Shown one piece after another: positions 1-47,555 of a DNA stretch of 47,555 nt. Numbering within the stretch: the stretch's first letter is position 1; the number at the start of each line of letters is the position of its first letter. Under the pieces are notes generated by a model. That model did no database searches. It was not told the origin of the DNA and saw nothing but the letters and a program-made list of their open reading frames with translations. The translations under genes were made by a program, and so were the position numbers. This stretch comes from a virus: positions 1-47,555 of IMG/VR virus record IMGVR_UViG_3300010391_000062, one strand, 5' to 3'.

Positions 1-177
1 ATCCAGGTGCCTGCTCCGAAGCCCGCGCCGCTCGTCGAGGAACCGATGTACACGGGCGGCCTCAGCGAGGAGCAACAGGCATGGGTCAACGCCGCGGCGA
101 GCGCGGGCATGAGTCCCGTGGACATCCACCGGGGGCTCCTCGCGGGAGCCGGCCAGACGCTCAACCCGCAGGTGTAG
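1..177 (+). CDS. 3' end of a small protein gene, truncated by window edge
   Basis: Frame 1 is open from the first base to the TAG at 175-177 and gives 58 residues ending in GAGQTLNPQV. The composition is Pro/Ala-rich at first, then an amphipathic segment (LSEEQQAWVNAAASAG). It lies directly before the portal gene. The gene cut by the right edge (from 47377) has a membrane segment and a charged coil, and it may be the front half of this same gene if the molecule is circular. Joining the two window ends directly puts them out of frame, so at least one base would have to be missing. Function is unknown. Confidence 0.6.
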   Translation: MQVPAPKPAPLVEEPMYTGGLSEEQQAWVNAAASAGMSPVDIHRGLLAGAGQTLNPQV

Positions 178-216
178 CTCTAGACAAACGGGCTCTCGGG
201 GACATCCTGATCTCCG

Positions 217-2328
217 ATGGCCTCTCTGTCCGTCACCGGCATCCCGGAGCCCGCCGCCAAAGGCCCATCGGTCTTCACGCGCCGCGATCTGTCCGATGGC
301 GACGCCATGGCGCTCCTCAACAAGTACTACAGCGACGATCACCGGGACCTTGCCAAGCACGTCTTCGAGCGGCAGTGGTTCATCAACGTGGCCTTCCTCC
401 TGGGCTACCAGAACCTCCGATGGTCCGGCACGCTTCAGTCCCTCGAAGTCCAGCCGCTCCCCCTCGCCAAGCGCCGGTATGTCGCCAACCGCATCCTGCC
501 GATGGTCAACCGGCAGTCCAGCAAGCTCACGGCCTCCCCGATCACCTGGAAGGTCGATCCGATGACCCCAGACATCGCAGATGTGCGGGGCTCCCAGGTC
601 GCCGAGTCCGTGCTCTTCGGCAAGCAGCGGGCCTGGGGCATCCCCAAGTCGCGCGTGGAAGCGGCGCTCTGGGCCTGCATCAACGGCACGGGCTTCTACA
701 AGGTGGCGTGGAATCCCTGGGCCAAGGGCACGCGGCGCACCTACTTCGATCCCATCCACAGGACGGAGATCCCGCCCGACAAGCTCGATCCCCAGAGCAA
801 GGAACTCCTGGAGAAGCACGGTTGGTTCAAGGACAGCGCGGATGGCGACATCGAGGTCTCAGCGCCGTCGCCCTTTGAAATCTTCATCCCACACCTGATC
901 GCCGGGAACGACCTCGACTCCTGCCCGTGGCTCGTCCACACCAAGCAGTACCCCATCACCGAGGCGTACAACCGCTTCGGGGATTCCAAGAACATCGACC
1001 TCATCCGGCCCGAGCGGGACCTCGGCCTGCACGTCTACTTCCAGCGCCGGATCAAGACGCTCGTGGCGATGTTCGGGTACTTCACGTCGATCGAGGACAA
1101 GCGCGAGGACGAGGTGGTCACGATCCGCGAACTCTGGATCCCGCCTTCCCGACTCTGGCCCAACGGCCGCCGCGTCGTGGCCACGCGCGATCAGATCCTC
1201 GTGAACGAGCCGCATCCCTACAAGGACATGGGGATCCGGTTCCCGTTCATCAAGCAGGACTACTTCACGATCCCCAGCCGCTTCTGGGCGAAGGGCGTCG
1301 TCGAGGAACTCCTCCAGCCGCAGATCGAGTACAACCGGAGCCGGACGATCTACCACCAGATCCGGGACCTCACAGGGTCCCCGAAGATGCTCTCGCCCAA
1401 GGGCTCCATGATCGGTCCGGTGACCGACCAGCCCGGCCAGATCATCCAGTACAACCCGCAGTTCCCGCCCCCGAGTGTCCTCCAGATCCAGACCGATCAC
1501 GCGCTCCACCAGGGGATCAGCCAGGGTCTCGTGGACGACTTCGCGACGCTGGGGATGCAGCAGGAAGCGACCCAGGCCCAGGCGCCCCCGGGTGTGAAGA
1601 GCGGCATCGCGCTTGCCCGGCTCCAGGAGCAGGACGACCGCGCCATCGCGCAAGCCGTCAAGGGACTGGAGAACGCCATGGAGAGCCTGGGATCCATGTG
1701 CCTCCAGTTCGCGGAGAAGTACTACACGGCTCGGCAGGTGATCGCACTCCACGGGATGGACCGATTCCAGGACGTGCTCTACTTCAAGGGGAGCGACATC
1801 CGCGGCAACACGCGCGTCGTGATCCGGGAAGGCTCGCTCATGCCACGGTCTCCGTCCGTGGACGTGGCGCGCGTGGGCGAGGCGGTCCAGATGGGTGCGC
1901 TCAACCCGATGAACCCCGTCCACCAGCGGCTCATCCTGGGAACCATGCGAACCCAGAACGCGGAGCCGCTCTTCGCGCACCTGGAGGCCGACGAGCGCAG
2001 GAGCGAGATCGAGAACGAGAAGTTCACGCGGTGGCCGCCGCCCAAGGAAGGCTACCCGCAGGTCCGGGACTTCGACGACCACTCGGTCCACAAGGACATC
2101 CACGACCGCTTCCGGAAGAGCGACAGGTACGAGTTGCTCCCGCCGATCCTGAAGCAGGCGATCGACGCGCACGTGTCGATTCACGAGCAGTTCCTCCAGC
2201 AAGCCATGATGGCCCAGATGCAGATGAGTGCGATGCAGCGCGGGAAGCCCGGCCAGAAGGGACAGCCCAGCGAGGCACGCCAGACCCAGGAAACGCCGGG
2301 GCAGATGGCCCCTGAAGAGGCAGCATGA
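217..2328 (+). CDS. Portal protein
   Basis: A 703-residue protein begins at ATG 217. It has the size and texture of the large portal proteins of short-tailed phages, which form the dodecameric ring at the capsid vertex through which DNA is packaged and ejected. The stretch around residues 360-400 (ending QIEYNRSRTIYHQIRDLTGS) and the following Gln/Ala-rich helix are typical of this family. The C-terminus (about 640-703) is Gln/Met/Pro-rich and probably disordered. The gene is followed by other head genes and lies, across the presumed circular junction, next to terminase. The stop overlaps the next ATG (ATGA). The assignment rests on overall pattern and position, not on a single catalytic motif. 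Confidence 0.85.
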   Translation: MASLSVTGIPEPAAKGPSVFTRRDLSDGDAMALLNKYYSDDHRDLAKHVFERQWFINVAFLLGYQNLRWSGTLQSLEVQPLPLAKRRYVANRILPMVNRQSSKLTASPITWKVDPMTPDIADVRGSQVAESVLFGKQRAWGIPKSRVEAALWACINGTGFYKVAWNPWAKGTRRTYFDPIHRTEIPPDKLDPQSKELLEKHGWFKDSADGDIEVSAPSPFEIFIPHLIAGNDLDSCPWLVHTKQYPITEAYNRFGDSKNIDLIRPERDLGLHVYFQRRIKTLVAMFGYFTSIEDKREDEVVTIRELWIPPSRLWPNGRRVVATRDQILVNEPHPYKDMGIRFPFIKQDYFTIPSRFWAKGVVEELLQPQIEYNRSRTIYHQIRDLTGSPKMLSPKGSMIGPVTDQPGQIIQYNPQFPPPSVLQIQTDHALHQGISQGLVDDFATLGMQQEATQAQAPPGVKSGIALARLQEQDDRAIAQAVKGLENAMESLGSMCLQFAEKYYTARQVIALHGMDRFQDVLYFKGSDIRGNTRVVIREGSLMPRSPSVDVARVGEAVQMGALNPMNPVHQRLILGTMRTQNAEPLFAHLEADERRSEIENEKFTRWPPPKEGYPQVRDFDDHSVHKDIHDRFRKSDRYELLPPILKQAIDAHVSIHEQFLQQAMMAQMQMSAMQRGKPGQKGQPSEARQTQETPGQMAPEEAA

Positions 2329-2900
2329 CCGCCAAGCAAGAAGCGAAGACGTTCGATCCCGGCACCGCCAGCGCCGCCGATGTGCAGAAGTTCCTCTCGG
2401 GGCTTCGGCCGGAGGTGCGCGCCACCGCCGAGGAGACGCTCGGCACGGTGCTCCCGAACATCCCAGAAGGTGCCACCGAAGAGCCGAGGACCGTCGCGCT
2501 CCGGTGCGGACAGTGCAACAAGGAGGCCCTGGAGTTCCTGGGATCCGCGTGGCGCGTGCCGCAGGCGGATGGGACCGTGAAGTGGGCGTCCCGGCCCCAG
2601 GCTGGCCAGCCGATCGCAGAGATGCGGTGGATCCAGGACAAGGGGCGCTACAAGTCGAGACGGCGCAGTGAACCTGTCTGCCAGCACTGCGGCAACGCGG
2701 TTCCGCTCGGGGACAACGGCGGCATCCGAGTGGACTTCCTCGTGCGGACGGCAGCCTGGAACCATGCGAAGACCGCGGCTGCCGCGGCCATGGCCGGCAG
2801 GAAGAAGAAGCGCAACTACGACAAGGACGTGGGGTTCTCGGACGAGAGCATGGAGTACGCGCAGGGTGGTCCCCCCGTGGAGGAACGCACCAATGGCTGA
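2325..2900 (+). CDS. Zinc-ribbon protein, unknown function
   Basis: This 191-residue protein starts at an ATG that overlaps the portal stop. Two CxxC pairs (CGQC near residue 62 and CQHC near 119) are about 55 residues apart and look like a split zinc ribbon. The C-terminal third has a basic KKKR patch followed by an acidic tail. It is translationally coupled to the portal, so a structural or assembly role is likely, but I do not recognise the family. Zinc binding is inferred from the cysteine spacing. Confidence 0.75.
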   Translation: MTAKQEAKTFDPGTASAADVQKFLSGLRPEVRATAEETLGTVLPNIPEGATEEPRTVALRCGQCNKEALEFLGSAWRVPQADGTVKWASRPQAGQPIAEMRWIQDKGRYKSRRRSEPVCQHCGNAVPLGDNGGIRVDFLVRTAAWNHAKTAAAAAMAGRKKKRNYDKDVGFSDESMEYAQGGPPVEERTNG

Positions 2901-3177
2901 GGAGAAGATCGAGTTCCAGTGGAAGGATCTTCCGCCGGAGATGAAGCCGTTCGTCCTCGCGGGGCTGGAAGCCCAGGAGCGGGCTGCCGCGGAGAAAGCC
3001 TCCCAGGAGGAACATAGGCGTGGCCAGGCGCCGTGGAAGACGATTTTTCGTGGACAGGAGCCCTTGACACGTTCTGACGGAACCACAGGCTTGAGGACGT
3101 ACATGGATCCGAGCGGCAGTCCCGCCCGGGTCCGACACCTTCCGAACTTGTTCCCACGGGAACCGAGGTACGACTGA
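2893..3177 (+). CDS. Small charged protein in head-gene cluster
   Basis: A 94-residue protein starts at ATG 2893, overlapping the previous gene's end. The N-terminal half is Glu/Lys-rich and helical (MAEEKIEFQWKDLPPEMKPF); the C-terminal half is Pro/Arg-rich. There is no recognisable domain. Its position between portal and scaffold suggests a minor virion or assembly role, which is inference only. Confidence 0.7.
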   Translation: MAEEKIEFQWKDLPPEMKPFVLAGLEAQERAAAEKASQEEHRRGQAPWKTIFRGQEPLTRSDGTTGLRTYMDPSGSPARVRHLPNLFPREPRYD

Positions 3178-3178
3178 C

Positions 3179-3391
3179 ATGGACGGCGACTACACGAGCC
3201 ACGCGGACACGAGCGGGATGAAGAAGACCCACGCCATCGAGGGGAACCCGGCGGGCCGCAAGGAGCCCTATGGGGGCGGAACCAGCAAGTCGAGCGGCGG
3301 GGAGAAGGCGCTGGCGGGAGAGGCTTCCAAGGGAAGCGGCAAGCACTCAGGGAAGAACGTCAGCTCCCCGATGTCCTCTTCGAAGGACTGA
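3179..3391 (+). CDS. Small Gly/Ser/Lys-rich protein
   Basis: Seventy residues from ATG 3179, one base after the previous stop. The protein is low-complexity (Gly, Ser, Lys) and probably disordered, ending SSPMSSSKD. It precedes the scaffold candidate. No domain is recognisable. Tight spacing on both sides supports it as a real gene. Confidence 0.65.
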   Translation: MDGDYTSHADTSGMKKTHAIEGNPAGRKEPYGGGTSKSSGGEKALAGEASKGSGKHSGKNVSSPMSSSKD

Positions 3392-3394
3392 TCC

Positions 3395-4468
3395 GTGACG
3401 CTGGACACGATGGTCGATCAGGAGAAGCTGGCTGAGGCGGGCAAGATGCTCGCCACGAAGTCGGCGTTCATCCGGAGTGCGGCCAAGGTGTCCGGCAAGG
3501 ACTACGCGACCGAATCACCGCCCGAGAAGGCCACGCAGAGCGAGGCCGAAGGACGGGCATTGAGCGGGGGATCGGTTCCTCCGCAGGCAAGGACGGAGCC
3601 TGCAATCCCGTCAGGGCCGGTGTCAGGAGAGCCCGGAAGGGCTGTGCCTGAAACACCGTCCGCCGAGCCTGCTCGCGTTTCCGAGCCGTCTGCCAAGCCC
3701 GAGGTCGTGCCCGCCACCCAGCGGATCACGATCAACGGCAAAGAGGTGGACGTTCCCCGGGAGCATGTGGAGCAGATCCTCGGAAAGGCCCAGACTGCGG
3801 CGCCCGCGGCGCCAGCGGGGTTCCACCCGTTGGCGACGGCAGCGGAGTTGCGGCGATGGGCCGAGAACGAAGCGAGTCCGGAAGAGCTTGCAGCCTTCAT
3901 GGCTCTCATGGGGAAGGGAACGCAGCCGGCGCAAGCAGAGCGGCAGACGCCCCAACCCCAGGAGGACTACGAGGCTGCTCCCCGCCAGACCGCTCCGCCC
4001 GACTACGCGCAGCTTCAGAAGCAGGTCGCCGAACTGACGGCCCGCGAGACGATGCGCGTACGACAGGCGGAAGCGGCCCAGCAAGAGCGATGGCTCGACT
4101 CCCAGCTCGCGAAGTACCCCGTCTTCAAGGACGAGGCCATTCGCAGCCTGGGAAAGAACGCCATCGTGGGGACGCTCACCGCGAACCCGCGCCTCAACCC
4201 TGTCCAGGTCATCGCGGAGCACGCCGCGCAGTACCAGGCATGGGTGAGGAGCGTGGCCCGCGAGGAGCAGGTGGCTTCCGCGAGGGCTCCTTCTTCTCCC
4301 CGGACGGTGGCGCCCCCCGGAGGCTCAGCCTCACGGGGTGGATCGCCAGCGGTTCCAGAACGATCTGGAGCTACGACCGCTGGCAAGCTCTCACCGGCTG
4401 ACGCGCTCCTCTCGGGGGCAATCCACCGAGAGGTCGCACAAGCCTTCAGAACCCGCCAGCGCGCGTAG
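3395..4468 (+). CDS. Scaffolding protein candidate
   Basis: A 357-residue protein from GTG 3395 lies immediately upstream of the major capsid gene, the usual place for an internal scaffold that shapes the procapsid. The N-terminal part is Pro/Ala/Glu-rich and disordered; the middle carries ITINGKEVDVP followed by a helical, Gln-rich coiled-coil-like region (about 195-285, starting near PPDYAQLQKQVAELTA). The C-terminus is basic and helical, as in scaffolds that bind the capsid inner face. The assignment rests on position and composition. An alternative is a head minor protein. Confidence 0.6.
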   Translation: MTLDTMVDQEKLAEAGKMLATKSAFIRSAAKVSGKDYATESPPEKATQSEAEGRALSGGSVPPQARTEPAIPSGPVSGEPGRAVPETPSAEPARVSEPSAKPEVVPATQRITINGKEVDVPREHVEQILGKAQTAAPAAPAGFHPLATAAELRRWAENEASPEELAAFMALMGKGTQPAQAERQTPQPQEDYEAAPRQTAPPDYAQLQKQVAELTARETMRVRQAEAAQQERWLDSQLAKYPVFKDEAIRSLGKNAIVGTLTANPRLNPVQVIAEHAAQYQAWVRSVAREEQVASARAPSSPRTVAPPGGSASRGGSPAVPERSGATTAGKLSPADALLSGAIHREVAQAFRTRQRA

Positions 4469-4471
4469 CTA

Positions 4472-4490
4472 GCGGGGGGTCCGCCCCCGC
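4472..4490 (+). promoter_or_regulatory. Perfect hairpin between scaffold and capsid genes
   Basis: A 7-bp G/C stem (GCGGGGG with CCCCCGC) encloses the 5-nt loop GTCCG. It sits in the 34-nt gap between the scaffold stop (4466-4468) and the capsid start (4503). There is no U-tract, so it is unlikely to be an efficient terminator. A role in mRNA processing or stability, helping to raise capsid expression, is a reasonable guess. Confidence 0.5.
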
Positions 4491-4502
4491 AAGGCTGCGA
4501 GC

Positions 4503-5798
4503 GTGGTAGTTGACACTGCATCCCCGGTAGACCTCGCGTTCTTCAACGCGATCCTGAAGGACTACTACATCGGTCCCATCCGGGACGTTCTGAACTCCAA
4601 GACGATCCTGCTCAAGCGGCTCGCCCGCGACGAGGAGAACATCTCCGGCCGGCAGGAGCTGATCCCGATCAACATCGCCAGGAACGAAGGGATCGGCTTC
4701 ATCACCGACGGCGCGCAGCTCCCCAACCCGGGGCGGCAGCGGTTCGGGGACCTCGCGATCCCCATGAAGTTCGGCTACGGCAGGATCCTCTTCACGGGTC
4801 CGACCGTGGCGGCCTCTCGCAACAGCGACGGCGCCTTCGCGCGGGTCGTGGACACGGAGATCAAGGGGATCGTCCGGGACCTGAAGAACGAGTGGAACCG
4901 GATCCTGTTCGGGGACGGCACGGGGCGCATCGCCCAGGTGACCGCGATCCCGGCGGCGGCATCCACGACCTACACCGTGAACAACCCGGGCGGCTTCGCG
5001 AACCCTGGGCCGGGTGTGCAGTACCTCCGGCCCGGGATGATCGTGGGGCTCTTCAACGAGGTCACGGGGGCGCTCCGGGGTTCGGCGACGATCAACTCGG
5101 TCGATGCGCTGAACCAGACGATCACGCTCTCCTCGGTGATCGCGGGCGGGCTGGTGGAGGACTACTTCTACCGCGTGTCCGATGACACCGCGGGCGTCGG
5201 GTCTTCGCTTCCGGCCGGCTCCTGGGGCTACTTCAACGAGCCCACGGGCCTCGCGGGCGCGATCACCAACGTCAACCTGCCCGGCCCCTCGGGCACCACG
5301 CGCTTCTACGAGACGATCGACGCCTCCGCGACGGCCGTGTGGAATGCCCCGGTCCTCGGCAACTCGGGCGTGCCGGTGCCGCTGGACCTGGACATCCTCC
5401 AGGCCGGAGAGGACGCCGCCGGTCAAGCGGGCGATGGCCGACCCACGATCTGGTTCGGATCGTTCGGGCTTCGCCGGGCGCTGATGAACCTCCTGCTCAC
5501 GGAGCGGCGGTTCGTCAACACCACCAAGCTCGAAGGCGGGTGGTCCGCTCTCGACTGGAACGACACTCCCTTCGTCGCCGACAAGGACATGGCGTGGGGC
5601 AGGATCTACGGGATCGACGAGGACGTGTTCGCCATCTACCAGATGAGCCCGATCTTCTGGGTGGACGACGACGGGCACATCCTCTTCCGGACCCAGGACA
5701 AGCACAGCTTCCAGGCGCTGCTCGCGGCGTTCTGGGAGCTGGGATGCCACGGTCGGAACCGGAGCGTCCAGATCGCAGACATCACGGATCCGCTGTGA
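4503..5798 (+). CDS. Major capsid protein
   Basis: A 431-residue protein from GTG 4503, the main shell subunit. It resembles the capsid proteins annotated as the N4 gp56 group: an N-terminal helix, then a loop with GFITDGAQLPNPGRQRFGD (about 65-83), the segment KNEWNRILFGDGTGRIAQVT (about 128-147), and a C-terminal beta-rich P-domain region. Size, position after a scaffold-like gene and before decoration-like genes all agree. The decapeptide GFITDGAQLP at 4695-4724 recurs almost exactly in the protein encoded at 45950-46291. Confidence 0.85.
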   Translation: MVVDTASPVDLAFFNAILKDYYIGPIRDVLNSKTILLKRLARDEENISGRQELIPINIARNEGIGFITDGAQLPNPGRQRFGDLAIPMKFGYGRILFTGPTVAASRNSDGAFARVVDTEIKGIVRDLKNEWNRILFGDGTGRIAQVTAIPAAASTTYTVNNPGGFANPGPGVQYLRPGMIVGLFNEVTGALRGSATINSVDALNQTITLSSVIAGGLVEDYFYRVSDDTAGVGSSLPAGSWGYFNEPTGLAGAITNVNLPGPSGTTRFYETIDASATAVWNAPVLGNSGVPVPLDLDILQAGEDAAGQAGDGRPTIWFGSFGLRRALMNLLLTERRFVNTTKLEGGWSALDWNDTPFVADKDMAWGRIYGIDEDVFAIYQMSPIFWVDDDGHILFRTQDKHSFQALLAAFWELGCHGRNRSVQIADITDPL

Positions 5799-5814
5799 GC
5801 AAGGAGCACTGAAC

Positions 5815-6552
5815 ATGCCTCTCGTCCCTTCTGAGTTCAGCAAGCGGTACAACCCCGCGCAGAACATCAAGACGCTCTGGATGCCGTTCCTGGAGAGCCA
5901 GGGGAGCGCGGTTCCCATCCAACTCGTCAACTCGCAAGTCCTCAACGGGATCGCGGTGGGTTCCTCGATCGCGATCGCCCAGCAGTGGTTCCGGGATCCC
6001 GGCGCTCGTTGCCTCACGGTCTCGATGGTCAAGGGCACCGGGGTGGGCGGCTACAGCGTCAGGCTCACGGGCCACAACGCATGGGGCGCGGTCATCACCG
6101 AGGACGTGGCGTTCGGGTCGCAGGCGGCATCCACGACCTACCACATGTTCACGAGGAATGCGTTCCTCGACCTGACCTCGGTGGTTCTGACGGCCGCAGT
6201 CGGGACCGCAGGAACGGACAGGCTGGACATCGGCGTGACGTGCATCGTGGGCGACATCGCCGGGACGGTGGTGCTCACCAACGGCGCGAATGCGCTCCAG
6301 TACAAGGGCGTCGGCCTTCCGATGCCGGTCGGCAGCGTGGGCACGACTCCGGCTGGCGCCGCGGATACCACGTTCACATCCGAGATCCGGATCGTGACGT
6401 TCTCGGATGCCATGATCCTGACCAAGCCGGCCTCCTTCGTCGTGGACGCGGCCTACTCGGTCATCATCGACACGGCCTCGACGTTCGTGCCGCTCACGGG
6501 TTCGGGCGTCCGCGGGATCTACCTCTACGTCCAGAGCAACGCGGGGGAGTGA
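5815..6552 (+). CDS. Decoration-like virion protein, paralog A
   Basis: This 245-residue protein starts at ATG 5815 with AAGGAG nine bases upstream. It is beta-rich, with a pattern shared with the two genes that follow: an [xxGHNAWGAVITEDVAF]-type strand pair, a TAAVGTAGTDRLDIGV segment and a YKGVGLPMPV segment. Three paralogs in a row directly after the capsid gene suggest outer capsid decoration proteins or short head fibres, expressed at high copy. Function is inferred from position and duplication. Confidence 0.75.
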   Translation: MPLVPSEFSKRYNPAQNIKTLWMPFLESQGSAVPIQLVNSQVLNGIAVGSSIAIAQQWFRDPGARCLTVSMVKGTGVGGYSVRLTGHNAWGAVITEDVAFGSQAASTTYHMFTRNAFLDLTSVVLTAAVGTAGTDRLDIGVTCIVGDIAGTVVLTNGANALQYKGVGLPMPVGSVGTTPAGAADTTFTSEIRIVTFSDAMILTKPASFVVDAAYSVIIDTASTFVPLTGSGVRGIYLYVQSNAGE

Positions 6553-6560
6553 GGTAGGCC

Positions 6561-7400
6561 ATGGTCTACGTCTACCAGGCCGGGGGCAGCTCGCCGCGGA
6601 TCCCGTACGACTTCGTGCCGTTCTACATCAAGGACAACGTGGCCTTGATCGTCAAGGGTGCAACCACTGCCGCCCAAGGCTCAGACCTCTCTTCGGGACC
6701 CGCCGTTGGCGCCAACTTCACCCTGGAGACCGACCAGATCGATGACGGTTGTGCCAGGATCTTGACCGTCACCAACACGAACGCTGGAGGTGGCGGCAAC
6801 CGTGGCCCCATCATCCGCATCCGTGGAATCAACCAGTTTGGCATGAACGTCGAGGAGACTCTGACCTTTGCGGCGCACGCGGGCGGTGCTGCGACCTACA
6901 TGCACACGCTCAACGCGTACACTGCCATCGACTCCGTGAACTTCGTCGGGATGACCGGGACGGCGGGCGTAGACACCCTGAAGGTGGGCATCGTCACCCT
7001 GGCGGCAACCCTGCCGACAGGAACTCTGGATACGGCCAACGGTGCCGCGGCAGGGCGCTACAAGGGCATCGGCCTTCCTGTCCCGTTGTCGCCGGCCGAT
7101 GGGACCAACCTCGTTGCGGCGGCCTCCTTTCCCACGCAACTCCAGGGCGTGTCACATGCGCTGGATGTGGCTATTCCGTCGATGCTCGGTCCCGTCCTGA
7201 TCGTCCGAACGACGCCCTTCCTGATCGACACGACGTACCAGGTCTACGTGCCCCAGGAGGCCACCGACACGATCACGCACGCGACTGGTGCGGCCAAGAC
7301 CTGCGGCTTCTCGCTCCAGCTCTACTCGAACAACCGGCGCAACGATCTTCTGTCCCCCTCCGCGCCCGGCATCCCGCCTATTCCGGTCGGGGGAACCTGA
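6561..7400 (+). CDS. Decoration-like virion protein, paralog B
   Basis: A 279-residue protein from ATG 6561 (GAGG upstream). It shares with its neighbours the segments GINQFGMNVEETLTF, GTAGVDTLKVGIV and YKGIGLPVPL in the same order. It is somewhat longer than paralog A, with an extra N-terminal strand region (MVYVYQAGGSSPRIPYDFVP). It is probably a capsid-surface or head-fibre component; the relation is visible in sequence, the role is inferred. Confidence 0.75.
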   Translation: MVYVYQAGGSSPRIPYDFVPFYIKDNVALIVKGATTAAQGSDLSSGPAVGANFTLETDQIDDGCARILTVTNTNAGGGGNRGPIIRIRGINQFGMNVEETLTFAAHAGGAATYMHTLNAYTAIDSVNFVGMTGTAGVDTLKVGIVTLAATLPTGTLDTANGAAAGRYKGIGLPVPLSPADGTNLVAAASFPTQLQGVSHALDVAIPSMLGPVLIVRTTPFLIDTTYQVYVPQEATDTITHATGAAKTCGFSLQLYSNNRRNDLLSPSAPGIPPIPVGGT

Positions 7401-7413
7401 AAGGATCTGACTC

Positions 7414-8319
7414 ATGGGTAACTACCTGGACCGCCGCCAAGCCAACAGCCAGAACGAGGGCGGCAACGGCATCCGCGAGGTGGACTTGGCCGAGTACGCG
7501 GCTGGCCGGATGGCCTCCATCTTCCACTACTACGGATACGCGGCCACGGGCGACAGCGATGCGAGCGGAAACGACGGTGCATCGGTCTACCGTCGCACTG
7601 GACTCGACACTCCGGCCCTTCCCTACTCGGTTCCCATCAACGCGGCGAAGCCCGGCAATGCCATGGCCCGCGTGTACTGGCTCGTCACAGATGCCACGGC
7701 CGGCAACCGCAGTCTGTCCCTCTCGTTCTACGGGCACAACCAGTTCGGGAATCCGGTTCGAGAAGACGTGACCTTCACGAACGTGCCTCCGTCCACGAAT
7801 CCGGCGACCACGAACTTCGTGGGCGGAGTCCTCACTCCGGTGGGTTCCCTGGCTCAGGTCTTGGGCACGCGCATCTTCATGCGGGTGACGGGATGCGTTA
7901 TCACGAGCCGCACCAACATCGCTCCAGGGGACAGGCTGACCGTGTTCGCTTCGGCTTCTCTGAACCCGATCTTCGGCCTTCCCATCCGCAGCCTCGCTGG
8001 CCAGAAGACCGACACGAACATCTACCAGGCTGGGGACACCTACGACGTTCTTGCGGCAAACATCGCCAACTCACTCCTGACCGGATTCGGGTACGGATGC
8101 ATCAATCTGATGCAGCAGGGTGCCGTGCTCTCCCAAGTCAACCCGGCTGACTACAGCCTCCAGTTCTTCCGTGGCACCGCGGGCGGGAGTGTGACGGACC
8201 CATACAACCTGGGTCTCCAGGACATCCTCGGAGGCTCCCTGAACGTCATCTGCCGCACGACGCGATCCGCTGGACGGCCGATCAAGAAGTTCGGCTACAA
8301 CGCCGTCAAGTCGTGGTGA
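7414..8319 (+). CDS. Decoration-like virion protein, paralog C
   Basis: A 301-residue protein from ATG 7414 with AAAGGA eight bases upstream. It keeps the core strand pair (LSFYGHNQFGNPVREDVTF) and a later LNPIFGLPIRSLAG segment equivalent to the YKGxGLP segment of its two upstream relatives, but is the most diverged. The N-terminus is different and charged. A capsid-associated role is inferred from the tandem arrangement. Confidence 0.72.
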   Translation: MGNYLDRRQANSQNEGGNGIREVDLAEYAAGRMASIFHYYGYAATGDSDASGNDGASVYRRTGLDTPALPYSVPINAAKPGNAMARVYWLVTDATAGNRSLSLSFYGHNQFGNPVREDVTFTNVPPSTNPATTNFVGGVLTPVGSLAQVLGTRIFMRVTGCVITSRTNIAPGDRLTVFASASLNPIFGLPIRSLAGQKTDTNIYQAGDTYDVLAANIANSLLTGFGYGCINLMQQGAVLSQVNPADYSLQFFRGTAGGSVTDPYNLGLQDILGGSLNVICRTTRSAGRPIKKFGYNAVKSW

Positions 8320-8320
8320 G

Positions 8321-8698
8321 ATGCGGACACCGCCCCATCTTCAGAGTGCGATCGACCACCGATTCCCGGGGGTCTCGCTTCGCTGGCAGCCGGGGATGCG
8401 GCGGTTCACGCTCCTCTACAAGAACCCCCGCACCGGCCGCTTCGCGCTGGTGAAGACGCTGAAGGACGAGCGCGGCGGCTTCGTCCATCCGAACCTCTAC
8501 AACACTCTAGGCTGGCTCGCCCTGCACGATCAGAGCGCCCTCCGAAACCACTGGCAAGTGCAGGGATTCCTGGACAGCATGGACCAGGAACGGGTGGCAG
8601 TGGAGGCGGCGGAGGATGCTCATCACTCCGACCTCGTGCGGAGCGAGCTGGCCCCTCGGCTGAAGTTCATCCTGCCGAAGATCATTGGCCGGGGGTAA
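8321..8698 (+). CDS. Small protein between decoration and connector genes
   Basis: A 125-residue protein starts at ATG 8321, one base after the previous stop. The N-terminal half has alternating hydrophobic and basic residues (RWQPGMRRFTLLYKNPRTGRF), like a small beta domain; the C-terminal half is helical and charged. I do not recognise the family. Its place suggests a head or head-tail joining component. Confidence 0.65.
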   Translation: MRTPPHLQSAIDHRFPGVSLRWQPGMRRFTLLYKNPRTGRFALVKTLKDERGGFVHPNLYNTLGWLALHDQSALRNHWQVQGFLDSMDQERVAVEAAEDAHHSDLVRSELAPRLKFILPKIIGRG

Positions 8699-8701
8699 GC
8701 C

Positions 8702-9721
8702 ATGAGTGCGCCGATCAGCGCGCAAGCCATGGTGCCGCTCGTCGCCGCGAAGATCGACAACCGGGCGCTGCGGACGTGGAGCCCCACGCAGACGCTCGCC
8801 GCGATCGACGCGGCGACCCAGGCACTGGTGATCCTGGAAGGGGAGCAGAAGAAGGACCACGAACTCGACTACATGGACCTCGTGGTGGCCACGGAGACGG
8901 CCGCGGGGCGCATGGGGCTCATGGGGCAGGACATCCTGGAGTGGCGGCTGCCGGAGATCATCCGGCGGCTCCGGCTGATCGAGGACACCACGGATCCCAA
9001 CGCGCCCCGGGAGATCCCCTTCTCGCCCCTGGAGTTGAAGGAGACCGAGCGGGAGACGCGGTTCCGGAGGACGCTGCACTTCTGGGTGTGGGGCAAGGGG
9101 AGCAAGATCCGGCCCCGGGTCGCGTTCGTGGGTGCGCTCAAGGGGGCCCGGACCATCCGGTGCTGGTACGTGCGGCGGTGCGCTCCGCTCCACTACGGCA
9201 CGGCCAAGTCGGGCCTCATCGGCATCACGGAGACCGCATCCACGAGTGCGCGGATCCAGTTCGACCTGGGAGCGAGCGGAGCGGGCACGATCGTCAATCG
9301 GCCGAGTGTCTACGATGGGTCCATGGTCCAGATCGGCACGCTCGCGGGGACCTCGGTCCCCGGTGTGACCGACAGCATCCGCACCCTGAACAACTCGGCT
9401 TGGGTCTTCGTGGATCCGGCGGCGGCGGTCCCCGTGCTGACCCACATCTTCGACGAGACGCTCAACGCCCAGACGACCGGGATCCCCACCTATCCCTGCG
9501 CGAGCATGTTCTACAGCCTCATCGCGCAGGTCGACCCGGAGCACCACGAGTTGGTGATCCTCATGGCGGCGGTGCGGCAGGCCGAGGAGGCAGGCGCCAT
9601 GCGGACCCTGGAGATCCTCGGCCCGAAGATGGAGATGCTCCTCTCGCAGTTCGTGTCCACCTCCAGCGCCAGACAGATCCAGGAACCCGAGTTCATCCAG
9701 TCCCGCGACATCGACCAGTAG
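8702..9721 (+). CDS. Head-tail adaptor candidate
   Basis: A 339-residue protein from ATG 8702. The N-terminal half is strongly helical (about 1-130, MSAPISAQAMVPLVAAKIDN onward); the middle is beta-rich (about 160-260) and the C-terminus returns to long helices. Mixed helical and beta architecture at this point of a podovirus-like cluster, after capsid genes and before the nozzle gene, fits an adaptor ring protein that attaches beneath the portal. This is an inference from order and secondary-structure impression. Confidence 0.5.
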   Translation: MSAPISAQAMVPLVAAKIDNRALRTWSPTQTLAAIDAATQALVILEGEQKKDHELDYMDLVVATETAAGRMGLMGQDILEWRLPEIIRRLRLIEDTTDPNAPREIPFSPLELKETERETRFRRTLHFWVWGKGSKIRPRVAFVGALKGARTIRCWYVRRCAPLHYGTAKSGLIGITETASTSARIQFDLGASGAGTIVNRPSVYDGSMVQIGTLAGTSVPGVTDSIRTLNNSAWVFVDPAAAVPVLTHIFDETLNAQTTGIPTYPCASMFYSLIAQVDPEHHELVILMAAVRQAEEAGAMRTLEILGPKMEMLLSQFVSTSSARQIQEPEFIQSRDIDQ

Positions 9722-9728
9722 GTGACCC

Positions 9729-10145
9729 ATGACCGCTTCCCTTTCCGCCAACCTCGTGACCCTGCGGATCCAGCCGGCGGCTGGCGTCCGCGTCTTCCTG
9801 CCCGGCAAGGGCAATGCGGCCGTGACGGGCACCGCCTTGCAGAGCCGGCCCGGGTTCGTCCAGTCGATCATCGTGGAGACCCCGGACACAAGCGGTCTTG
9901 ACGTGATCGAGCTGCACGACTTGGCGATCGTGGACACCACGAACCTGCCCACCATCCTCACCGCGGCGAAGGAGATCATCAGACCTTCCGGCGTGCTCGG
10001 GCAGAGCAGCTACACGATCCCCGTCCAGGCCAACTTCTACTCCGGGATCGTCGTCATCTGCCGGAACCTTGCCGTCGCCGACGTTGCGATTGTCTACAAG
10101 AGCCGCGGCCCGACGGGCAGGGACTCCTTCGTCCAGCGACTCTGA
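9729..10145 (+). CDS. Small beta-rich virion protein
   Basis: A 138-residue protein from ATG 9729 with GGTGA upstream. It is almost entirely alternating beta pattern (VTLRIQPAAGVRVFLPGKGN and onward) with no charged coils, as in small connector or tail-completion proteins. Its stop shares one base with the next start (TGATG), so it is coupled to the large tail gene. Function is unknown. Confidence 0.65.
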   Translation: MTASLSANLVTLRIQPAAGVRVFLPGKGNAAVTGTALQSRPGFVQSIIVETPDTSGLDVIELHDLAIVDTTNLPTILTAAKEIIRPSGVLGQSSYTIPVQANFYSGIVVICRNLAVADVAIVYKSRGPTGRDSFVQRL

Positions 10146-13100
10146 TGGTTCACGGCCGGTCGTACACCCAAAAGGGCGACGAGGACTACGTCGCGGAGGT
10201 GCGCCCGCCAGTGGGCGGCCTTCAGACGAAGTTCCGGGCGCCCATCGTCCAGGAGGGCCAGAGCCCCGACCTGCTCAACGTGCTCTTCGACAAGAAGAGC
10301 GTGCGGCGCCGGGAAGGGTGCGTGCCGATCAACCGCTACCTGCCCGGGAAGAACAGCCTCCGCAACCGCGGGCTCCAGTACCTCGGCAAGGTGGCCAACA
10401 CCACCCCCCTGAACACGCGGTTCAAGGTCGTTCCGGGTCACGGGTTCATCGGCCACCGACCGCACTTCAACGACTACAACTCGCTGGACGCGGGTGTCAC
10501 CACGAGCCGGCTGACCGTGTCGTTCCTGGTGACCCCGGAGCCAGGCGGCGACGATCCGTCCGAGATGATCCCGGGGCCGAACGGCGAGACCGCGTCCGCC
10601 GAGGAGCTGTGGTTCAAGTACAACGAGAACTCCGCCCAGACTGCCCGGCAGACCTACTCTTACCGGCCGATCCTCAGTAAGGGTCCGCTTCGCGGCACGC
10701 GCTTCCTGGACGCGAACAACGATGGCGTCCCCGAGGAGGCTCTTCCCTTCTCGATTTTCGTCTACAACGGCAGCGGAAATGACATCCGGTGGGGTGTCTA
10801 CATCAGCCAGGCCATCAACGGAGCAACTGGCGATTCTCCGACACTGCTCACCTCGACGGCCTCTGGAGTCAATGACAGTCTCGGCCAGCCGAATGTGACC
10901 AACCCCAGGCCGCTCCACACGTACCGCCTGACCCTTTCGGTTACGGCAAACTCGGCGGCCGGGGGCACGGCGCGGTTGACGGTGACGGAACTCCGGGGCG
11001 ATGGCACGATCATTCGGAATGTCTACACGACGGCGCTGACGCGGGAACTCTGGACGAACAGCGGTCCCATCCAGCTTTTCGACATGCCGCGCGCCATCAT
11101 CGAAGCCCCGGTGGTGCAGGGCGGGCTCGCGATTGGCGCTGGCTACTGGCGTACGGTGCTTCGCTTCGAGGGCAAGCTCCAGGACGTGTCCTTCTGGTCC
11201 GTGGACAAGACGGGCAACGGCGCCGACTTCACCTTCGCCGAGTCGATGACGCCGCTGGACCTCACTCAGGCCAACGCGGGGCTGCTCGGCTACTGGGCGC
11301 CGGACCCTCAGAGCAACCGGGCGGCGGTGACGTGGGAAGAGGACAAGGTCGTGATCCCCGAGAGCCGGGGCATCGACGCGCCGATCATGCTGGGACCGAA
11401 CGTGCCGACGTGGCAGCGGGTCAACGGCAAGCCCGGGCTCTACTTCGACGGCCGCACGGCGTACGCGCTTCTTCCGACCTCGATGGGCACGACGTACCCC
11501 GGCGGTGCCGGCGGCACGCTGAACCCCGCCTACAACACGCTCTACGTCGGCAACGGCTTTGACTCTCTGGTTCATGGTGCGCTTGTGCCCAACGGCCAGC
11601 ACTCCATCTCCATGACGTTCATCCCGGACAGCATCGAGGCGCGGTCTGCCGGGGCCGAGGCGAAGGCGCAGACCCTCCTTGCCTGGAAGGGAGTCCTGGA
11701 GCTGGCCATCAGCAACCGGGGCAACATCTACTGGGGACCGTACGACGGAGCCGGCGCCATCGCGCTCTTCACCGCAACGGCGGTGACCCCGGGGCAGCGG
11801 TACACGCTGCTCTACCGCAGGCAGTCGCAAAACACCGCGGACCTGTACCTGAACGGCGTGCAGATCGCGACGACGGGTGCGCTCGTTGCCTTCCCCGCCA
11901 CCATTGCCGGTGGCCTGCCTTGCGCAGTCATCGGCACCGACGGTGGGGCAGGCGTCACGCCGGAGTTCATTGGGCTCTCGGACATCGACACGCACTTCGT
12001 CGGGCGCATCGAGGACATCCGCATCGCCGGGGGCGTGCTGGATCCGCAGGAGGGGCTCCAGCGGGACCTGGTCCTCTCGGACCTTCAGCTCGGCAGCGCG
12101 CGGCTCTGGGCGACCACCGGGGGCAGCGCCACCGTCTCGGCCGTTACGGTGCTGGACCAGCTCACCAAGGGCGGCGTGATCTCGACTGGTGGATGGTGGC
12201 TCCTGGCGCCCGGCTGCACGGCTTCGCTGTCGCACCCGCCGTTTCACACGCCGACGCTGATCCGGCCGATGCTCATCAAGGTCGCGGCCACGGGGACCAC
12301 GCTGACCCTTGCCGCGGTCGCGACCGGGCAGCCCGACGGCTTCAACACGGTCACGCAGCAGTACGCGTTCTGTACGCAGTGCCTCGCGTGGTGGAACTTC
12401 GAGCAGAACTGCCTGACCACGAATCAGGAGAGCCGGTACCGGGGAAGCCGCGAGGCAAGCGACGCGACGGTCCGCGTCTACCAGCAGCTCTACGCCGAGA
12501 ACGACAGGGTCGGATGCTCCATCGGCCTGATCCTGCGCTCCAGGGAGCCGGACATCCAGGCGGTCATCAACGGCACGGTGGTCTTCTCCTGGCTGGAGTC
12601 GACTCCGCAGGAAGTGATTCCCAGGTTCGCGGCCGGGCTCGTGCCGGCCCTCCCATCCGACAACCCCGTCACCCTGATCGCGCCCTTCCGCAAGACCGAC
12701 GGCGGCTTCTACCCCATCGTGGCGGCGGCAACCTCGCTCTACTGGCTCAAGCCTCCCTGGGAGAAGGACGGTCCCTATCCCAAGGCGGTCGAGCCGTCGC
12801 CAACGTGCCTCTTCGGGTCAGGTCGGTTCAAGAACCACATCGAGTTCGCGGCGAACACGAAGTGGAACATGAACGCCTCGGGTCTGACCCTGGAGTTCTG
12901 GGCCAAGGTGCCGGAGCTTGGCCGGGTCCGCGAGGTGTTCCTCAACTGGGCCGGGACGGCGGACCTGTTCAACCTGCGCGTGCTGATCGGAGCTGACGGC
13001 GCGATCCTCGTGGACGGCTACGCGGCCGCTGCGTACTGGCAGGTGCGAACCTCGGCTGTTGCGACCCAGCCCATCCGGGCCGGCGTCTGGCAGTTCGTCA

Positions 13101-15400
13101 CGATCACGATCCACGGCACGACCATCGCAAACGACCGAATCTACGTGAACGGCCAGAGCCAGACGCTCACGACCGTCGGCGCGCACGCAGCGGCCTGGGA
13201 CGGCGGGACCGGGAAGAAGTGGGTTGCCGGGCATCCCCACGACCTCGGCGTGGCGGCCACCGCGGAGCCGAACATGCCGCTGCCGCTGTTCGGCGACCTT
13301 CGGGACTTTCGCATCTCGCTCGGCCAGCGGTACCTCTCGACGGTCCTTGACTTCCCTCCGCCCACGGCCACGCTGGCTGTCGACGCCGCGACGATCACGC
13401 TGATCCCCTTCACGGACGGATCCGACCTGCTCGCCACGTCCGTCCCGGGGACCGTGCCGGCAACCGCGCTCACGGCCCACGGCAACATCCGCAATCCGGA
13501 GCTGCTCCCGATCCTTGAGGGCTCGCTCCTTGGTTCGCACTCCTCCGCCGCCTACCCGTACGACTGGAACGTTTACCTCGACGCGCTCTACGTGACCAAC
13601 GGTCTCGGGCCGCCGCTCGCCATCCGGTTCACCGGGCTGAAGAGCGACCTCGCCAAGCGCGGGGCGATCATCGAGCGGCCCTTGCCTTGGGGCTTTGCCG
13701 TCTCCCGGATGGGGATCACTCCTCCCGGCAAGGACCCGCCGAACATGGTGGGCAAGGCGGACTCGGCCGGCGGCATCTTCATCCAGGCCACGTACCTGAT
13801 CGCCGTGACGTTCGTGTCCGAGGACGGCCTGGAGAGCGACCCGATCACATACACGGGGGACCCCGGCGCCCCCGTGAACAAGTGGACCTACCTGGACCTC
13901 GTGGGTCTGCCGCGCTCTCTGGAACCGCACGTCGTCACGCGCAACGTCTACCTCGGACAGGTCGCGGCACTCCTCAGCAACCGCCCCGAGAAGACCACCG
14001 ACAACTTCACCGACGAGGTGGAGATCAGCTCCATCCCCATCGGCCGGTCCGTGGACTTCACCAACGGCGCCCCTCCCCCTGCCCGGTTCATCTCCGCCTC
14101 GCGCGGGCGCACCTATCTCGTCGAGACCAACTCCCAGAACGTCAGCCTCTCCGAGCCGCTCCGTCCCGAGAGCCATAGCCGTTCGCTGACGGCCATCGAC
14201 GAGATCGGACTCCCGTCCCCAGCCGGCAGCTTCGCGACGTTCGTGAAGGAGCACCAGTCCCGGCTCTTCACCGGCAAGCGGGACAGCATCTTCAACCTCG
14301 TCCCCGGCCAGGACATCACCAACTTCATCTCCCAGCGGATCAACACGTCCAAGGGGTTCATCTCCGGCCACTCGGTCGTCTCGTGGGAGGACCACTTGTT
14401 CGGGCTGTGCCAGAAGGGCGTCCATGCCTTCGACGGCTCGTCCCTGGAGTACATCGCCGAGTCGCTGGAGGGGCTGTGGAGCCAGGTGGACATCTCGCCC
14501 GATGGGACACTGCTCCAGCACGGGATCTTCCACGACCCGACGAACCAGTACTGGCTCAGCTTCCGCAGGACGGGCGAGCGGTTCGGGCGGGAGATCGTCG
14601 TCTTCGACACGATCATCCGCGACGAGAAGACCGGGCGGTGTCCGTGGAGCCTGCTGAAGACCGTGCGGCACTCCTACATGGAGAGCGTCAACGACGGCTC
14701 CAGCTTCGAGCCGCACATCTACCTGGGCACGCCGGAAGGCCAGGTGTTCCTCCTGTTGGCGGGGGGCGTGGACGGGAGCCGGCAACTCAAGGACCCGTCC
14801 AGCGCCTCGGTCACCATCCTTTCCGGGACCGCGACGGGCGGGAGCACCACAACGCTGACGCACGCCGGTCCATTCGACACGCTTGGCCACGGCCTCCGTG
14901 GGCTCTGGGCCACGGTGACCCACGCCAACGGCACGCGCGAGGAGGCCAGGATCCTGACCAACCCCGGGACGGCGCTGACCTTTGAGAGCCCCCTCGCGGC
15001 TCCAGTTGCCAACGGGGATACGTTCGTGGTCGGCGCGTTTGACGCCTACTGGACCTCCGCGTGGCTTCCGCTGACGCGATTCTCGCAGGCCAAGCTCACC
15101 CGCTCCGTGGACATCGACTTCGCTCCGCAGGCCGGAACGCTGGAGGTTCGGGTTCTTGAGGGCGGCAACGCGACGATCCTCGCGGACGCCTTCGACTACG
15201 ACGGTGTTCCCAACAACGACTCGTTCCGATTCGTCATCTCCGACACGAGCACGGGCTACATGACCGAGACGATCCACCTTGCCACGCGCTCGCCGTTCTG
15301 GCGGATCTACGTGGGCACGCGGGGGATCAACGCGCCCTTCGAGATGTTCGGGTTCGCGGTTGCCTTCTCCGAGGAGGGGCTGAGGAAGGGAAGGTTCTAG
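10145..15400 (+). CDS. Giant tail protein: nozzle/propeller with inserted LamG-like domains
   Basis: A 1751-residue protein. Residues 1-100 (RPPVGGLQTKFRAPIVQEGQ, then a DLLNVLFDKKSVRRREG segment) look like the start of podovirus tail-nozzle or tail-stem proteins. Three concanavalin/LamG-like jellyroll segments follow: about 110-370; about 430-640 (with GLYFDGRTAYALLP and ADLYLNGVQI); and about 895-1090 (with LTLEFWAKVPE and DRIYVNGQSQ). From about 1120 an Fn3-like piece leads into a beta-propeller-like region (SASRGRTYLVETNSQNVSLS and onward) to about 1600, then a C-terminal beta domain. LamG folds commonly bind sugars, so the inserts may contact host surface glycans. Fold calls are pattern based. 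Confidence 0.65.
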   Translation: MVHGRSYTQKGDEDYVAEVRPPVGGLQTKFRAPIVQEGQSPDLLNVLFDKKSVRRREGCVPINRYLPGKNSLRNRGLQYLGKVANTTPLNTRFKVVPGHGFIGHRPHFNDYNSLDAGVTTSRLTVSFLVTPEPGGDDPSEMIPGPNGETASAEELWFKYNENSAQTARQTYSYRPILSKGPLRGTRFLDANNDGVPEEALPFSIFVYNGSGNDIRWGVYISQAINGATGDSPTLLTSTASGVNDSLGQPNVTNPRPLHTYRLTLSVTANSAAGGTARLTVTELRGDGTIIRNVYTTALTRELWTNSGPIQLFDMPRAIIEAPVVQGGLAIGAGYWRTVLRFEGKLQDVSFWSVDKTGNGADFTFAESMTPLDLTQANAGLLGYWAPDPQSNRAAVTWEEDKVVIPESRGIDAPIMLGPNVPTWQRVNGKPGLYFDGRTAYALLPTSMGTTYPGGAGGTLNPAYNTLYVGNGFDSLVHGALVPNGQHSISMTFIPDSIEARSAGAEAKAQTLLAWKGVLELAISNRGNIYWGPYDGAGAIALFTATAVTPGQRYTLLYRRQSQNTADLYLNGVQIATTGALVAFPATIAGGLPCAVIGTDGGAGVTPEFIGLSDIDTHFVGRIEDIRIAGGVLDPQEGLQRDLVLSDLQLGSARLWATTGGSATVSAVTVLDQLTKGGVISTGGWWLLAPGCTASLSHPPFHTPTLIRPMLIKVAATGTTLTLAAVATGQPDGFNTVTQQYAFCTQCLAWWNFEQNCLTTNQESRYRGSREASDATVRVYQQLYAENDRVGCSIGLILRSREPDIQAVINGTVVFSWLESTPQEVIPRFAAGLVPALPSDNPVTLIAPFRKTDGGFYPIVAAATSLYWLKPPWEKDGPYPKAVEPSPTCLFGSGRFKNHIEFAANTKWNMNASGLTLEFWAKVPELGRVREVFLNWAGTADLFNLRVLIGADGAILVDGYAAAAYWQVRTSAVATQPIRAGVWQFVTITIHGTTIANDRIYVNGQSQTLTTVGAHAAAWDGGTGKKWVAGHPHDLGVAATAEPNMPLPLFGDLRDFRISLGQRYLSTVLDFPPPTATLAVDAATITLIPFTDGSDLLATSVPGTVPATALTAHGNIRNPELLPILEGSLLGSHSSAAYPYDWNVYLDALYVTNGLGPPLAIRFTGLKSDLAKRGAIIERPLPWGFAVSRMGITPPGKDPPNMVGKADSAGGIFIQATYLIAVTFVSEDGLESDPITYTGDPGAPVNKWTYLDLVGLPRSLEPHVVTRNVYLGQVAALLSNRPEKTTDNFTDEVEISSIPIGRSVDFTNGAPPPARFISASRGRTYLVETNSQNVSLSEPLRPESHSRSLTAIDEIGLPSPAGSFATFVKEHQSRLFTGKRDSIFNLVPGQDITNFISQRINTSKGFISGHSVVSWEDHLFGLCQKGVHAFDGSSLEYIAESLEGLWSQVDISPDGTLLQHGIFHDPTNQYWLSFRRTGERFGREIVVFDTIIRDEKTGRCPWSLLKTVRHSYMESVNDGSSFEPHIYLGTPEGQVFLLLAGGVDGSRQLKDPSSASVTILSGTATGGSTTTLTHAGPFDTLGHGLRGLWATVTHANGTREEARILTNPGTALTFESPLAAPVANGDTFVVGAFDAYWTSAWLPLTRFSQAKLTRSVDIDFAPQAGTLEVRVLEGGNATILADAFDYDGVPNNDSFRFVISDTSTGYMTETIHLATRSPFWRIYVGTRGINAPFEMFGFAVAFSEEGLRKGRF

Positions 15401-15846
15401 TGGCCCGCGTCGCGCAGCCGATTGAGTTCCTTCCCGCTCCGGGGCGCCGGTTCACGGGCGAGGACATGGCCGTCCAGGGAGGCGACAAGCCCGACATGGT
15501 GGGCGCCGAGAACAACGCGCGCATCCGGGACTTCCTCTCCCAGCGGTCGAGCCCCGTGGGGAGCGAGGAGACCGTGGCGCTCGCGGCAGGTGGCGAGATG
15601 CTCACGGCCTTTGTCAAGGCATCGGGGATGGCGGATCCGACGAAGGACACGCGCGTCCCGCATCGGCTCGGGCGCGTACCACAGGCGATCATTTACCAGC
15701 GCGGCACGGGGACGCTCGGGGACCAGGTGATCGGTGTGCCGGCGGGCGGGGCAACCGCAGGCGGTGGCAACGCGACGCCATGGACTTCCCGCGAGGTGTT
15801 CGTACGATCTTCCATCGACCGAGCCTTCACTTTCGCGATCTCGTAG
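15400..15846 (+). CDS. Small virion protein, unknown
   Basis: A 148-residue protein starts with GTG 15400, overlapping the preceding TAG by one base; GGAAGGG lies upstream. It is mixed, with Gly/Ala-rich turns (AGGATAGGGNATPW) and a C-terminal strand ending DRAFTFAIS. No domain is recognised. It sits between the nozzle-like gene and the ejection-protein genes, so a tail component is likely. Confidence 0.6.
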   Translation: MARVAQPIEFLPAPGRRFTGEDMAVQGGDKPDMVGAENNARIRDFLSQRSSPVGSEETVALAAGGEMLTAFVKASGMADPTKDTRVPHRLGRVPQAIIYQRGTGTLGDQVIGVPAGGATAGGGNATPWTSREVFVRSSIDRAFTFAIS

Positions 15847-15859
15847 CGAGGTAACTCCA

Positions 15860-16069
15860 GTGCCGATGCCAAAGGAAAAACACGACAAGGTCATCACCGT
15901 GGGCGACGACATCGATGTGCGTTGCAAGATCACCGCGATCGACGCCGTGCAGGGGACCGTGGACCTGACCACGGTGACCGCGAGCGCCCTGGGTGGCGGG
16001 ACGCAGAACCCGAGGGCGCCCGTGATGACGTTCCTCTCGGTGCCGTTCGGCGCCATCGCGAAGCCGTGA
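15860..16069 (+). CDS. Small beta-strand protein
   Basis: Sixty-nine residues from GTG 15860, chosen because GAGG lies about nine bases upstream; ATG 15866 is an alternative. The protein reads MPMPKEKHDKVITVGDDIDV and continues with alternating hydrophobic residues, like a small beta-barrel. An earlier in-frame start at 15734 would overlap the previous gene and is unlikely. Function is unknown. Confidence 0.6.
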   Translation: MPMPKEKHDKVITVGDDIDVRCKITAIDAVQGTVDLTTVTASALGGGTQNPRAPVMTFLSVPFGAIAKP

Positions 16070-16079
16070 GAGATTGCCA

Positions 16080-16772
16080 GTGAGTTTCCTCTCCTCGAAC
16101 ATCCTCGGCAGAAAGACGCAAGGCCCCGGGGCTCCGAAGGGTCCTGGCCAGTGGGGCGGCGACGACCCCGAGATGAGGAACCTCGGCGGGATGGCCCCCG
16201 GCACGAGCTGGGCGGACATGATGCAGAAGCCCATGGCCGACTGGTCGGGGAGCCCCAACTACAACCAGCCGAAGTGGCTCCAGGAGCACGCGCCGATGCT
16301 GGGTGCGAGTCTCCTCCAGAGCAAGGAGTTCAAAGAGGCGACGGATCCGGGCGCGATGACTGCGCAGCCCACGGCGGAGCTGATGCAGGGCACGGAGAGC
16401 GCCCTGCGCGGGGCGCGCGGATCGCTGGGGATGCAGGGGCTCACGGCGTCGGGGGCCTACCCGATGCTGGAGGCGCAGATGCGGATGCAGGCAGCGGGCC
16501 AGCGGGGATCCATGATGGCGCAGGCGCTCCAGAACAAGTTCGCGATGACCAGCCAGGTGATCCAGGGGTTCGGCCTTGGGACCTACTTCCCGCCGGGAGG
16601 CGGGGGTGGCCAATGGGGCCAGATCGCGGGCGGGCTCGGGGCCGGGATCGGATCCTTCGCGGGGAGCTACTTCGGCGGTGGCGGTGGCGGTGGCGGGGGC
16701 GGAGGCGGGGTTCCGGCCAGTGCCGCCGCGGGCGCGAAGTACCAGGGCTCCATCCCCGGATTCGGAGGGTAG
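16080..16772 (+). CDS. Glycine-rich internal virion protein candidate
   Basis: A 230-residue protein; GTG 16080 is preferred because GAGA lies upstream, and a TTG at 16074 would add two residues. The middle is rich in Met, Gln and Ala helices (about 90-165). The C-terminal third holds glycine-rich small-residue segments (GAGIGSFAGSYFGGG), then a polyglycine run. Small-residue helices of this kind are common in podovirus internal proteins that form a DNA-delivery channel. The following three genes have similar traits. Confidence 0.6.
   Translation: MSFLSSNILGRKTQGPGAPKGPGQWGGDDPEMRNLGGMAPGTSWADMMQKPMADWSGSPNYNQPKWLQEHAPMLGASLLQSKEFKEATDPGAMTAQPTAELMQGTESALRGARGSLGMQGLTASGAYPMLEAQMRMQAAGQRGSMMAQALQNKFAMTSQVIQGFGLGTYFPPGGGGGQWGQIAGGLGAGIGSFAGSYFGGGGGGGGGGGGVPASAAAGAKYQGSIPGFGG
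16674..16710 (+). repeat. GGCGGT-type simple repeat coding for polyglycine
   Basis: Tandem GGC/GGT/GGG/GGA codons give an uninterrupted run of about twelve glycines near the end of the gene at 16080-16772. It is a simple-sequence tract prone to length change by slippage in steps of three bases, which would alter linker length without breaking the frame. Confidence 0.7.
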
Positions 16773-16775
16773 ATC

Positions 16776-17201
16776 ATGGGCCAGTACGCAGGGATCGGAA
16801 CCGGAGTGGGCGCGGGCATCGGGGCTCTCTTCGGAGGCGTGGGTGCGCCGGTCGGAGCCGCGCTGGGCGGCGCGATCGGCGGAGCCGTCGATGCTTCGCA
16901 GGCGCAGAACCACCAGAGCTACCAGAACACGGCCGACATGTTCGGGGGACCCCGGGTGCGGTCCGAGATGCTGGAAGGCCAGGGCTTGAGCAGCGGCGAG
17001 GCTCCGGCGGCACAGTCCAGTGTGGGGCCAGACCTCCTCGAGTACCTCAAGGAGATGAAGCCCCACGAGGAGCAGGGAACGCCCTTCGAGCCGTTGGCGA
17101 CGGGGGCGGCCGGGTTCGGGGCTGACCGGGGGCTTCCGGAAGGCCTGCACAAGTACGGGACCAAGCCGGCCGCGGGCGAGCGGTCCCTGTCGGGGTTCTG
17201 A
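16776..17201 (+). CDS. Glycine-zipper protein, ejection-type candidate
   Basis: A 141-residue protein from ATG 16776. Residues 5-40 form a glycine zipper (GIGTGVGAGIGALFGGVGAP then GGAIGGAV), a motif that packs helices in membranes and pores. The rest is polar with a short amphipathic helix (DLLEYLKEMKPHEE). Such proteins in this position of podoviruses are usually packaged in the capsid and help form the trans-envelope channel. The stop shares one base with the next ATG (TGATG). Confidence 0.6.
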   Translation: MGQYAGIGTGVGAGIGALFGGVGAPVGAALGGAIGGAVDASQAQNHQSYQNTADMFGGPRVRSEMLEGQGLSSGEAPAAQSSVGPDLLEYLKEMKPHEEQGTPFEPLATGAAGFGADRGLPEGLHKYGTKPAAGERSLSGF

Positions 17202-18325
17202 TGCCACTCTCGGGCGGCGTCGAGCGGATCGAGCCGAGGACTTCCAAGAAGGAGGCGGGGCAGCAGGGCGTGGCGGCGCTGATCGGGGGGCTCCTGCATG
17301 GGATGGCGGAGAGCGCGATGAAGCGCAGGCTCGCCGACGCGCAGATGAAACTCCATCAGGCGCAGCTTGAGGCGACCAAGGCGTACCACGAGGCGCAGAT
17401 CGAGGCTAGGGGGGCGAGCCTCGCGGAGCGCACCCGGCACAACAAGGCGATGGAGGAAGACACGGACGAGTACGGGATGCCGTTCTCCCAGGATCTCCTT
17501 GCGATGAGCGGTGGGGGCCGGATGACCGATGCAACGAAGAAGCTCGCGCCCGTCGCGGATCAACTGCGGGGCCTCAAGAACAAGGGCTACGGTCCCGATC
17601 GTTCAGATGAGGCGTTCGACGAGATGAACGCCCCGCCATCGAAGCCCTTGCGCGTGAAGATGGATGCGTTCGCCCAGGGGGCGTTGCAGGACTACCCAGG
17701 AGGGAAGCGGTTCAAGCCGGACACCGTGGGGCAAGAGGCCCTCATCTCCTGGGACGAGCTGGATCACATCAAGACGAAGGCGGCCGATCATCTCGACGGG
17801 AACCCGGAGGCCCTGAAGAAGTGGGGGCGCATCTCCAGCCAGTACGAGCCTCTTCCGCAGAAGCTCGGCTTTGGCCCTGGGCACGTGAAGCACTGGCTCA
17901 ACCGGCTTGAGGAGCTGGATCAGCGGCGAGGAAGTGCGCGGTCCCCGACCTCGCGGCCCGCCTCCCAGCCCGCTCCGGGGCCACAGGGCGCCCAAGGGCC
18001 GCCACAGGCGCCGCCGCAGCCGGGCGATGACCTGCTCATGCACCGGAAGCAGCTTGAGCACATGATCTCGTTCGGGACTCCGCAGGAGAAGGAACTCGCC
18101 GCGAAGGAGTACCGGAGCAGTTGGGATCCGACCTTGCCGCCGACGCAGCCGGAGTTCGATGCGATGAACGGGCTTGGTGGAGGGGCAGGTGGGCCGCCGT
18201 CGTACGGACAGCATCCCGCGGATGCTCTCGCCACGAGGACACCACAGAGCAGGCCCAGCCCAGCAAGCCAACCGTCACAGGAACCCTTTGATCCGGGAGC
18301 CTACTTCGGCGGCGGCGGGCGGTAG
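17201..18325 (+). CDS. Internal virion protein candidate with coiled coil
   Basis: A 374-residue protein from ATG 17201. A short hydrophobic helix (VAALIGGLLHGMAESAM) is followed by a long Gln/Lys/Glu coiled coil (about 40-90). The middle is charged; residues about 240-374 are Pro/Gln/Gly-rich and disordered. Together with the genes before and after, it resembles the set of capsid-internal proteins delivered with the DNA. No enzyme motif is visible. Confidence 0.6.
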   Translation: MPLSGGVERIEPRTSKKEAGQQGVAALIGGLLHGMAESAMKRRLADAQMKLHQAQLEATKAYHEAQIEARGASLAERTRHNKAMEEDTDEYGMPFSQDLLAMSGGGRMTDATKKLAPVADQLRGLKNKGYGPDRSDEAFDEMNAPPSKPLRVKMDAFAQGALQDYPGGKRFKPDTVGQEALISWDELDHIKTKAADHLDGNPEALKKWGRISSQYEPLPQKLGFGPGHVKHWLNRLEELDQRRGSARSPTSRPASQPAPGPQGAQGPPQAPPQPGDDLLMHRKQLEHMISFGTPQEKELAAKEYRSSWDPTLPPTQPEFDAMNGLGGGAGGPPSYGQHPADALATRTPQSRPSPASQPSQEPFDPGAYFGGGGR

Positions 18326-18328
18326 ACC

Positions 18329-21300
18329 GTGACCGCTCCGCCGCTTCCACAGGCTGCTCCACAAGGGCCGCCCTCGACGGAGAGCCTCGCCCAAGACTTG
18401 AAGCCTTGGGCTGGCCTGCCCCCGACGCTCCCGCAGCAGGGGCCTCCCACGCCACGCGATCCGCAGAGGGACCTCGACCAGCAGAAGGCCATCCAGTTCG
18501 ACAGCGCCTTCCTCCATGAGAAGCTGAACCGGGATCTCCAGACCCACGTCCAGGAACTCCAGCAGCAGGCCGTGGAGGACGTGTACCCGGCCGGAGCCGA
18601 TCCCAAGCTCCAGGCGATCTGGATGGCGAAGACGCTGGCGGGCGGGCTGGATCATGCCCGCATCCAGCGGCGGGCCTCCACGGCGCCACCCGACCAGCAG
18701 GCTCTCATCGTGAGCCACTACGCGGCCCAGGATGCGGCCCGGGCGCTCTGGGACAGCGCGGGCGTCCCGATCGGCCGCCAGTACGCGAAGCGCGCGACTG
18801 GGGCGATGGGATGGATCTCAGCGTTTGGCCGCGGGGCCGGCGGAGCGCTCTTCCTGAACAAGATCCCATTGGACGCCTTCAAGCGGGCCTTCGAGGACGA
18901 CGACCGCCAGATGTGGGACGAGGCGGAGTCCATCGCGACGACGGGCCAGAGCCCATCCCTGGGAGGCCAGCTCGCGCATCCGACCCAGCAGGTGCTCGAC
19001 CGGAACCGCCAGCGGGACGTGCTCTACGCGGCGATGAAGTCATCGTACGCGGAGGAGATGGCCAAGGTCTCCGGGAGCGAGAAACTGGGGATGGAGGCGC
19101 TCAAGGGACTGGGGATGCTGGGAGCCCTGGCGGCACCCATGACGGCCGCCGGGAAGGTGGGCGCCATGGCTGGCCGGGCGATCCTCGGCGCGAAGGCCGC
19201 CGGCCCGGGCGCGCAGTTCCTCCTCGGGGTGGCGGGTGCCACCGCGGCGGGTGGGGGATACTCCGCACTCCAGGATCTCCCGACCCAGGATCTCCAGGTG
19301 GTCGCGGATGTGACCGAGACGGAGGGAGCGGCGGCTGGGAAGAAAGCCGCATCCGACCTGAAGGCGCTCAGGATCGTCCAGGGCGCGGCCACGTGGGGGA
19401 TTGGTGCCTTCACTGGGGGGGTGCTCGGCAAAGCGGTTGGCGGGGCCGTGGAGCGCGTGGCAGGCAAGGTTGCAGGGGAGACAGCGAAGGGGGCGGCGAT
19501 GGGCGGGGCCTTCGCGGCGGCGGGGAGCCATGTGGACCTTCCGTTCGAGCGGAAGGCGTGGGAGGCCATCGCGGGGAAGGATCCTGGGGTGACGACGGCG
19601 TTGGCGCAGGTGATCGCGGTGCAGATGGATCCGAGGACCAGCACGGACCAGCGCGTGGAGGCGTGGAAGGCTGCGGCGGTGCAGATCGCGCCGGGGATGG
19701 CATCGTTCGGGGCCTATCACTTCGCTACGGCATTCGGCAGGACCGGGAAGCCCGCGGACCCGGCGACGGCGGTGGCGGACCTGGAGGTGGCTTCCAGACT
19801 CGCCAGCGAGGCGCGCGCCGAGGTGGGCGAGAAGACGCCCGAGGTGGCCAAGGCGATCCTGCCCGAGCTGACGGTGGCCGAGGAGCAGCCGACCGAGGTG
19901 CCGCTCGCACGGCCCGGGGACAAACTGGGCGAGCCCAAGCCATTGCCCGGAGAGGCTGCCCCTGGAACGAAGTTGGGCGAGCCGCTACCGTTGGAGGCCG
20001 AACGACAGGGTCCTCCTCCAGGTGAGGCGCAGCCGGAAGTTGCCTCCCCAACCGCCCCGGCTGCGCCTCCCATTTCTCCCGAACTGAAGCCGGCGGAGCC
20101 GAGCACTTCGGCACGGATCGCACCGACCACAGAAACCGCTCCGTCGGCTCCTTCCCCCGAGCGCCCCATCGAGGCCAAGCCCCCGGTGACGGAACCCGAA
20201 GCGGCGCCCCGCCGCGAGATCAGCGCGGACGAGGCGAAGAGCTACCAAGCGCAGCTCAAGCCCAAGGACACGTTCCGCTTCCAGAACCTCCTCGGAGGGC
20301 GCGAGCTGGAGGTGGTCAGCAACGAGGGCGGGATCACGAAGGCGAAGGACGGCGAGCGCACGGTCACGCTGATTCCGGACGCCTTCAAGGACGTGGATCC
20401 GGCGAGCGTGAAGGCCAACCCTGCGGCCCTTGAGGGCTCCTACCGTCCCGAGGAGATGGAGGGCGGCTACGTCATCAAGATCGACGGCAAGGACTACCCC
20501 GTCACTGTGAAGCCCAGTGAGAAGTACGGGGTTCTCGCGCAGATCCCGCATCCCGAGGGCGGCACGAACTACGGCGCGTACGGGCAATCGGTGGCCGCAG
20601 CGGTTGGGAAGATCGCGGAGAAGTGGGGCGGCGAGCCGCGCGCGGTGGGGCGGCTGGGCGTCGAGACGGAGGCGGCCATGGCGCGGGTGCGCGAGGGGGA
20701 CCGGGCGCGCATGGAGGAGTACGAGGCCGCGCAGAAAGAGCAGGCGGAGCGGCTCGCGGAGCCCAAGCCCGAGAAGATCGCCGCTGCCGCCACGAAGGAC
20801 ATCGAGGCGGTTGTCGGGGAGACTCCGCCAGCACCCGAAGCGCCACCGGAGTCGGCCGGACCCAGGCAGACCGAGATGTATTCGGGCATCCCCGTTCCCT
20901 TCCGCACGATCCTGGATGTCATCATCGGGCCTCGTGGGCGCGTCGATCCGCGCGGCGAGAGCCTCAAGGACACGGTGAACCGCTGGGGAGGCGGCGAGAG
21001 CGGCTTCAAGCGCACCGTCGAGCAGTCGCTCCGCGGTGTCCTTGGCCCAGACGCCATCCTCGGCCCGCAGATCATGAACAAGTTCCTGCGCGCCTTCTAC
21101 GCGACGCGTACCCGCTTCCAGCACCTCGTCAAGGAGCTGCGGCCTCTCCTCCGCCTGTTGCCCCGTGACGATGAGTTCCAGGCGACGGCATGGCGCTACT
21201 TGGACAAGCACACGCCGGAAGCCATCGCGGCCCTTCGCGACATGGGCAAGGCCCGCGGGCTCGATCAGGCGGCCATCGAGAAGGGCCTGGAGCGCGTGCG

Positions 21301-23434
21301 GGACATCCACAAGGAGTTCCGGCAGGAACTCATCGAGCACCATCCCGACTACCAGCGGGCCATGAAGGAGCTGGCCCGGGCTGACAAGATGCTGGCGCGC
21401 GAAGACCTGAAAGCCAAGGAGCGTGCGCGCTACGAGGAGATCAAGAAGCACGCCAACGAGACGCTGGAGGAGATGAGCCGGTGGGGCTTCGAGGAGTACA
21501 TCCACCACGTCGTCCGGCCGCAGGAGAAGAGCTTCTGGGACAACCTCGTCCGCAAGATCGTCAAGTCCAAGGAGCCCATGCAGAAGACGGTGTTCTCGGG
21601 GGCCACCCTGGAGCGCACGGGAGCAGAGGCCGTGGAGAACGTCTTCCTCTCGCTGGACGACTACTTCTACGGCGTGACGCGCAAGATCGAGTACGAGAAG
21701 GCGCTGCGCGAGCTGGATCCACTCATCAACGGCACGTGGAAGCGCGCGGGGAACTCGATCAACTACTCCAAGGTCGGAGACGAGTTCTGGCGCGTCTACA
21801 AGCCCGAGGGTTTCACGCACTCGATCCGCGAGTTGGTGAAGTTCGGAGGCAGGGGCAAGGAGGGCACGGTCCGCGTCAACCGCTACGACACGGGCGAGGA
21901 GCAGATCCTCTCCGAGAAGGACGCCCGGCAACAGCTCATGCGGAAGCGGGGCGGAGTTGTGGAGGCGGCCGAGCGGGCTGGGAGCAAGGCAGTCTGGCGC
22001 GTCGAGGAGCTGAACAAGTTCCTGGACGCCTTCATGGGCCGGGATCTCGTCAAGCGATCCGAGGTGGAGAAGATCCTGGACAGGAGCACATCCTTCGTCC
22101 GCGGCTACTTGGCCGCGAACGCGCTGGGGTGGTTCCGGTACGCGTCGGGCTGGATGAACTTCCTCCTGGGGCAGCTCTCCTCGGCTGGGCACGGGGGACT
22201 CTACGAGTGGACGAAGGCAATGGCCCAGAGCGTGACGCCGAAGGGTCGCGCGCTCGTCGAGGCATCTGGCGTCACGAGCACCACGTGGATCGGCACGGAG
22301 GCGCTCTCGGAAGGCAAACTCTTCCCGAAGTTCCGGGAGCGGATGGCCAAGGGCGGGGCCGAAGTCGTGATGCACAACTTCTCCCTCGCGGAGAAGCCGA
22401 ACCGATCGGTGGCCTACCTGATGGGCCGGAACATGATGGACGCCTACGGCAAGCGGAATGGCCTCGAAGTCACGGACGCGATGCGCCACGAGGCGGGTCT
22501 CCGGACGGTACTCGAGACCCAGGGCATCTACGACCGGGCGCTCTCGGCGCGGTGGTTCCGGAACTGGGCGGGCAAGTCGGTGTTCATGTTCCGGCGTCCG
22601 CAGATCCAGATGATCGAGAACCTCTTCATCGGCGGGATGCGCTCAGGGGACTGGACGCCGCTCATCCGGACGGCGATCTACGCGGGGCTTCTGGACCAAC
22701 TCGTGGGCCTCGGGACGGAGATGCTCCTGGGTCGGCGGTATTCAATCCTTCCGAGCTTCGGGATGACGGCGGGCGATCTTCCTCAGGCCGCCGAGGACGA
22801 GATGAGGAAGCGGCTGGGGAAGGGGATCACGAGCGGCTTCAACGTCCCTGGCTTCGGCGGGGGAGTCGCGGAGCTTCCGCCCATGGCCCAGATCGCGCAG
22901 GAGGTGTTCCAGTTCTTCACGACGGGCAAGCGGCCGGAGCGGATCGCGGAACGGGCCATGACGCTCGTGGAGCCGGGTGGCAAGATGGCGCAGTGGGTTC
23001 AGCAGATGCGGAGCGCCAGGCCCGTCAAGGGAGAGCCCGACATGGTGGACGTTCCGCACGCGGCCACCACGCGCGAGGCGCTTGATCCCACGCAGATGCT
23101 CACGGGGGCGTCGCGGAGCAAGATGGAGCGCGGAGAGCTTCAGGCGAAGCCATTCGTGCCGGGTCGCAGCGAGAGGAGTCTCCGCGAGGAGGGGCAGTTC
23201 CAGCGGTTTGCCGCGGAGCGCGAGGAAGGCACCGACAAAGCCACGCAGAGGAACGATGCCTTCTACAACTACTACCGGGCGAAGAGTGAAGGGCGCGTGG
23301 AAGCCGCGCAGGACTGGCGGAAGAAGTACCTGGGGCTTGTCCGCGAGACGGGCCGCAAGACCGAGCAGTCGGATCTCCGGGAGCGCATCGCCTGGAGGGG
23401 CTGCCTGCGCCGTTCCGGCTCCTGCCGGCGGTGA
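18329..23434 (+). CDS. Very large internal virion / DNA-ejection protein
   Basis: A 1701-residue protein from GTG 18329. Layout: Pro/Gln-rich N-terminus; helical region; two Gly/Ala-rich membrane-type stretches (about 254-310 and 350-395); a Pro/Glu-rich linker (about 500-650); a small beta domain (about 650-770); then a long helical region to the end with coils (about 930-1100). I see no lytic transglycosylase or protease motif. Size and position match the giant internal proteins of podoviruses. The last dozen residues (ending CLRRSGSCRR) look unlike the rest. A -1 shift near 23396-23400 would join the frame to the next gene, so the true C-terminus may be in that frame. Confidence 0.7.
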   Translation: MTAPPLPQAAPQGPPSTESLAQDLKPWAGLPPTLPQQGPPTPRDPQRDLDQQKAIQFDSAFLHEKLNRDLQTHVQELQQQAVEDVYPAGADPKLQAIWMAKTLAGGLDHARIQRRASTAPPDQQALIVSHYAAQDAARALWDSAGVPIGRQYAKRATGAMGWISAFGRGAGGALFLNKIPLDAFKRAFEDDDRQMWDEAESIATTGQSPSLGGQLAHPTQQVLDRNRQRDVLYAAMKSSYAEEMAKVSGSEKLGMEALKGLGMLGALAAPMTAAGKVGAMAGRAILGAKAAGPGAQFLLGVAGATAAGGGYSALQDLPTQDLQVVADVTETEGAAAGKKAASDLKALRIVQGAATWGIGAFTGGVLGKAVGGAVERVAGKVAGETAKGAAMGGAFAAAGSHVDLPFERKAWEAIAGKDPGVTTALAQVIAVQMDPRTSTDQRVEAWKAAAVQIAPGMASFGAYHFATAFGRTGKPADPATAVADLEVASRLASEARAEVGEKTPEVAKAILPELTVAEEQPTEVPLARPGDKLGEPKPLPGEAAPGTKLGEPLPLEAERQGPPPGEAQPEVASPTAPAAPPISPELKPAEPSTSARIAPTTETAPSAPSPERPIEAKPPVTEPEAAPRREISADEAKSYQAQLKPKDTFRFQNLLGGRELEVVSNEGGITKAKDGERTVTLIPDAFKDVDPASVKANPAALEGSYRPEEMEGGYVIKIDGKDYPVTVKPSEKYGVLAQIPHPEGGTNYGAYGQSVAAAVGKIAEKWGGEPRAVGRLGVETEAAMARVREGDRARMEEYEAAQKEQAERLAEPKPEKIAAAATKDIEAVVGETPPAPEAPPESAGPRQTEMYSGIPVPFRTILDVIIGPRGRVDPRGESLKDTVNRWGGGESGFKRTVEQSLRGVLGPDAILGPQIMNKFLRAFYATRTRFQHLVKELRPLLRLLPRDDEFQATAWRYLDKHTPEAIAALRDMGKARGLDQAAIEKGLERVRDIHKEFRQELIEHHPDYQRAMKELARADKMLAREDLKAKERARYEEIKKHANETLEEMSRWGFEEYIHHVVRPQEKSFWDNLVRKIVKSKEPMQKTVFSGATLERTGAEAVENVFLSLDDYFYGVTRKIEYEKALRELDPLINGTWKRAGNSINYSKVGDEFWRVYKPEGFTHSIRELVKFGGRGKEGTVRVNRYDTGEEQILSEKDARQQLMRKRGGVVEAAERAGSKAVWRVEELNKFLDAFMGRDLVKRSEVEKILDRSTSFVRGYLAANALGWFRYASGWMNFLLGQLSSAGHGGLYEWTKAMAQSVTPKGRALVEASGVTSTTWIGTEALSEGKLFPKFRERMAKGGAEVVMHNFSLAEKPNRSVAYLMGRNMMDAYGKRNGLEVTDAMRHEAGLRTVLETQGIYDRALSARWFRNWAGKSVFMFRRPQIQMIENLFIGGMRSGDWTPLIRTAIYAGLLDQLVGLGTEMLLGRRYSILPSFGMTAGDLPQAAEDEMRKRLGKGITSGFNVPGFGGGVAELPPMAQIAQEVFQFFTTGKRPERIAERAMTLVEPGGKMAQWVQQMRSARPVKGEPDMVDVPHAATTREALDPTQMLTGASRSKMERGELQAKPFVPGRSERSLREEGQFQRFAAEREEGTDKATQRNDAFYNYYRAKSEGRVEAAQDWRKKYLGLVRETGRKTEQSDLRERIAWRGCLRRSGSCRR

Positions 23435-23637
23435 GCAAGGAGACGCGGCTCAAGATCCTCTCGGACGCCATGGAGCGGGACGAGATCACGCCGGAGGATC
23501 TGCGCCGGGCGTTGAGGGTGATCTCTCATGGGCGCGGCCTCACCGAAGGGGCGACCCGGGAGAGCGTGCAGCGGTACCAGAAGGCGTACCATGGCTTCCT
23601 GGATCGGCAGGCACAGAAGACAGGAGTCGGCAGATGA
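23431..23637 (+). CDS. Small helical protein, possibly the true C-terminus of the ejection protein
   Basis: Sixty-eight residues from GTG 23431 overlapping the previous TGA. It is helical and charged (MSKETRLKILSDAMERDEIT). The same frame is open upstream through the sensible sequence LPAPFRLLPA from 23401, so it may be the C-terminal end of the 1701-residue protein separated by a frameshift. Otherwise it is a separate small protein of unknown role. The stop overlaps the next ATG. Confidence 0.55.
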   Translation: MSKETRLKILSDAMERDEITPEDLRRALRVISHGRGLTEGATRESVQRYQKAYHGFLDRQAQKTGVGR

Positions 23638-24044
23638 CGAGGAACATGAGGCTTCCCGTTATGCCGGCAAAGATCGCCGTCCTTGAGGAGGGCTACGAAG
23701 GGCTCAAGGAGGAAGTCGGCAGGCTCAATCGCAGCATCGAGGATCTGGCGCGGGAAACGCGGGGTGCGTTCGCAAGTCTCTCTGGGCGGCTCTCGGACGC
23801 TGGCAGAACGCAGTGGAGCACACTTGCCGCCTGGATCGGCGTTTTCATCACCATCGGTGGGCTGGCGCTCTGGCCCATCTACGACCAGACCCGTCTGCTC
23901 TTCGCGCGGCAGGAAGCGAACATCGCGTCACAGAGGGATTCGGACAGGGACTTTGCGGCCATGCGTGAGCGCGTGAGGGCGCTGGAGCGGAAAGCCTTCC
24001 CGGAGGGCCGGACGGGTGACGGAGCAGTGGATGGCCGGCGGTGA
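23634..24044 (+). CDS. Membrane protein with flanking coiled coils; lysis candidate
   Basis: A 136-residue protein from ATG 23634 (ATGA overlap). An N-terminal coiled coil (about 17-45) leads to one membrane segment (LAAWIGVFITIGGLALWPIY, about 63-82) and a second charged coil. Single-span proteins with this plan occur among phage holins and inner-membrane spanins. The next genes are also small membrane proteins, which supports a lysis cassette, though no endolysin is visible nearby. Confidence 0.6.
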   Translation: MTRNMRLPVMPAKIAVLEEGYEGLKEEVGRLNRSIEDLARETRGAFASLSGRLSDAGRTQWSTLAAWIGVFITIGGLALWPIYDQTRLLFARQEANIASQRDSDRDFAAMRERVRALERKAFPEGRTGDGAVDGRR

Positions 24045-24061
24045 TCGGGTAGGCTGCCGGC

Positions 24062-24223
24062 ATGATCGAAGTCGCAATCGCGTTCCTGATCGCAGGCTTC
24101 CTCTTTTTCGTGAGCGGGGCTCCCAGGTGGTTCACCACCGTCTCTGAGATCGGTGGCTTCGCCTTCGCAACCTATCTCGTCATCCTGATCGTCGAGTGGC
24201 TCCTGGGGAAGGTGAAGTCGTAG
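24062..24223 (+). CDS. Two-span small membrane protein; holin candidate
   Basis: Fifty-three residues from ATG 24062. Two hydrophobic helices (AIAFLIAGFLFFVSGA and GGFAFATYLVILIVEWLLG) are joined by a short polar loop, and the protein ends with a basic GKVKS tail. This is the plan of small class II holins, which make holes in the inner membrane. A TAGGCT hexamer lies six bases before the ATG and no Shine-Dalgarno site is seen; a leaderless start is possible but no -35 is visible. Confidence 0.6.
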   Translation: MIEVAIAFLIAGFLFFVSGAPRWFTTVSEIGGFAFATYLVILIVEWLLGKVKS

Positions 24224-24224
24224 C

Positions 24225-24704
24225 TCAGGGGAGGTGAGTCCAGCGATGGCGGTGGACAATCTTATCCACCGTTTGCCTCACGATCCCGAAGATGTCCGCG
24301 ATCATGCTTCGCGCGATTCCGCCCCGGGACATCAGCCGGATGAGGCGAATCTCCGGCTCAGTGAGTTTGGCTGAGAAGTTTTTCTCTCCGCGAACGTCCG
24401 GGCTTCGACCTTTTGATGCCTTGTCGCGGTTGTTGTCGGCGCGAGTTCCGAGCCAGAGATGATCCGGATTCACGCAGAGCGGATTGTCGCCACCCGGACA
24501 GTTGTGCAGGACCCATAGGCCGGCAGGGATCGGTCCTCGGATCAGTTCCCACGCGAACCTGGGGGCCGAGACGGTCTTTCCGTCCTGCCAGACATATCCG
24601 TACCATCCCCTCGGTCTTGTGCCAGCCGTCCACAGCCAGCAACTCTCCGTCTTGCGAACGTTCTTCCAGAATCGCTCTTCCAGCGGTACTCTGCATCCAG
24701 CCAT
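24225..24704 (-). CDS. Freestanding HNH endonuclease with C-terminal helix-turn-helix
   Basis: A 159-residue protein, start ATG at 24704 with AGGAGG upstream. Residues 62-88 carry the HNH core (WVLHNCPGG, then CVNPDHLWLGT, with H67, C69, C77 and H82 visible). Residues 115-155 form a helix-turn-helix that would add DNA contact. Such genes are usually mobile homing endonucleases that cut cognate phage DNA and spread by repair. It lies antisense between 24223 and 24800 and splits the likely lysis genes, as expected of an inserted homing gene. A role in packaging is less likely given the distance to terminase. Confidence 0.85.
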   Translation of the reverse strand: MAGCRVPLEERFWKNVRKTESCWLWTAGTRPRGWYGYVWQDGKTVSAPRFAWELIRGPIPAGLWVLHNCPGGDNPLCVNPDHLWLGTRADNNRDKASKGRSPDVRGEKNFSAKLTEPEIRLIRLMSRGGIARSMIADIFGIVRQTVDKIVHRHRWTHLP

Positions 24705-24799
24705 CGTTGCCTCCTGGGGCAGCCTTGGTCAGCGGCCTCGACGGGTTACACGCCCGCCGGGGTCGCGGCATTCTAGTCGGTGTGATACCGTTTCCAGCC

Positions 24800-25150
24800 A
24801 TGAACTCCTTCTCTCGATGGCTTCTCTCGGTCGTGATCGCCGCGACGTTCACGGTCCTTCCCGGCTGCGGGCTCCTCTCGACGGCGATGGGAACGCCACC
24901 GCCAAACCCGGTCCAGCAGGAGAAGCGCGACAACCTCCAGGTCGCAATCCAGGGCGTGAAGGACGCCGGGATGACGCCCGCGCAGCTTCTGATCTACGGG
25001 ACTGGTGCCGTGGTGACGGCGATCGTAGGCGCAGTCAGCACGACCCGTGTGATCCGCGGCCCCGCCACGCCGGCGCTCAAGGAGGCGATGGTGGCGAAGC
25101 AGGATGAGGCGCTGGCCGGGGTTGCCGGGAATCTGGTGAAGCCGGCATGA
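24800..25150 (+). CDS. Lipoprotein-like small protein; spanin-type candidate
   Basis: A 116-residue protein; ATG 24800 was chosen, with GTG 24782 as an alternative. A signal peptide ends in the imperfect lipobox LPGC, so the mature protein would be lipid-anchored at the cysteine near residue 23. A second hydrophobic stretch (LLIYGTGAVVTAIVGAVST) follows at about 64-82. Next to small membrane proteins, an outer-membrane spanin or other lysis role is plausible. The proline at -2 of the lipobox is unusual. Confidence 0.6.
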   Translation: MNSFSRWLLSVVIAATFTVLPGCGLLSTAMGTPPPNPVQQEKRDNLQVAIQGVKDAGMTPAQLLIYGTGAVVTAIVGAVSTTRVIRGPATPALKEAMVAKQDEALAGVAGNLVKPA

Positions 25151-25391
25151 GCCACCGCGAGGAGCTGCCCTGGGGGTCCGCGGAGCCCGCGCCCCTGCTG
25201 TTCTGCCTGTTGGGGCTCGCCGTGCTCCTCGTGGTCGCCTTGATCGTTGGATAGGCCGCGTTCGGCGCAAGGAGTCGCACGCCGCAACGCTGGCACGTCA
25301 AGCGGCAAGACGTACTCCACTCCCAAGTGGCGGGGCCGTACGGCAGCGGGCGGTGGCCCAGGATGGCACATGCAAGGCGCTTCCAGATCAC
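25077..25391 (-). CDS. Small CxxC protein, last gene of the early operon
   Basis: A 104-residue reading frame from GTG 25391, coupled to the upstream gene by GTGA. Residues 1-45 look real: IWKRLACAILGHRPLPYGPA followed by a CRLTCQRCG motif, like small phage proteins with an LGH segment and a CxxCG knuckle (DUF1660-like). After about residue 55 the sequence becomes Ser/Pro/Arg-rich and looks non-coding, overlapping two plus-strand genes tail to tail. The stop at 25077 may be right, or the gene may be shortened by a base error. Confidence 0.5.
   Translation of the reverse strand: MIWKRLACAILGHRPLPYGPATWEWSTSCRLTCQRCGVRLLAPNAAYPTIKATTRSTASPNRQNSRGAGSADPQGSSSRWLMPASPDSRQPRPAPHPASPPSPP
25147..25254 (+). 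CDS. 35-residue single-span membrane peptide
   Basis: ATG 25147 overlaps the previous stop (ATGA). The peptide has a short polar N-terminus (MSHREELPWG) and one hydrophobic helix (LLFCLLGLAVLLVVALIVG). Tight coupling and a clean membrane helix support it, but the whole gene lies opposite the tail of a minus-strand gene (25077-25391), so one of the two may be spurious. Confidence 0.45.
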   Translation: MSHREELPWGSAEPAPLLFCLLGLAVLLVVALIVG

Positions 25392-25666
25392 GGCAGCATC
25401 GCCTCGGCCACGGCGTCCGCGCACTGATCCGCGAGCGCGAGCATCTTTGCCTCCGCGTCCGGCCCGTCAAGGCCATGGTCCTTGAAGCTCGCGGCCTGGC
25501 CCTCGGCGGTGAGTCCCAGGAAAGCGATCGACCACCCCACGACCTTGCCGTCCCTGCGGTCGTGACGCTCCTGGACATGGAACAGAGCCCGGGCGCGGCG
25601 CTTGGCGTCGGCGAAGGTCATGGTGTAGATGAGCGCCTTCTCAGGGTCGAAGGGTTGGTCGCTCAC
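25388..25666 (-). CDS. Small early protein, unknown
   Basis: Ninety-two residues from GTG 25666, which overlaps the previous TGA. It opens MSDQPFDPEKALIYTMTFAD with a basic helix (DAKRRARALFHVQERHDRRD) and a short strand region (GKVVGWSIAFLGLTAEGQ). It is encoded downstream of ERF in the same coupled run. No family is recognised. Confidence 0.65.
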   Translation of the reverse strand: MSDQPFDPEKALIYTMTFADAKRRARALFHVQERHDRRDGKVVGWSIAFLGLTAEGQAASFKDHGLDGPDAEAKMLALADQCADAVAEAMLP

Positions 25667-25902
25667 GGCTTCTGCTCCTTGATCGGCACCTTCTCCTGGG
25701 CGGCCCGCTCCAGGATCATGCCCATGAGCCCCAGCGCGCGGATCTCCAGCTCCATCATCTTGCGCATGTCGTCCGGTAGGAGCCCACCCAATTCGTCCAC
25801 CTTGTCCAGGAGCAACATCTTCGCCTGGATGTGCCCCCGCACCTCCCGCCACCGCGGGGCGAGTTCCGCCAGCCCGTCCGCGATGGCCTGCTCGATGTTC
25901 AC
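25663..25902 (-). CDS. Small helical protein downstream of ERF
   Basis: Seventy-nine residues from GTG 25902, overlapping the ERF stop. The whole protein is predicted helical with a leucine/methionine-rich core (about 30-65). It could be a small dimeric coiled protein. Coupling to ERF suggests co-expression during early infection, but no function is recognisable. Confidence 0.65.
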   Translation of the reverse strand: MNIEQAIADGLAELAPRWREVRGHIQAKMLLLDKVDELGGLLPDDMRKMMELEIRALGLMGMILERAAQEKVPIKEQKP

Positions 25903-26900
25903 GGCCGACCCAGGATCTCGTTGAGGGCCTGGAGCCCGCCGATCTTGATCTGCGCCGCCGTCTGCTCGCCCAGCGCCGCGTCCACCGCGTACTCCAAGCG
26001 CGCCTTGACCGCTCCCGCCCAGCCGTCGCGCTTGGGGTCGTACAGTTCCACGATGCTCATGGCGTGGGTGGGGAAGCCCGCCTTGACGCGGGCCTCGCTC
26101 ACCGTTGAAGCCTCGACGAGAAGAGGCTGCGCGGCCTCCTTGCTCACCTCGCCTCTCTTCACCGCCGCGAGGCAGGCGAGCAGGAGCCGGAGATACGATG
26201 CTTCCGTGCTTGCTGGCGTGTTGCCCGGCGGAATCTTGTCGAGAGCCGCAAGGTCCGCTTCCGAGATGAGCGTGATGGGCTTCTCCGATGCGCCGGATGG
26301 CGTGGGCTCGACGGGGATGGCCCCGAAGGCGGGATCGGACGGTTGAGGCTCCGCGGACGCGGCAGCGGGGCTCTGGTGCGGTGGGGGATTCTTCGGAGCC
26401 GGAGGCGGCACTCGGACCTCGGAGGGCTGGGGCTGGGTGACCTTGCCCGCGGCGGGGGGCTTGCCCTTGCCGCTCTCTCGCTTGCGGTAGTCGGGAGGCG
26501 GCTCGGAGGCGGCGCATCCGTCGTCGTCCTCGGGGGCCAAGCCGACGATGGCCATGAGCGCGTACCGCCGCGCGTAGGTCATGGCGGACCCCAGCCCCTG
26601 CGGGTCGTTCTTGATCGGACGCACCGGGTAGGTGCCTTGGATCCACTCGCCCGACTCATGGGCCAGCGTCGTGACCAGGTGCGCGTAGGCACCCTCCGCG
26701 CCTCCGCCATCCTCGGTTGTCTGGATCACCGTGAGGCCGTTCGTCGAGAGCGCCTCCCGACACGCCTCCCACGCCCCGGCGAGGTCCACGTAGCTCGACT
26801 TGTAGAAGGGGTTCTCGCTGTTCCGGACTGCGGGCTTCATCGCCCGCTGGGCTGCTGCGAGCGCCTTCGCAAGCGCCCCGATCGTTGTGCTCTGGCTCAT
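25899..26900 (-). CDS. erf: ERF-family single-strand annealing protein
   Basis: A 333-residue protein; ATG 26900 is preceded by AAGGAGA. The N-terminal 150 residues match the ERF recombinase family: LAKALAAAQRAMKPAVRNSE, FYKSSYVDLAGAWEACREAL, and QGLGSAMTYARRYALMAIVG followed by an acidic EDDDG. ERF proteins form rings on single-stranded DNA and anneal complementary strands, allowing recombination and genome circularisation independent of host RecA. A Pro-rich linker (about 165-235) leads to a C-terminal helical domain. The Gp157-like gene just upstream is a common neighbour. Longer starts up to 27062 run into that gene and were rejected. Confidence 0.93.
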   Translation of the reverse strand: MSQSTTIGALAKALAAAQRAMKPAVRNSENPFYKSSYVDLAGAWEACREALSTNGLTVIQTTEDGGGAEGAYAHLVTTLAHESGEWIQGTYPVRPIKNDPQGLGSAMTYARRYALMAIVGLAPEDDDGCAASEPPPDYRKRESGKGKPPAAGKVTQPQPSEVRVPPPAPKNPPPHQSPAAASAEPQPSDPAFGAIPVEPTPSGASEKPITLISEADLAALDKIPPGNTPASTEASYLRLLLACLAAVKRGEVSKEAAQPLLVEASTVSEARVKAGFPTHAMSIVELYDPKRDGWAGAVKARLEYAVDAALGEQTAAQIKIGGLQALNEILGRP

Positions 26901-27502
26901 GTGTCTCCTTTGCTTCTGATTGAAAAGCTCTCGTAGCGATCCTTGGGCAGCTCCACGCAGCCTGACGGGATCTCGCCGGTACCCTTCACGTAGGTCTTGA
27001 TCTCCGCCAGTCGCGCTTCCTTGGTGATCTTCACGAAGTCCTTGCCGTTCTCGAAACACCATGCTTCCAGGGCGTCAAGGTCGTCTACCCGGATGCCGAA
27101 CTGCGCGGACGTGAACCGCAGGTCCACGAGCGGGGTCTCGACGGTCTTGCCGGTCCGGACCTTCTGCGCCCAGTCGTACAAGGAGCCTAGGCACAGCTCG
27201 CGCCCCTTGCCATCTGCGCGCTCGCGTTCGTAGCCGCCCATCGCCCGGATGATCTCGCGGATGGCCGCTTCGCGGGGCTTCTTGTGGACCTTGGCCAGCC
27301 GGTCGATCTCCTCGCACTCGGCTTCCAGGTCCTTGATCGACTTCGCGTAGGCCGCAGCCGTCTCGGCGTCCACGACAGGCCGCAGCACTTCCTTGGGGCG
27401 CTCAGTGGGGAGCGGCGGCAGTTCCACGCCGCGCTCCTCGGCCTCCGTCACCGCAGCGAGCGCGAGGCCGAGGATCTCCTGGCGCAGGGCAAGGTCGTTC
27501 AT
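26897..27502 (-). CDS. Gp157-like protein, ERF partner
   Basis: A 201-residue protein from ATG 27502. A long N-terminal coiled coil (about 40-95, with YAKSIKDLEAECEEIDRLAK) is followed by strands and the C-terminal pattern EIKTYVKGTGEIPSGCVEL, which fits the siphovirus Gp157 family. These proteins usually lie beside ERF or other annealing recombinases and are thought to assist recombination or resistance functions. The stop overlaps the ERF start. The family call is by motif order and context. Confidence 0.65.
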   Translation of the reverse strand: MNDLALRQEILGLALAAVTEAEERGVELPPLPTERPKEVLRPVVDAETAAAYAKSIKDLEAECEEIDRLAKVHKKPREAAIREIIRAMGGYERERADGKGRELCLGSLYDWAQKVRTGKTVETPLVDLRFTSAQFGIRVDDLDALEAWCFENGKDFVKITKEARLAEIKTYVKGTGEIPSGCVELPKDRYESFSIRSKGDT

Positions 27503-27726
27503 GGCTTCGCCTGGCTCGCTATCCATGAGCGTGCCTTCTGCATGGCCTGCGCGAACTCGTGTTCGAGCCTCTCGATGCTGGCGAGAGTGGTAATGTTGCA
27601 CATCGCGTAGGTGTACTGGTTGGGGGGCTCGGTGCTGTAGATGAAGGCCACCGGCACTCTCTCCTCAATGGCGAGTGCGTGGGCCCTATCGAGCAGAACC
27701 CGACCCTTCTTCAGGAAGCGGCTCAC
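27499..27726 (-). CDS. Small early protein, unknown
   Basis: Seventy-five residues from ATG 27726; the stop overlaps the next ATG. It opens MSRFLKKGRVLLDRAHALAI and has a short beta segment (VPVAFIYSTEPPNQYTYAM) then a helix. It looks like a compact alpha/beta mini-protein. Function is unknown. Confidence 0.65.
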   Translation of the reverse strand: MSRFLKKGRVLLDRAHALAIEERVPVAFIYSTEPPNQYTYAMCNITTLASIERLEHEFAQAMQKARSWIASQAKP

Positions 27727-28007
27727 GCCCCCTCCCCGGCCGGCACCTCGCCCCGGCCCGCGGCCGTCAGCGGCGCGTGCTCCTGGAACCGCTTGCTCGC
27801 CTCCTCGCGGTCCTCGCGTTCCTGCACCATGTCGTCAAGCGTCGTGCTCATGGATGCGGCGCACGAAAGGCAGTCGAAGATGTGGGAGCGCAGCTCCTTC
27901 GCGATCTTCGGGATGGGTTCGTCCCAGTAGCCCTTGTGGGCGTTGTGGTCCCTTGCGAACCACTGAAAGTGCTCGTGCATCTTGTGTCGAATCTCGCTCG
28001 TGTTCAT
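27723..28007 (-). CDS. Small His/Cys-containing early protein
   Basis: Ninety-four residues from ATG 28007 with GGAG upstream. The first half is His-rich (IRHKMHEHFQWFARDHNAHK) and contains CLSC at about 52-55, so a metal site is possible. The second half is a charged helix. The gene starts a sub-run after a 74-nt gap. Function is unknown. Confidence 0.65.
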   Translation of the reverse strand: MNTSEIRHKMHEHFQWFARDHNAHKGYWDEPIPKIAKELRSHIFDCLSCAASMSTTLDDMVQEREDREEASKRFQEHAPLTAAGRGEVPAGEGA

Positions 28008-28081
28008 CGTCGGTTCTCCGGAATGCGCGACGCGCGGGGGCCGGCTCTGGCAAGTGAGACAAAGCCAACCAGCCCCCGGCG

Positions 28082-28378
28082 TCACGACTTGCCCGGACGT
28101 GCGGGGCCGGGACGCCCCTGGAGAACCGCGTCACATGACGCAGACGCACTGTCCCTGTCCGCCCGTGGCCCGTTCTCCGTGGGCGCAGACGGCTGTGATC
28201 CATCATTCCAACACTCATCGCAGATCCACGTCTCCGATGGCTGAACTCCGCGGTAGTCGCCCGCCACGTCCTCGCTGCTCTTGCGGCACCACGCGCACCG
28301 CGGCTCGGGCCGGTCGTAGGGCGAGTCGCTCGTGGCTTGGCGCCACCAAGCCGGCCCGGCGTTGTAGGCGGTGCTCAT
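28082..28378 (-). CDS. Small zinc-finger-like protein
   Basis: Ninety-eight residues from ATG 28378, overlapping the previous stop. A CAWC pair (about 28-31) and a CDEC pair (about 54-57) are spaced as in a treble-clef or ribbon zinc site. The C-terminal third is Ser/Ala/Gly-rich and probably disordered. It is cotranscribed with the methyltransferase gene just upstream. Confidence 0.65.
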   Translation of the reverse strand: MSTAYNAGPAWWRQATSDSPYDRPEPRCAWCRKSSEDVAGDYRGVQPSETWICDECWNDGSQPSAPTENGPRADRDSASASCDAVLQGRPGPARPGKS

Positions 28379-28926
28379 CGCGCTTCCTCCCACATCACCC
28401 CCTGGCGCGTGAACGTCTCCCACGCCTTCGTAACCGCGCCGGTTCCAGGAAAGAGATCCGCCAGCGTGTCGCCTGGCTCCGCACCCAGGAGGCGGAAGAG
28501 CCAGAAGCAGAAGTCGGCGGGCTTAGCACCTGGGAAGTTCTTCTCCTTGCCGTTTCGGGTGCGCCGTTTTCGCGGTGCGTTCTCGGGCGACTTGCCGGTA
28601 TTCATCGCGGGAGCGCAGGCCATCCAGTCTCGGCACCGCACGTTGCCGAAAGAGCCCGGGCGACCGCCGCAGAAGATCACGGGTTCCCACGCATATTTGA
28701 CCGGGAGAACCAGCGAGGTCCATGTCTTGCACCACGCGGCGACGCGCACGGTCTGTGGGCAAAGGGGAAGCAAGAAACGGAGGTCTTTGGATCCGCAGCT
28801 GAGAGCCCAGCCATCGGGGAACTCTGCAATGAGGCGTGCGATCAGCGCCGGATGATCGACCTCTGCGCAGCCGTAGAGACGCTTGGCCTGCCCCATGTAG
28901 GGCGGATCCGCGTAGGCGAACTTCAT
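28375..28926 (-). CDS. Small DNA methyltransferase, DPPY type with permuted motif order
   Basis: A 183-residue protein from ATG 28926. It starts with the catalytic motif IV (DPPY at residues 7-10) and ends with the AdoMet-binding motif I (DLFPGTGAV at about 157-165). This is the permuted order seen in beta-class amino-methyltransferases, which put a methyl group on adenine N6 or cytosine N4 in DNA. The stretch between (KTWTSLVLPVKYAWEPVIFC) fits the family fold. At 183 residues it is close to a minimal enzyme, with little room for a target-recognition domain. No restriction enzyme gene is adjacent, so protection of phage DNA is the likely role. Confidence 0.75.
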   Translation of the reverse strand: MKFAYADPPYMGQAKRLYGCAEVDHPALIARLIAEFPDGWALSCGSKDLRFLLPLCPQTVRVAAWCKTWTSLVLPVKYAWEPVIFCGGRPGSFGNVRCRDWMACAPAMNTGKSPENAPRKRRTRNGKEKNFPGAKPADFCFWLFRLLGAEPGDTLADLFPGTGAVTKAWETFTRQGVMWEEAR

Positions 28927-29183
28927 CTCCCCGGGCTCTCCGTCTGCCCGCGCTCGCGCCCGCCGCCCGTGTCGCGGCGTTGCGGAAACCGCCAGAGGAC
29001 CTGGTCGAACATCGAGACGCGCACGCCCAGCAGCCGCGCGGTCTCCTCGACGGTCGTGGCCATGTCGCGCGAGACGACGAGCCCGAAGCCGCGAGCCTTC
29101 ACCCAGCGGAAGTAAGCGAGGATGCGCGCGATCGGAACGCCGGTCTCGACGACGAGCGTGAGGGTAAGACGGCGGGGCTTCAC
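28923..29183 (-). CDS. Small basic early protein
   Basis: Eighty-six residues from GTG 29183 (GTGA overlap upstream, ATGA overlap downstream). It opens MKPRRLTLTLVVETGVPIAR and has alpha/beta alternation to about residue 60, then an Arg/Gly-rich tail. It could bind nucleic acid through the tail, but there is no known motif. Confidence 0.6.
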   Translation of the reverse strand: MKPRRLTLTLVVETGVPIARILAYFRWVKARGFGLVVSRDMATTVEETARLLGVRVSMFDQVLWRFPQRRDTGGGRERGQTESPGR

Positions 29184-29485
29184 AGCGCACCTCCCGCGCG
29201 GGCGTCATCAAGATCCATCCGCGCGTGGCGAACTATGTCCTCCTGGGGCTTCCAACGCCTCCCGTCCTCATCCATCACGTCCGCGACGAGGCGCTCCAAG
29301 GACTCCGCCACCTTCCGCAGCAGCGCCAGCTTGCGCTCGGCCTCGGCGAGCTTGACCACGAGCGCAGTTAGGAGCCCGTGACTGTTTCCGAACTGCTCGG
29401 AATGAGCGCCTGTCGCGAGGAACTGTCGCGCGTCGCGGAGAATGGCCGCGGTCTGCGACACGGGGATCGACTGCGGGTCGTTCAT
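29180..29485 (-). CDS. Small helical early protein
   Basis: A 101-residue protein from ATG 29485. Almost wholly helical, with a coiled-coil-like Leu/Ala/Lys stretch (about 40-70, LVVKLAEAERKLALLRKVAE). The stop overlaps the next start. Function is unknown. Confidence 0.65.
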   Translation of the reverse strand: MNDPQSIPVSQTAAILRDARQFLATGAHSEQFGNSHGLLTALVVKLAEAERKLALLRKVAESLERLVADVMDEDGRRWKPQEDIVRHARMDLDDARAGGAL

Positions 29486-29487
29486 GG

Positions 29488-29682
29488 TTAGTCCGGCTCC
29501 GGGGCGTCAAGGTTCTTCTCGCGGATGTTTGCTTCCAATTCCCGCACGCGCGCCTCTGCCGCCGCCAGCCGGTCCAGGAGGGAGAGGAGATCCTCCTGCT
29601 CCACCATGACGGAAGTGGGGAACCGGATGACGTAAGGCTCGCCCGCCTCCGCCAGCCGCCGCAGCTCGGAGTCGGTGGTCAC
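29488..29682 (-). CDS. Small coiled-coil protein
   Basis: Sixty-four residues from GTG 29682, overlapping the preceding TGA. A short strand pair (PYVIRFPTSVMVEQEDLLSL) is followed by a coil (LDRLAAAEARVRELEANI). The start sits in the same sequence context (GCGAGGCGA before GTGA) as the gene at 30432-30560; the two junctions are copies of each other. Confidence 0.6.
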   Translation of the reverse strand: MTTDSELRRLAEAGEPYVIRFPTSVMVEQEDLLSLLDRLAAAEARVRELEANIREKNLDAPEPD

Positions 29683-29909
29683 TTCGCCTCGCTTTCGCCG
29701 GGGATGCGGAGGGCGCGGATGGCCTTTGCGGCCGTCTCGGGCGTCACCGTCGTGCGCGCTCGATTGAGGAGGCTGATCGCCCGTTGGGCGCACTCCTCCC
29801 TCACCGCCTGCCCGAAGCGAATTAGGGCTGCGGTCAGCCTGATGGTGAGGTCCGGCGGATTGAAGTGCTCCAGTGTTTCGCGGGCCACCGTCTTCGGATC
29901 CGGGATCAT
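29679..29909 (-). CDS. Small early protein, paralog of 30557-30838
   Basis: Seventy-six residues; ATG 29909 has GGAGG upstream, and a GTG at 29912 is equally possible. It shares PDPxxxAREtL near the start, [13 protein letters not shown] in the middle and RIPGESEA at the C-terminus with the protein at 30557-30838. The conserved core is an amphipathic helix. It is a duplicated small early protein of unknown role. Confidence 0.65.
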   Translation of the reverse strand: MIPDPKTVARETLEHFNPPDLTIRLTAALIRFGQAVREECAQRAISLLNRARTTVTPETAAKAIRALRIPGESEAK

Positions 29910-30127
29910 CACTTCGTCCTCCTCCGCTCCTCGCGGTCCTCTGCGGGCAACTCCTTGTCCGTGTCCCCGGGCAAGAAAAGCAACAGCGCGAACACGAGCC
30001 ATCCTCCCAGCGAGGACGCCATCGCCCCCCATGGGCCGATCGCTTTCTCCAGGGTCTCTCTGTTCGCGCAGGCCGAAACGCCGACCGAGAAGAAGAACGC
30101 AACGGCGAGATATTGGAGCGTTCTCAT
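29909..30127 (-). CDS. Small lipoprotein with a second membrane helix
   Basis: Seventy-two residues from ATG 30127. It has a signal peptide (MRTLQYLAVAFFFSVG) with lipobox VSAC, then a hydrophobic helix (GGWLVFALLLFLP) and a charged tail. It would be anchored in the envelope. Early-expressed phage lipoproteins often block superinfecting phages or mask the receptor; that role is inferred from type and early position only. Confidence 0.6.
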   Translation of the reverse strand: MRTLQYLAVAFFFSVGVSACANRETLEKAIGPWGAMASSLGGWLVFALLLFLPGDTDKELPAEDREERRRTK

Positions 30128-30435
30128 GGCATCGCGCCTCCGGCTCGCGCCCTGGCAATGGCCGAGGCCAGCCCCTCGGTTCCCTCGGCCCGGAGGTGCT
30201 TTTGCGCCTCCACGGCCACGTCGAGGAGGAGGGCGTTGTGGAGCACCTTCTCTTTCGCCACGCTCACGCAGCCGAGGATACCGTCGACGAGGTCCTCGTT
30301 CCCTTGTGCCAACTCTTCGAGGGCCGCGGCGCAGCAGAGCATCAGCGGCGTAGGAGGCACGCGATACCCCTTCTTTGGCGTCATGGCATAGTCTCGCGCC
30401 TCCTGCGCCAGCGCGCGTGCTTCTGCGGGTGTCAT
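30124..30435 (-). CDS. Small helical early protein
   Basis: A 103-residue protein from ATG 30435. It opens MTPAEARALAQEARDYAM and contains PPTPLMLCCAAALEELAQGN, then helices to a Gly/Ala tail. Its stop overlaps the lipoprotein start. It resembles other small helical phage early proteins; the function is unknown. Confidence 0.65.
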   Translation of the reverse strand: MTPAEARALAQEARDYAMTPKKGYRVPPTPLMLCCAAALEELAQGNEDLVDGILGCVSVAKEKVLHNALLLDVAVEAQKHLRAEGTEGLASAIARARAGGAMP

Positions 30436-30560
30436 GCGTCCTCCCACTCGAAGCAGATGCAAGGGCAGCCGTCCACGAGGCATTCACTTCCGCCCACGTG
30501 CTTGTGCTCATCGCGCACGTGACCGCAGCAGCAAACGTCGCACTCTGGAATGTCGTTCAC
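30432..30560 (-). CDS. 42-residue cysteine-rich zinc-knuckle peptide
   Basis: From GTG 30560, overlapping the previous TGA. In 42 residues there are seven cysteines and two or three histidines (CDVCCCGHVRDEHKH, then CLVDGCPCICFEW), enough for one or two zinc sites. Overlapping junctions at both ends support translation. The role could be protein-protein or nucleic-acid binding; unknown. Confidence 0.6.
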   Translation of the reverse strand: MNDIPECDVCCCGHVRDEHKHVGGSECLVDGCPCICFEWEDA

Positions 30561-30838
30561 GTCGCCTCGCTTTCGCCGGGGATGCGGACACTCGCTTCGA
30601 TGGCCGCGCCTACCTGTGAATCGCAAACCTTCGCGACCATGAGGCATTCCTTCCTCACCGCCTGCCCGAACCGGATCAGCGCGGCGGCGATCTCAGCTAT
30701 CCGCTGCTCTTCGTAGACTTCCGGAGGCGATTCCACCAGAGCGAAGGGAGGCGTTGACTCGCGCCAGCGCCTTGCGATCCGGGCGAGAACCTCACGCGCC
30801 AACTCTCTGGGATCAGGTAGTGCCATGGGTCCCCTCAT
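30557..30838 (-). CDS. Small early protein, paralog of 29679-29909
   Basis: Ninety-three residues from ATG 30838 (ATGA overlap); ATG 30826 is an alternative. It shares the core [13 protein letters not shown] and the C-terminal RIPGESEA with the gene 0.7 kb downstream, with extra residues between. The DNA around both stops (CTCGCTTTCGCCGGGGATGCGGA on the plus strand is cut here to its first 20 bases: CTCGCTTTCGCCGGGGATGC) is identical, so the duplication is fairly recent at that end. Confidence 0.65.
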
Positions 30839-31107
30839 GGGGCTCCTTCCACGGCGAGGGCGAGCGCGGCGAGGGCGGCGTCTCGCTTGCCTGCGAGGAG
30901 GTGGCGGTCCGAGCTGGTCGTGGCTCCCCATTCCTGCGCGTGCATCGCCGCCTCCGCGCACGCGACGAGCGCCGCGAAGATCGCGCGGGCCTGGGGGACG
31001 GGGACGACGCGGGGAGCGGACTCACGCCCGATGGTTTCGCGCTCGGTGGTGCTCCACAGCCGCACGTCGAGGGTCTTGAGATGGGCGATGGCGTCAGCGT
31101 GGGTCAT
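30835..31107 (-). CDS. Small helical early protein
   Basis: Ninety residues from ATG 31107. It opens [20 protein letters not shown] and has an Ala-rich helical second half ([20 protein letters not shown]). Both ends overlap neighbours by four bases. No family is recognised. Confidence 0.65.
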
Positions 31108-31658
31108 GCTCCCTCCACTCTCGGCGGCTCCGGGTAGTGACGGCGAACGATGTCGGAGCATAGCGCGAGGATCTCGGCTCGTTTCGCAGCCCCCGCAGCC
31201 CCCGCAGCCCACGCAGCCCCCGCAGCCCACGCAGCCCACGCAGCCTCCGCAGCCCCCGCAGCCCACGCAGCCCCCGCAGCCCTCGCAGCCCCCACAGCCC
31301 ACGCAGCCCCCGCAGCCCTCGCAGCCCACGCAGCCCTCGCAGCCCCCACAGCGCGCGCCTCAGATGGCTCGCGCGCCCACGCTTCGCTTGCCTCAATGCA
31401 GAGTCGTGGTCGATCCTCGCCAGAGGACACCAGAGGGAGCGCCAGCCGCGCGCACTCGCAAGCCGCGAGCGTCAGCGGTCGGCGCTTCTCGCTCCACGGC
31501 GCGCCTGCATCGACGGTGCCGATGAGCCACAACATCCACGAACCGTCTCGGCACTCGCGCCACGCCGCCGCGTAGTCTGGCTGCGTGCGAGCCCACTCCA
31601 CAGCCTCGCGGCAGGCGTTGAGCTTGACGAGCGCGTCGGACCAGTGAGGCTCAGGCAT
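31104..31658 (-). CDS. Ala/Trp/Arg/Gly-rich repeat protein
   Basis: A 184-residue protein; ATG 31658 is preferred because AAAGGA lies seven bases upstream, and ATG 31676 is an alternative. Residues 1-95 form a normal domain ([20 protein letters not shown], then [16 protein letters not shown]). Residues about 105-160 are a tandem AAX array where X is almost always Trp, Gly or Arg. Residues 160-184 return to normal sequence ([20 protein letters not shown]). Such (AAX)n segments probably form long helices with a Trp/Arg face. I have seen this type in other phage genomes; its role is unknown. Confidence 0.75.
31185..31355 (-). repeat. 9-bp tandem array coding (Ala-Ala-X)n
   Basis: About 19 tandem copies of a 9-bp unit (on the plus strand CGCAGC followed by CCC, CCA, CCT or once CTC). 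Read on the coding strand the variable triplet is NGG (GGG, TGG, AGG), giving Gly, Trp or Arg, plus one GAG (Glu). Nearly all variation is in the first base of that triplet. The array lies fully inside the gene at 31104-31658 and keeps the frame. Confidence 0.8.
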
Positions 31659-31950
31659 ATGGATTCCTTTCGTCATCGGCCAAGAGCCGCAGCCTCGCGC
31701 GCTGCGCCTGGCGCTCTGGGTCGAGCACGTAGCACTTGGTCGCCTCGCGGAACGTCCAGCCGTGGCGCGAGAAGTGGGCTTGCGCTTGGTCGCGGACGTG
31801 GACGGGCCAGAGATTCAGCACGCGGATAGCAAGCGTGCGCCTACGTCGCGCCACGTACGGATCGTACGCGTCCGTGAGGTCGTACCTCCACTCGTAGCTC
31901 ACCGTGCCATCGTCGTGCAGTTGCAACCGCGGGTCGTAGGTGGCGCTCAT
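31651..31950 (-). CDS. Small early protein, aromatic and basic
   Basis: Ninety-nine residues from ATG 31950. It opens [20 protein letters not shown] and continues with Arg-rich helices ([20 protein letters not shown]). It could be a small nucleic-acid binding protein. It overlaps the SprT-like gene upstream by four bases and the repeat-protein gene downstream by eight. Confidence 0.65.
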
Positions 31951-32531
31951 GTTGCCTCCAGCGGAATCGAGTCCGTAGGGCAGATCGGTGGGCCGGCCTC
32001 GTCGAGCCACTTCTGCGCGAGCCGGACCAAGTAGCCGCATGTCGGACATGCAGCCTTGAGCATCCGAGTCCCCTGCTTCTTCCTCTGCGCCCTCGGCTTG
32101 ATCTCCGCGTGCGGGTAGGGTCCCAGCTTCTCGGAGAGAGCGTGTAAACGCGCAGATAGTTCGGGGCTTGCCGTGGTCGCGGTCCAAGGCTTGAGGAGCC
32201 CCACTGCCTTGGCGAGCCGGGAGAACGGTGCTCGGTGGCCTGCCTTGAGCCCCACGCAAGCGTGGATCGTCTCATGGAGCAGAACGTCCAGCACGCGTCC
32301 AGGTTCAACCAGAGACGGGCTCACGAACAGTTGGGGTTTGCCGTCTGCCGTGGCTTCGACGTGCCAGCATTCCCCGAGGCGCTTCCGCTTGACGCTCAAG
32401 GCTCCTCGACTCGGCCATCCACAGGAGACGGCAACCGCGGGCAGGGTCGCACCTTGGGCCGCGAGGATCGCTCCCAGGTCCGGGAGAGCGGCTTGAAGCC
32501 ACTCCTCCCGCGTGCCGAAGTGCTCGCTCAT
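31947..32531 (-). CDS. SprT-like zinc metalloprotease
   Basis: A 194-residue protein from ATG 32531. The catalytic zinc motif HETIH is at residues 86-90 with a third ligand H99 (HETIHACVGLKAGH), and a C-terminal zinc ribbon carries CPTC (162-165) and a further CP at 184-185. This is the plan of SprT/Spartan-type proteases; the eukaryotic relative degrades proteins crosslinked to DNA. In a phage it may clear or process DNA-bound host proteins during early infection; that role is inferred. The N-terminal half is typical of the SprT-like domain (SVKRKRLGECWHVEA, PSLVEPGRVLDVLLHE). Confidence 0.82.
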   Translation of the reverse strand: MSEHFGTREEWLQAALPDLGAILAAQGATLPAVAVSCGWPSRGALSVKRKRLGECWHVEATADGKPQLFVSPSLVEPGRVLDVLLHETIHACVGLKAGHRAPFSRLAKAVGLLKPWTATTASPELSARLHALSEKLGPYPHAEIKPRAQRKKQGTRMLKAACPTCGYLVRLAQKWLDEAGPPICPTDSIPLEAT

Positions 32532-32761
32532 GCGCCCCCCTCCTCAGCAGCGGGCAGTAGCCCGTTGGCGCGGAGCGCCGCGAGAACGTCGCGGGCGCAA
32601 GCGGCATCGAACGGCTCTCCCAGGTTCGGGCAGGCGAACCAGTGCCAGCGCTCACCTCGCGGCTCAGTATAGTTGACGAGTTCGGCGCCGTGCTGGCGTG
32701 CCACCGTCGCGACCGCCCGCCCGAGATGCCCGGGGCCGACCCCGAAGAAATGCTCGCTCAT
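32528..32761 (-). CDS. Small early protein
   Basis: Seventy-seven residues from ATG 32761. Its first residues MSEHFFGVGPGHLG echo MSEHFGT of the SprT-like neighbour. A beta segment (AELVNYTEPRGERWHWFACP) precedes a helix. Overlaps at both ends support it. Function is unknown. Confidence 0.65.
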   Translation of the reverse strand: MSEHFFGVGPGHLGRAVATVARQHGAELVNYTEPRGERWHWFACPNLGEPFDAACARDVLAALRANGLLPAAEEGGA

Positions 32762-33126
32762 CGGCCCGCCTCCTCGGACGCGGTCTGCGCGGCCTCCGGT
32801 ACCTCGTCGTCAATGAGATGATCGGCGATCCTGTCCCAGTCCACACGGCCGAGAGCGTGCGACATGAGGTCGGACCAGATCGACGCTTCCTCGACCATCG
32901 GGTTCGCCTCTTCGCTCTCCTCCTTCAGGCGGGCAGCGAGAGCGTACCGCGTACGATCCCTGCGCGTGCCGTAGCAGAACTCCTCCGGCTCCTCTGGCGT
33001 CTCCGCCCACGTCTCCCGCGCGACCGCCTGCCAGTGCAGGTAGCTCGCCTCCTCGTTGTCCATCCACAGCTTGACCGCCCACGTTTCGTAGTTCGGCCAG
33101 CCGTTGTAGGTCGTGTCCTTGCTCAT
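32758..33126 (-). CDS. Conserved-type small phage protein (YNGWxNYETW family)
   Basis: A 122-residue protein from ATG 33126. It opens MSKDTTYNGWPNYETWAVKL followed by WMDNEEASY, a signature I recognise from small uncharacterised phage and plasmid proteins. The rest is helical and acidic. It is the first gene after a 69-nt gap with an inverted repeat, so it may start a transcript segment. Function is unknown. Confidence 0.7.
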   Translation of the reverse strand: MSKDTTYNGWPNYETWAVKLWMDNEEASYLHWQAVARETWAETPEEPEEFCYGTRRDRTRYALAARLKEESEEANPMVEEASIWSDLMSHALGRVDWDRIADHLIDDEVPEAAQTASEEAGR

Positions 33127-33161
33127 CGTGTCTCGCTTTCTCCTGGTCGTCCCAGGGGCGA

Positions 33162-33180
33162 GCGCACTCAGCGAGTGCGC
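33162..33180. repeat. Perfect inverted repeat upstream of the 33126 start
   Basis: GCGCACTC, loop AGC, GAGTGCGC: eight perfect base pairs with a 3-nt loop, in the 69-nt gap between two minus-strand genes. There is no U-tract on the minus strand after it. It could be a regulator binding site or an RNA hairpin limiting read-through. Confidence 0.55.
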
Positions 33181-33195
33181 CCGACTCCGGGAAGG

Positions 33196-33426
33196 TCAGG
33201 GCAGCGTACCTCTCGGCCCTTCGATCCCTGGCAGGTAGCGGCGCCACAGATCGCGCAAGCGCGCGCCCTCTGCGCTCGCACCCGGCCACACGTACCGCGA
33301 GAGGTACGCGTAGAACCCGCGGGTGCGGAGAGCCATTCCCCCGCCGATCCCCTCCTGAGCCCTGAGCCGGTCCGCGTGAACGTGAGGCCAGCGGCGGCGC
33401 ATCGGATCGTAGAGCGTTGCGTCCAT
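33196..33426 (-). CDS. Small basic early protein
   Basis: Seventy-six residues from ATG 33426. It opens MDATLYDPMRRRWPHVHADR and has a Tyr/Arg-rich middle (GFYAYLSRYVWPGASAEG). The composition suggests nucleic-acid binding. It follows the first gene of the run by two bases. Confidence 0.6.
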   Translation of the reverse strand: MDATLYDPMRRRWPHVHADRLRAQEGIGGGMALRTRGFYAYLSRYVWPGASAEGARLRDLWRRYLPGIEGPRGTLP

Positions 33427-33428
33427 CG

Positions 33429-33659
33429 TCACCCCTCCTCCTGCGGATCCCGGTACCCTACCGCGCCGTCCGTGACCATCCCCTCCACCCGCGCGCAAGA
33501 CTCCGCGTACCCGCTCGCGTCCAGCGGCTCCCGCTCGGGTTGGTGCAAGCAGTACGGCTCCGTCTGCCCGGGCACCCACGACACCAACCGCCCGCACTCC
33601 CCGCACTCCCCAAACCGCCAGCGGTCTCCCTCGTGCTGCCTCTCGTGACATACTCTCAT
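33429..33659 (-). CDS. Small zinc-ribbon-like protein, start of early sub-operon
   Basis: Seventy-six residues from ATG 33659. MRVCHERQH, CGECG (about 19-23) and YCLHQ (about 36-40) suggest a zinc site. No good Shine-Dalgarno site precedes the ATG; instead a promoter-like pair ends eight bases upstream. Function is unknown. Confidence 0.6.
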   Translation of the reverse strand: MRVCHERQHEGDRWRFGECGECGRLVSWVPGQTEPYCLHQPEREPLDASGYAESCARVEGMVTDGAVGYRDPQEEG

Positions 33660-33667
33660 CGTCGTCT

Positions 33668-33696
33668 CACTTTCTGCGGGTCTCCGCCCGCGTCAA
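33668..33696 (-). promoter_or_regulatory. Putative promoter for the minus-strand early run
   Basis: On the minus strand TTGACG (33696-33691) is followed by a 17-bp spacer and AAAGTG (33673-33668). The ATG at 33659 begins eight bases later, so the transcript would be almost leaderless. The -10 match is weak. A 5-bp hairpin (GCGGG/CCCGC, 33676-33691) lies in the spacer. Confidence 0.4.
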
Positions 33697-34017
33697 CACT
33701 CCCCGACAATGGCAATAGGTGTGCCATCCCACGATTCCCGGAAACCACAACCCCTAGCCCCCTCGCACCCCCGAAACACCACTAGCCCCGTGTCACCCCT
33801 GCCGTTCTGTCCGCCACACCCCCGCAGAATGTCAGGAATTCGTTTGGCCCCCGTTAGCCCCGTGCTACCCTCCCAGCACGTACGGCTCAGACGCGCGCCG
33901 TCGGATGCGAGGCACTGCCCAGCCCCTCGGCGCGCACCCTCCCCTGACTCCGGTACGCCGCAACCCCTCGCCTCCCCCCGCAGCCCCCGCTTCCCCGTAC
34001 GCCCCCCGGACCTGGAC
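33697..34017. other. Gene-poor stretch with TAGCCCC direct repeats
   Basis: No convincing coding sequence. The plus strand is C-rich with three copies of TAGCCCC (33755-33761, 33783-33789, 33855-33861). The last two extend to the same 10-mer TAGCCCCGTG (33783-33792, 33855-33864). A fourth TAGCCCC is at 34542-34548, just before the 34539 start. The long open frames here are Pro- or Gly/Arg-rich by-products of base composition. The stretch could be a control region. Confidence 0.5.
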
Positions 34018-34539
34018 TCACCCCGCCCCCGCCGCATCCCCCACTCGCCCCTCGGTACGCTGGCTGGCCTCGCCCACCGGCTCCGCGCTCCCCCCCGCTC
34101 CCCCCATACCCCCAGAGGAAGAAGGCTCCTCCCCTCGCCCCCGAATCTCCGCACGCACCCTTGCCAACGGATCACTCCCGCCCCCCTTCGCCCCCGCCGC
34201 CGGACGCATCGCCGCATACCACGCTAACACCTTTGCCGCCGCCGCATCCCCCCTCGCCCCCGGATCCCGCATCCCTCGCCGCAACGCCGCCAGCGCTAGC
34301 CGCACGTCCGCCGGCCACGGTTGCCGCCTGTCCATCAGCTCCTGCGCCGCACGACCACGTGCTCCACATGCCCGGGCATCCCCCCCGCCAAAGCCCTTCC
34401 GCACCATCGCCGGAGCACTCATCTCCCCAAGTGTCACGCGTCCCCCGGCCGTTGTCCACTCCTCTCCTTGCCTCCTCCGCTTCGCCGCACCGCGTCCATC
34501 TCCCGCGCCATCCGGCCCGCAGCGCGCGTCCTGGCGCAT
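34018..34539 (-). CDS. Helical basic protein, possible small terminase or regulator
   Basis: A 173-residue protein from ATG 34539. The core (about 60-130) has QELMDRRQPWPADVRLALAA followed by ALRRGMRDPGARGDAAAAKV and LAWYAAM, the helical, charged look of small-terminase or DNA-binding early proteins. The N-terminus is Arg/Gly-rich, the C-terminus Gly/Ser-rich. It is the first minus-strand gene, far from the terminase large genes. Base composition is extreme, so the ends are uncertain. Function is a guess. Confidence 0.5.
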   Translation of the reverse strand: MRQDARCGPDGAGDGRGAAKRRRQGEEWTTAGGRVTLGEMSAPAMVRKGFGGGDARACGARGRAAQELMDRRQPWPADVRLALAALRRGMRDPGARGDAAAAKVLAWYAAMRPAAGAKGGGSDPLARVRAEIRGRGEEPSSSGGMGGAGGSAEPVGEASQRTEGRVGDAAGAG

Positions 34540-34904
34540 CCTAGCCCCCCCCCGGCAGGGGTGGGGAGAGTCGCGGCCCGGAGGCACGGGCAGGGTGAAG
34601 GAGTCACATGGGTGCCTGTTGCGTTTCTGGGGCCGGTGGGACTCCTGGGGGGGGGCCCCAGGCGGTAGGGATCCATGGGGCCCCTCCAGGGCGGGTGGGG
34701 GCATCGGCGGCAGTCCCGGGGGGTAGCGGCGGTGGGGGGGGGTACCGAGGGAGTGGGGAATGGAGGTTTGGCGACCGAGGTCCGCAGGCTCCGCCAGCGC
34801 CCCTCAGTCGAGGGGTTCGATACCGCTGGGAGAGCGGAAAGTCAAACTGGTGCACCGCGGTTGCACTGGTGCACTGGGCTTCCGGCAGGGGGTAAGATGG
34901 CGAG
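34540..34904. promoter_or_regulatory. Divergent control region with G-runs, hairpins and a direct repeat
   Basis: 365 bp between divergent operons, with no gene seen. It holds a 7-bp stem hairpin CCTGGGG/CCCCAGG with a G5 loop (34644-34662), a perfect 6-bp stem CCCCTC/GAGGGG with loop AGTC (34800-34815), many G-runs that could form G-quadruplexes, and two exact copies of ACTGGTGCAC (34846-34855 and 34865-34874). TAAGAT (34893-34898) lies six bases before the 34905 ATG as a candidate -10 without a clear -35. Confidence 0.5.
34846..34874 (+). promoter_or_regulatory. Direct repeat ACTGGTGCAC x2, candidate operator
   Basis: Two identical 10-mers start 19 bp apart, each containing the palindrome GTGCAC. 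They sit 19-48 bp before the TAAGAT candidate -10 of the plus operon, where an activator or repressor would bind. Confidence 0.45.
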
Positions 34905-35447
34905 ATGCCCCCTGTGGACTGGGACCTGCTGCGAGCGGAGATGCCGCGGTGGAAGATCGAGTTGGCCAACCGGATGCGGGAGGAGATGACTCCTCCAGAG
35001 CAGAGGGTCTGGAACTTGGTGCGCGACCGCGGGATGGGGGTGGAGTTCGGGGCGCAGGTTCCGCTTCTGGGCTACATCCTGGACTTCTTCTGCCCTCAGC
35101 TGGGCTTGGCCATCGAGACGGACGGGAGGCACCACGGATCCGCTCGAGTACGTCGCAGGGATACGGTTCGAGACAGGGTGTTCCGAGAACACGGGGTCTG
35201 GACTCTTCGGTTCACGGCCTCGGCGGTCGCCGATGACCTGCCCAGGGTGGCGTGGGGCATCAGGCAGGCCATCCGGATTGCGAGAGAGGTCAGCGACCCA
35301 TGGATCAGAACGAGCGATCTCCTGGATGTTCTCATCCGGCAGCTCTGCAAGGACAGGTCGAGGATCTCTGGGGTAGACCGGAGAGATGTTCGCCAAGAGG
35401 TGCTGGTCCGCGTGCTCAAGAGCGGCGGGATTCTGAGGATCGCATGA
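34905..35447 (+). CDS. DUF559-type endonuclease-fold protein
   Basis: A 180-residue protein from ATG 34905. The order MTPPEQRVWNLVRDRGMGVE, then FGAQVPLLGYILDFFCPQLG, LAIETDGRHH, and RDRVFREHGVWTLRFTA is the DUF559/Vsr-like nuclease pattern: PExxxW helix, the D of YILDFF, and the E of the AIETDGxxH strand as the PD-(D/E)XK site. The C-terminal 40 residues are extra and helical. Such proteins may nick or cut DNA; the specific role in phages is not established. It is the first gene of this operon. Confidence 0.75.
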   Translation: MPPVDWDLLRAEMPRWKIELANRMREEMTPPEQRVWNLVRDRGMGVEFGAQVPLLGYILDFFCPQLGLAIETDGRHHGSARVRRRDTVRDRVFREHGVWTLRFTASAVADDLPRVAWGIRQAIRIAREVSDPWIRTSDLLDVLIRQLCKDRSRISGVDRRDVRQEVLVRVLKSGGILRIA

Positions 35448-35509
35448 TCAGAGAGCGCCATGGGGAGCGCATCTTGCGGGGGTTCGGGAGAGAGGCGAGG
35501 ATCGCATGA
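35444..35509 (+). CDS. 21-residue overlapping micro-ORF
   Basis: MIRERHGERILRGFGREARIA, ATG overlapping the previous stop and its own stop overlapping the next ATG. The 13-bp sequence GAGGATCGCATGA occurs at both junctions (35435-35447 and 35497-35509). It may be translated for coupling, or it may simply be a duplicated junction. Confidence 0.35.
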   Translation: MIRERHGERILRGFGREARIA

Positions 35510-35547
35510 CCGACCTTGGTCTTCTGCCCACGGAGCGTGACGCATGA
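35506..35547 (+). CDS. 13-residue overlapping micro-ORF
   Basis: MTDLGLLPTERDA from ATG 35506, with four-base overlaps at both ends. Together with the preceding micro-ORF it would carry ribosomes from the nuclease gene to the gene at 35544. The product may be unimportant. Confidence 0.3.
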   Translation: MTDLGLLPTERDA

Positions 35548-35900
35548 GCCTCTCGGAGGTGCTGGCGAAGCTCCAGGTGCTGGAGAAGGCGGCGACGCCG
35601 GGGCCGTGGAAGCAGGACGATCACTCGGCTGTCCTTGCTCCGGGAGGAGACGAGTTCCCGTATGGGAGCAAGTTGGTTGCAGAGACGCCCAACTACCTCG
35701 GCAACGCGGCCTTCATCGCGGCCATCCGGAACGCGACGCCTGCGCTGCTCAGGATCGCACGTTCGGCAACGCGGCAGTTCACGTGCTCGGGTAGCACGAT
35801 GCTGGAAGTCATCAGCGACACGGAAGAGCGGAAGCATGAGCTGAAGATGGCCCTGAAGGAGCTGGAGACGGTGGATCTGCCCACGGAGGCTGGGGCGTGA
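35544..35900 (+). CDS. Small phage protein (TPGPW motif)
   Basis: A 118-residue protein from ATG 35544. KAATPGPWKQDDHSAVLAPG near the start and AAFIAAIRNATPALLRIA in the middle match a common class of uncharacterised phage early proteins (Ead/Ea22-like). The C-terminus is a charged helix. GTGA overlap to the next gene. Function is unknown. Confidence 0.65.
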   Translation: MSLSEVLAKLQVLEKAATPGPWKQDDHSAVLAPGGDEFPYGSKLVAETPNYLGNAAFIAAIRNATPALLRIARSATRQFTCSGSTMLEVISDTEERKHELKMALKELETVDLPTEAGA

Positions 35901-36142
35901 CGGAACGGACTCACGACGAACGGAAGGAAGAGGATCTGGAGCGCGTCCGGCGGCACGTCGCGCAGCTCGCCGAGCACTTCGACTCGGTTGAGGTCTTCTG
36001 CACGCGCAGTGCTGGCGAGGAGACGATGAGCGTGAACTTGGGGGCCGGCAACTGGTTTACCCGGTACGGACAGGTTGTGGAGTGGATCCTGAAGGCTGAT
36101 GCGCGCACCTGCAATGCGGTGGATGCAGAGGACGACATGTGA
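35897..36142 (+). CDS. Small early protein
   Basis: Eighty-one residues from GTG 35897, overlapping the previous stop. A charged N-terminal helix (MTERTHDERKEEDLERVRRH) is followed by a small alpha/beta region (SVNLGAGNWFTRYGQVVEWI). Function is unknown. Confidence 0.65.
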   Translation: MTERTHDERKEEDLERVRRHVAQLAEHFDSVEVFCTRSAGEETMSVNLGAGNWFTRYGQVVEWILKADARTCNAVDAEDDM

Positions 36143-36345
36143 GGCGCATGGAACCGCAGCTTGATCCCGGGATCCTGGAGCGGCTGCTCCCGTGCTACGC
36201 GGAGAGCATCGAGGTCGCGCTGGCCAACGGCCACACCCTCCGGGATGCGTTGGCCATCATGGGGCGCGAGATCGACGGGATCGCGGACGTGAAGCTCCGG
36301 AAGGGCGAGATGTCCAATCAGCACCTCGCCCACGACGAGCCGTGA
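36139..36345 (+). CDS. Small helical early protein
   Basis: Sixty-eight residues from GTG 36139; ATG 36148 is an alternative. It reads MRRMEPQLDPGILERLLPCY, then YAESIEVALANGHTLRDAL. It is helical, with no known motif. It is the last gene before a 71-nt gap that holds a promoter. Confidence 0.6.
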   Translation: MRRMEPQLDPGILERLLPCYAESIEVALANGHTLRDALAIMGREIDGIADVKLRKGEMSNQHLAHDEP

Positions 36346-36379
36346 ACATCGTCGTCCTGGACTTTTCCCGGGATTTTCC

Positions 36380-36409
36380 TTGACGCCCTCGGGAAGGCCC
36401 CGCTAGCCT
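36380..36409 (+). promoter_or_regulatory. Promoter with leaderless geometry
   Basis: TTGACG (36380-36385), an 18-bp spacer and TAGCCT (36404-36409), followed by seven bases and the ATG at 36417. No Shine-Dalgarno site exists in the gap, so translation would start at or very near the mRNA 5' end. Confidence 0.55.
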
Positions 36410-36416
36410 CCCCGGC

Positions 36417-36707
36417 ATGAAGAACAAGCCCAAGGCGTCGAAGTCTCGCTCTCCCCTTCAGGTCGGCAACGCGGTCCTCATCCGCACGGTGACGCACTAC
36501 CACACCGGGCGCATCGTCGAGATGGACGAGCACAGCGTCGTTCTCGAAGACGCAGCGTGGATCGCGGACACGGGCCGGTTCGGGACCTTCCTGAAGACCG
36601 GCGAACTCAAGGAAGTCGAACCCTTCCCGGGGCTCGTGTCGGTGGCCCGGGGATCCATCGTGGACGTGACGGCCTGGCCGCACCCTCTGCCCCGCGAGCA
36701 GAAGTAG
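36417..36707 (+). CDS. Conserved-type small phage protein (VRTVTxYxTGR family)
   Basis: Ninety-six residues from ATG 36417. VGNAVLIRTVTHYHTGRIVE, then VVLEDAAWIADTGRFGTFLK and a C-terminal PLPREQK are features of a widespread uncharacterised small beta-barrel protein of phages. It starts its own promoter-led unit. Function is unknown. Confidence 0.75.
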   Translation: MKNKPKASKSRSPLQVGNAVLIRTVTHYHTGRIVEMDEHSVVLEDAAWIADTGRFGTFLKTGELKEVEPFPGLVSVARGSIVDVTAWPHPLPREQK

Positions 36708-36711
36708 ACCC

Positions 36712-36909
36712 GTGACCGCCGCAGTCCTGAGGATCGGCTACGAACGGCCGCGGTCGGGGTCGCGGTCGCGGTCGCGGTCGCGGTCGGGGTCGTGGTCGCG
36801 GTCGGGGTCGTGGTCGTGGTCGCGGTCGTGGTCGCGGTCGTGGTCGCGGGCGGGGTCGTGGTCGTGGTCGCGGTCGGGGTCGTGGTCGTGGTCGTGGAGC
36901 AGCCGGTGA
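36712..36909 (+). CDS. Arg/Trp/Gly-Ser dipeptide-repeat peptide, copy 1
   Basis: Sixty-five residues from GTG 36712. A short head (MTAAVLRIGYERP) is followed by 24 X-Ser dipeptides where X is Arg, Trp or Gly, then WSSR. Composition is extreme: cationic and Trp-rich, with no acidic residue after the head. The head, tail and repeat type recur in the gene at 37136-37309. Cationic Trp-rich peptides are often membrane-active, but Arg-Ser repeats also bind RNA; no function is shown. The other frames of the array are also open (Val/Ala/Gly forward; Asp-Arg/His/Pro reverse), so the frame choice rests on the conserved head and the stop/start coupling. Confidence 0.6.
   Translation: MTAAVLRIGYERPRSGSRSRSRSRSGSWSRSGSWSWSRSWSRSWSRAGSWSWSRSGSWSWSWSSR
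36751..36894 (+). repeat. NGGTCG hexamer array, 24 copies
   Basis: Twenty-four tandem hexamers of the form NGGTCG, with N being C, G or T; one copy reads CGGGCG. In the gene frame each unit is NGG-TCG, that is Arg/Gly/Trp then Ser. Only the first base varies apart from that one unit. Confidence 0.9.
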
Positions 36910-37139
36910 AGCGATCCTGTGATCTCATGGCGCTCTTCCGGTCTTCTGGGCGATCCATCGAACGCGCGGCCGGAGAGGCGGGCCTCTCCGAGAAGACGTT
37001 TCGCCGGCTCATTGCCAGAGAGAAGCGCAAGTGGCACTGGCGTGTGCTCATGGCTGCGGCGCAGTGGGCGAGCGCGCGATCCGGGCGCAAGGTGACGGAG
37101 GAGGACGTGTGGGACTGGCTCCAGGGAGACAAGACATGA
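36906..37139 (+). CDS. HTH protein between the two repeat peptides
   Basis: Seventy-seven residues from GTG 36906, overlapping the stop of repeat copy 1; its stop overlaps the ATG of copy 2. RSIERAAGEAGLSEKTFRRL then IAREKRKWHWRVLMAAAQW looks like a helix-turn-helix with a basic recognition region. The C-terminus (VTEEDVWDWLQGDKT) is helical. It is locked translationally between the two repeat peptides, so the three probably act together. Confidence 0.6.
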   Translation: MKRSCDLMALFRSSGRSIERAAGEAGLSEKTFRRLIAREKRKWHWRVLMAAAQWASARSGRKVTEEDVWDWLQGDKT

Positions 37140-37309
37140 CCGCCGCCGTTCTCAGGATCGGCTACGAACGGCCGCGGTCGTGGTCGCGGTCGCGGTCGGG
37201 GTCGTGGTCGCGGTCGTGGTCGTGGTCGTGGTCGGGGTCGTGGTCGTGGTCGTGGCCGCGGTCGGGGTCGCGGTCGGGGTCGCGGTCGTGGTCGTGGAGC
37301 AGCCGGTGA
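37136..37309 (+). CDS. Arg/Trp/Gly-Ser dipeptide-repeat peptide, copy 2
   Basis: Fifty-seven residues from ATG 37136. It has the same 13-residue head (MTAAVLRIGYERP) and WSSR tail as copy 1, around 20 X-Ser dipeptides (one is Trp-Pro). The head codons differ at several silent positions while the protein is identical, which suggests selection on the peptide itself. It is the last plus-strand gene before a converging minus-strand operon. Confidence 0.6.
   Translation: MTAAVLRIGYERPRSWSRSRSGSWSRSWSWSWSGSWSWSWPRSGSRSGSRSWSWSSR
37175..37294 (+). repeat. NGGTCG hexamer array, 20 copies
   Basis: Twenty tandem NGGTCG units (one TGGCCG), N being C, G or T, in a different order from the first array. 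The flanks (GGATCGGCTACGAACGGCCG before, TGGAGCAGCCGGTGA after) are identical to those of the array at 36751-36894. Confidence 0.9.
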
Positions 37310-37315
37310 TGCTGC

Positions 37316-37513
37316 CTACCCCTCAGCGCCCGGCTCCCGCTTCTCGACGCGCGCCCTTCGTCGCACCTCGCGCCCCTCCTCGGACTCGATCCACTCCCTG
37401 AAGGGCACGTAGCGCGAGGGGGCCGGATCCGGCACGGGGGCTGGCATTCGGCACTTCCAGCACTCCCCGGCCATCCGGTGGACGGGACACCAACGCTTGT
37501 CGGGGTCGGTCAT
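37316..37513 (-). CDS. Small zinc-binding-type protein
   Basis: Sixty-five residues from ATG 37513. RWCPVHRMAGECWKCRMPAP holds three cysteines and a histidine in a knuckle-like spacing. The C-terminus is Glu/Arg-rich. It is the last gene of the HTH operon and converges with the repeat peptide gene, with a 6-nt gap. Function is unknown. Confidence 0.6.
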   Translation of the reverse strand: MTDPDKRWCPVHRMAGECWKCRMPAPVPDPAPSRYVPFREWIESEEGREVRRRARVEKREPGAEG

Positions 37514-37740
37514 CGCGCGGTCAGTCCGTGCCACGCGATGCGGCGCGTCTCGATGGTGAATTCGCCGAACCCGGCGTCCACCTCGTCGTAGATCGCTTGA
37601 GCGAGGGGATCCGCAAACGTCACCCCATCCGCCCTCGGCACGCCGTACCGAGGAGGCACACGGCGCATCTTGCCCTTGAGGCCCCACAGGCGCATGAGCA
37701 TCCTGCGCCACTTGGCCTGCTTGCGGCGACTGGCGCTCAC
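37510..37740 (-). CDS. Small basic protein
   Basis: Seventy-six residues from GTG 37740. A very basic N-terminus (MSASRRKQAKWRRMLMRLWG) is followed by a compact region (GVTFADPLAQAIYDEVDAGF). It may bind nucleic acid. It overlaps both neighbours by four bases. Confidence 0.6.
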   Translation of the reverse strand: MSASRRKQAKWRRMLMRLWGLKGKMRRVPPRYGVPRADGVTFADPLAQAIYDEVDAGFGEFTIETRRIAWHGLTAR

Positions 37741-38054
37741 GAGACGTTCTCCTCAACAGGGGGAGAGCAGAGAACCGCAAGCCGCCTCTCGGCTTCCGCG
37801 TCTCCCTTGAACCAGGAGCCACGCACGGACGTGCCGTGCTCCAGGAGGTCCAGCCTTGTGAGTTCGTGGAGGATGATCTGGACGAGGCGCTGGTCGAGAC
37901 TCGTCTTGAGCGCGAGGTCGGTGAAGTAGCAGTCCGGTCCGCCGAGGAGGAGCAAGTCGAGGATCGACTGGAATGCCTCGGTGATGGCGCTGTCCGAGCA
38001 TCCGCACCAGCCAAGCGCCTCGAACAGCGAGTCCTCGTTGAGTTTCGTGTTCAT
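37737..38054 (-). CDS. Small winged-helix-like protein
   Basis: A 105-residue protein from ATG 38054. DSAITEAFQSILDLLLLGGP, then DLALKTSLDQRLVQIILHEL and TRLDLLEHGTSVRGSWFKG follow the spacing of a winged helix: helix, recognition helix, then hairpin. It could be a DNA-binding regulator acting with the HTH protein upstream. The fold is inferred from pattern only. Confidence 0.55.
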   Translation of the reverse strand: MNTKLNEDSLFEALGWCGCSDSAITEAFQSILDLLLLGGPDCYFTDLALKTSLDQRLVQIILHELTRLDLLEHGTSVRGSWFKGDAEAERRLAVLCSPPVEENVS

Positions 38055-38323
38055 CGTGCGGCCTCCGCGAACAACAGCCCCATGCGCTCCTTGGCCTTCA
38101 CGGGCTTGCCCTTCGGGGCCAGCCGTTCGCGCAGCTCCGCGTTCGGCTTCCACCGGCCCTCGTGCATCAGCCACCCGCGCACCAGCGTGTGCGACACCCC
38201 GAGGATCACCGCCGTCCGCCGCATCCCCAGGACCGCCACCACGCACCGGATCGCCCGGAGCCATGGAGGGTCCCCCGGGAGCACCTGGAGCAGGCGGGGG
38301 TTCGTGGGTCGGCCGGTTCTCAT
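38051..38323 (-). CDS. Helix-turn-helix regulator candidate
   Basis: Ninety residues from ATG 38323. AVLGMRRTAVILGVSHTLVR followed by GWLMHEGRWKPNAELRERL fits a helix-turn-helix with the recognition helix SHTLVRGW. The gene is read from a promoter that occupies the same DNA as the divergent promoter for 38369. It is therefore a good candidate for the protein that controls that switch. No Shine-Dalgarno site precedes the ATG. Confidence 0.65.
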   Translation of the reverse strand: MRTGRPTNPRLLQVLPGDPPWLRAIRCVVAVLGMRRTAVILGVSHTLVRGWLMHEGRWKPNAELRERLAPKGKPVKAKERMGLLFAEAAR

Positions 38324-38329
38324 GGAATC

Positions 38330-38358
38330 ATGTTGCCATTGCGGGGCCTCTCCGTCAA
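38330..38358 (-). promoter_or_regulatory. Minus-strand promoter of the HTH operon, leaderless geometry
   Basis: TTGACG (38358-38353), a 17-bp spacer, CAACAT (38335-38330), then six bases to the ATG at 38323. Its -35 overlaps the -10 of the plus-strand promoter and its -10 overlaps the plus-strand -35. Confidence 0.6.
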
Positions 38359-38361
38359 GAT
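38333..38361 (+). promoter_or_regulatory. Plus-strand promoter opposed to the HTH promoter, leaderless geometry
   Basis: TTGCCA (38333-38338), a 17-bp spacer, CAAGAT (38356-38361), then seven bases to the ATG at 38369. RNA polymerase could occupy only one of the two overlapping promoters at a time. Confidence 0.6.
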
Positions 38362-38368
38362 CCTGGGC

Positions 38369-38737
38369 ATGAAGAACCTCTTCCTCTTCGTGGCCCTTCT
38401 TCTCGCGGGCCTTCTCCGGGCCTCGGATATCCCGCTCTCCACGGTCACCGCCTTCGGCTCCTCGGGTGGCGTCTCAGTCCTGGCGCTCTGCTCCGGCGAG
38501 ACGGTCTTCGCCGAGACCGGGAGCATCTCCGTCCGCGGCACTTCCCTGCACTTCGACGGCCCGAGCGTCACCCTGACGAACGGCCCGAACATCCTGGAGA
38601 CCTCCTACGTGGACGCGCTCAACCGCACCCACGTCGTCAAGACGGACTGCAACGGGCTCTCGCCGGATCAGTGTGCGACGATCCACCTGAAGTTCGTCGC
38701 CGCCATGCAGAAGCTTTTCCCCCCGAAGGGAGCCTGA
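38369..38737 (+). CDS. Secreted protein with signal peptide
   Basis: A 122-residue protein from ATG 38369. A clear signal peptide (MKNLFLFVALLLAGLLRAS) is followed by a beta-rich body with two cysteines (about residues 35 and 95). The body has GSISVRGTSLHFDGPSVTLT and LETSYVDALNRTHVVKTDC. It would be exported to the periplasm or outside. It is the first gene of the long plus-strand late unit. Function is unknown; lysis or envelope modification are possible. Confidence 0.65.
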   Translation: MKNLFLFVALLLAGLLRASDIPLSTVTAFGSSGGVSVLALCSGETVFAETGSISVRGTSLHFDGPSVTLTNGPNILETSYVDALNRTHVVKTDCNGLSPDQCATIHLKFVAAMQKLFPPKGA

Positions 38738-38738
38738 G

Positions 38739-40544
38739 ATGCCGTACTGTTCGATCAACACCGTGAACGCCGCCGCTGCCCGGAAGTTTCGGGTGTCCTG
38801 CACCGTCCCCGTCTTTCCCCAGGAACTCCCCGCCGGCATGGTGCCCCTCCCCGCGGGCGCATCGCCCACCTCCGAGCGGATCGCCACGCTCGCCAACGGC
38901 GTGCTGCTCTTCCGCGTCTCGGCGACCCTGGATCTCGCAGCCTTCGCGTACTCGAACATCCCCGTGGACTTCGGGCTCTCGCCCGCACCAGTCGGCCCCA
39001 CATCCCTGGAACTTCCGGACACATGGCCACGCCACGAGCGCGTCGCCCTTCAGGGATGGCCCGGAGCCAGGGTCGCCGACTTCTGGTGGCACTACCGCTG
39101 GTCCGAGCCGACCATCGCCGATCTCGTGCTCCCACTCCCGTCGGCCGAGGTCCGCGATGGCGGGGCCCTCCGCTTCTGGCCCGACTTCGCAGAGCGCAAG
39201 GGTCTCGCGACCTTTGGCACGCATGTGAACTTCCTCCAGATCCTCAACGCCGGCACGATCCTCGGCGACGGCCAAGGCATCCTCGTACGCGGGCGCGTCG
39301 CCGAGCCCTCCCATCCCGACGACCTCGCCCTCTCCGCCTACGCCATCGCCGACAACTGGCCCAAGATGCTGCGCCTCGTGGGCATTCCCCCGTGGCTCGA
39401 TTTGCCTCGCCTCGCCAACTGGTGCCGCGGCGAAGCCTTCCGCGCCCGCGTGTCCGGCAAGAACGACCCCTTCTACTTCCCCAAGTACCTGAACTCCCCG
39501 GGCGGCCACGATACCGGCGACCACTTCGAGTTTGGCGCGGGCATGGGCCGCGGTGTCTGGGCCGCCATGGTCTCGGGCGAACCCGCCATGCTGGACGTGC
39601 TCCTCTGCGACGCCGCCCAGGAAGCCGCGCGCCCCATGTCCTTCATGGAACGGGACGGTTCTCCGTACAAGAAGGCCAACCACCCGCAGTGCTGGTTCTC
39701 GGGCGGCCGGCCCTATCCGGACTACAGCTACTCGCCCGACATGCTTGGCAAGCCGGCCCCCTGGAACTCCACCCTCAAGAGCCCCGGCCAGCACGGCTTC
39801 AACGAGGAGGACCCCGAGCACTGGAGCATCAACCACCTCGTCGGGACCTACTTCCTCACCGGGGATCCCGGCCTTCGCTGGCTCCTCGAAGATCAGGCCG
39901 AAGCGATCAAGTCCAACCTCGCGGAGGGGTCGAGCTACAACTACCTCGGCAACGTGCGCGCGGTCGGACGGATGCTGATGACCGCCTCGCAACTCTTCGA
40001 GGCGCTGGGCGACCCGGACCTGCTGACGTGGATCCGGGGATGGTTCAAGGTGCTCAAGAGGATCTGGGTCGGCGGCACCGTTTCCGCGGATCCCGTCAAG
40101 GTTCACGTCGTCCGCGCCGATGACTTCTGGATCAAGGGCAAGAGCATCTGGAACGCCTACGAGCACAACTTCCTGGTCACGGGGCTCGTGGCGGCTCACG
40201 GCGTGACAGGCGATCCCGACATGCTGGCCATGGCAAAGCTCGTCGCCGAAACCTTGGTGCGGTACGCGTGGCGCGAGGTGCAGCCGGGGCTCTGGCACAC
40301 GGCGCGGCTGGTCGAGTACGTGCCCAACGGCGAGCCGCCCGATCCCGCCACCACGTATTGGCAGGCGCTCACCGCGGACGGGACCTTCGACGACAACGGC
40401 ATCGCGCCCGTGATCTTTGCGGGGCGGGACTGGGGCATCGAACCGGCGCGGTGCGCCGCGATCATCGCGTCCGTCAGCGCGCGCAGGCGCTCCTCGGACG
40501 GCTACGGCGGCCCGGACCGCTACTGCTCCTGGGCGAGCGTGTGA
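38739..40544 (+). CDS. Large (alpha/alpha)-toroid-like enzyme candidate
   Basis: A 601-residue protein from ATG 38739. The N-terminal 200 residues are beta-rich (SNIPVDFGLSPAPVGPTSLE, then WPGARVADFWWHYRW). From about 220 the sequence shows repeated helix pairs with conserved Trp/His/Glu loops: FEFGAGMGRGVWAAMVSGEP, EDPEHWSINHLVGTYFLTGD, NYLGNVRAVGRMLMTASQLF, IWNAYEHNFLVTGLVAAHGV. This is the texture of (alpha/alpha) toroid glycan-cleaving enzymes (lyases or hydrolases). Near tail genes it may be a virion-bound depolymerase. The catalytic residues cannot be fixed from sequence alone. There is no signal peptide. Confidence 0.55.
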   Translation: MPYCSINTVNAAAARKFRVSCTVPVFPQELPAGMVPLPAGASPTSERIATLANGVLLFRVSATLDLAAFAYSNIPVDFGLSPAPVGPTSLELPDTWPRHERVALQGWPGARVADFWWHYRWSEPTIADLVLPLPSAEVRDGGALRFWPDFAERKGLATFGTHVNFLQILNAGTILGDGQGILVRGRVAEPSHPDDLALSAYAIADNWPKMLRLVGIPPWLDLPRLANWCRGEAFRARVSGKNDPFYFPKYLNSPGGHDTGDHFEFGAGMGRGVWAAMVSGEPAMLDVLLCDAAQEAARPMSFMERDGSPYKKANHPQCWFSGGRPYPDYSYSPDMLGKPAPWNSTLKSPGQHGFNEEDPEHWSINHLVGTYFLTGDPGLRWLLEDQAEAIKSNLAEGSSYNYLGNVRAVGRMLMTASQLFEALGDPDLLTWIRGWFKVLKRIWVGGTVSADPVKVHVVRADDFWIKGKSIWNAYEHNFLVTGLVAAHGVTGDPDMLAMAKLVAETLVRYAWREVQPGLWHTARLVEYVPNGEPPDPATTYWQALTADGTFDDNGIAPVIFAGRDWGIEPARCAAIIASVSARRRSSDGYGGPDRYCSWASV

Positions 40545-40545
40545 C

Positions 40546-40743
40546 ATGGCCATCCAGCTTGTCATCACCGTCAACGAGGCGGGCCAACTGAGCATCCAGG
40601 CGCCCCCGGATGTGATCATCTCCTACGGACTGCTGTTGGCGGCCGCGTTCGCGCTCCACGAGAACGCCAAGGCGCAGAGTGAGAAGAAGATCATCCCCGC
40701 GAGCCCACTTGGGTTCCTCCCCGGCGGTAAGATGCCCGGATGA
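40546..40743 (+). CDS. Small membrane-associated protein
   Basis: Sixty-five residues from ATG 40546. A short strand region (MAIQLVITVNEAGQLSIQAP) precedes a hydrophobic stretch (VIISYGLLLAAAFALHE) and a basic tail. It is coupled to the next small membrane protein by ATGA. Function is unknown. Confidence 0.6.
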   Translation: MAIQLVITVNEAGQLSIQAPPDVIISYGLLLAAAFALHENAKAQSEKKIIPASPLGFLPGGKMPG

Positions 40744-40880
40744 CTCTCACTGTCTCGTTGGTGCTCCTCCTTCTCGCCCTGGTCTTCCTCGTCGCGCACG
40801 CGATGGGCAAGTTTCCGCTCTGGCCGGCGGTCCTTTGCCTGATCCTCCAGCAGTTCGTCCTTCTCCTTCCAGCGCGATGA
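40740..40880 (+). CDS. 46-residue two-span membrane protein
   Basis: From ATG 40740. Two hydrophobic helices (TVSLVLLLLALVFLVAHAMG and WPAVLCLILQQFVLLLP) are separated by GKFPL. It could be a second holin-like or envelope protein. It overlaps both neighbours by four bases. Confidence 0.6.
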   Translation: MTLTVSLVLLLLALVFLVAHAMGKFPLWPAVLCLILQQFVLLLPAR

Positions 40881-41284
40881 AACTCCTCCTTGGCCTCCTC
40901 CTCGCGGCATCCCTTCGCGCGCAGTGCCAGCAGTACGGCATCGGCGACAAGTCGCGGTCAGATGTGGCGTGCTACACCGGCCTGCACCTCGGCAAGAACG
41001 CCGAGTTTTGGGTCACCTTCGGCTTTGGCGGCATGGAGTGGCCCAAGATCGCCTTTCTCCTCGTTGGCATCCGACCACTCAACATCCCCGTGGACTGCGG
41101 GCGGATCTACGTGGATCCGTTTCAGGTCCTCGTGGTCGACTTCGTGATCCCCCCAGTCCCTTCCATCGTCCGCATCCCCAGCGATGCCACCCTTGTCGGA
41201 GCCAGTCTCTTCTTCCAGGGAGCTGTGACGTGGTCCGATTGCACGGTCATGAGCCCGGGCCTCCTCTGCACGATCCAGCCCTGA
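40877..41284 (+). CDS. Secreted beta-rich protein with bacterial surface-protein-like ending
   Basis: A 135-residue protein from ATG 40877. Signal peptide MKLLLGLLLAASLRA precedes QCQQYGIG. The C-terminal half (LNIPVDCGRIYVDPFQVLVV, then RIPSDATLVGASLFFQGAVT) resembles a module I associate with many secreted proteins of Planctomycetes-like bacteria, with the typical DATLVGASLFFQG wording. It has four or more cysteines, likely disulphide-bonded. It may have been captured from a host. Function is unknown. Confidence 0.65.
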   Translation: MKLLLGLLLAASLRAQCQQYGIGDKSRSDVACYTGLHLGKNAEFWVTFGFGGMEWPKIAFLLVGIRPLNIPVDCGRIYVDPFQVLVVDFVIPPVPSIVRIPSDATLVGASLFFQGAVTWSDCTVMSPGLLCTIQP

Positions 41285-41992
41285 ATGGCGATCCCCGCCC
41301 AGGACGTTCACGGCACGCCCCTCGCCGTGGGGCAGCCCCGCGTCCTTCTCTACGCGACCGTCAAGGAGCTGATCGGCGACGACGCGATCTCCGTCACGCT
41401 CGCCGACGGGCACATGATGATCGTGAATCCATCGACCCAGGTGGAGGTCATCGACGACGCCACCTCGGTCCACGACCTCATCGCCGCAGCCATCGCGGCA
41501 GCCATCCCCACGGGAACCATCGTGCTGTGGTCGGGCTCGGTGGCTTCGATCCCCGCGGGCTGGTCCCTCTGCGACGGAACCAACGGCACCGTGGACCTCC
41601 ACGACCGGTTCGTCGTCGGGGCCGGCGGCTCCTACGCCGTCGGGGCAACCGGCGGCGCAGCCCAGGTCACGCCCGCTGGGACGGTCTCGACGCCGACGTT
41701 CGCGGGCAACCAGGCTGCACCTACTTCCGTCGAAAACGGAGCCATTGACCCCATCTCCGTCGTTTTGGATCCCTACGTGCCCTCGGGCACCATCTCGTCC
41801 CCGGCGTTCACCGGTGCATCCAGCGAGAACCGGCCGCCCTTCTTCGCGCTCTGCTACATCCAGAAAGTCACGGCCCAGCCGCCCGCAGGCCCCGATCAAA
41901 CCGACGGCATCGTCCAGGCCCCTCGGCAGCGCCTCGTCCGCATCGGCCCGCGGAACCGCAAGGGGCCGCCCATCCTCGCGCGCCGGCCTTGA
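41285..41992 (+). CDS. Tail-collar-domain fibre protein
   Basis: A 235-residue protein from ATG 41285. Residues about 78-125 match the phage tail-collar domain: PTGTIVLWSGSVASIPAGWS then LCDGTNGTVDLHDRFVVGAG. The C-terminal region is Gly/Ser/Thr-rich and ends with QRLVRIGPRNRKGPPILARR, a motif shared with the repeat protein at 42688-43374. It is a short tail fibre or fibre tip, probably in adsorption. Confidence 0.82.
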   Translation: MAIPAQDVHGTPLAVGQPRVLLYATVKELIGDDAISVTLADGHMMIVNPSTQVEVIDDATSVHDLIAAAIAAAIPTGTIVLWSGSVASIPAGWSLCDGTNGTVDLHDRFVVGAGGSYAVGATGGAAQVTPAGTVSTPTFAGNQAAPTSVENGAIDPISVVLDPYVPSGTISSPAFTGASSENRPPFFALCYIQKVTAQPPAGPDQTDGIVQAPRQRLVRIGPRNRKGPPILARRP

Positions 41993-42088
41993 CGGGAGCC
42001 CTTGCTTTCCGGGGGCGATGTGGCCAGATACCACCCTCGTGTCCGCTGGTCTCCTACCGTGAACCGTCCCTAAAGGAGGGTTAGTCCC

Positions 42089-42643
42089 ATCGCAGACGGC
42101 ATCTATTACGTCGATCGTCGCCTCCCCTTCTCCGTCGCCGACTTCGGCGCGATCACCCCAACCACGACCCAGAAGGCCGTGTGGCCGGTGGGTGCAACGT
42201 CTCCGACGATCCTGCCCGCGAACTACTGGACGGTCGGCAAGACGCTCCGACTCACCGCGAACCTGAAGCTGATGACCGGCACGGCCGGCAACTCGACGTT
42301 CGCCATGGCGTACGGCGCGGCCGACGCTCCCGCAGCCGTCGTCGTCGCGGCGACCCGGGCCAAGATCGCCTCCGTCGGCCCGTTCGGCGTCTTCATCCAG
42401 GGCTACGCGACCTGCCGCACGACCGACACGTCCGGCACGCTCTCGATGTGGGGCTTCGTGGTCCCGGACCTCGGGGCCTTCCTCTCGACCACGGACTGCT
42501 GGGTCTTCCCCAGCAACGGCACGACCGTCGTCTCCACCATCGACACGACCGTCGGGACCAACGCGCTCTTCTTCGAGTACGCGACCTCCGCCGGCACCGA
42601 CTCCATCGTCACCACGGATGTCGTGCTCGAATCCATGAACTAG
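42089..42643 (+). CDS. Virion-type beta protein with apparent AUC start
   Basis: The open frame is bounded upstream by TAA 42071-42073. A strong Shine-Dalgarno site, AAAGGAGGG (42072-42080), points to ATC at 42089, giving IADGIYYVDRRLPFSVADFG. No ATG, GTG or TTG occurs in frame before GTG 42179, which has no Shine-Dalgarno site and would remove 30 well-formed residues. Either ATC is used as a start or an ATG has mutated or been misread. The 184-residue product is beta-rich and Thr/Ala-rich, like a small fibre or decoration protein. Confidence 0.6.
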   Translation: MADGIYYVDRRLPFSVADFGAITPTTTQKAVWPVGATSPTILPANYWTVGKTLRLTANLKLMTGTAGNSTFAMAYGAADAPAAVVVAATRAKIASVGPFGVFIQGYATCRTTDTSGTLSMWGFVVPDLGAFLSTTDCWVFPSNGTTVVSTIDTTVGTNALFFEYATSAGTDSIVTTDVVLESMN

Positions 42644-42676
42644 TTCTCGTGGCGCTGAACTAGTGCTCGCGGCGCT
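42637..42676 (+). repeat. 20-bp tandem duplication at a gene end
   Basis: GAACTAGTTCTCGTGGCGCT (42637-42656) is followed directly by GAACTAGTGCTCGCGGCGCT (42657-42676), two mismatches. The first copy contains the TAG stop of the preceding gene; the second repeats that stop. Confidence 0.85.
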
Positions 42677-42687
42677 GAGGCGCCCAG

Positions 42688-43374
42688 ATGCCGATTGACA
42701 TTGACGACGCAGTCTTCGATCCGGGCCAGGTCGCCAAGCCGCTCGGCCTCATGCGGCGGCTGGGTGGGCAAGGCTTTGGCCCGCCGGTCATCGTCCAGCA
42801 GACCGGAGAGGCAAAGCCGTGGCCGGGGCTGGATTCGAGGACCAAGCCCCTGCTCATGCTGATCGGTCTGCCGCTTCTGGGGCCTCCGATCATCGCGCAG
42901 ACGCAGACTTCGAGAACCGCGTTCCCGACCGCGGGCACGGATCGGCTCGGAGGCGTGGTTCCACCCCGGACGCTGCTCCTGAACATCGGGCACCCCATCC
43001 TCCCAGGAGGACCGCCGCTCCTGGTGAGCACGCAGAACCGCCAGACCAACTACTACCCGAAGCAGGGCGCGGACTTCCTCGGCGGCCTTGTGCCGCAGCG
43101 GCCCTTGCTCATGCGGATCGCGCTCTTCGGCCCGCGCGGGGATGGCGGCCTGGCGATCCGTCAGAGGCAGATCGGCGACACCCTCACGTTCCCGATTCCA
43201 GGCGGCACGCTCTGGCCCTCCATGCCGCGGCTCCGGCGCATCGGATCGCCGGCAGCCCAGGGTCCTCCGATCCTTGCGAGGCAGCAGTACGACGGCGGCG
43301 GCGCGAACACCCTGCCAGTCTTCCTCGCGCAACAGGCCATCGCGATGAACTGGCTGCCGTTCCTGGGGCCATGA
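42688..43374 (+). CDS. Protein of five ~40-residue GPP repeats
   Basis: A 228-residue protein from ATG 42688. It is built of about five imperfect repeats with a core like PLLMLIGLPLLGPPIIAQTQ, then a Pro/aromatic link and LGGxVP. Cores begin near residues 18, 52, 92, 135 and 178. The last (LRRIGSPAAQGPPILARQQ) closely matches the C-terminus of the tail-collar fibre. It is probably a structural fibre-associated protein; no enzyme motif is seen. The stop overlaps the RusA start. Confidence 0.65.
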   Translation: MPIDIDDAVFDPGQVAKPLGLMRRLGGQGFGPPVIVQQTGEAKPWPGLDSRTKPLLMLIGLPLLGPPIIAQTQTSRTAFPTAGTDRLGGVVPPRTLLLNIGHPILPGGPPLLVSTQNRQTNYYPKQGADFLGGLVPQRPLLMRIALFGPRGDGGLAIRQRQIGDTLTFPIPGGTLWPSMPRLRRIGSPAAQGPPILARQQYDGGGANTLPVFLAQQAIAMNWLPFLGP

Positions 43375-43988
43375 TGCGCTTCACGATCCCCTTCATTCCC
43401 GCGGCGAAGAAGAATGGGGGGATGATCATGGTCAACAAGGCGAACGGGAAACGGTTCTGGGCTCCCTCTGAGAACGCCCGCAAGCAGGAGGGTTACGTGG
43501 CCATGCTCGCGCGCACGCGATACCGCGGCCGCCCCATCCTGGAGGAACACGACGTGGGCATGAAGATCACCTACTTCGTGGACCGCGAGCAAGTCGAAGT
43601 CGAAGTCGAGGATCTCGGTGTTCCCTTGACGGGAGGGAAGAGCGGGAGGAAACGTGACATTCAAAATCTTCCATGCCTCATCTGCGATGCCATCCAAGGA
43701 GTGATCGTTGAAAACGACCGACAGATCAGCCGCCTCACCGTCGAGCGCGTCTATGGAAGCAGCACCCAACCGGTACCTCGTGCGGCAGGCGAAGGCCAGC
43801 GACGTGACCAAGGACGGGATCAAGCTCCACTACATGAGCGTGCCGCAACTCCCGTACGGCGAGGTGGTCTCAGCGGGGGAGGGAACGGATCTTCCCGTGG
43901 GAGCCATCGTGTTCTGGATGCCGGGCATCCCGCTCCCGATCCTCAACCCGCTCACGCGCGAAGAGTTCCTGGCGCTCCACAAGGATGA
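43371..43988 (+). CDS. rusA: RusA-family Holliday junction resolvase
   Basis: The frame from ATG 43371 (ATGA overlap) encodes 205 residues, of which 1-129 are RusA. KRDIQNLPCLICDAIQGVIV then ENDRQISRLTVERV carries the family's acidic residues (D96, D106, D116) and N99. The N-terminus FTIPFIPAAKKNG fits too. RusA dimers cut Holliday junctions and resolve recombination or packaging intermediates. Residues 130-205 (Arg/Gly/Pro-rich) overlap the next gene and look like out-of-frame sequence, so a much longer than usual tail may be an accident. RusA normally has about 120-140 residues. Confidence 0.82.
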   Translation: MMRFTIPFIPAAKKNGGMIMVNKANGKRFWAPSENARKQEGYVAMLARTRYRGRPILEEHDVGMKITYFVDREQVEVEVEDLGVPLTGGKSGRKRDIQNLPCLICDAIQGVIVENDRQISRLTVERVYGSSTQPVPRAAGEGQRRDQGRDQAPLHERAATPVRRGGLSGGGNGSSRGSHRVLDAGHPAPDPQPAHARRVPGAPQG

Positions 43989-44109
43989 GGTGCTCGCGGC
44001 CTTCACGGGCGTGACCGCCGAGGAGTGCGCGAAGATCATGGCGCCCTCGGCCACTGCCCCCGATCGAGAGGCCGAGAAGGAAGCCAGGAAGCGCATCATC
44101 GCGGGTTGA
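43708..44109 (+). CDS. Small protein before terminase, possible packaging-related
   Basis: From TTG 43708, which has AAGGAG six bases upstream, 133 residues; ATG 43753 (118 residues) is the conservative alternative. The core has RYLVRQAKASDVTKDGIKLH and PVGAIVFWMPGIPLPILNP, then a helical charged C-terminus (EECAKIMAPSATAPDREAEK). It lies directly before the terminase ATPase gene, the common place of a small terminase subunit, but no HTH is evident. Function is unknown. Confidence 0.6.
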   Translation: MKTTDRSAASPSSASMEAAPNRYLVRQAKASDVTKDGIKLHYMSVPQLPYGEVVSAGEGTDLPVGAIVFWMPGIPLPILNPLTREEFLALHKDEVLAAFTGVTAEECAKIMAPSATAPDREAEKEARKRIIAG

Positions 44110-44112
44110 TCC

Positions 44113-45201
44113 GTGCTCAACTACGACGACTACGACGCGCTCAAGGATGCCTTCGGCTTCCAGACCGCGCGCAAACTCCTGCACCTCTGGGAGGACGGGA
44201 AACTCATCAAGGACGAGGAGGAGCGCAACGAGCAGTGCTTTCCGCTGCTCCGGAACCTCTTCCCTGACGAAGCATCCTTCACGCAGGCGCTCTTCTGGAT
44301 CCGCACGGACACGGCCGGGAGCCTCGTTCAGCTCAAGGACAACCTCGCCCAGCAGCGGATGATGGCCTACGTCCGCGACTGTGAAGCGAACGAGAAGCCG
44401 ATCCGCTGCATCATCCTGAAGAGCCGGCGCCAGGGGGTCTCGACGCGCATCCAGGCCATGCTCGCCTACCGGGTCCTCACGATCCCGCACTTCGAGGCGT
44501 TCGTCGTGGCCCACGAGAACAGGAGTGCCCGCGAAATCTTCGGGATGACGCTCCGGATGCTGAAGTACCTCCCCTTCAAGCCCGAGCTGAACGTCGATCG
44601 GCGCGACGAGATCCAGACCACCTTCGACAGCAAGTACACGTGCCTCACCGCCGCGAACGAGGACGTGGGCCGAGGCTTCGGATCCCACTGGGTCCACCTC
44701 AGCGAGATCGCCTTCTACCCGGACGCGGACAGCCTCTTCGCGGGGCTGATGAACACGATCGGCCACAAGCCGGGGACCGCCGTGTTCCTGGAGTCCACGG
44801 CCAACGGCGTCAACAACCTGTTCTGCGAACTCTGGGGGAAGGCCGTGAACGGCGAGAACGACTTCTTCCCGATCTTCCTGCCGTGGCACGAGGACGCCCA
44901 GAACACCATGCACGTCAGCCCTCGCGAGCGGGAGAAGATCCTCGACAGCCTCTCGAAGTACGAGGCGTTCGGCAGGGAGAAGTTCCAGTGGAGCGCCGAG
45001 CAGATTGCATGGCGGCGCCACAAGGTCCGGAACAGCTTCGGCGGCGATGACACGCTCTGCCGGCAGGAGTACCCGTCGTTCCCCGAGGAGGCGTTCCTGG
45101 TGACGGGCACGCCGGTCTTCTCCATGGAGCGGATCGAGGAGCTGCGGCGGTTTACCGTGGACCCAGCGCAGGTGGGAGTGCTTACATGGGCGGCCAACTG
45201 A
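44113..45201 (+). CDS. Terminase large subunit, ATPase half only
   Basis: A 362-residue protein from GTG 44113. It holds the ATPase motifs of phage terminase: Walker A-like SRRQGVST (104-111), adenine/motif region AFVVAHENRSAREIFG, Walker B-like VHLSEIA (194-200) and coupling motif ESTANG (227-232). This motor pumps DNA into the capsid. The protein ends at TPVFSMERIEELRRFTVDPA then QVGVLTWAAN, the linker before the nuclease domain, where a normal stop follows. The nuclease domain is found as a separate gene at 46617-47390, after five small genes. Confidence 0.88.
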   Translation: MLNYDDYDALKDAFGFQTARKLLHLWEDGKLIKDEEERNEQCFPLLRNLFPDEASFTQALFWIRTDTAGSLVQLKDNLAQQRMMAYVRDCEANEKPIRCIILKSRRQGVSTRIQAMLAYRVLTIPHFEAFVVAHENRSAREIFGMTLRMLKYLPFKPELNVDRRDEIQTTFDSKYTCLTAANEDVGRGFGSHWVHLSEIAFYPDADSLFAGLMNTIGHKPGTAVFLESTANGVNNLFCELWGKAVNGENDFFPIFLPWHEDAQNTMHVSPREREKILDSLSKYEAFGREKFQWSAEQIAWRRHKVRNSFGGDDTLCRQEYPSFPEEAFLVTGTPVFSMERIEELRRFTVDPAQVGVLTWAAN

Positions 45202-45210
45202 GGTGATCCA

Positions 45211-45354
45211 GTGCCCAGCGTGAGTCAGTCCCAGGCGGCGTTCGTGAAGAACAAGGCGAAGCAGGGAGAGGCATGGGCCAAGGAATGGCACGCCGAAGAC
45301 AAGAAGCGCGGCACCAAGCGTCTTCCGAGGAAGAAGGCTGCCAAGAAGCGATGA
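45211..45354 (+). CDS. 47-residue basic protein in the terminase gap
   Basis: From GTG 45211. MPSVSQSQAAFVKNKAKQGE, then a Lys/Arg-rich tail (RLPRKKAAKKR). It is small, basic and probably DNA-binding. The start is preceded by GAGGTGATCCA, a match to the reverse complement of the 16S rRNA 3' end that runs into the start codon. The stop overlaps the next ATG. Confidence 0.6.
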   Translation: MPSVSQSQAAFVKNKAKQGEAWAKEWHAEDKKRGTKRLPRKKAAKKR

Positions 45355-45818
45355 CGACGGCCCGGCCCCGATCCTTCTTCGTCCTCAAGGAACTCCGCCA
45401 GAAGGCCGAGGTCGTTCCCTGGTCCATCGACCCCAAGACGGGCGACAAGGTTTCAACGCTCCGCGTCTTCCTCCTCGTGCGCGATGGATACGGCCAGACC
45501 TATGCGCTCCCCTCCCTCCTTCCCGATCCCTCCGAAGAACTCCAGGAGATGGCCCGCGATCTCCGTGTTCCGGCCAAGGTCGTCAAGAGGCGCTGGAAGG
45601 CCGGTGCCCTCCTCCGCGCCGACCAAGCGGACAACGCCGAGCTGCGCCTCTGTCTCCAAGCCATCGCCAACGACATCGCCGGGCTCATGGACGCCGTTGC
45701 GGCCCGGGGGCTGGCCATCGAGATCGTGGCTCGGACGAAGCCTCCGGTGGATGGGGCTCCTCCTGTTCCGCCTGTCGGGGATGCCACTCACGGAGACCCC
45801 GATGCTCCACTTCACTGA
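45351..45818 (+). CDS. Small protein in the terminase gap
   Basis: A 155-residue protein from ATG 45351 (ATGA overlap). The N-terminal half is beta-rich (RPRSFFVLKELRQKAEVVPW, then KVSTLRVFLLVRDGYGQTYA); the rest is helical with a Pro-rich tail. No nuclease, intein or intron-homing motif is seen. Function is unknown. Confidence 0.6.
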   Translation: MTTARPRSFFVLKELRQKAEVVPWSIDPKTGDKVSTLRVFLLVRDGYGQTYALPSLLPDPSEELQEMARDLRVPAKVVKRRWKAGALLRADQADNAELRLCLQAIANDIAGLMDAVAARGLAIEIVARTKPPVDGAPPVPPVGDATHGDPDAPLH

Positions 45819-45936
45819 CTGGCGCACGATGAGGTGGGGTGCGCCGCAGAGAACCCCCGCGTCCAGCGAGAAAGCCGCCGAGTACCAGAAGTACCTGGAA
45901 GAGCACTCGGGCGGCCCCAAGATGGACTTCCTGTAA
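45802..45936 (+). CDS. 44-residue protein in the terminase gap
   Basis: From ATG 45802 with GGAG six bases upstream; ATG 45781 is an alternative. It reads MLHFTDWRTMRWGAPQRTPA, then a Lys/Glu helix, ending GGPKMDFL. It overlaps the previous gene by 17 bases. Function is unknown. Confidence 0.5.
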   Translation: MLHFTDWRTMRWGAPQRTPASSEKAAEYQKYLEEHSGGPKMDFL

Positions 45937-45949
45937 CCCGAGGTGATCC

Positions 45950-46291
45950 ATGCCCAAGCGAAAGCCACAGCCCAAGCGCCCGCCTTGGTTCAACCTGCTC
46001 CGTGAGGAGATGCGCGCGGAGATCGAGCGCCATCTCGCGCCCCTCAAAGCGGGGGTCCAAGAACTCGCCAGTCGTGCGGATGTTCTGACCCGGATGGAGC
46101 GGATGCGGGTGCTCGCCAACCTGACCCGTCCAGACATCGGCGACCAACTGGAAGAGGATCTGGAGGGGCTCATCATGCAGACCATGAAGGACCGCAAGAT
46201 CAAGCCGCCCACGAAGACCCACTCGGCCACCGGTTTCATCTCGGACGGCGCGCAACTCCCGACCGTCCCGAAGCCCACGGAGGACGAGTGA
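45950..46291 (+). CDS. Small protein carrying a capsid-like decapeptide
   Basis: A 113-residue protein from ATG 45950, preceded by GAGGTGATCC. A basic, Pro-rich start (MPKRKPQPKRPPWFNLLREE) is followed by a helical coil (about 20-75). Near the C-terminus TGFISDGAQLPTVPKP contains GFISDGAQLP, which differs by one residue from GFITDGAQLP of the major capsid protein. It could bind where the capsid loop binds, for instance as an assembly helper. That is inference. Confidence 0.6.
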   Translation: MPKRKPQPKRPPWFNLLREEMRAEIERHLAPLKAGVQELASRADVLTRMERMRVLANLTRPDIGDQLEEDLEGLIMQTMKDRKIKPPTKTHSATGFISDGAQLPTVPKPTEDE

Positions 46292-46620
46292 CCTCCTTCG
46301 ACTTCAAGGACGAGGCTCCGGTCCCAGGGCTGCCCCAGGGCTTCCAGGGGCCATCGCTCCATCCCAACTCCATCGCGCGCTACGGCGTCGGCGATGACGA
46401 CGGCCCCAAGGGCTTCACGCGCCAGGAGCAAGCATTGATGGGCGGAGCGCAGCAGATGGCAGCGCCCGCGACCGTGTGGGCCTGCGCGCAGTGCAAGCAC
46501 TCGCTCGTGACGTTCTCTCGCGCGGGCGATCCCAGGAGCGCGAAGTTCTGGTGCAGGATCGTGGCCTCCGAGATGCGGAACCCCGTCGCGGAATGCACGG
46601 GGTTCGAACGGAAGGCATGA
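46288..46620 (+). CDS. Small Cys-containing protein in the terminase gap
   Basis: A 110-residue protein from GTG 46288. The C-terminal half has CAQCKHSLVTF, later FWCR and a final C (about residues 66, 69, 89 and 103), a possible zinc site. The N-terminal half is Gly/Pro-rich. The stop overlaps the start of the terminase nuclease gene. Function is unknown. Confidence 0.6.
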   Translation: MTSFDFKDEAPVPGLPQGFQGPSLHPNSIARYGVGDDDGPKGFTRQEQALMGGAQQMAAPATVWACAQCKHSLVTFSRAGDPRSAKFWCRIVASEMRNPVAECTGFERKA

Positions 46621-47390
46621 CCCGCCTCTGCTTCGAGCAGGCCGATGGCGGCGCCCTGAAACTCTGGGAGCGCCCCATCCACGGCTTCGAGTACGTCATC
46701 GGCGTGGACGTGGCCGAGGAGAAGCTCAAGGAGGGCTACCAGCGCGGGCGCGTCACCGTCCAGAAGCTCTCGCGCCGCGACTTCACGGCGGGCTACGTCC
46801 TGGAACGCGAGTCGGCCCGGATCGTCGCGGCCATCCACGGCTCCATGAACACGCCCGACGCGGCGCTCATGTGCTACTCGACGGCCATGTGGTTCAACGA
46901 GGCGCTCCTGGCCATCGAGGTCTCCGGAGCCGGCCGCGGGATCCAGGACATCATCGCGAACGAGTGGCACTACCCCCGGTGCTTCGTCCAGCCGGCGTTC
47001 CACAAGATCGCCGTCTTCGGGAACCAGGTCTCCGAGTTCGGTTGGAAGACCACGACGATCACTCGGCCGCTCATCATCTCGGCCGTCCAGCAGTACCTCC
47101 AGGACAGCGACCAGACGATCCCCGACAAGGGGCTCCTCGACGAGCTGGGTACCATGGAGTACGACCGGATGGGCAAGCCCCAGGCGTCCGGCCGCAAGAA
47201 GGACGACCGCGTGTTCGCGTTCGGCATCGCGCTCATGGCGCGGCGCTACCTGCTCCAGTCGGAAGGGCCGGAGCCAGAGGAGCAGAAGTACCAGCACCTC
47301 CCGTCCTTCGACCAGACCGCCTGGAAGAAGGTCGATGAACTTGCGGCGGCGTCCACGGCAGCGGAGCGTGAGTACGATGGCGACTACTGA
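46617..47390 (+). CDS. Terminase large subunit, nuclease half only
   Basis: A 257-residue protein from ATG 46617 (ATGA overlap). GALKLWERPIHGFEYVIGVD starts the RNase H-like nuclease domain with D31, E101 (LLAIEVSGAGRG) and D196/D197 (KKDDRVFAFGIALMA) as the metal-binding acids. This domain cuts the concatemer at packaging. The start coincides with the normal linker of a full terminase, and no ATPase motif is present. It should act with the ATPase protein at 44113-45201 as a two-chain enzyme. Confidence 0.85.
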   Translation: MTRLCFEQADGGALKLWERPIHGFEYVIGVDVAEEKLKEGYQRGRVTVQKLSRRDFTAGYVLERESARIVAAIHGSMNTPDAALMCYSTAMWFNEALLAIEVSGAGRGIQDIIANEWHYPRCFVQPAFHKIAVFGNQVSEFGWKTTTITRPLIISAVQQYLQDSDQTIPDKGLLDELGTMEYDRMGKPQASGRKKDDRVFAFGIALMARRYLLQSEGPEPEEQKYQHLPSFDQTAWKKVDELAAASTAAEREYDGDY

Positions 47391-47555
47391 GTGGCTTCTC
47401 GCAGGCGTCTGTCTTCTTCTTGCCGCCCTGCTCGTCTGGGAGCGGCTCTCAGGGATCGCCGAGCGCGAACGGATCCGGGACCGATCCGAGGCCCAGGACG
47501 ACAGCCGCCAGAAGATGATCGAACGGATCCTCAAGGACGGCCAGGACCGCCTCAC
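47377..47555 (+). CDS. 5' part of a membrane-anchored coil protein, truncated by window edge
   Basis: From ATG 47377, overlapping the nuclease gene's end. MATTEWLLAGVCLLLAALLV is a membrane anchor, followed by a charged helix (WERLSGIAERERIRDRSEAQ). The frame is open to the last base with 59 codons plus two bases. It may continue into the fragment at 1-177 if the molecule is circular, but the direct join is out of frame. Confidence 0.6.
   Translation, partial: MATTEWLLAGVCLLLAALLVWERLSGIAERERIRDRSEAQDDSRQKMIERILKDGQDRL

Follow-up and report, generated by a model that had tools for sequence, protein, structure and literature searches.

X-Ser repeat peptides form a widespread phage family often encoded directly behind a predicted Sm-like protein

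Introduction

Two small genes in the 47,555-nt viral sequence IMGVR_UViG_3300010391_000062 (this whole stretch is hereafter called the window) encode peptides in which arginine, tryptophan or glycine alternates with serine, and a gene for a helix-turn-helix (HTH)-like protein lies between them. The locus raises the questions of whether such "X-Ser" peptides are genuine proteins or by-products of a DNA repeat, which gene is their true partner and what they could do for the virus. Here we follow the peptides through uncultivated viral contigs, phage records and bacterial genomes, and weigh the explanations for them.

The locus in the window

The features of the locus are listed in Table 1. Their coordinates and translations agree with the sequence-only reading of this DNA, which had described twin peptides with the same 13-residue head (MTAAVLRIGYERP), 24 and 20 X-Ser dipeptides and a WSSR tail identical in both, locked by overlapping stops and starts to a 77-residue HTH-like protein (GTGA between peptide 1 and the HTH-like gene, ATGA between that gene and peptide 2). 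At the DNA level the two heads differ by three bases, all at silent third positions, and by the GTG or ATG start. Both peptides terminate in SR, peptide 1 after 24 X-Ser and one RA, peptide 2 after 20 X-Ser and one WP. The arrays consist of about 21–25 hexamer GGTCGN units and were detected independently by Tandem Repeats Finder. Since a GGAG sits within the WSSR tail, the identity of the tail may be partly cis-regulatory or merely copied; a comparable tail, AAGGAGCAGCGAATG, at locus L026 carries AAGGAG ahead of the next ATG. Apart from the X-Ser arrays, the 9-mer CGCAGCCCC is repeated in tandem 18.7 times at 31185–31352 of the window. The portal protein of the virus has a distant match to phages of actinobacteria, and the matches of its terminase are weak.

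Table 1. Features of the X-Ser locus, in window coordinates
Feature	Position	Strand	Description
Sm-like gene, recurrent upstream partner of X-Ser peptides	36417..36707	+	96 aa; family HMM, predicted fold
X-Ser peptide gene 1	36712..36909	+	65 aa, GTG start, 4 nt past the Sm-like stop codon
Head of peptide 1, MTAAVLRIGYERP	36712..36750	+	head class common to 26 loci
(X-Ser) array 1	36751..36900	+	24 X-Ser dipeptides and one R-A; hexamer (NGGTCG)n
GGAG, Shine-Dalgarno-like, within WSSR tail	36896..36899	+	6 nt 5′ of the GTG of the HTH-like gene; from sequence
HTH-like gene between both peptides	36906..37139	+	77 aa, GTG start
AGGGAG, Shine-Dalgarno-like, ahead of the ATG of peptide 2	37123..37128	+	from sequence
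X-Ser peptide gene 2	37136..37309	+	57 aa, ATG start
Head of peptide 2, same amino acids as head 1	37136..37174	+	three silent differences and the start codon
(X-Ser) array 2	37175..37300	+	20 X-Ser dipeptides and one W-P

A family of X-Ser peptides in viral contigs

The search for the head next to low-complexity tails in other phages, which had been proposed along with the first description, was run and returned relatives in many viral contigs. All three matches of a first head pattern were chance on inspection. A head-plus-array pattern gave three true relatives among viral contigs, each behind a homologue of the window's Sm-like gene; its matches in bacterial contigs (L006–L014) were chance when inspected. 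A looser version gave about a dozen matches, nearly all genuine, and a head-only pattern added L030–L032. With an array-only pattern at least 120 stretches were found, most of them with a small frame composed of a short head, an X-Ser run and a stop; a few resemble chance low complexity (e.g. L034, L049, L061, L073, L095, L119, L121 and L141). The scan of uncultivated viral contigs, in which the array pattern itself required GGTCGN, thus yielded more than 100 stretches, in most of which a short head precedes an (X-Ser)n frame. As many unrelated viral contigs repeat this head, the frame of the array and its position, the arrangement is not due to chance. A long hexamer array at L081 (1343–1839, reversed strand) is unlike the family, running through several frames (Gly-Arg, Val, X-Ser) with no clear head.

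A head class of 26 loci, to which both window peptides belong, follows the consensus M-x-A-[AC]-x-x-R-x-G-[YF]-[ED] before the array; further head classes exist behind a second Sm-like family and elsewhere. The window peptides show the features of the family, namely an (X-Ser)n run with X mainly R, W or G in an open frame with an early stop, and peptide 1 also has the Sm-like gene directly upstream. An annotated example is UOF78858.1 of Myoviridae sp. ctTUS972 (MW202573.1), beginning MNAAIIRAGLDASWSWSWSWSRSRSW and labelled hypothetical protein in its record, which forms a pair with the Sm-like UOF78857.1. It resembles the window peptides in following a gene of the same Sm-like family directly, here with an ATGA overlap, and differs in being a single copy in another phage. 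A protein search using the X-Ser peptide itself gave no match, as expected of low complexity; a DNA search of phage records gave none either, and neither did plasmids. We hold with high confidence that the X-Ser peptides are a widespread phage family.

The reading frame and the peptide are conserved

Among 102 arrays with flanking DNA, a start codon lies within 30 codons upstream in 92% of cases in the X-Ser frame, compared with 26% and 29% in the other frames, which argues that the X-Ser frame is the coding one. Likewise, a stop is found within 3 codons past the array in 53% of cases in this frame and in 9–10% in the others. In the 26 aligned heads, which close with Gly-Tyr/Phe-Glu/Asp, mean entropy is 0.77, 0.68 and 1.61 bits at codon positions 1, 2 and 3. 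Moreover, at L030 (28% GC) the same peptide is written with AGT for serine and AGG for arginine, serine is TCA at L032 and its codons are mixed at L031. The variation of third positions in the heads together with the other serine codons in relatives indicates that the conserved thing is the peptide. Selection at the protein level, which the sequence-only reading had argued from silent changes in the window's heads, is thus upheld by the heads, by starts and stops confined to the X-Ser frame and by the alternative serine codons. Arrays shifting frame freely in relatives, which would have spoken against it, were not what we found, the X-Ser frame being retained with head and stop.

Nonetheless, within the TCG arrays the silent third base of serine is no freer than the other constant bases, so that repeat homogenisation or a constraint at the DNA level acts too. 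The dominance of TCG in our counts is in part a bias of the GGTCGN search.

Composition seems to be kept, order not

The residues at X were R 912, W 864 and G 812 times, with about 120 others. In the 96 longer arrays the shares are R 36%, G 31% and W 33%, one array only being without one of the three, and the dispersion is 1.6 times multinomial. Neighbour correlation in these arrays is about that of shuffled ones and internal repeats are slightly longer than in shuffles. The arginine codon is nearly exclusive within an array: 115 of 150 arrays use CGG without AGG, and in 16 the codon is AGG, with CGG scarce or absent. Arrays of the AGG type become more frequent as GC falls (rho -0.31, p 9e-5; 150 arrays). 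The variable base of the array codon is C/G/T or A/G/T. Four equally likely bases would make one half of the X residues arginine; the observed third points to a constraint on the amino acids. Composition, rather than exact order, seems to be what is kept in the tail. A more far-reaching idea, which we regard as a long shot, is that an R:G:W ratio of about 1:1:1, with serine in every second position, is selected while order is actively reshuffled through the first base of NGG among three letters, the polymer and an Sm-like ring together forming viral RNA-protein condensates.

The recurrent partner is a predicted Sm-like protein

The gene upstream of peptide 1 defines a family, here called A, whose HMM matches 67 loci. 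Its AlphaFold model (pLDDT 93.3) found in Foldseek the S. pombe Lsm1-7 complex as best match (E 7e-4) and archaeal Sm proteins next, and the matches listed were Sm/LSm proteins or complexes containing such proteins. VIA gave Z 9.3 against the archaeal Sm protein 1i8f over 65 residues (rmsd 1.9). The viral models matched were unnamed phage proteins, DUF6948 proteins and one protein named Sm-like. Judged by its model, the product is an Sm barrel protein, and in the family alignment an invariant Gly and an R-G-S-I stretch resemble, by eye, Sm motifs. Sequence searches of family A against Pfam, PHROG, NCBIfam and PDB gave no match worth naming. Sequence comparison gave no relation between a solved cyanophage Sm-like protein and the partner.

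Many arrays that are without A have a second family, B; it received no convincing name from Pfam, PHROG or NCBIfam and is related to A in hhalign (probability 96.9, E 1.7e-10). An Sm-like gene of either family is found near 60 of the 85 arrays with sufficient upstream DNA (A 46, B 14, neither 25), on contigs that had been selected by the presence of an array; some of the 25 are probably chance low-complexity sequence. Commonly the Sm-like gene is directly upstream of the X-Ser gene with an ATGA or GTGA overlap. Of 60 A pairs, 38 show this 4-nt junction, as do 16 of the 28 B rows, loci matching both models being counted twice. Relative to the Sm-like frame, the X-Ser frame occurs in all three relations.

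The HTH-like gene and tandem copies

The trio of peptide, HTH-like protein and peptide, which the sequence-only reading had put forward as a system, was not supported: the recurrent partner is the Sm-like gene, which that reading had not singled out, and no relatives of the HTH-like protein were found in phages or in the scanned viral contigs. The protein matches Pfam HTH_28 with E 0.005, under the cut-off, and a single-sequence model (pLDDT 74.5) predicts four helices with weak matches to HTH DNA-binding domains. In another phage (L026/L153) two X-Ser copies flank a DHH-like gene, named by eye from its sequence. Elsewhere (L040, L043, L071, L098, L125, L144) two to six X-Ser genes follow one another, often coupled by ATGA. 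Of 143 complete X-Ser genes, 45 overlap with the beginning of a next frame of at least 25 codons. At L040 (2524–3824, reversed strand) six X-Ser genes stand in tandem; their heads are alike (MIILKANEW) and most of them are coupled by ATGA. As copies elsewhere stand in tandem or around other genes, the HTH-like gene is more likely a passenger between duplicates than a core component, and the best explanation of the window is an X-Ser gene duplicated around it, resembling the tandem duplications of other phages.

Array turnover, assembly and hosts

L047 and L133 are 98.6% identical over 2.7 kb and have identical heads, yet their arrays are unlike in length and order. At the end of the L133 contig the array is joined to another X-Ser head, which suggests that assembly from short reads can fuse sequences of different phages where they have arrays in common; the L133 array may itself be such a chimera. 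Many contigs break off inside arrays. Nearly all of the contigs are metagenome assemblies and the arrays are about as long as a read, so array order and length may be partly wrong.

The phage records searched yielded only two genomes with the family, both from Manatee Spring. At L156 (MW202825.1), around 3570–3650, a family B gene is followed by two X-Ser frames in tandem that continue into AGATCGGAAGAGCGTCGTGTAGGG, apparently a sequencing adapter; this record carries a contamination flag. Among 237 Myxococcota genomes, one (G551, contig 152, L150) has a family A gene together with an X-Ser gene. Their contig is 92.7 kb long, and matches to an endolysin and to a DNA methyltransferase lie near the pair; this is likely a prophage, or a phage binned into the genome. 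Family A had no match in sampled genomes of Pseudomonadota, Planctomycetota, Chloroflexota and Actinomycetota, a result of little weight.

Relation to known systems

We found no known family that the X-Ser peptide fits, and no description of its pairing with an Sm-like gene. The earlier reader knew of no such arrangement, and this stands for the literature searched on serine/arginine/tryptophan repeats, phage Sm-like proteins and RG-rich condensates, subscription papers lying outside its coverage. SR proteins, eukaryotic splicing factors with an RRM and an RS domain of Arg-Ser dipeptide runs, share these runs with the X-Ser peptides. Unlike them, the X-Ser peptide is a short separate gene of bacterial viruses in which Trp and Gly are as common as Arg, and a Pfam search of the window peptides found no RRM and no other domain. 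Diversity-generating retroelements combine a reverse transcriptase, a template repeat and adenine-directed variation; in X-Ser arrays the variable base is C/G/T or A/G/T.

Eukaryotic SmD1, SmD3 and SmB have RG-rich tails. The partner gene is akin to the Sm/LSm/Hfq superfamily in its predicted Sm fold and in that Arg-rich or disordered tails accompany Sm cores; it differs in having no match to known Sm sequence models, and in that the low-complexity part is a separate peptide of R, W or G alternating with S. Hfq has a disordered C-terminal domain (PMC5606850). A published parallel is that of Borg extrachromosomal elements, where Sm proteins carry disordered amino-acid tandem repeats, fused at the N-terminus in units of 4, 8, 12 or 17 residues (PMC9879509). 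The likeness to the window pair is that Sm proteins of such elements are tied to fast-evolving repeats predicted to be disordered (PMC9879509). However, the X-Ser repeat is not part of the Sm reading frame. It has a gene of its own downstream, with a separate start and head, a variable relative frame, a two-residue period and three residues at X.

What the X-Ser peptides may do

The reading we tentatively prefer, although with moderate to low confidence in its mechanism, is that the X-Ser peptide acts alongside a phage Sm-like RNA-binding protein, as its positively charged, aromatic and disordered partner. This reading is favoured by the recurrent Sm-like pairing and by the cationic, aromatic, Gly/Ser-rich composition. 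The Sm-like protein would assemble into an RNA-binding ring, to which the peptide may be recruited by its head, while the overlapping stops and starts would couple translation. By way of numerous weak contacts of Arg and Trp, the tail could bind RNA or raise its local concentration, perhaps forming condensates, and the pair would control phage or host RNA, with selection keeping the composition of the tail and not its exact sequence. A tail that is merely a nearly neutral microsatellite, expanded behind a functional head and tolerated for its solubility-compatible composition, would agree with the large differences in length and order among arrays, including L047 and L133, and with the somewhat longer internal repeats. 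We consider it unlikely, for a neutral tail would be expected to end up with one or two kinds of unit and to lose its frame or stop, whereas 95 of 96 arrays retain R, G and W at about one third each, in near-random order, in many phages and behind several head classes; moreover, the L133 array, cited for the change of order, may be an assembly artefact. Improbable too is that the array acts as DNA or RNA, for instance as a G-rich repeat to which a protein binds, which folds up or at which recombination is concentrated, with the peptide as by-product. Five of its six bases (GGTCG) are constant in nearly all arrays found, from 37 to 73% GC, the silent serine base is as constant as the others and many contigs end within arrays. 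Yet GGTCGN was demanded by the scan, relatives found by their heads carry AGTNGG or TCANGG, close starts and stops occur in the X-Ser frame alone and the heads are kept as peptide.

Arg/Trp-rich composition is known from cationic antimicrobial peptides, and with net charges of about +12 and +9 and 10 Trp each, peptides 1 and 2 could be imagined as membrane-active agents that either assist lysis or are aimed at the host or at competing phages. By eye, however, neither has a hydrophobic segment or a signal peptide, a serine at every second residue is unusual for such agents and the linked gene is Sm-like, all of which makes this quite improbable. The array might also be a C-terminal tail of the Sm-like protein itself, reached where stop and start overlap, through a programmed frameshift or read-through. 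In fact, most pairs have the 4-nt overlap, and in that geometry the Sm frame reads the array as Gly-Arg repeats, reminiscent of the RG tails of some eukaryotic Sm proteins. Nevertheless, the heads have start codons of their own, ATG or GTG, and are kept at the peptide level, and the relative frame is not fixed; frameshift fusion as a general rule is ruled out since the frames vary, and the idea as a whole is highly improbable.

Conclusion

If the X-Ser peptide turned out to be no more than a tail that has come away from the Sm-like protein, we would regard it as a variation on something already known. As a disordered partner in its own right, the X-Ser tail would be a natural example, and an unusually clean one, of a disordered protein whose composition is seemingly kept and whose order is not. 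The X-Ser family, on more than 100 uncultivated viral contigs, and an unnamed branch of the Sm fold would together point to an RNA-based layer of phage-host control. Such a layer would have escaped notice because searches mask repeat peptides and because the phage records searched contain hardly any members of the family.
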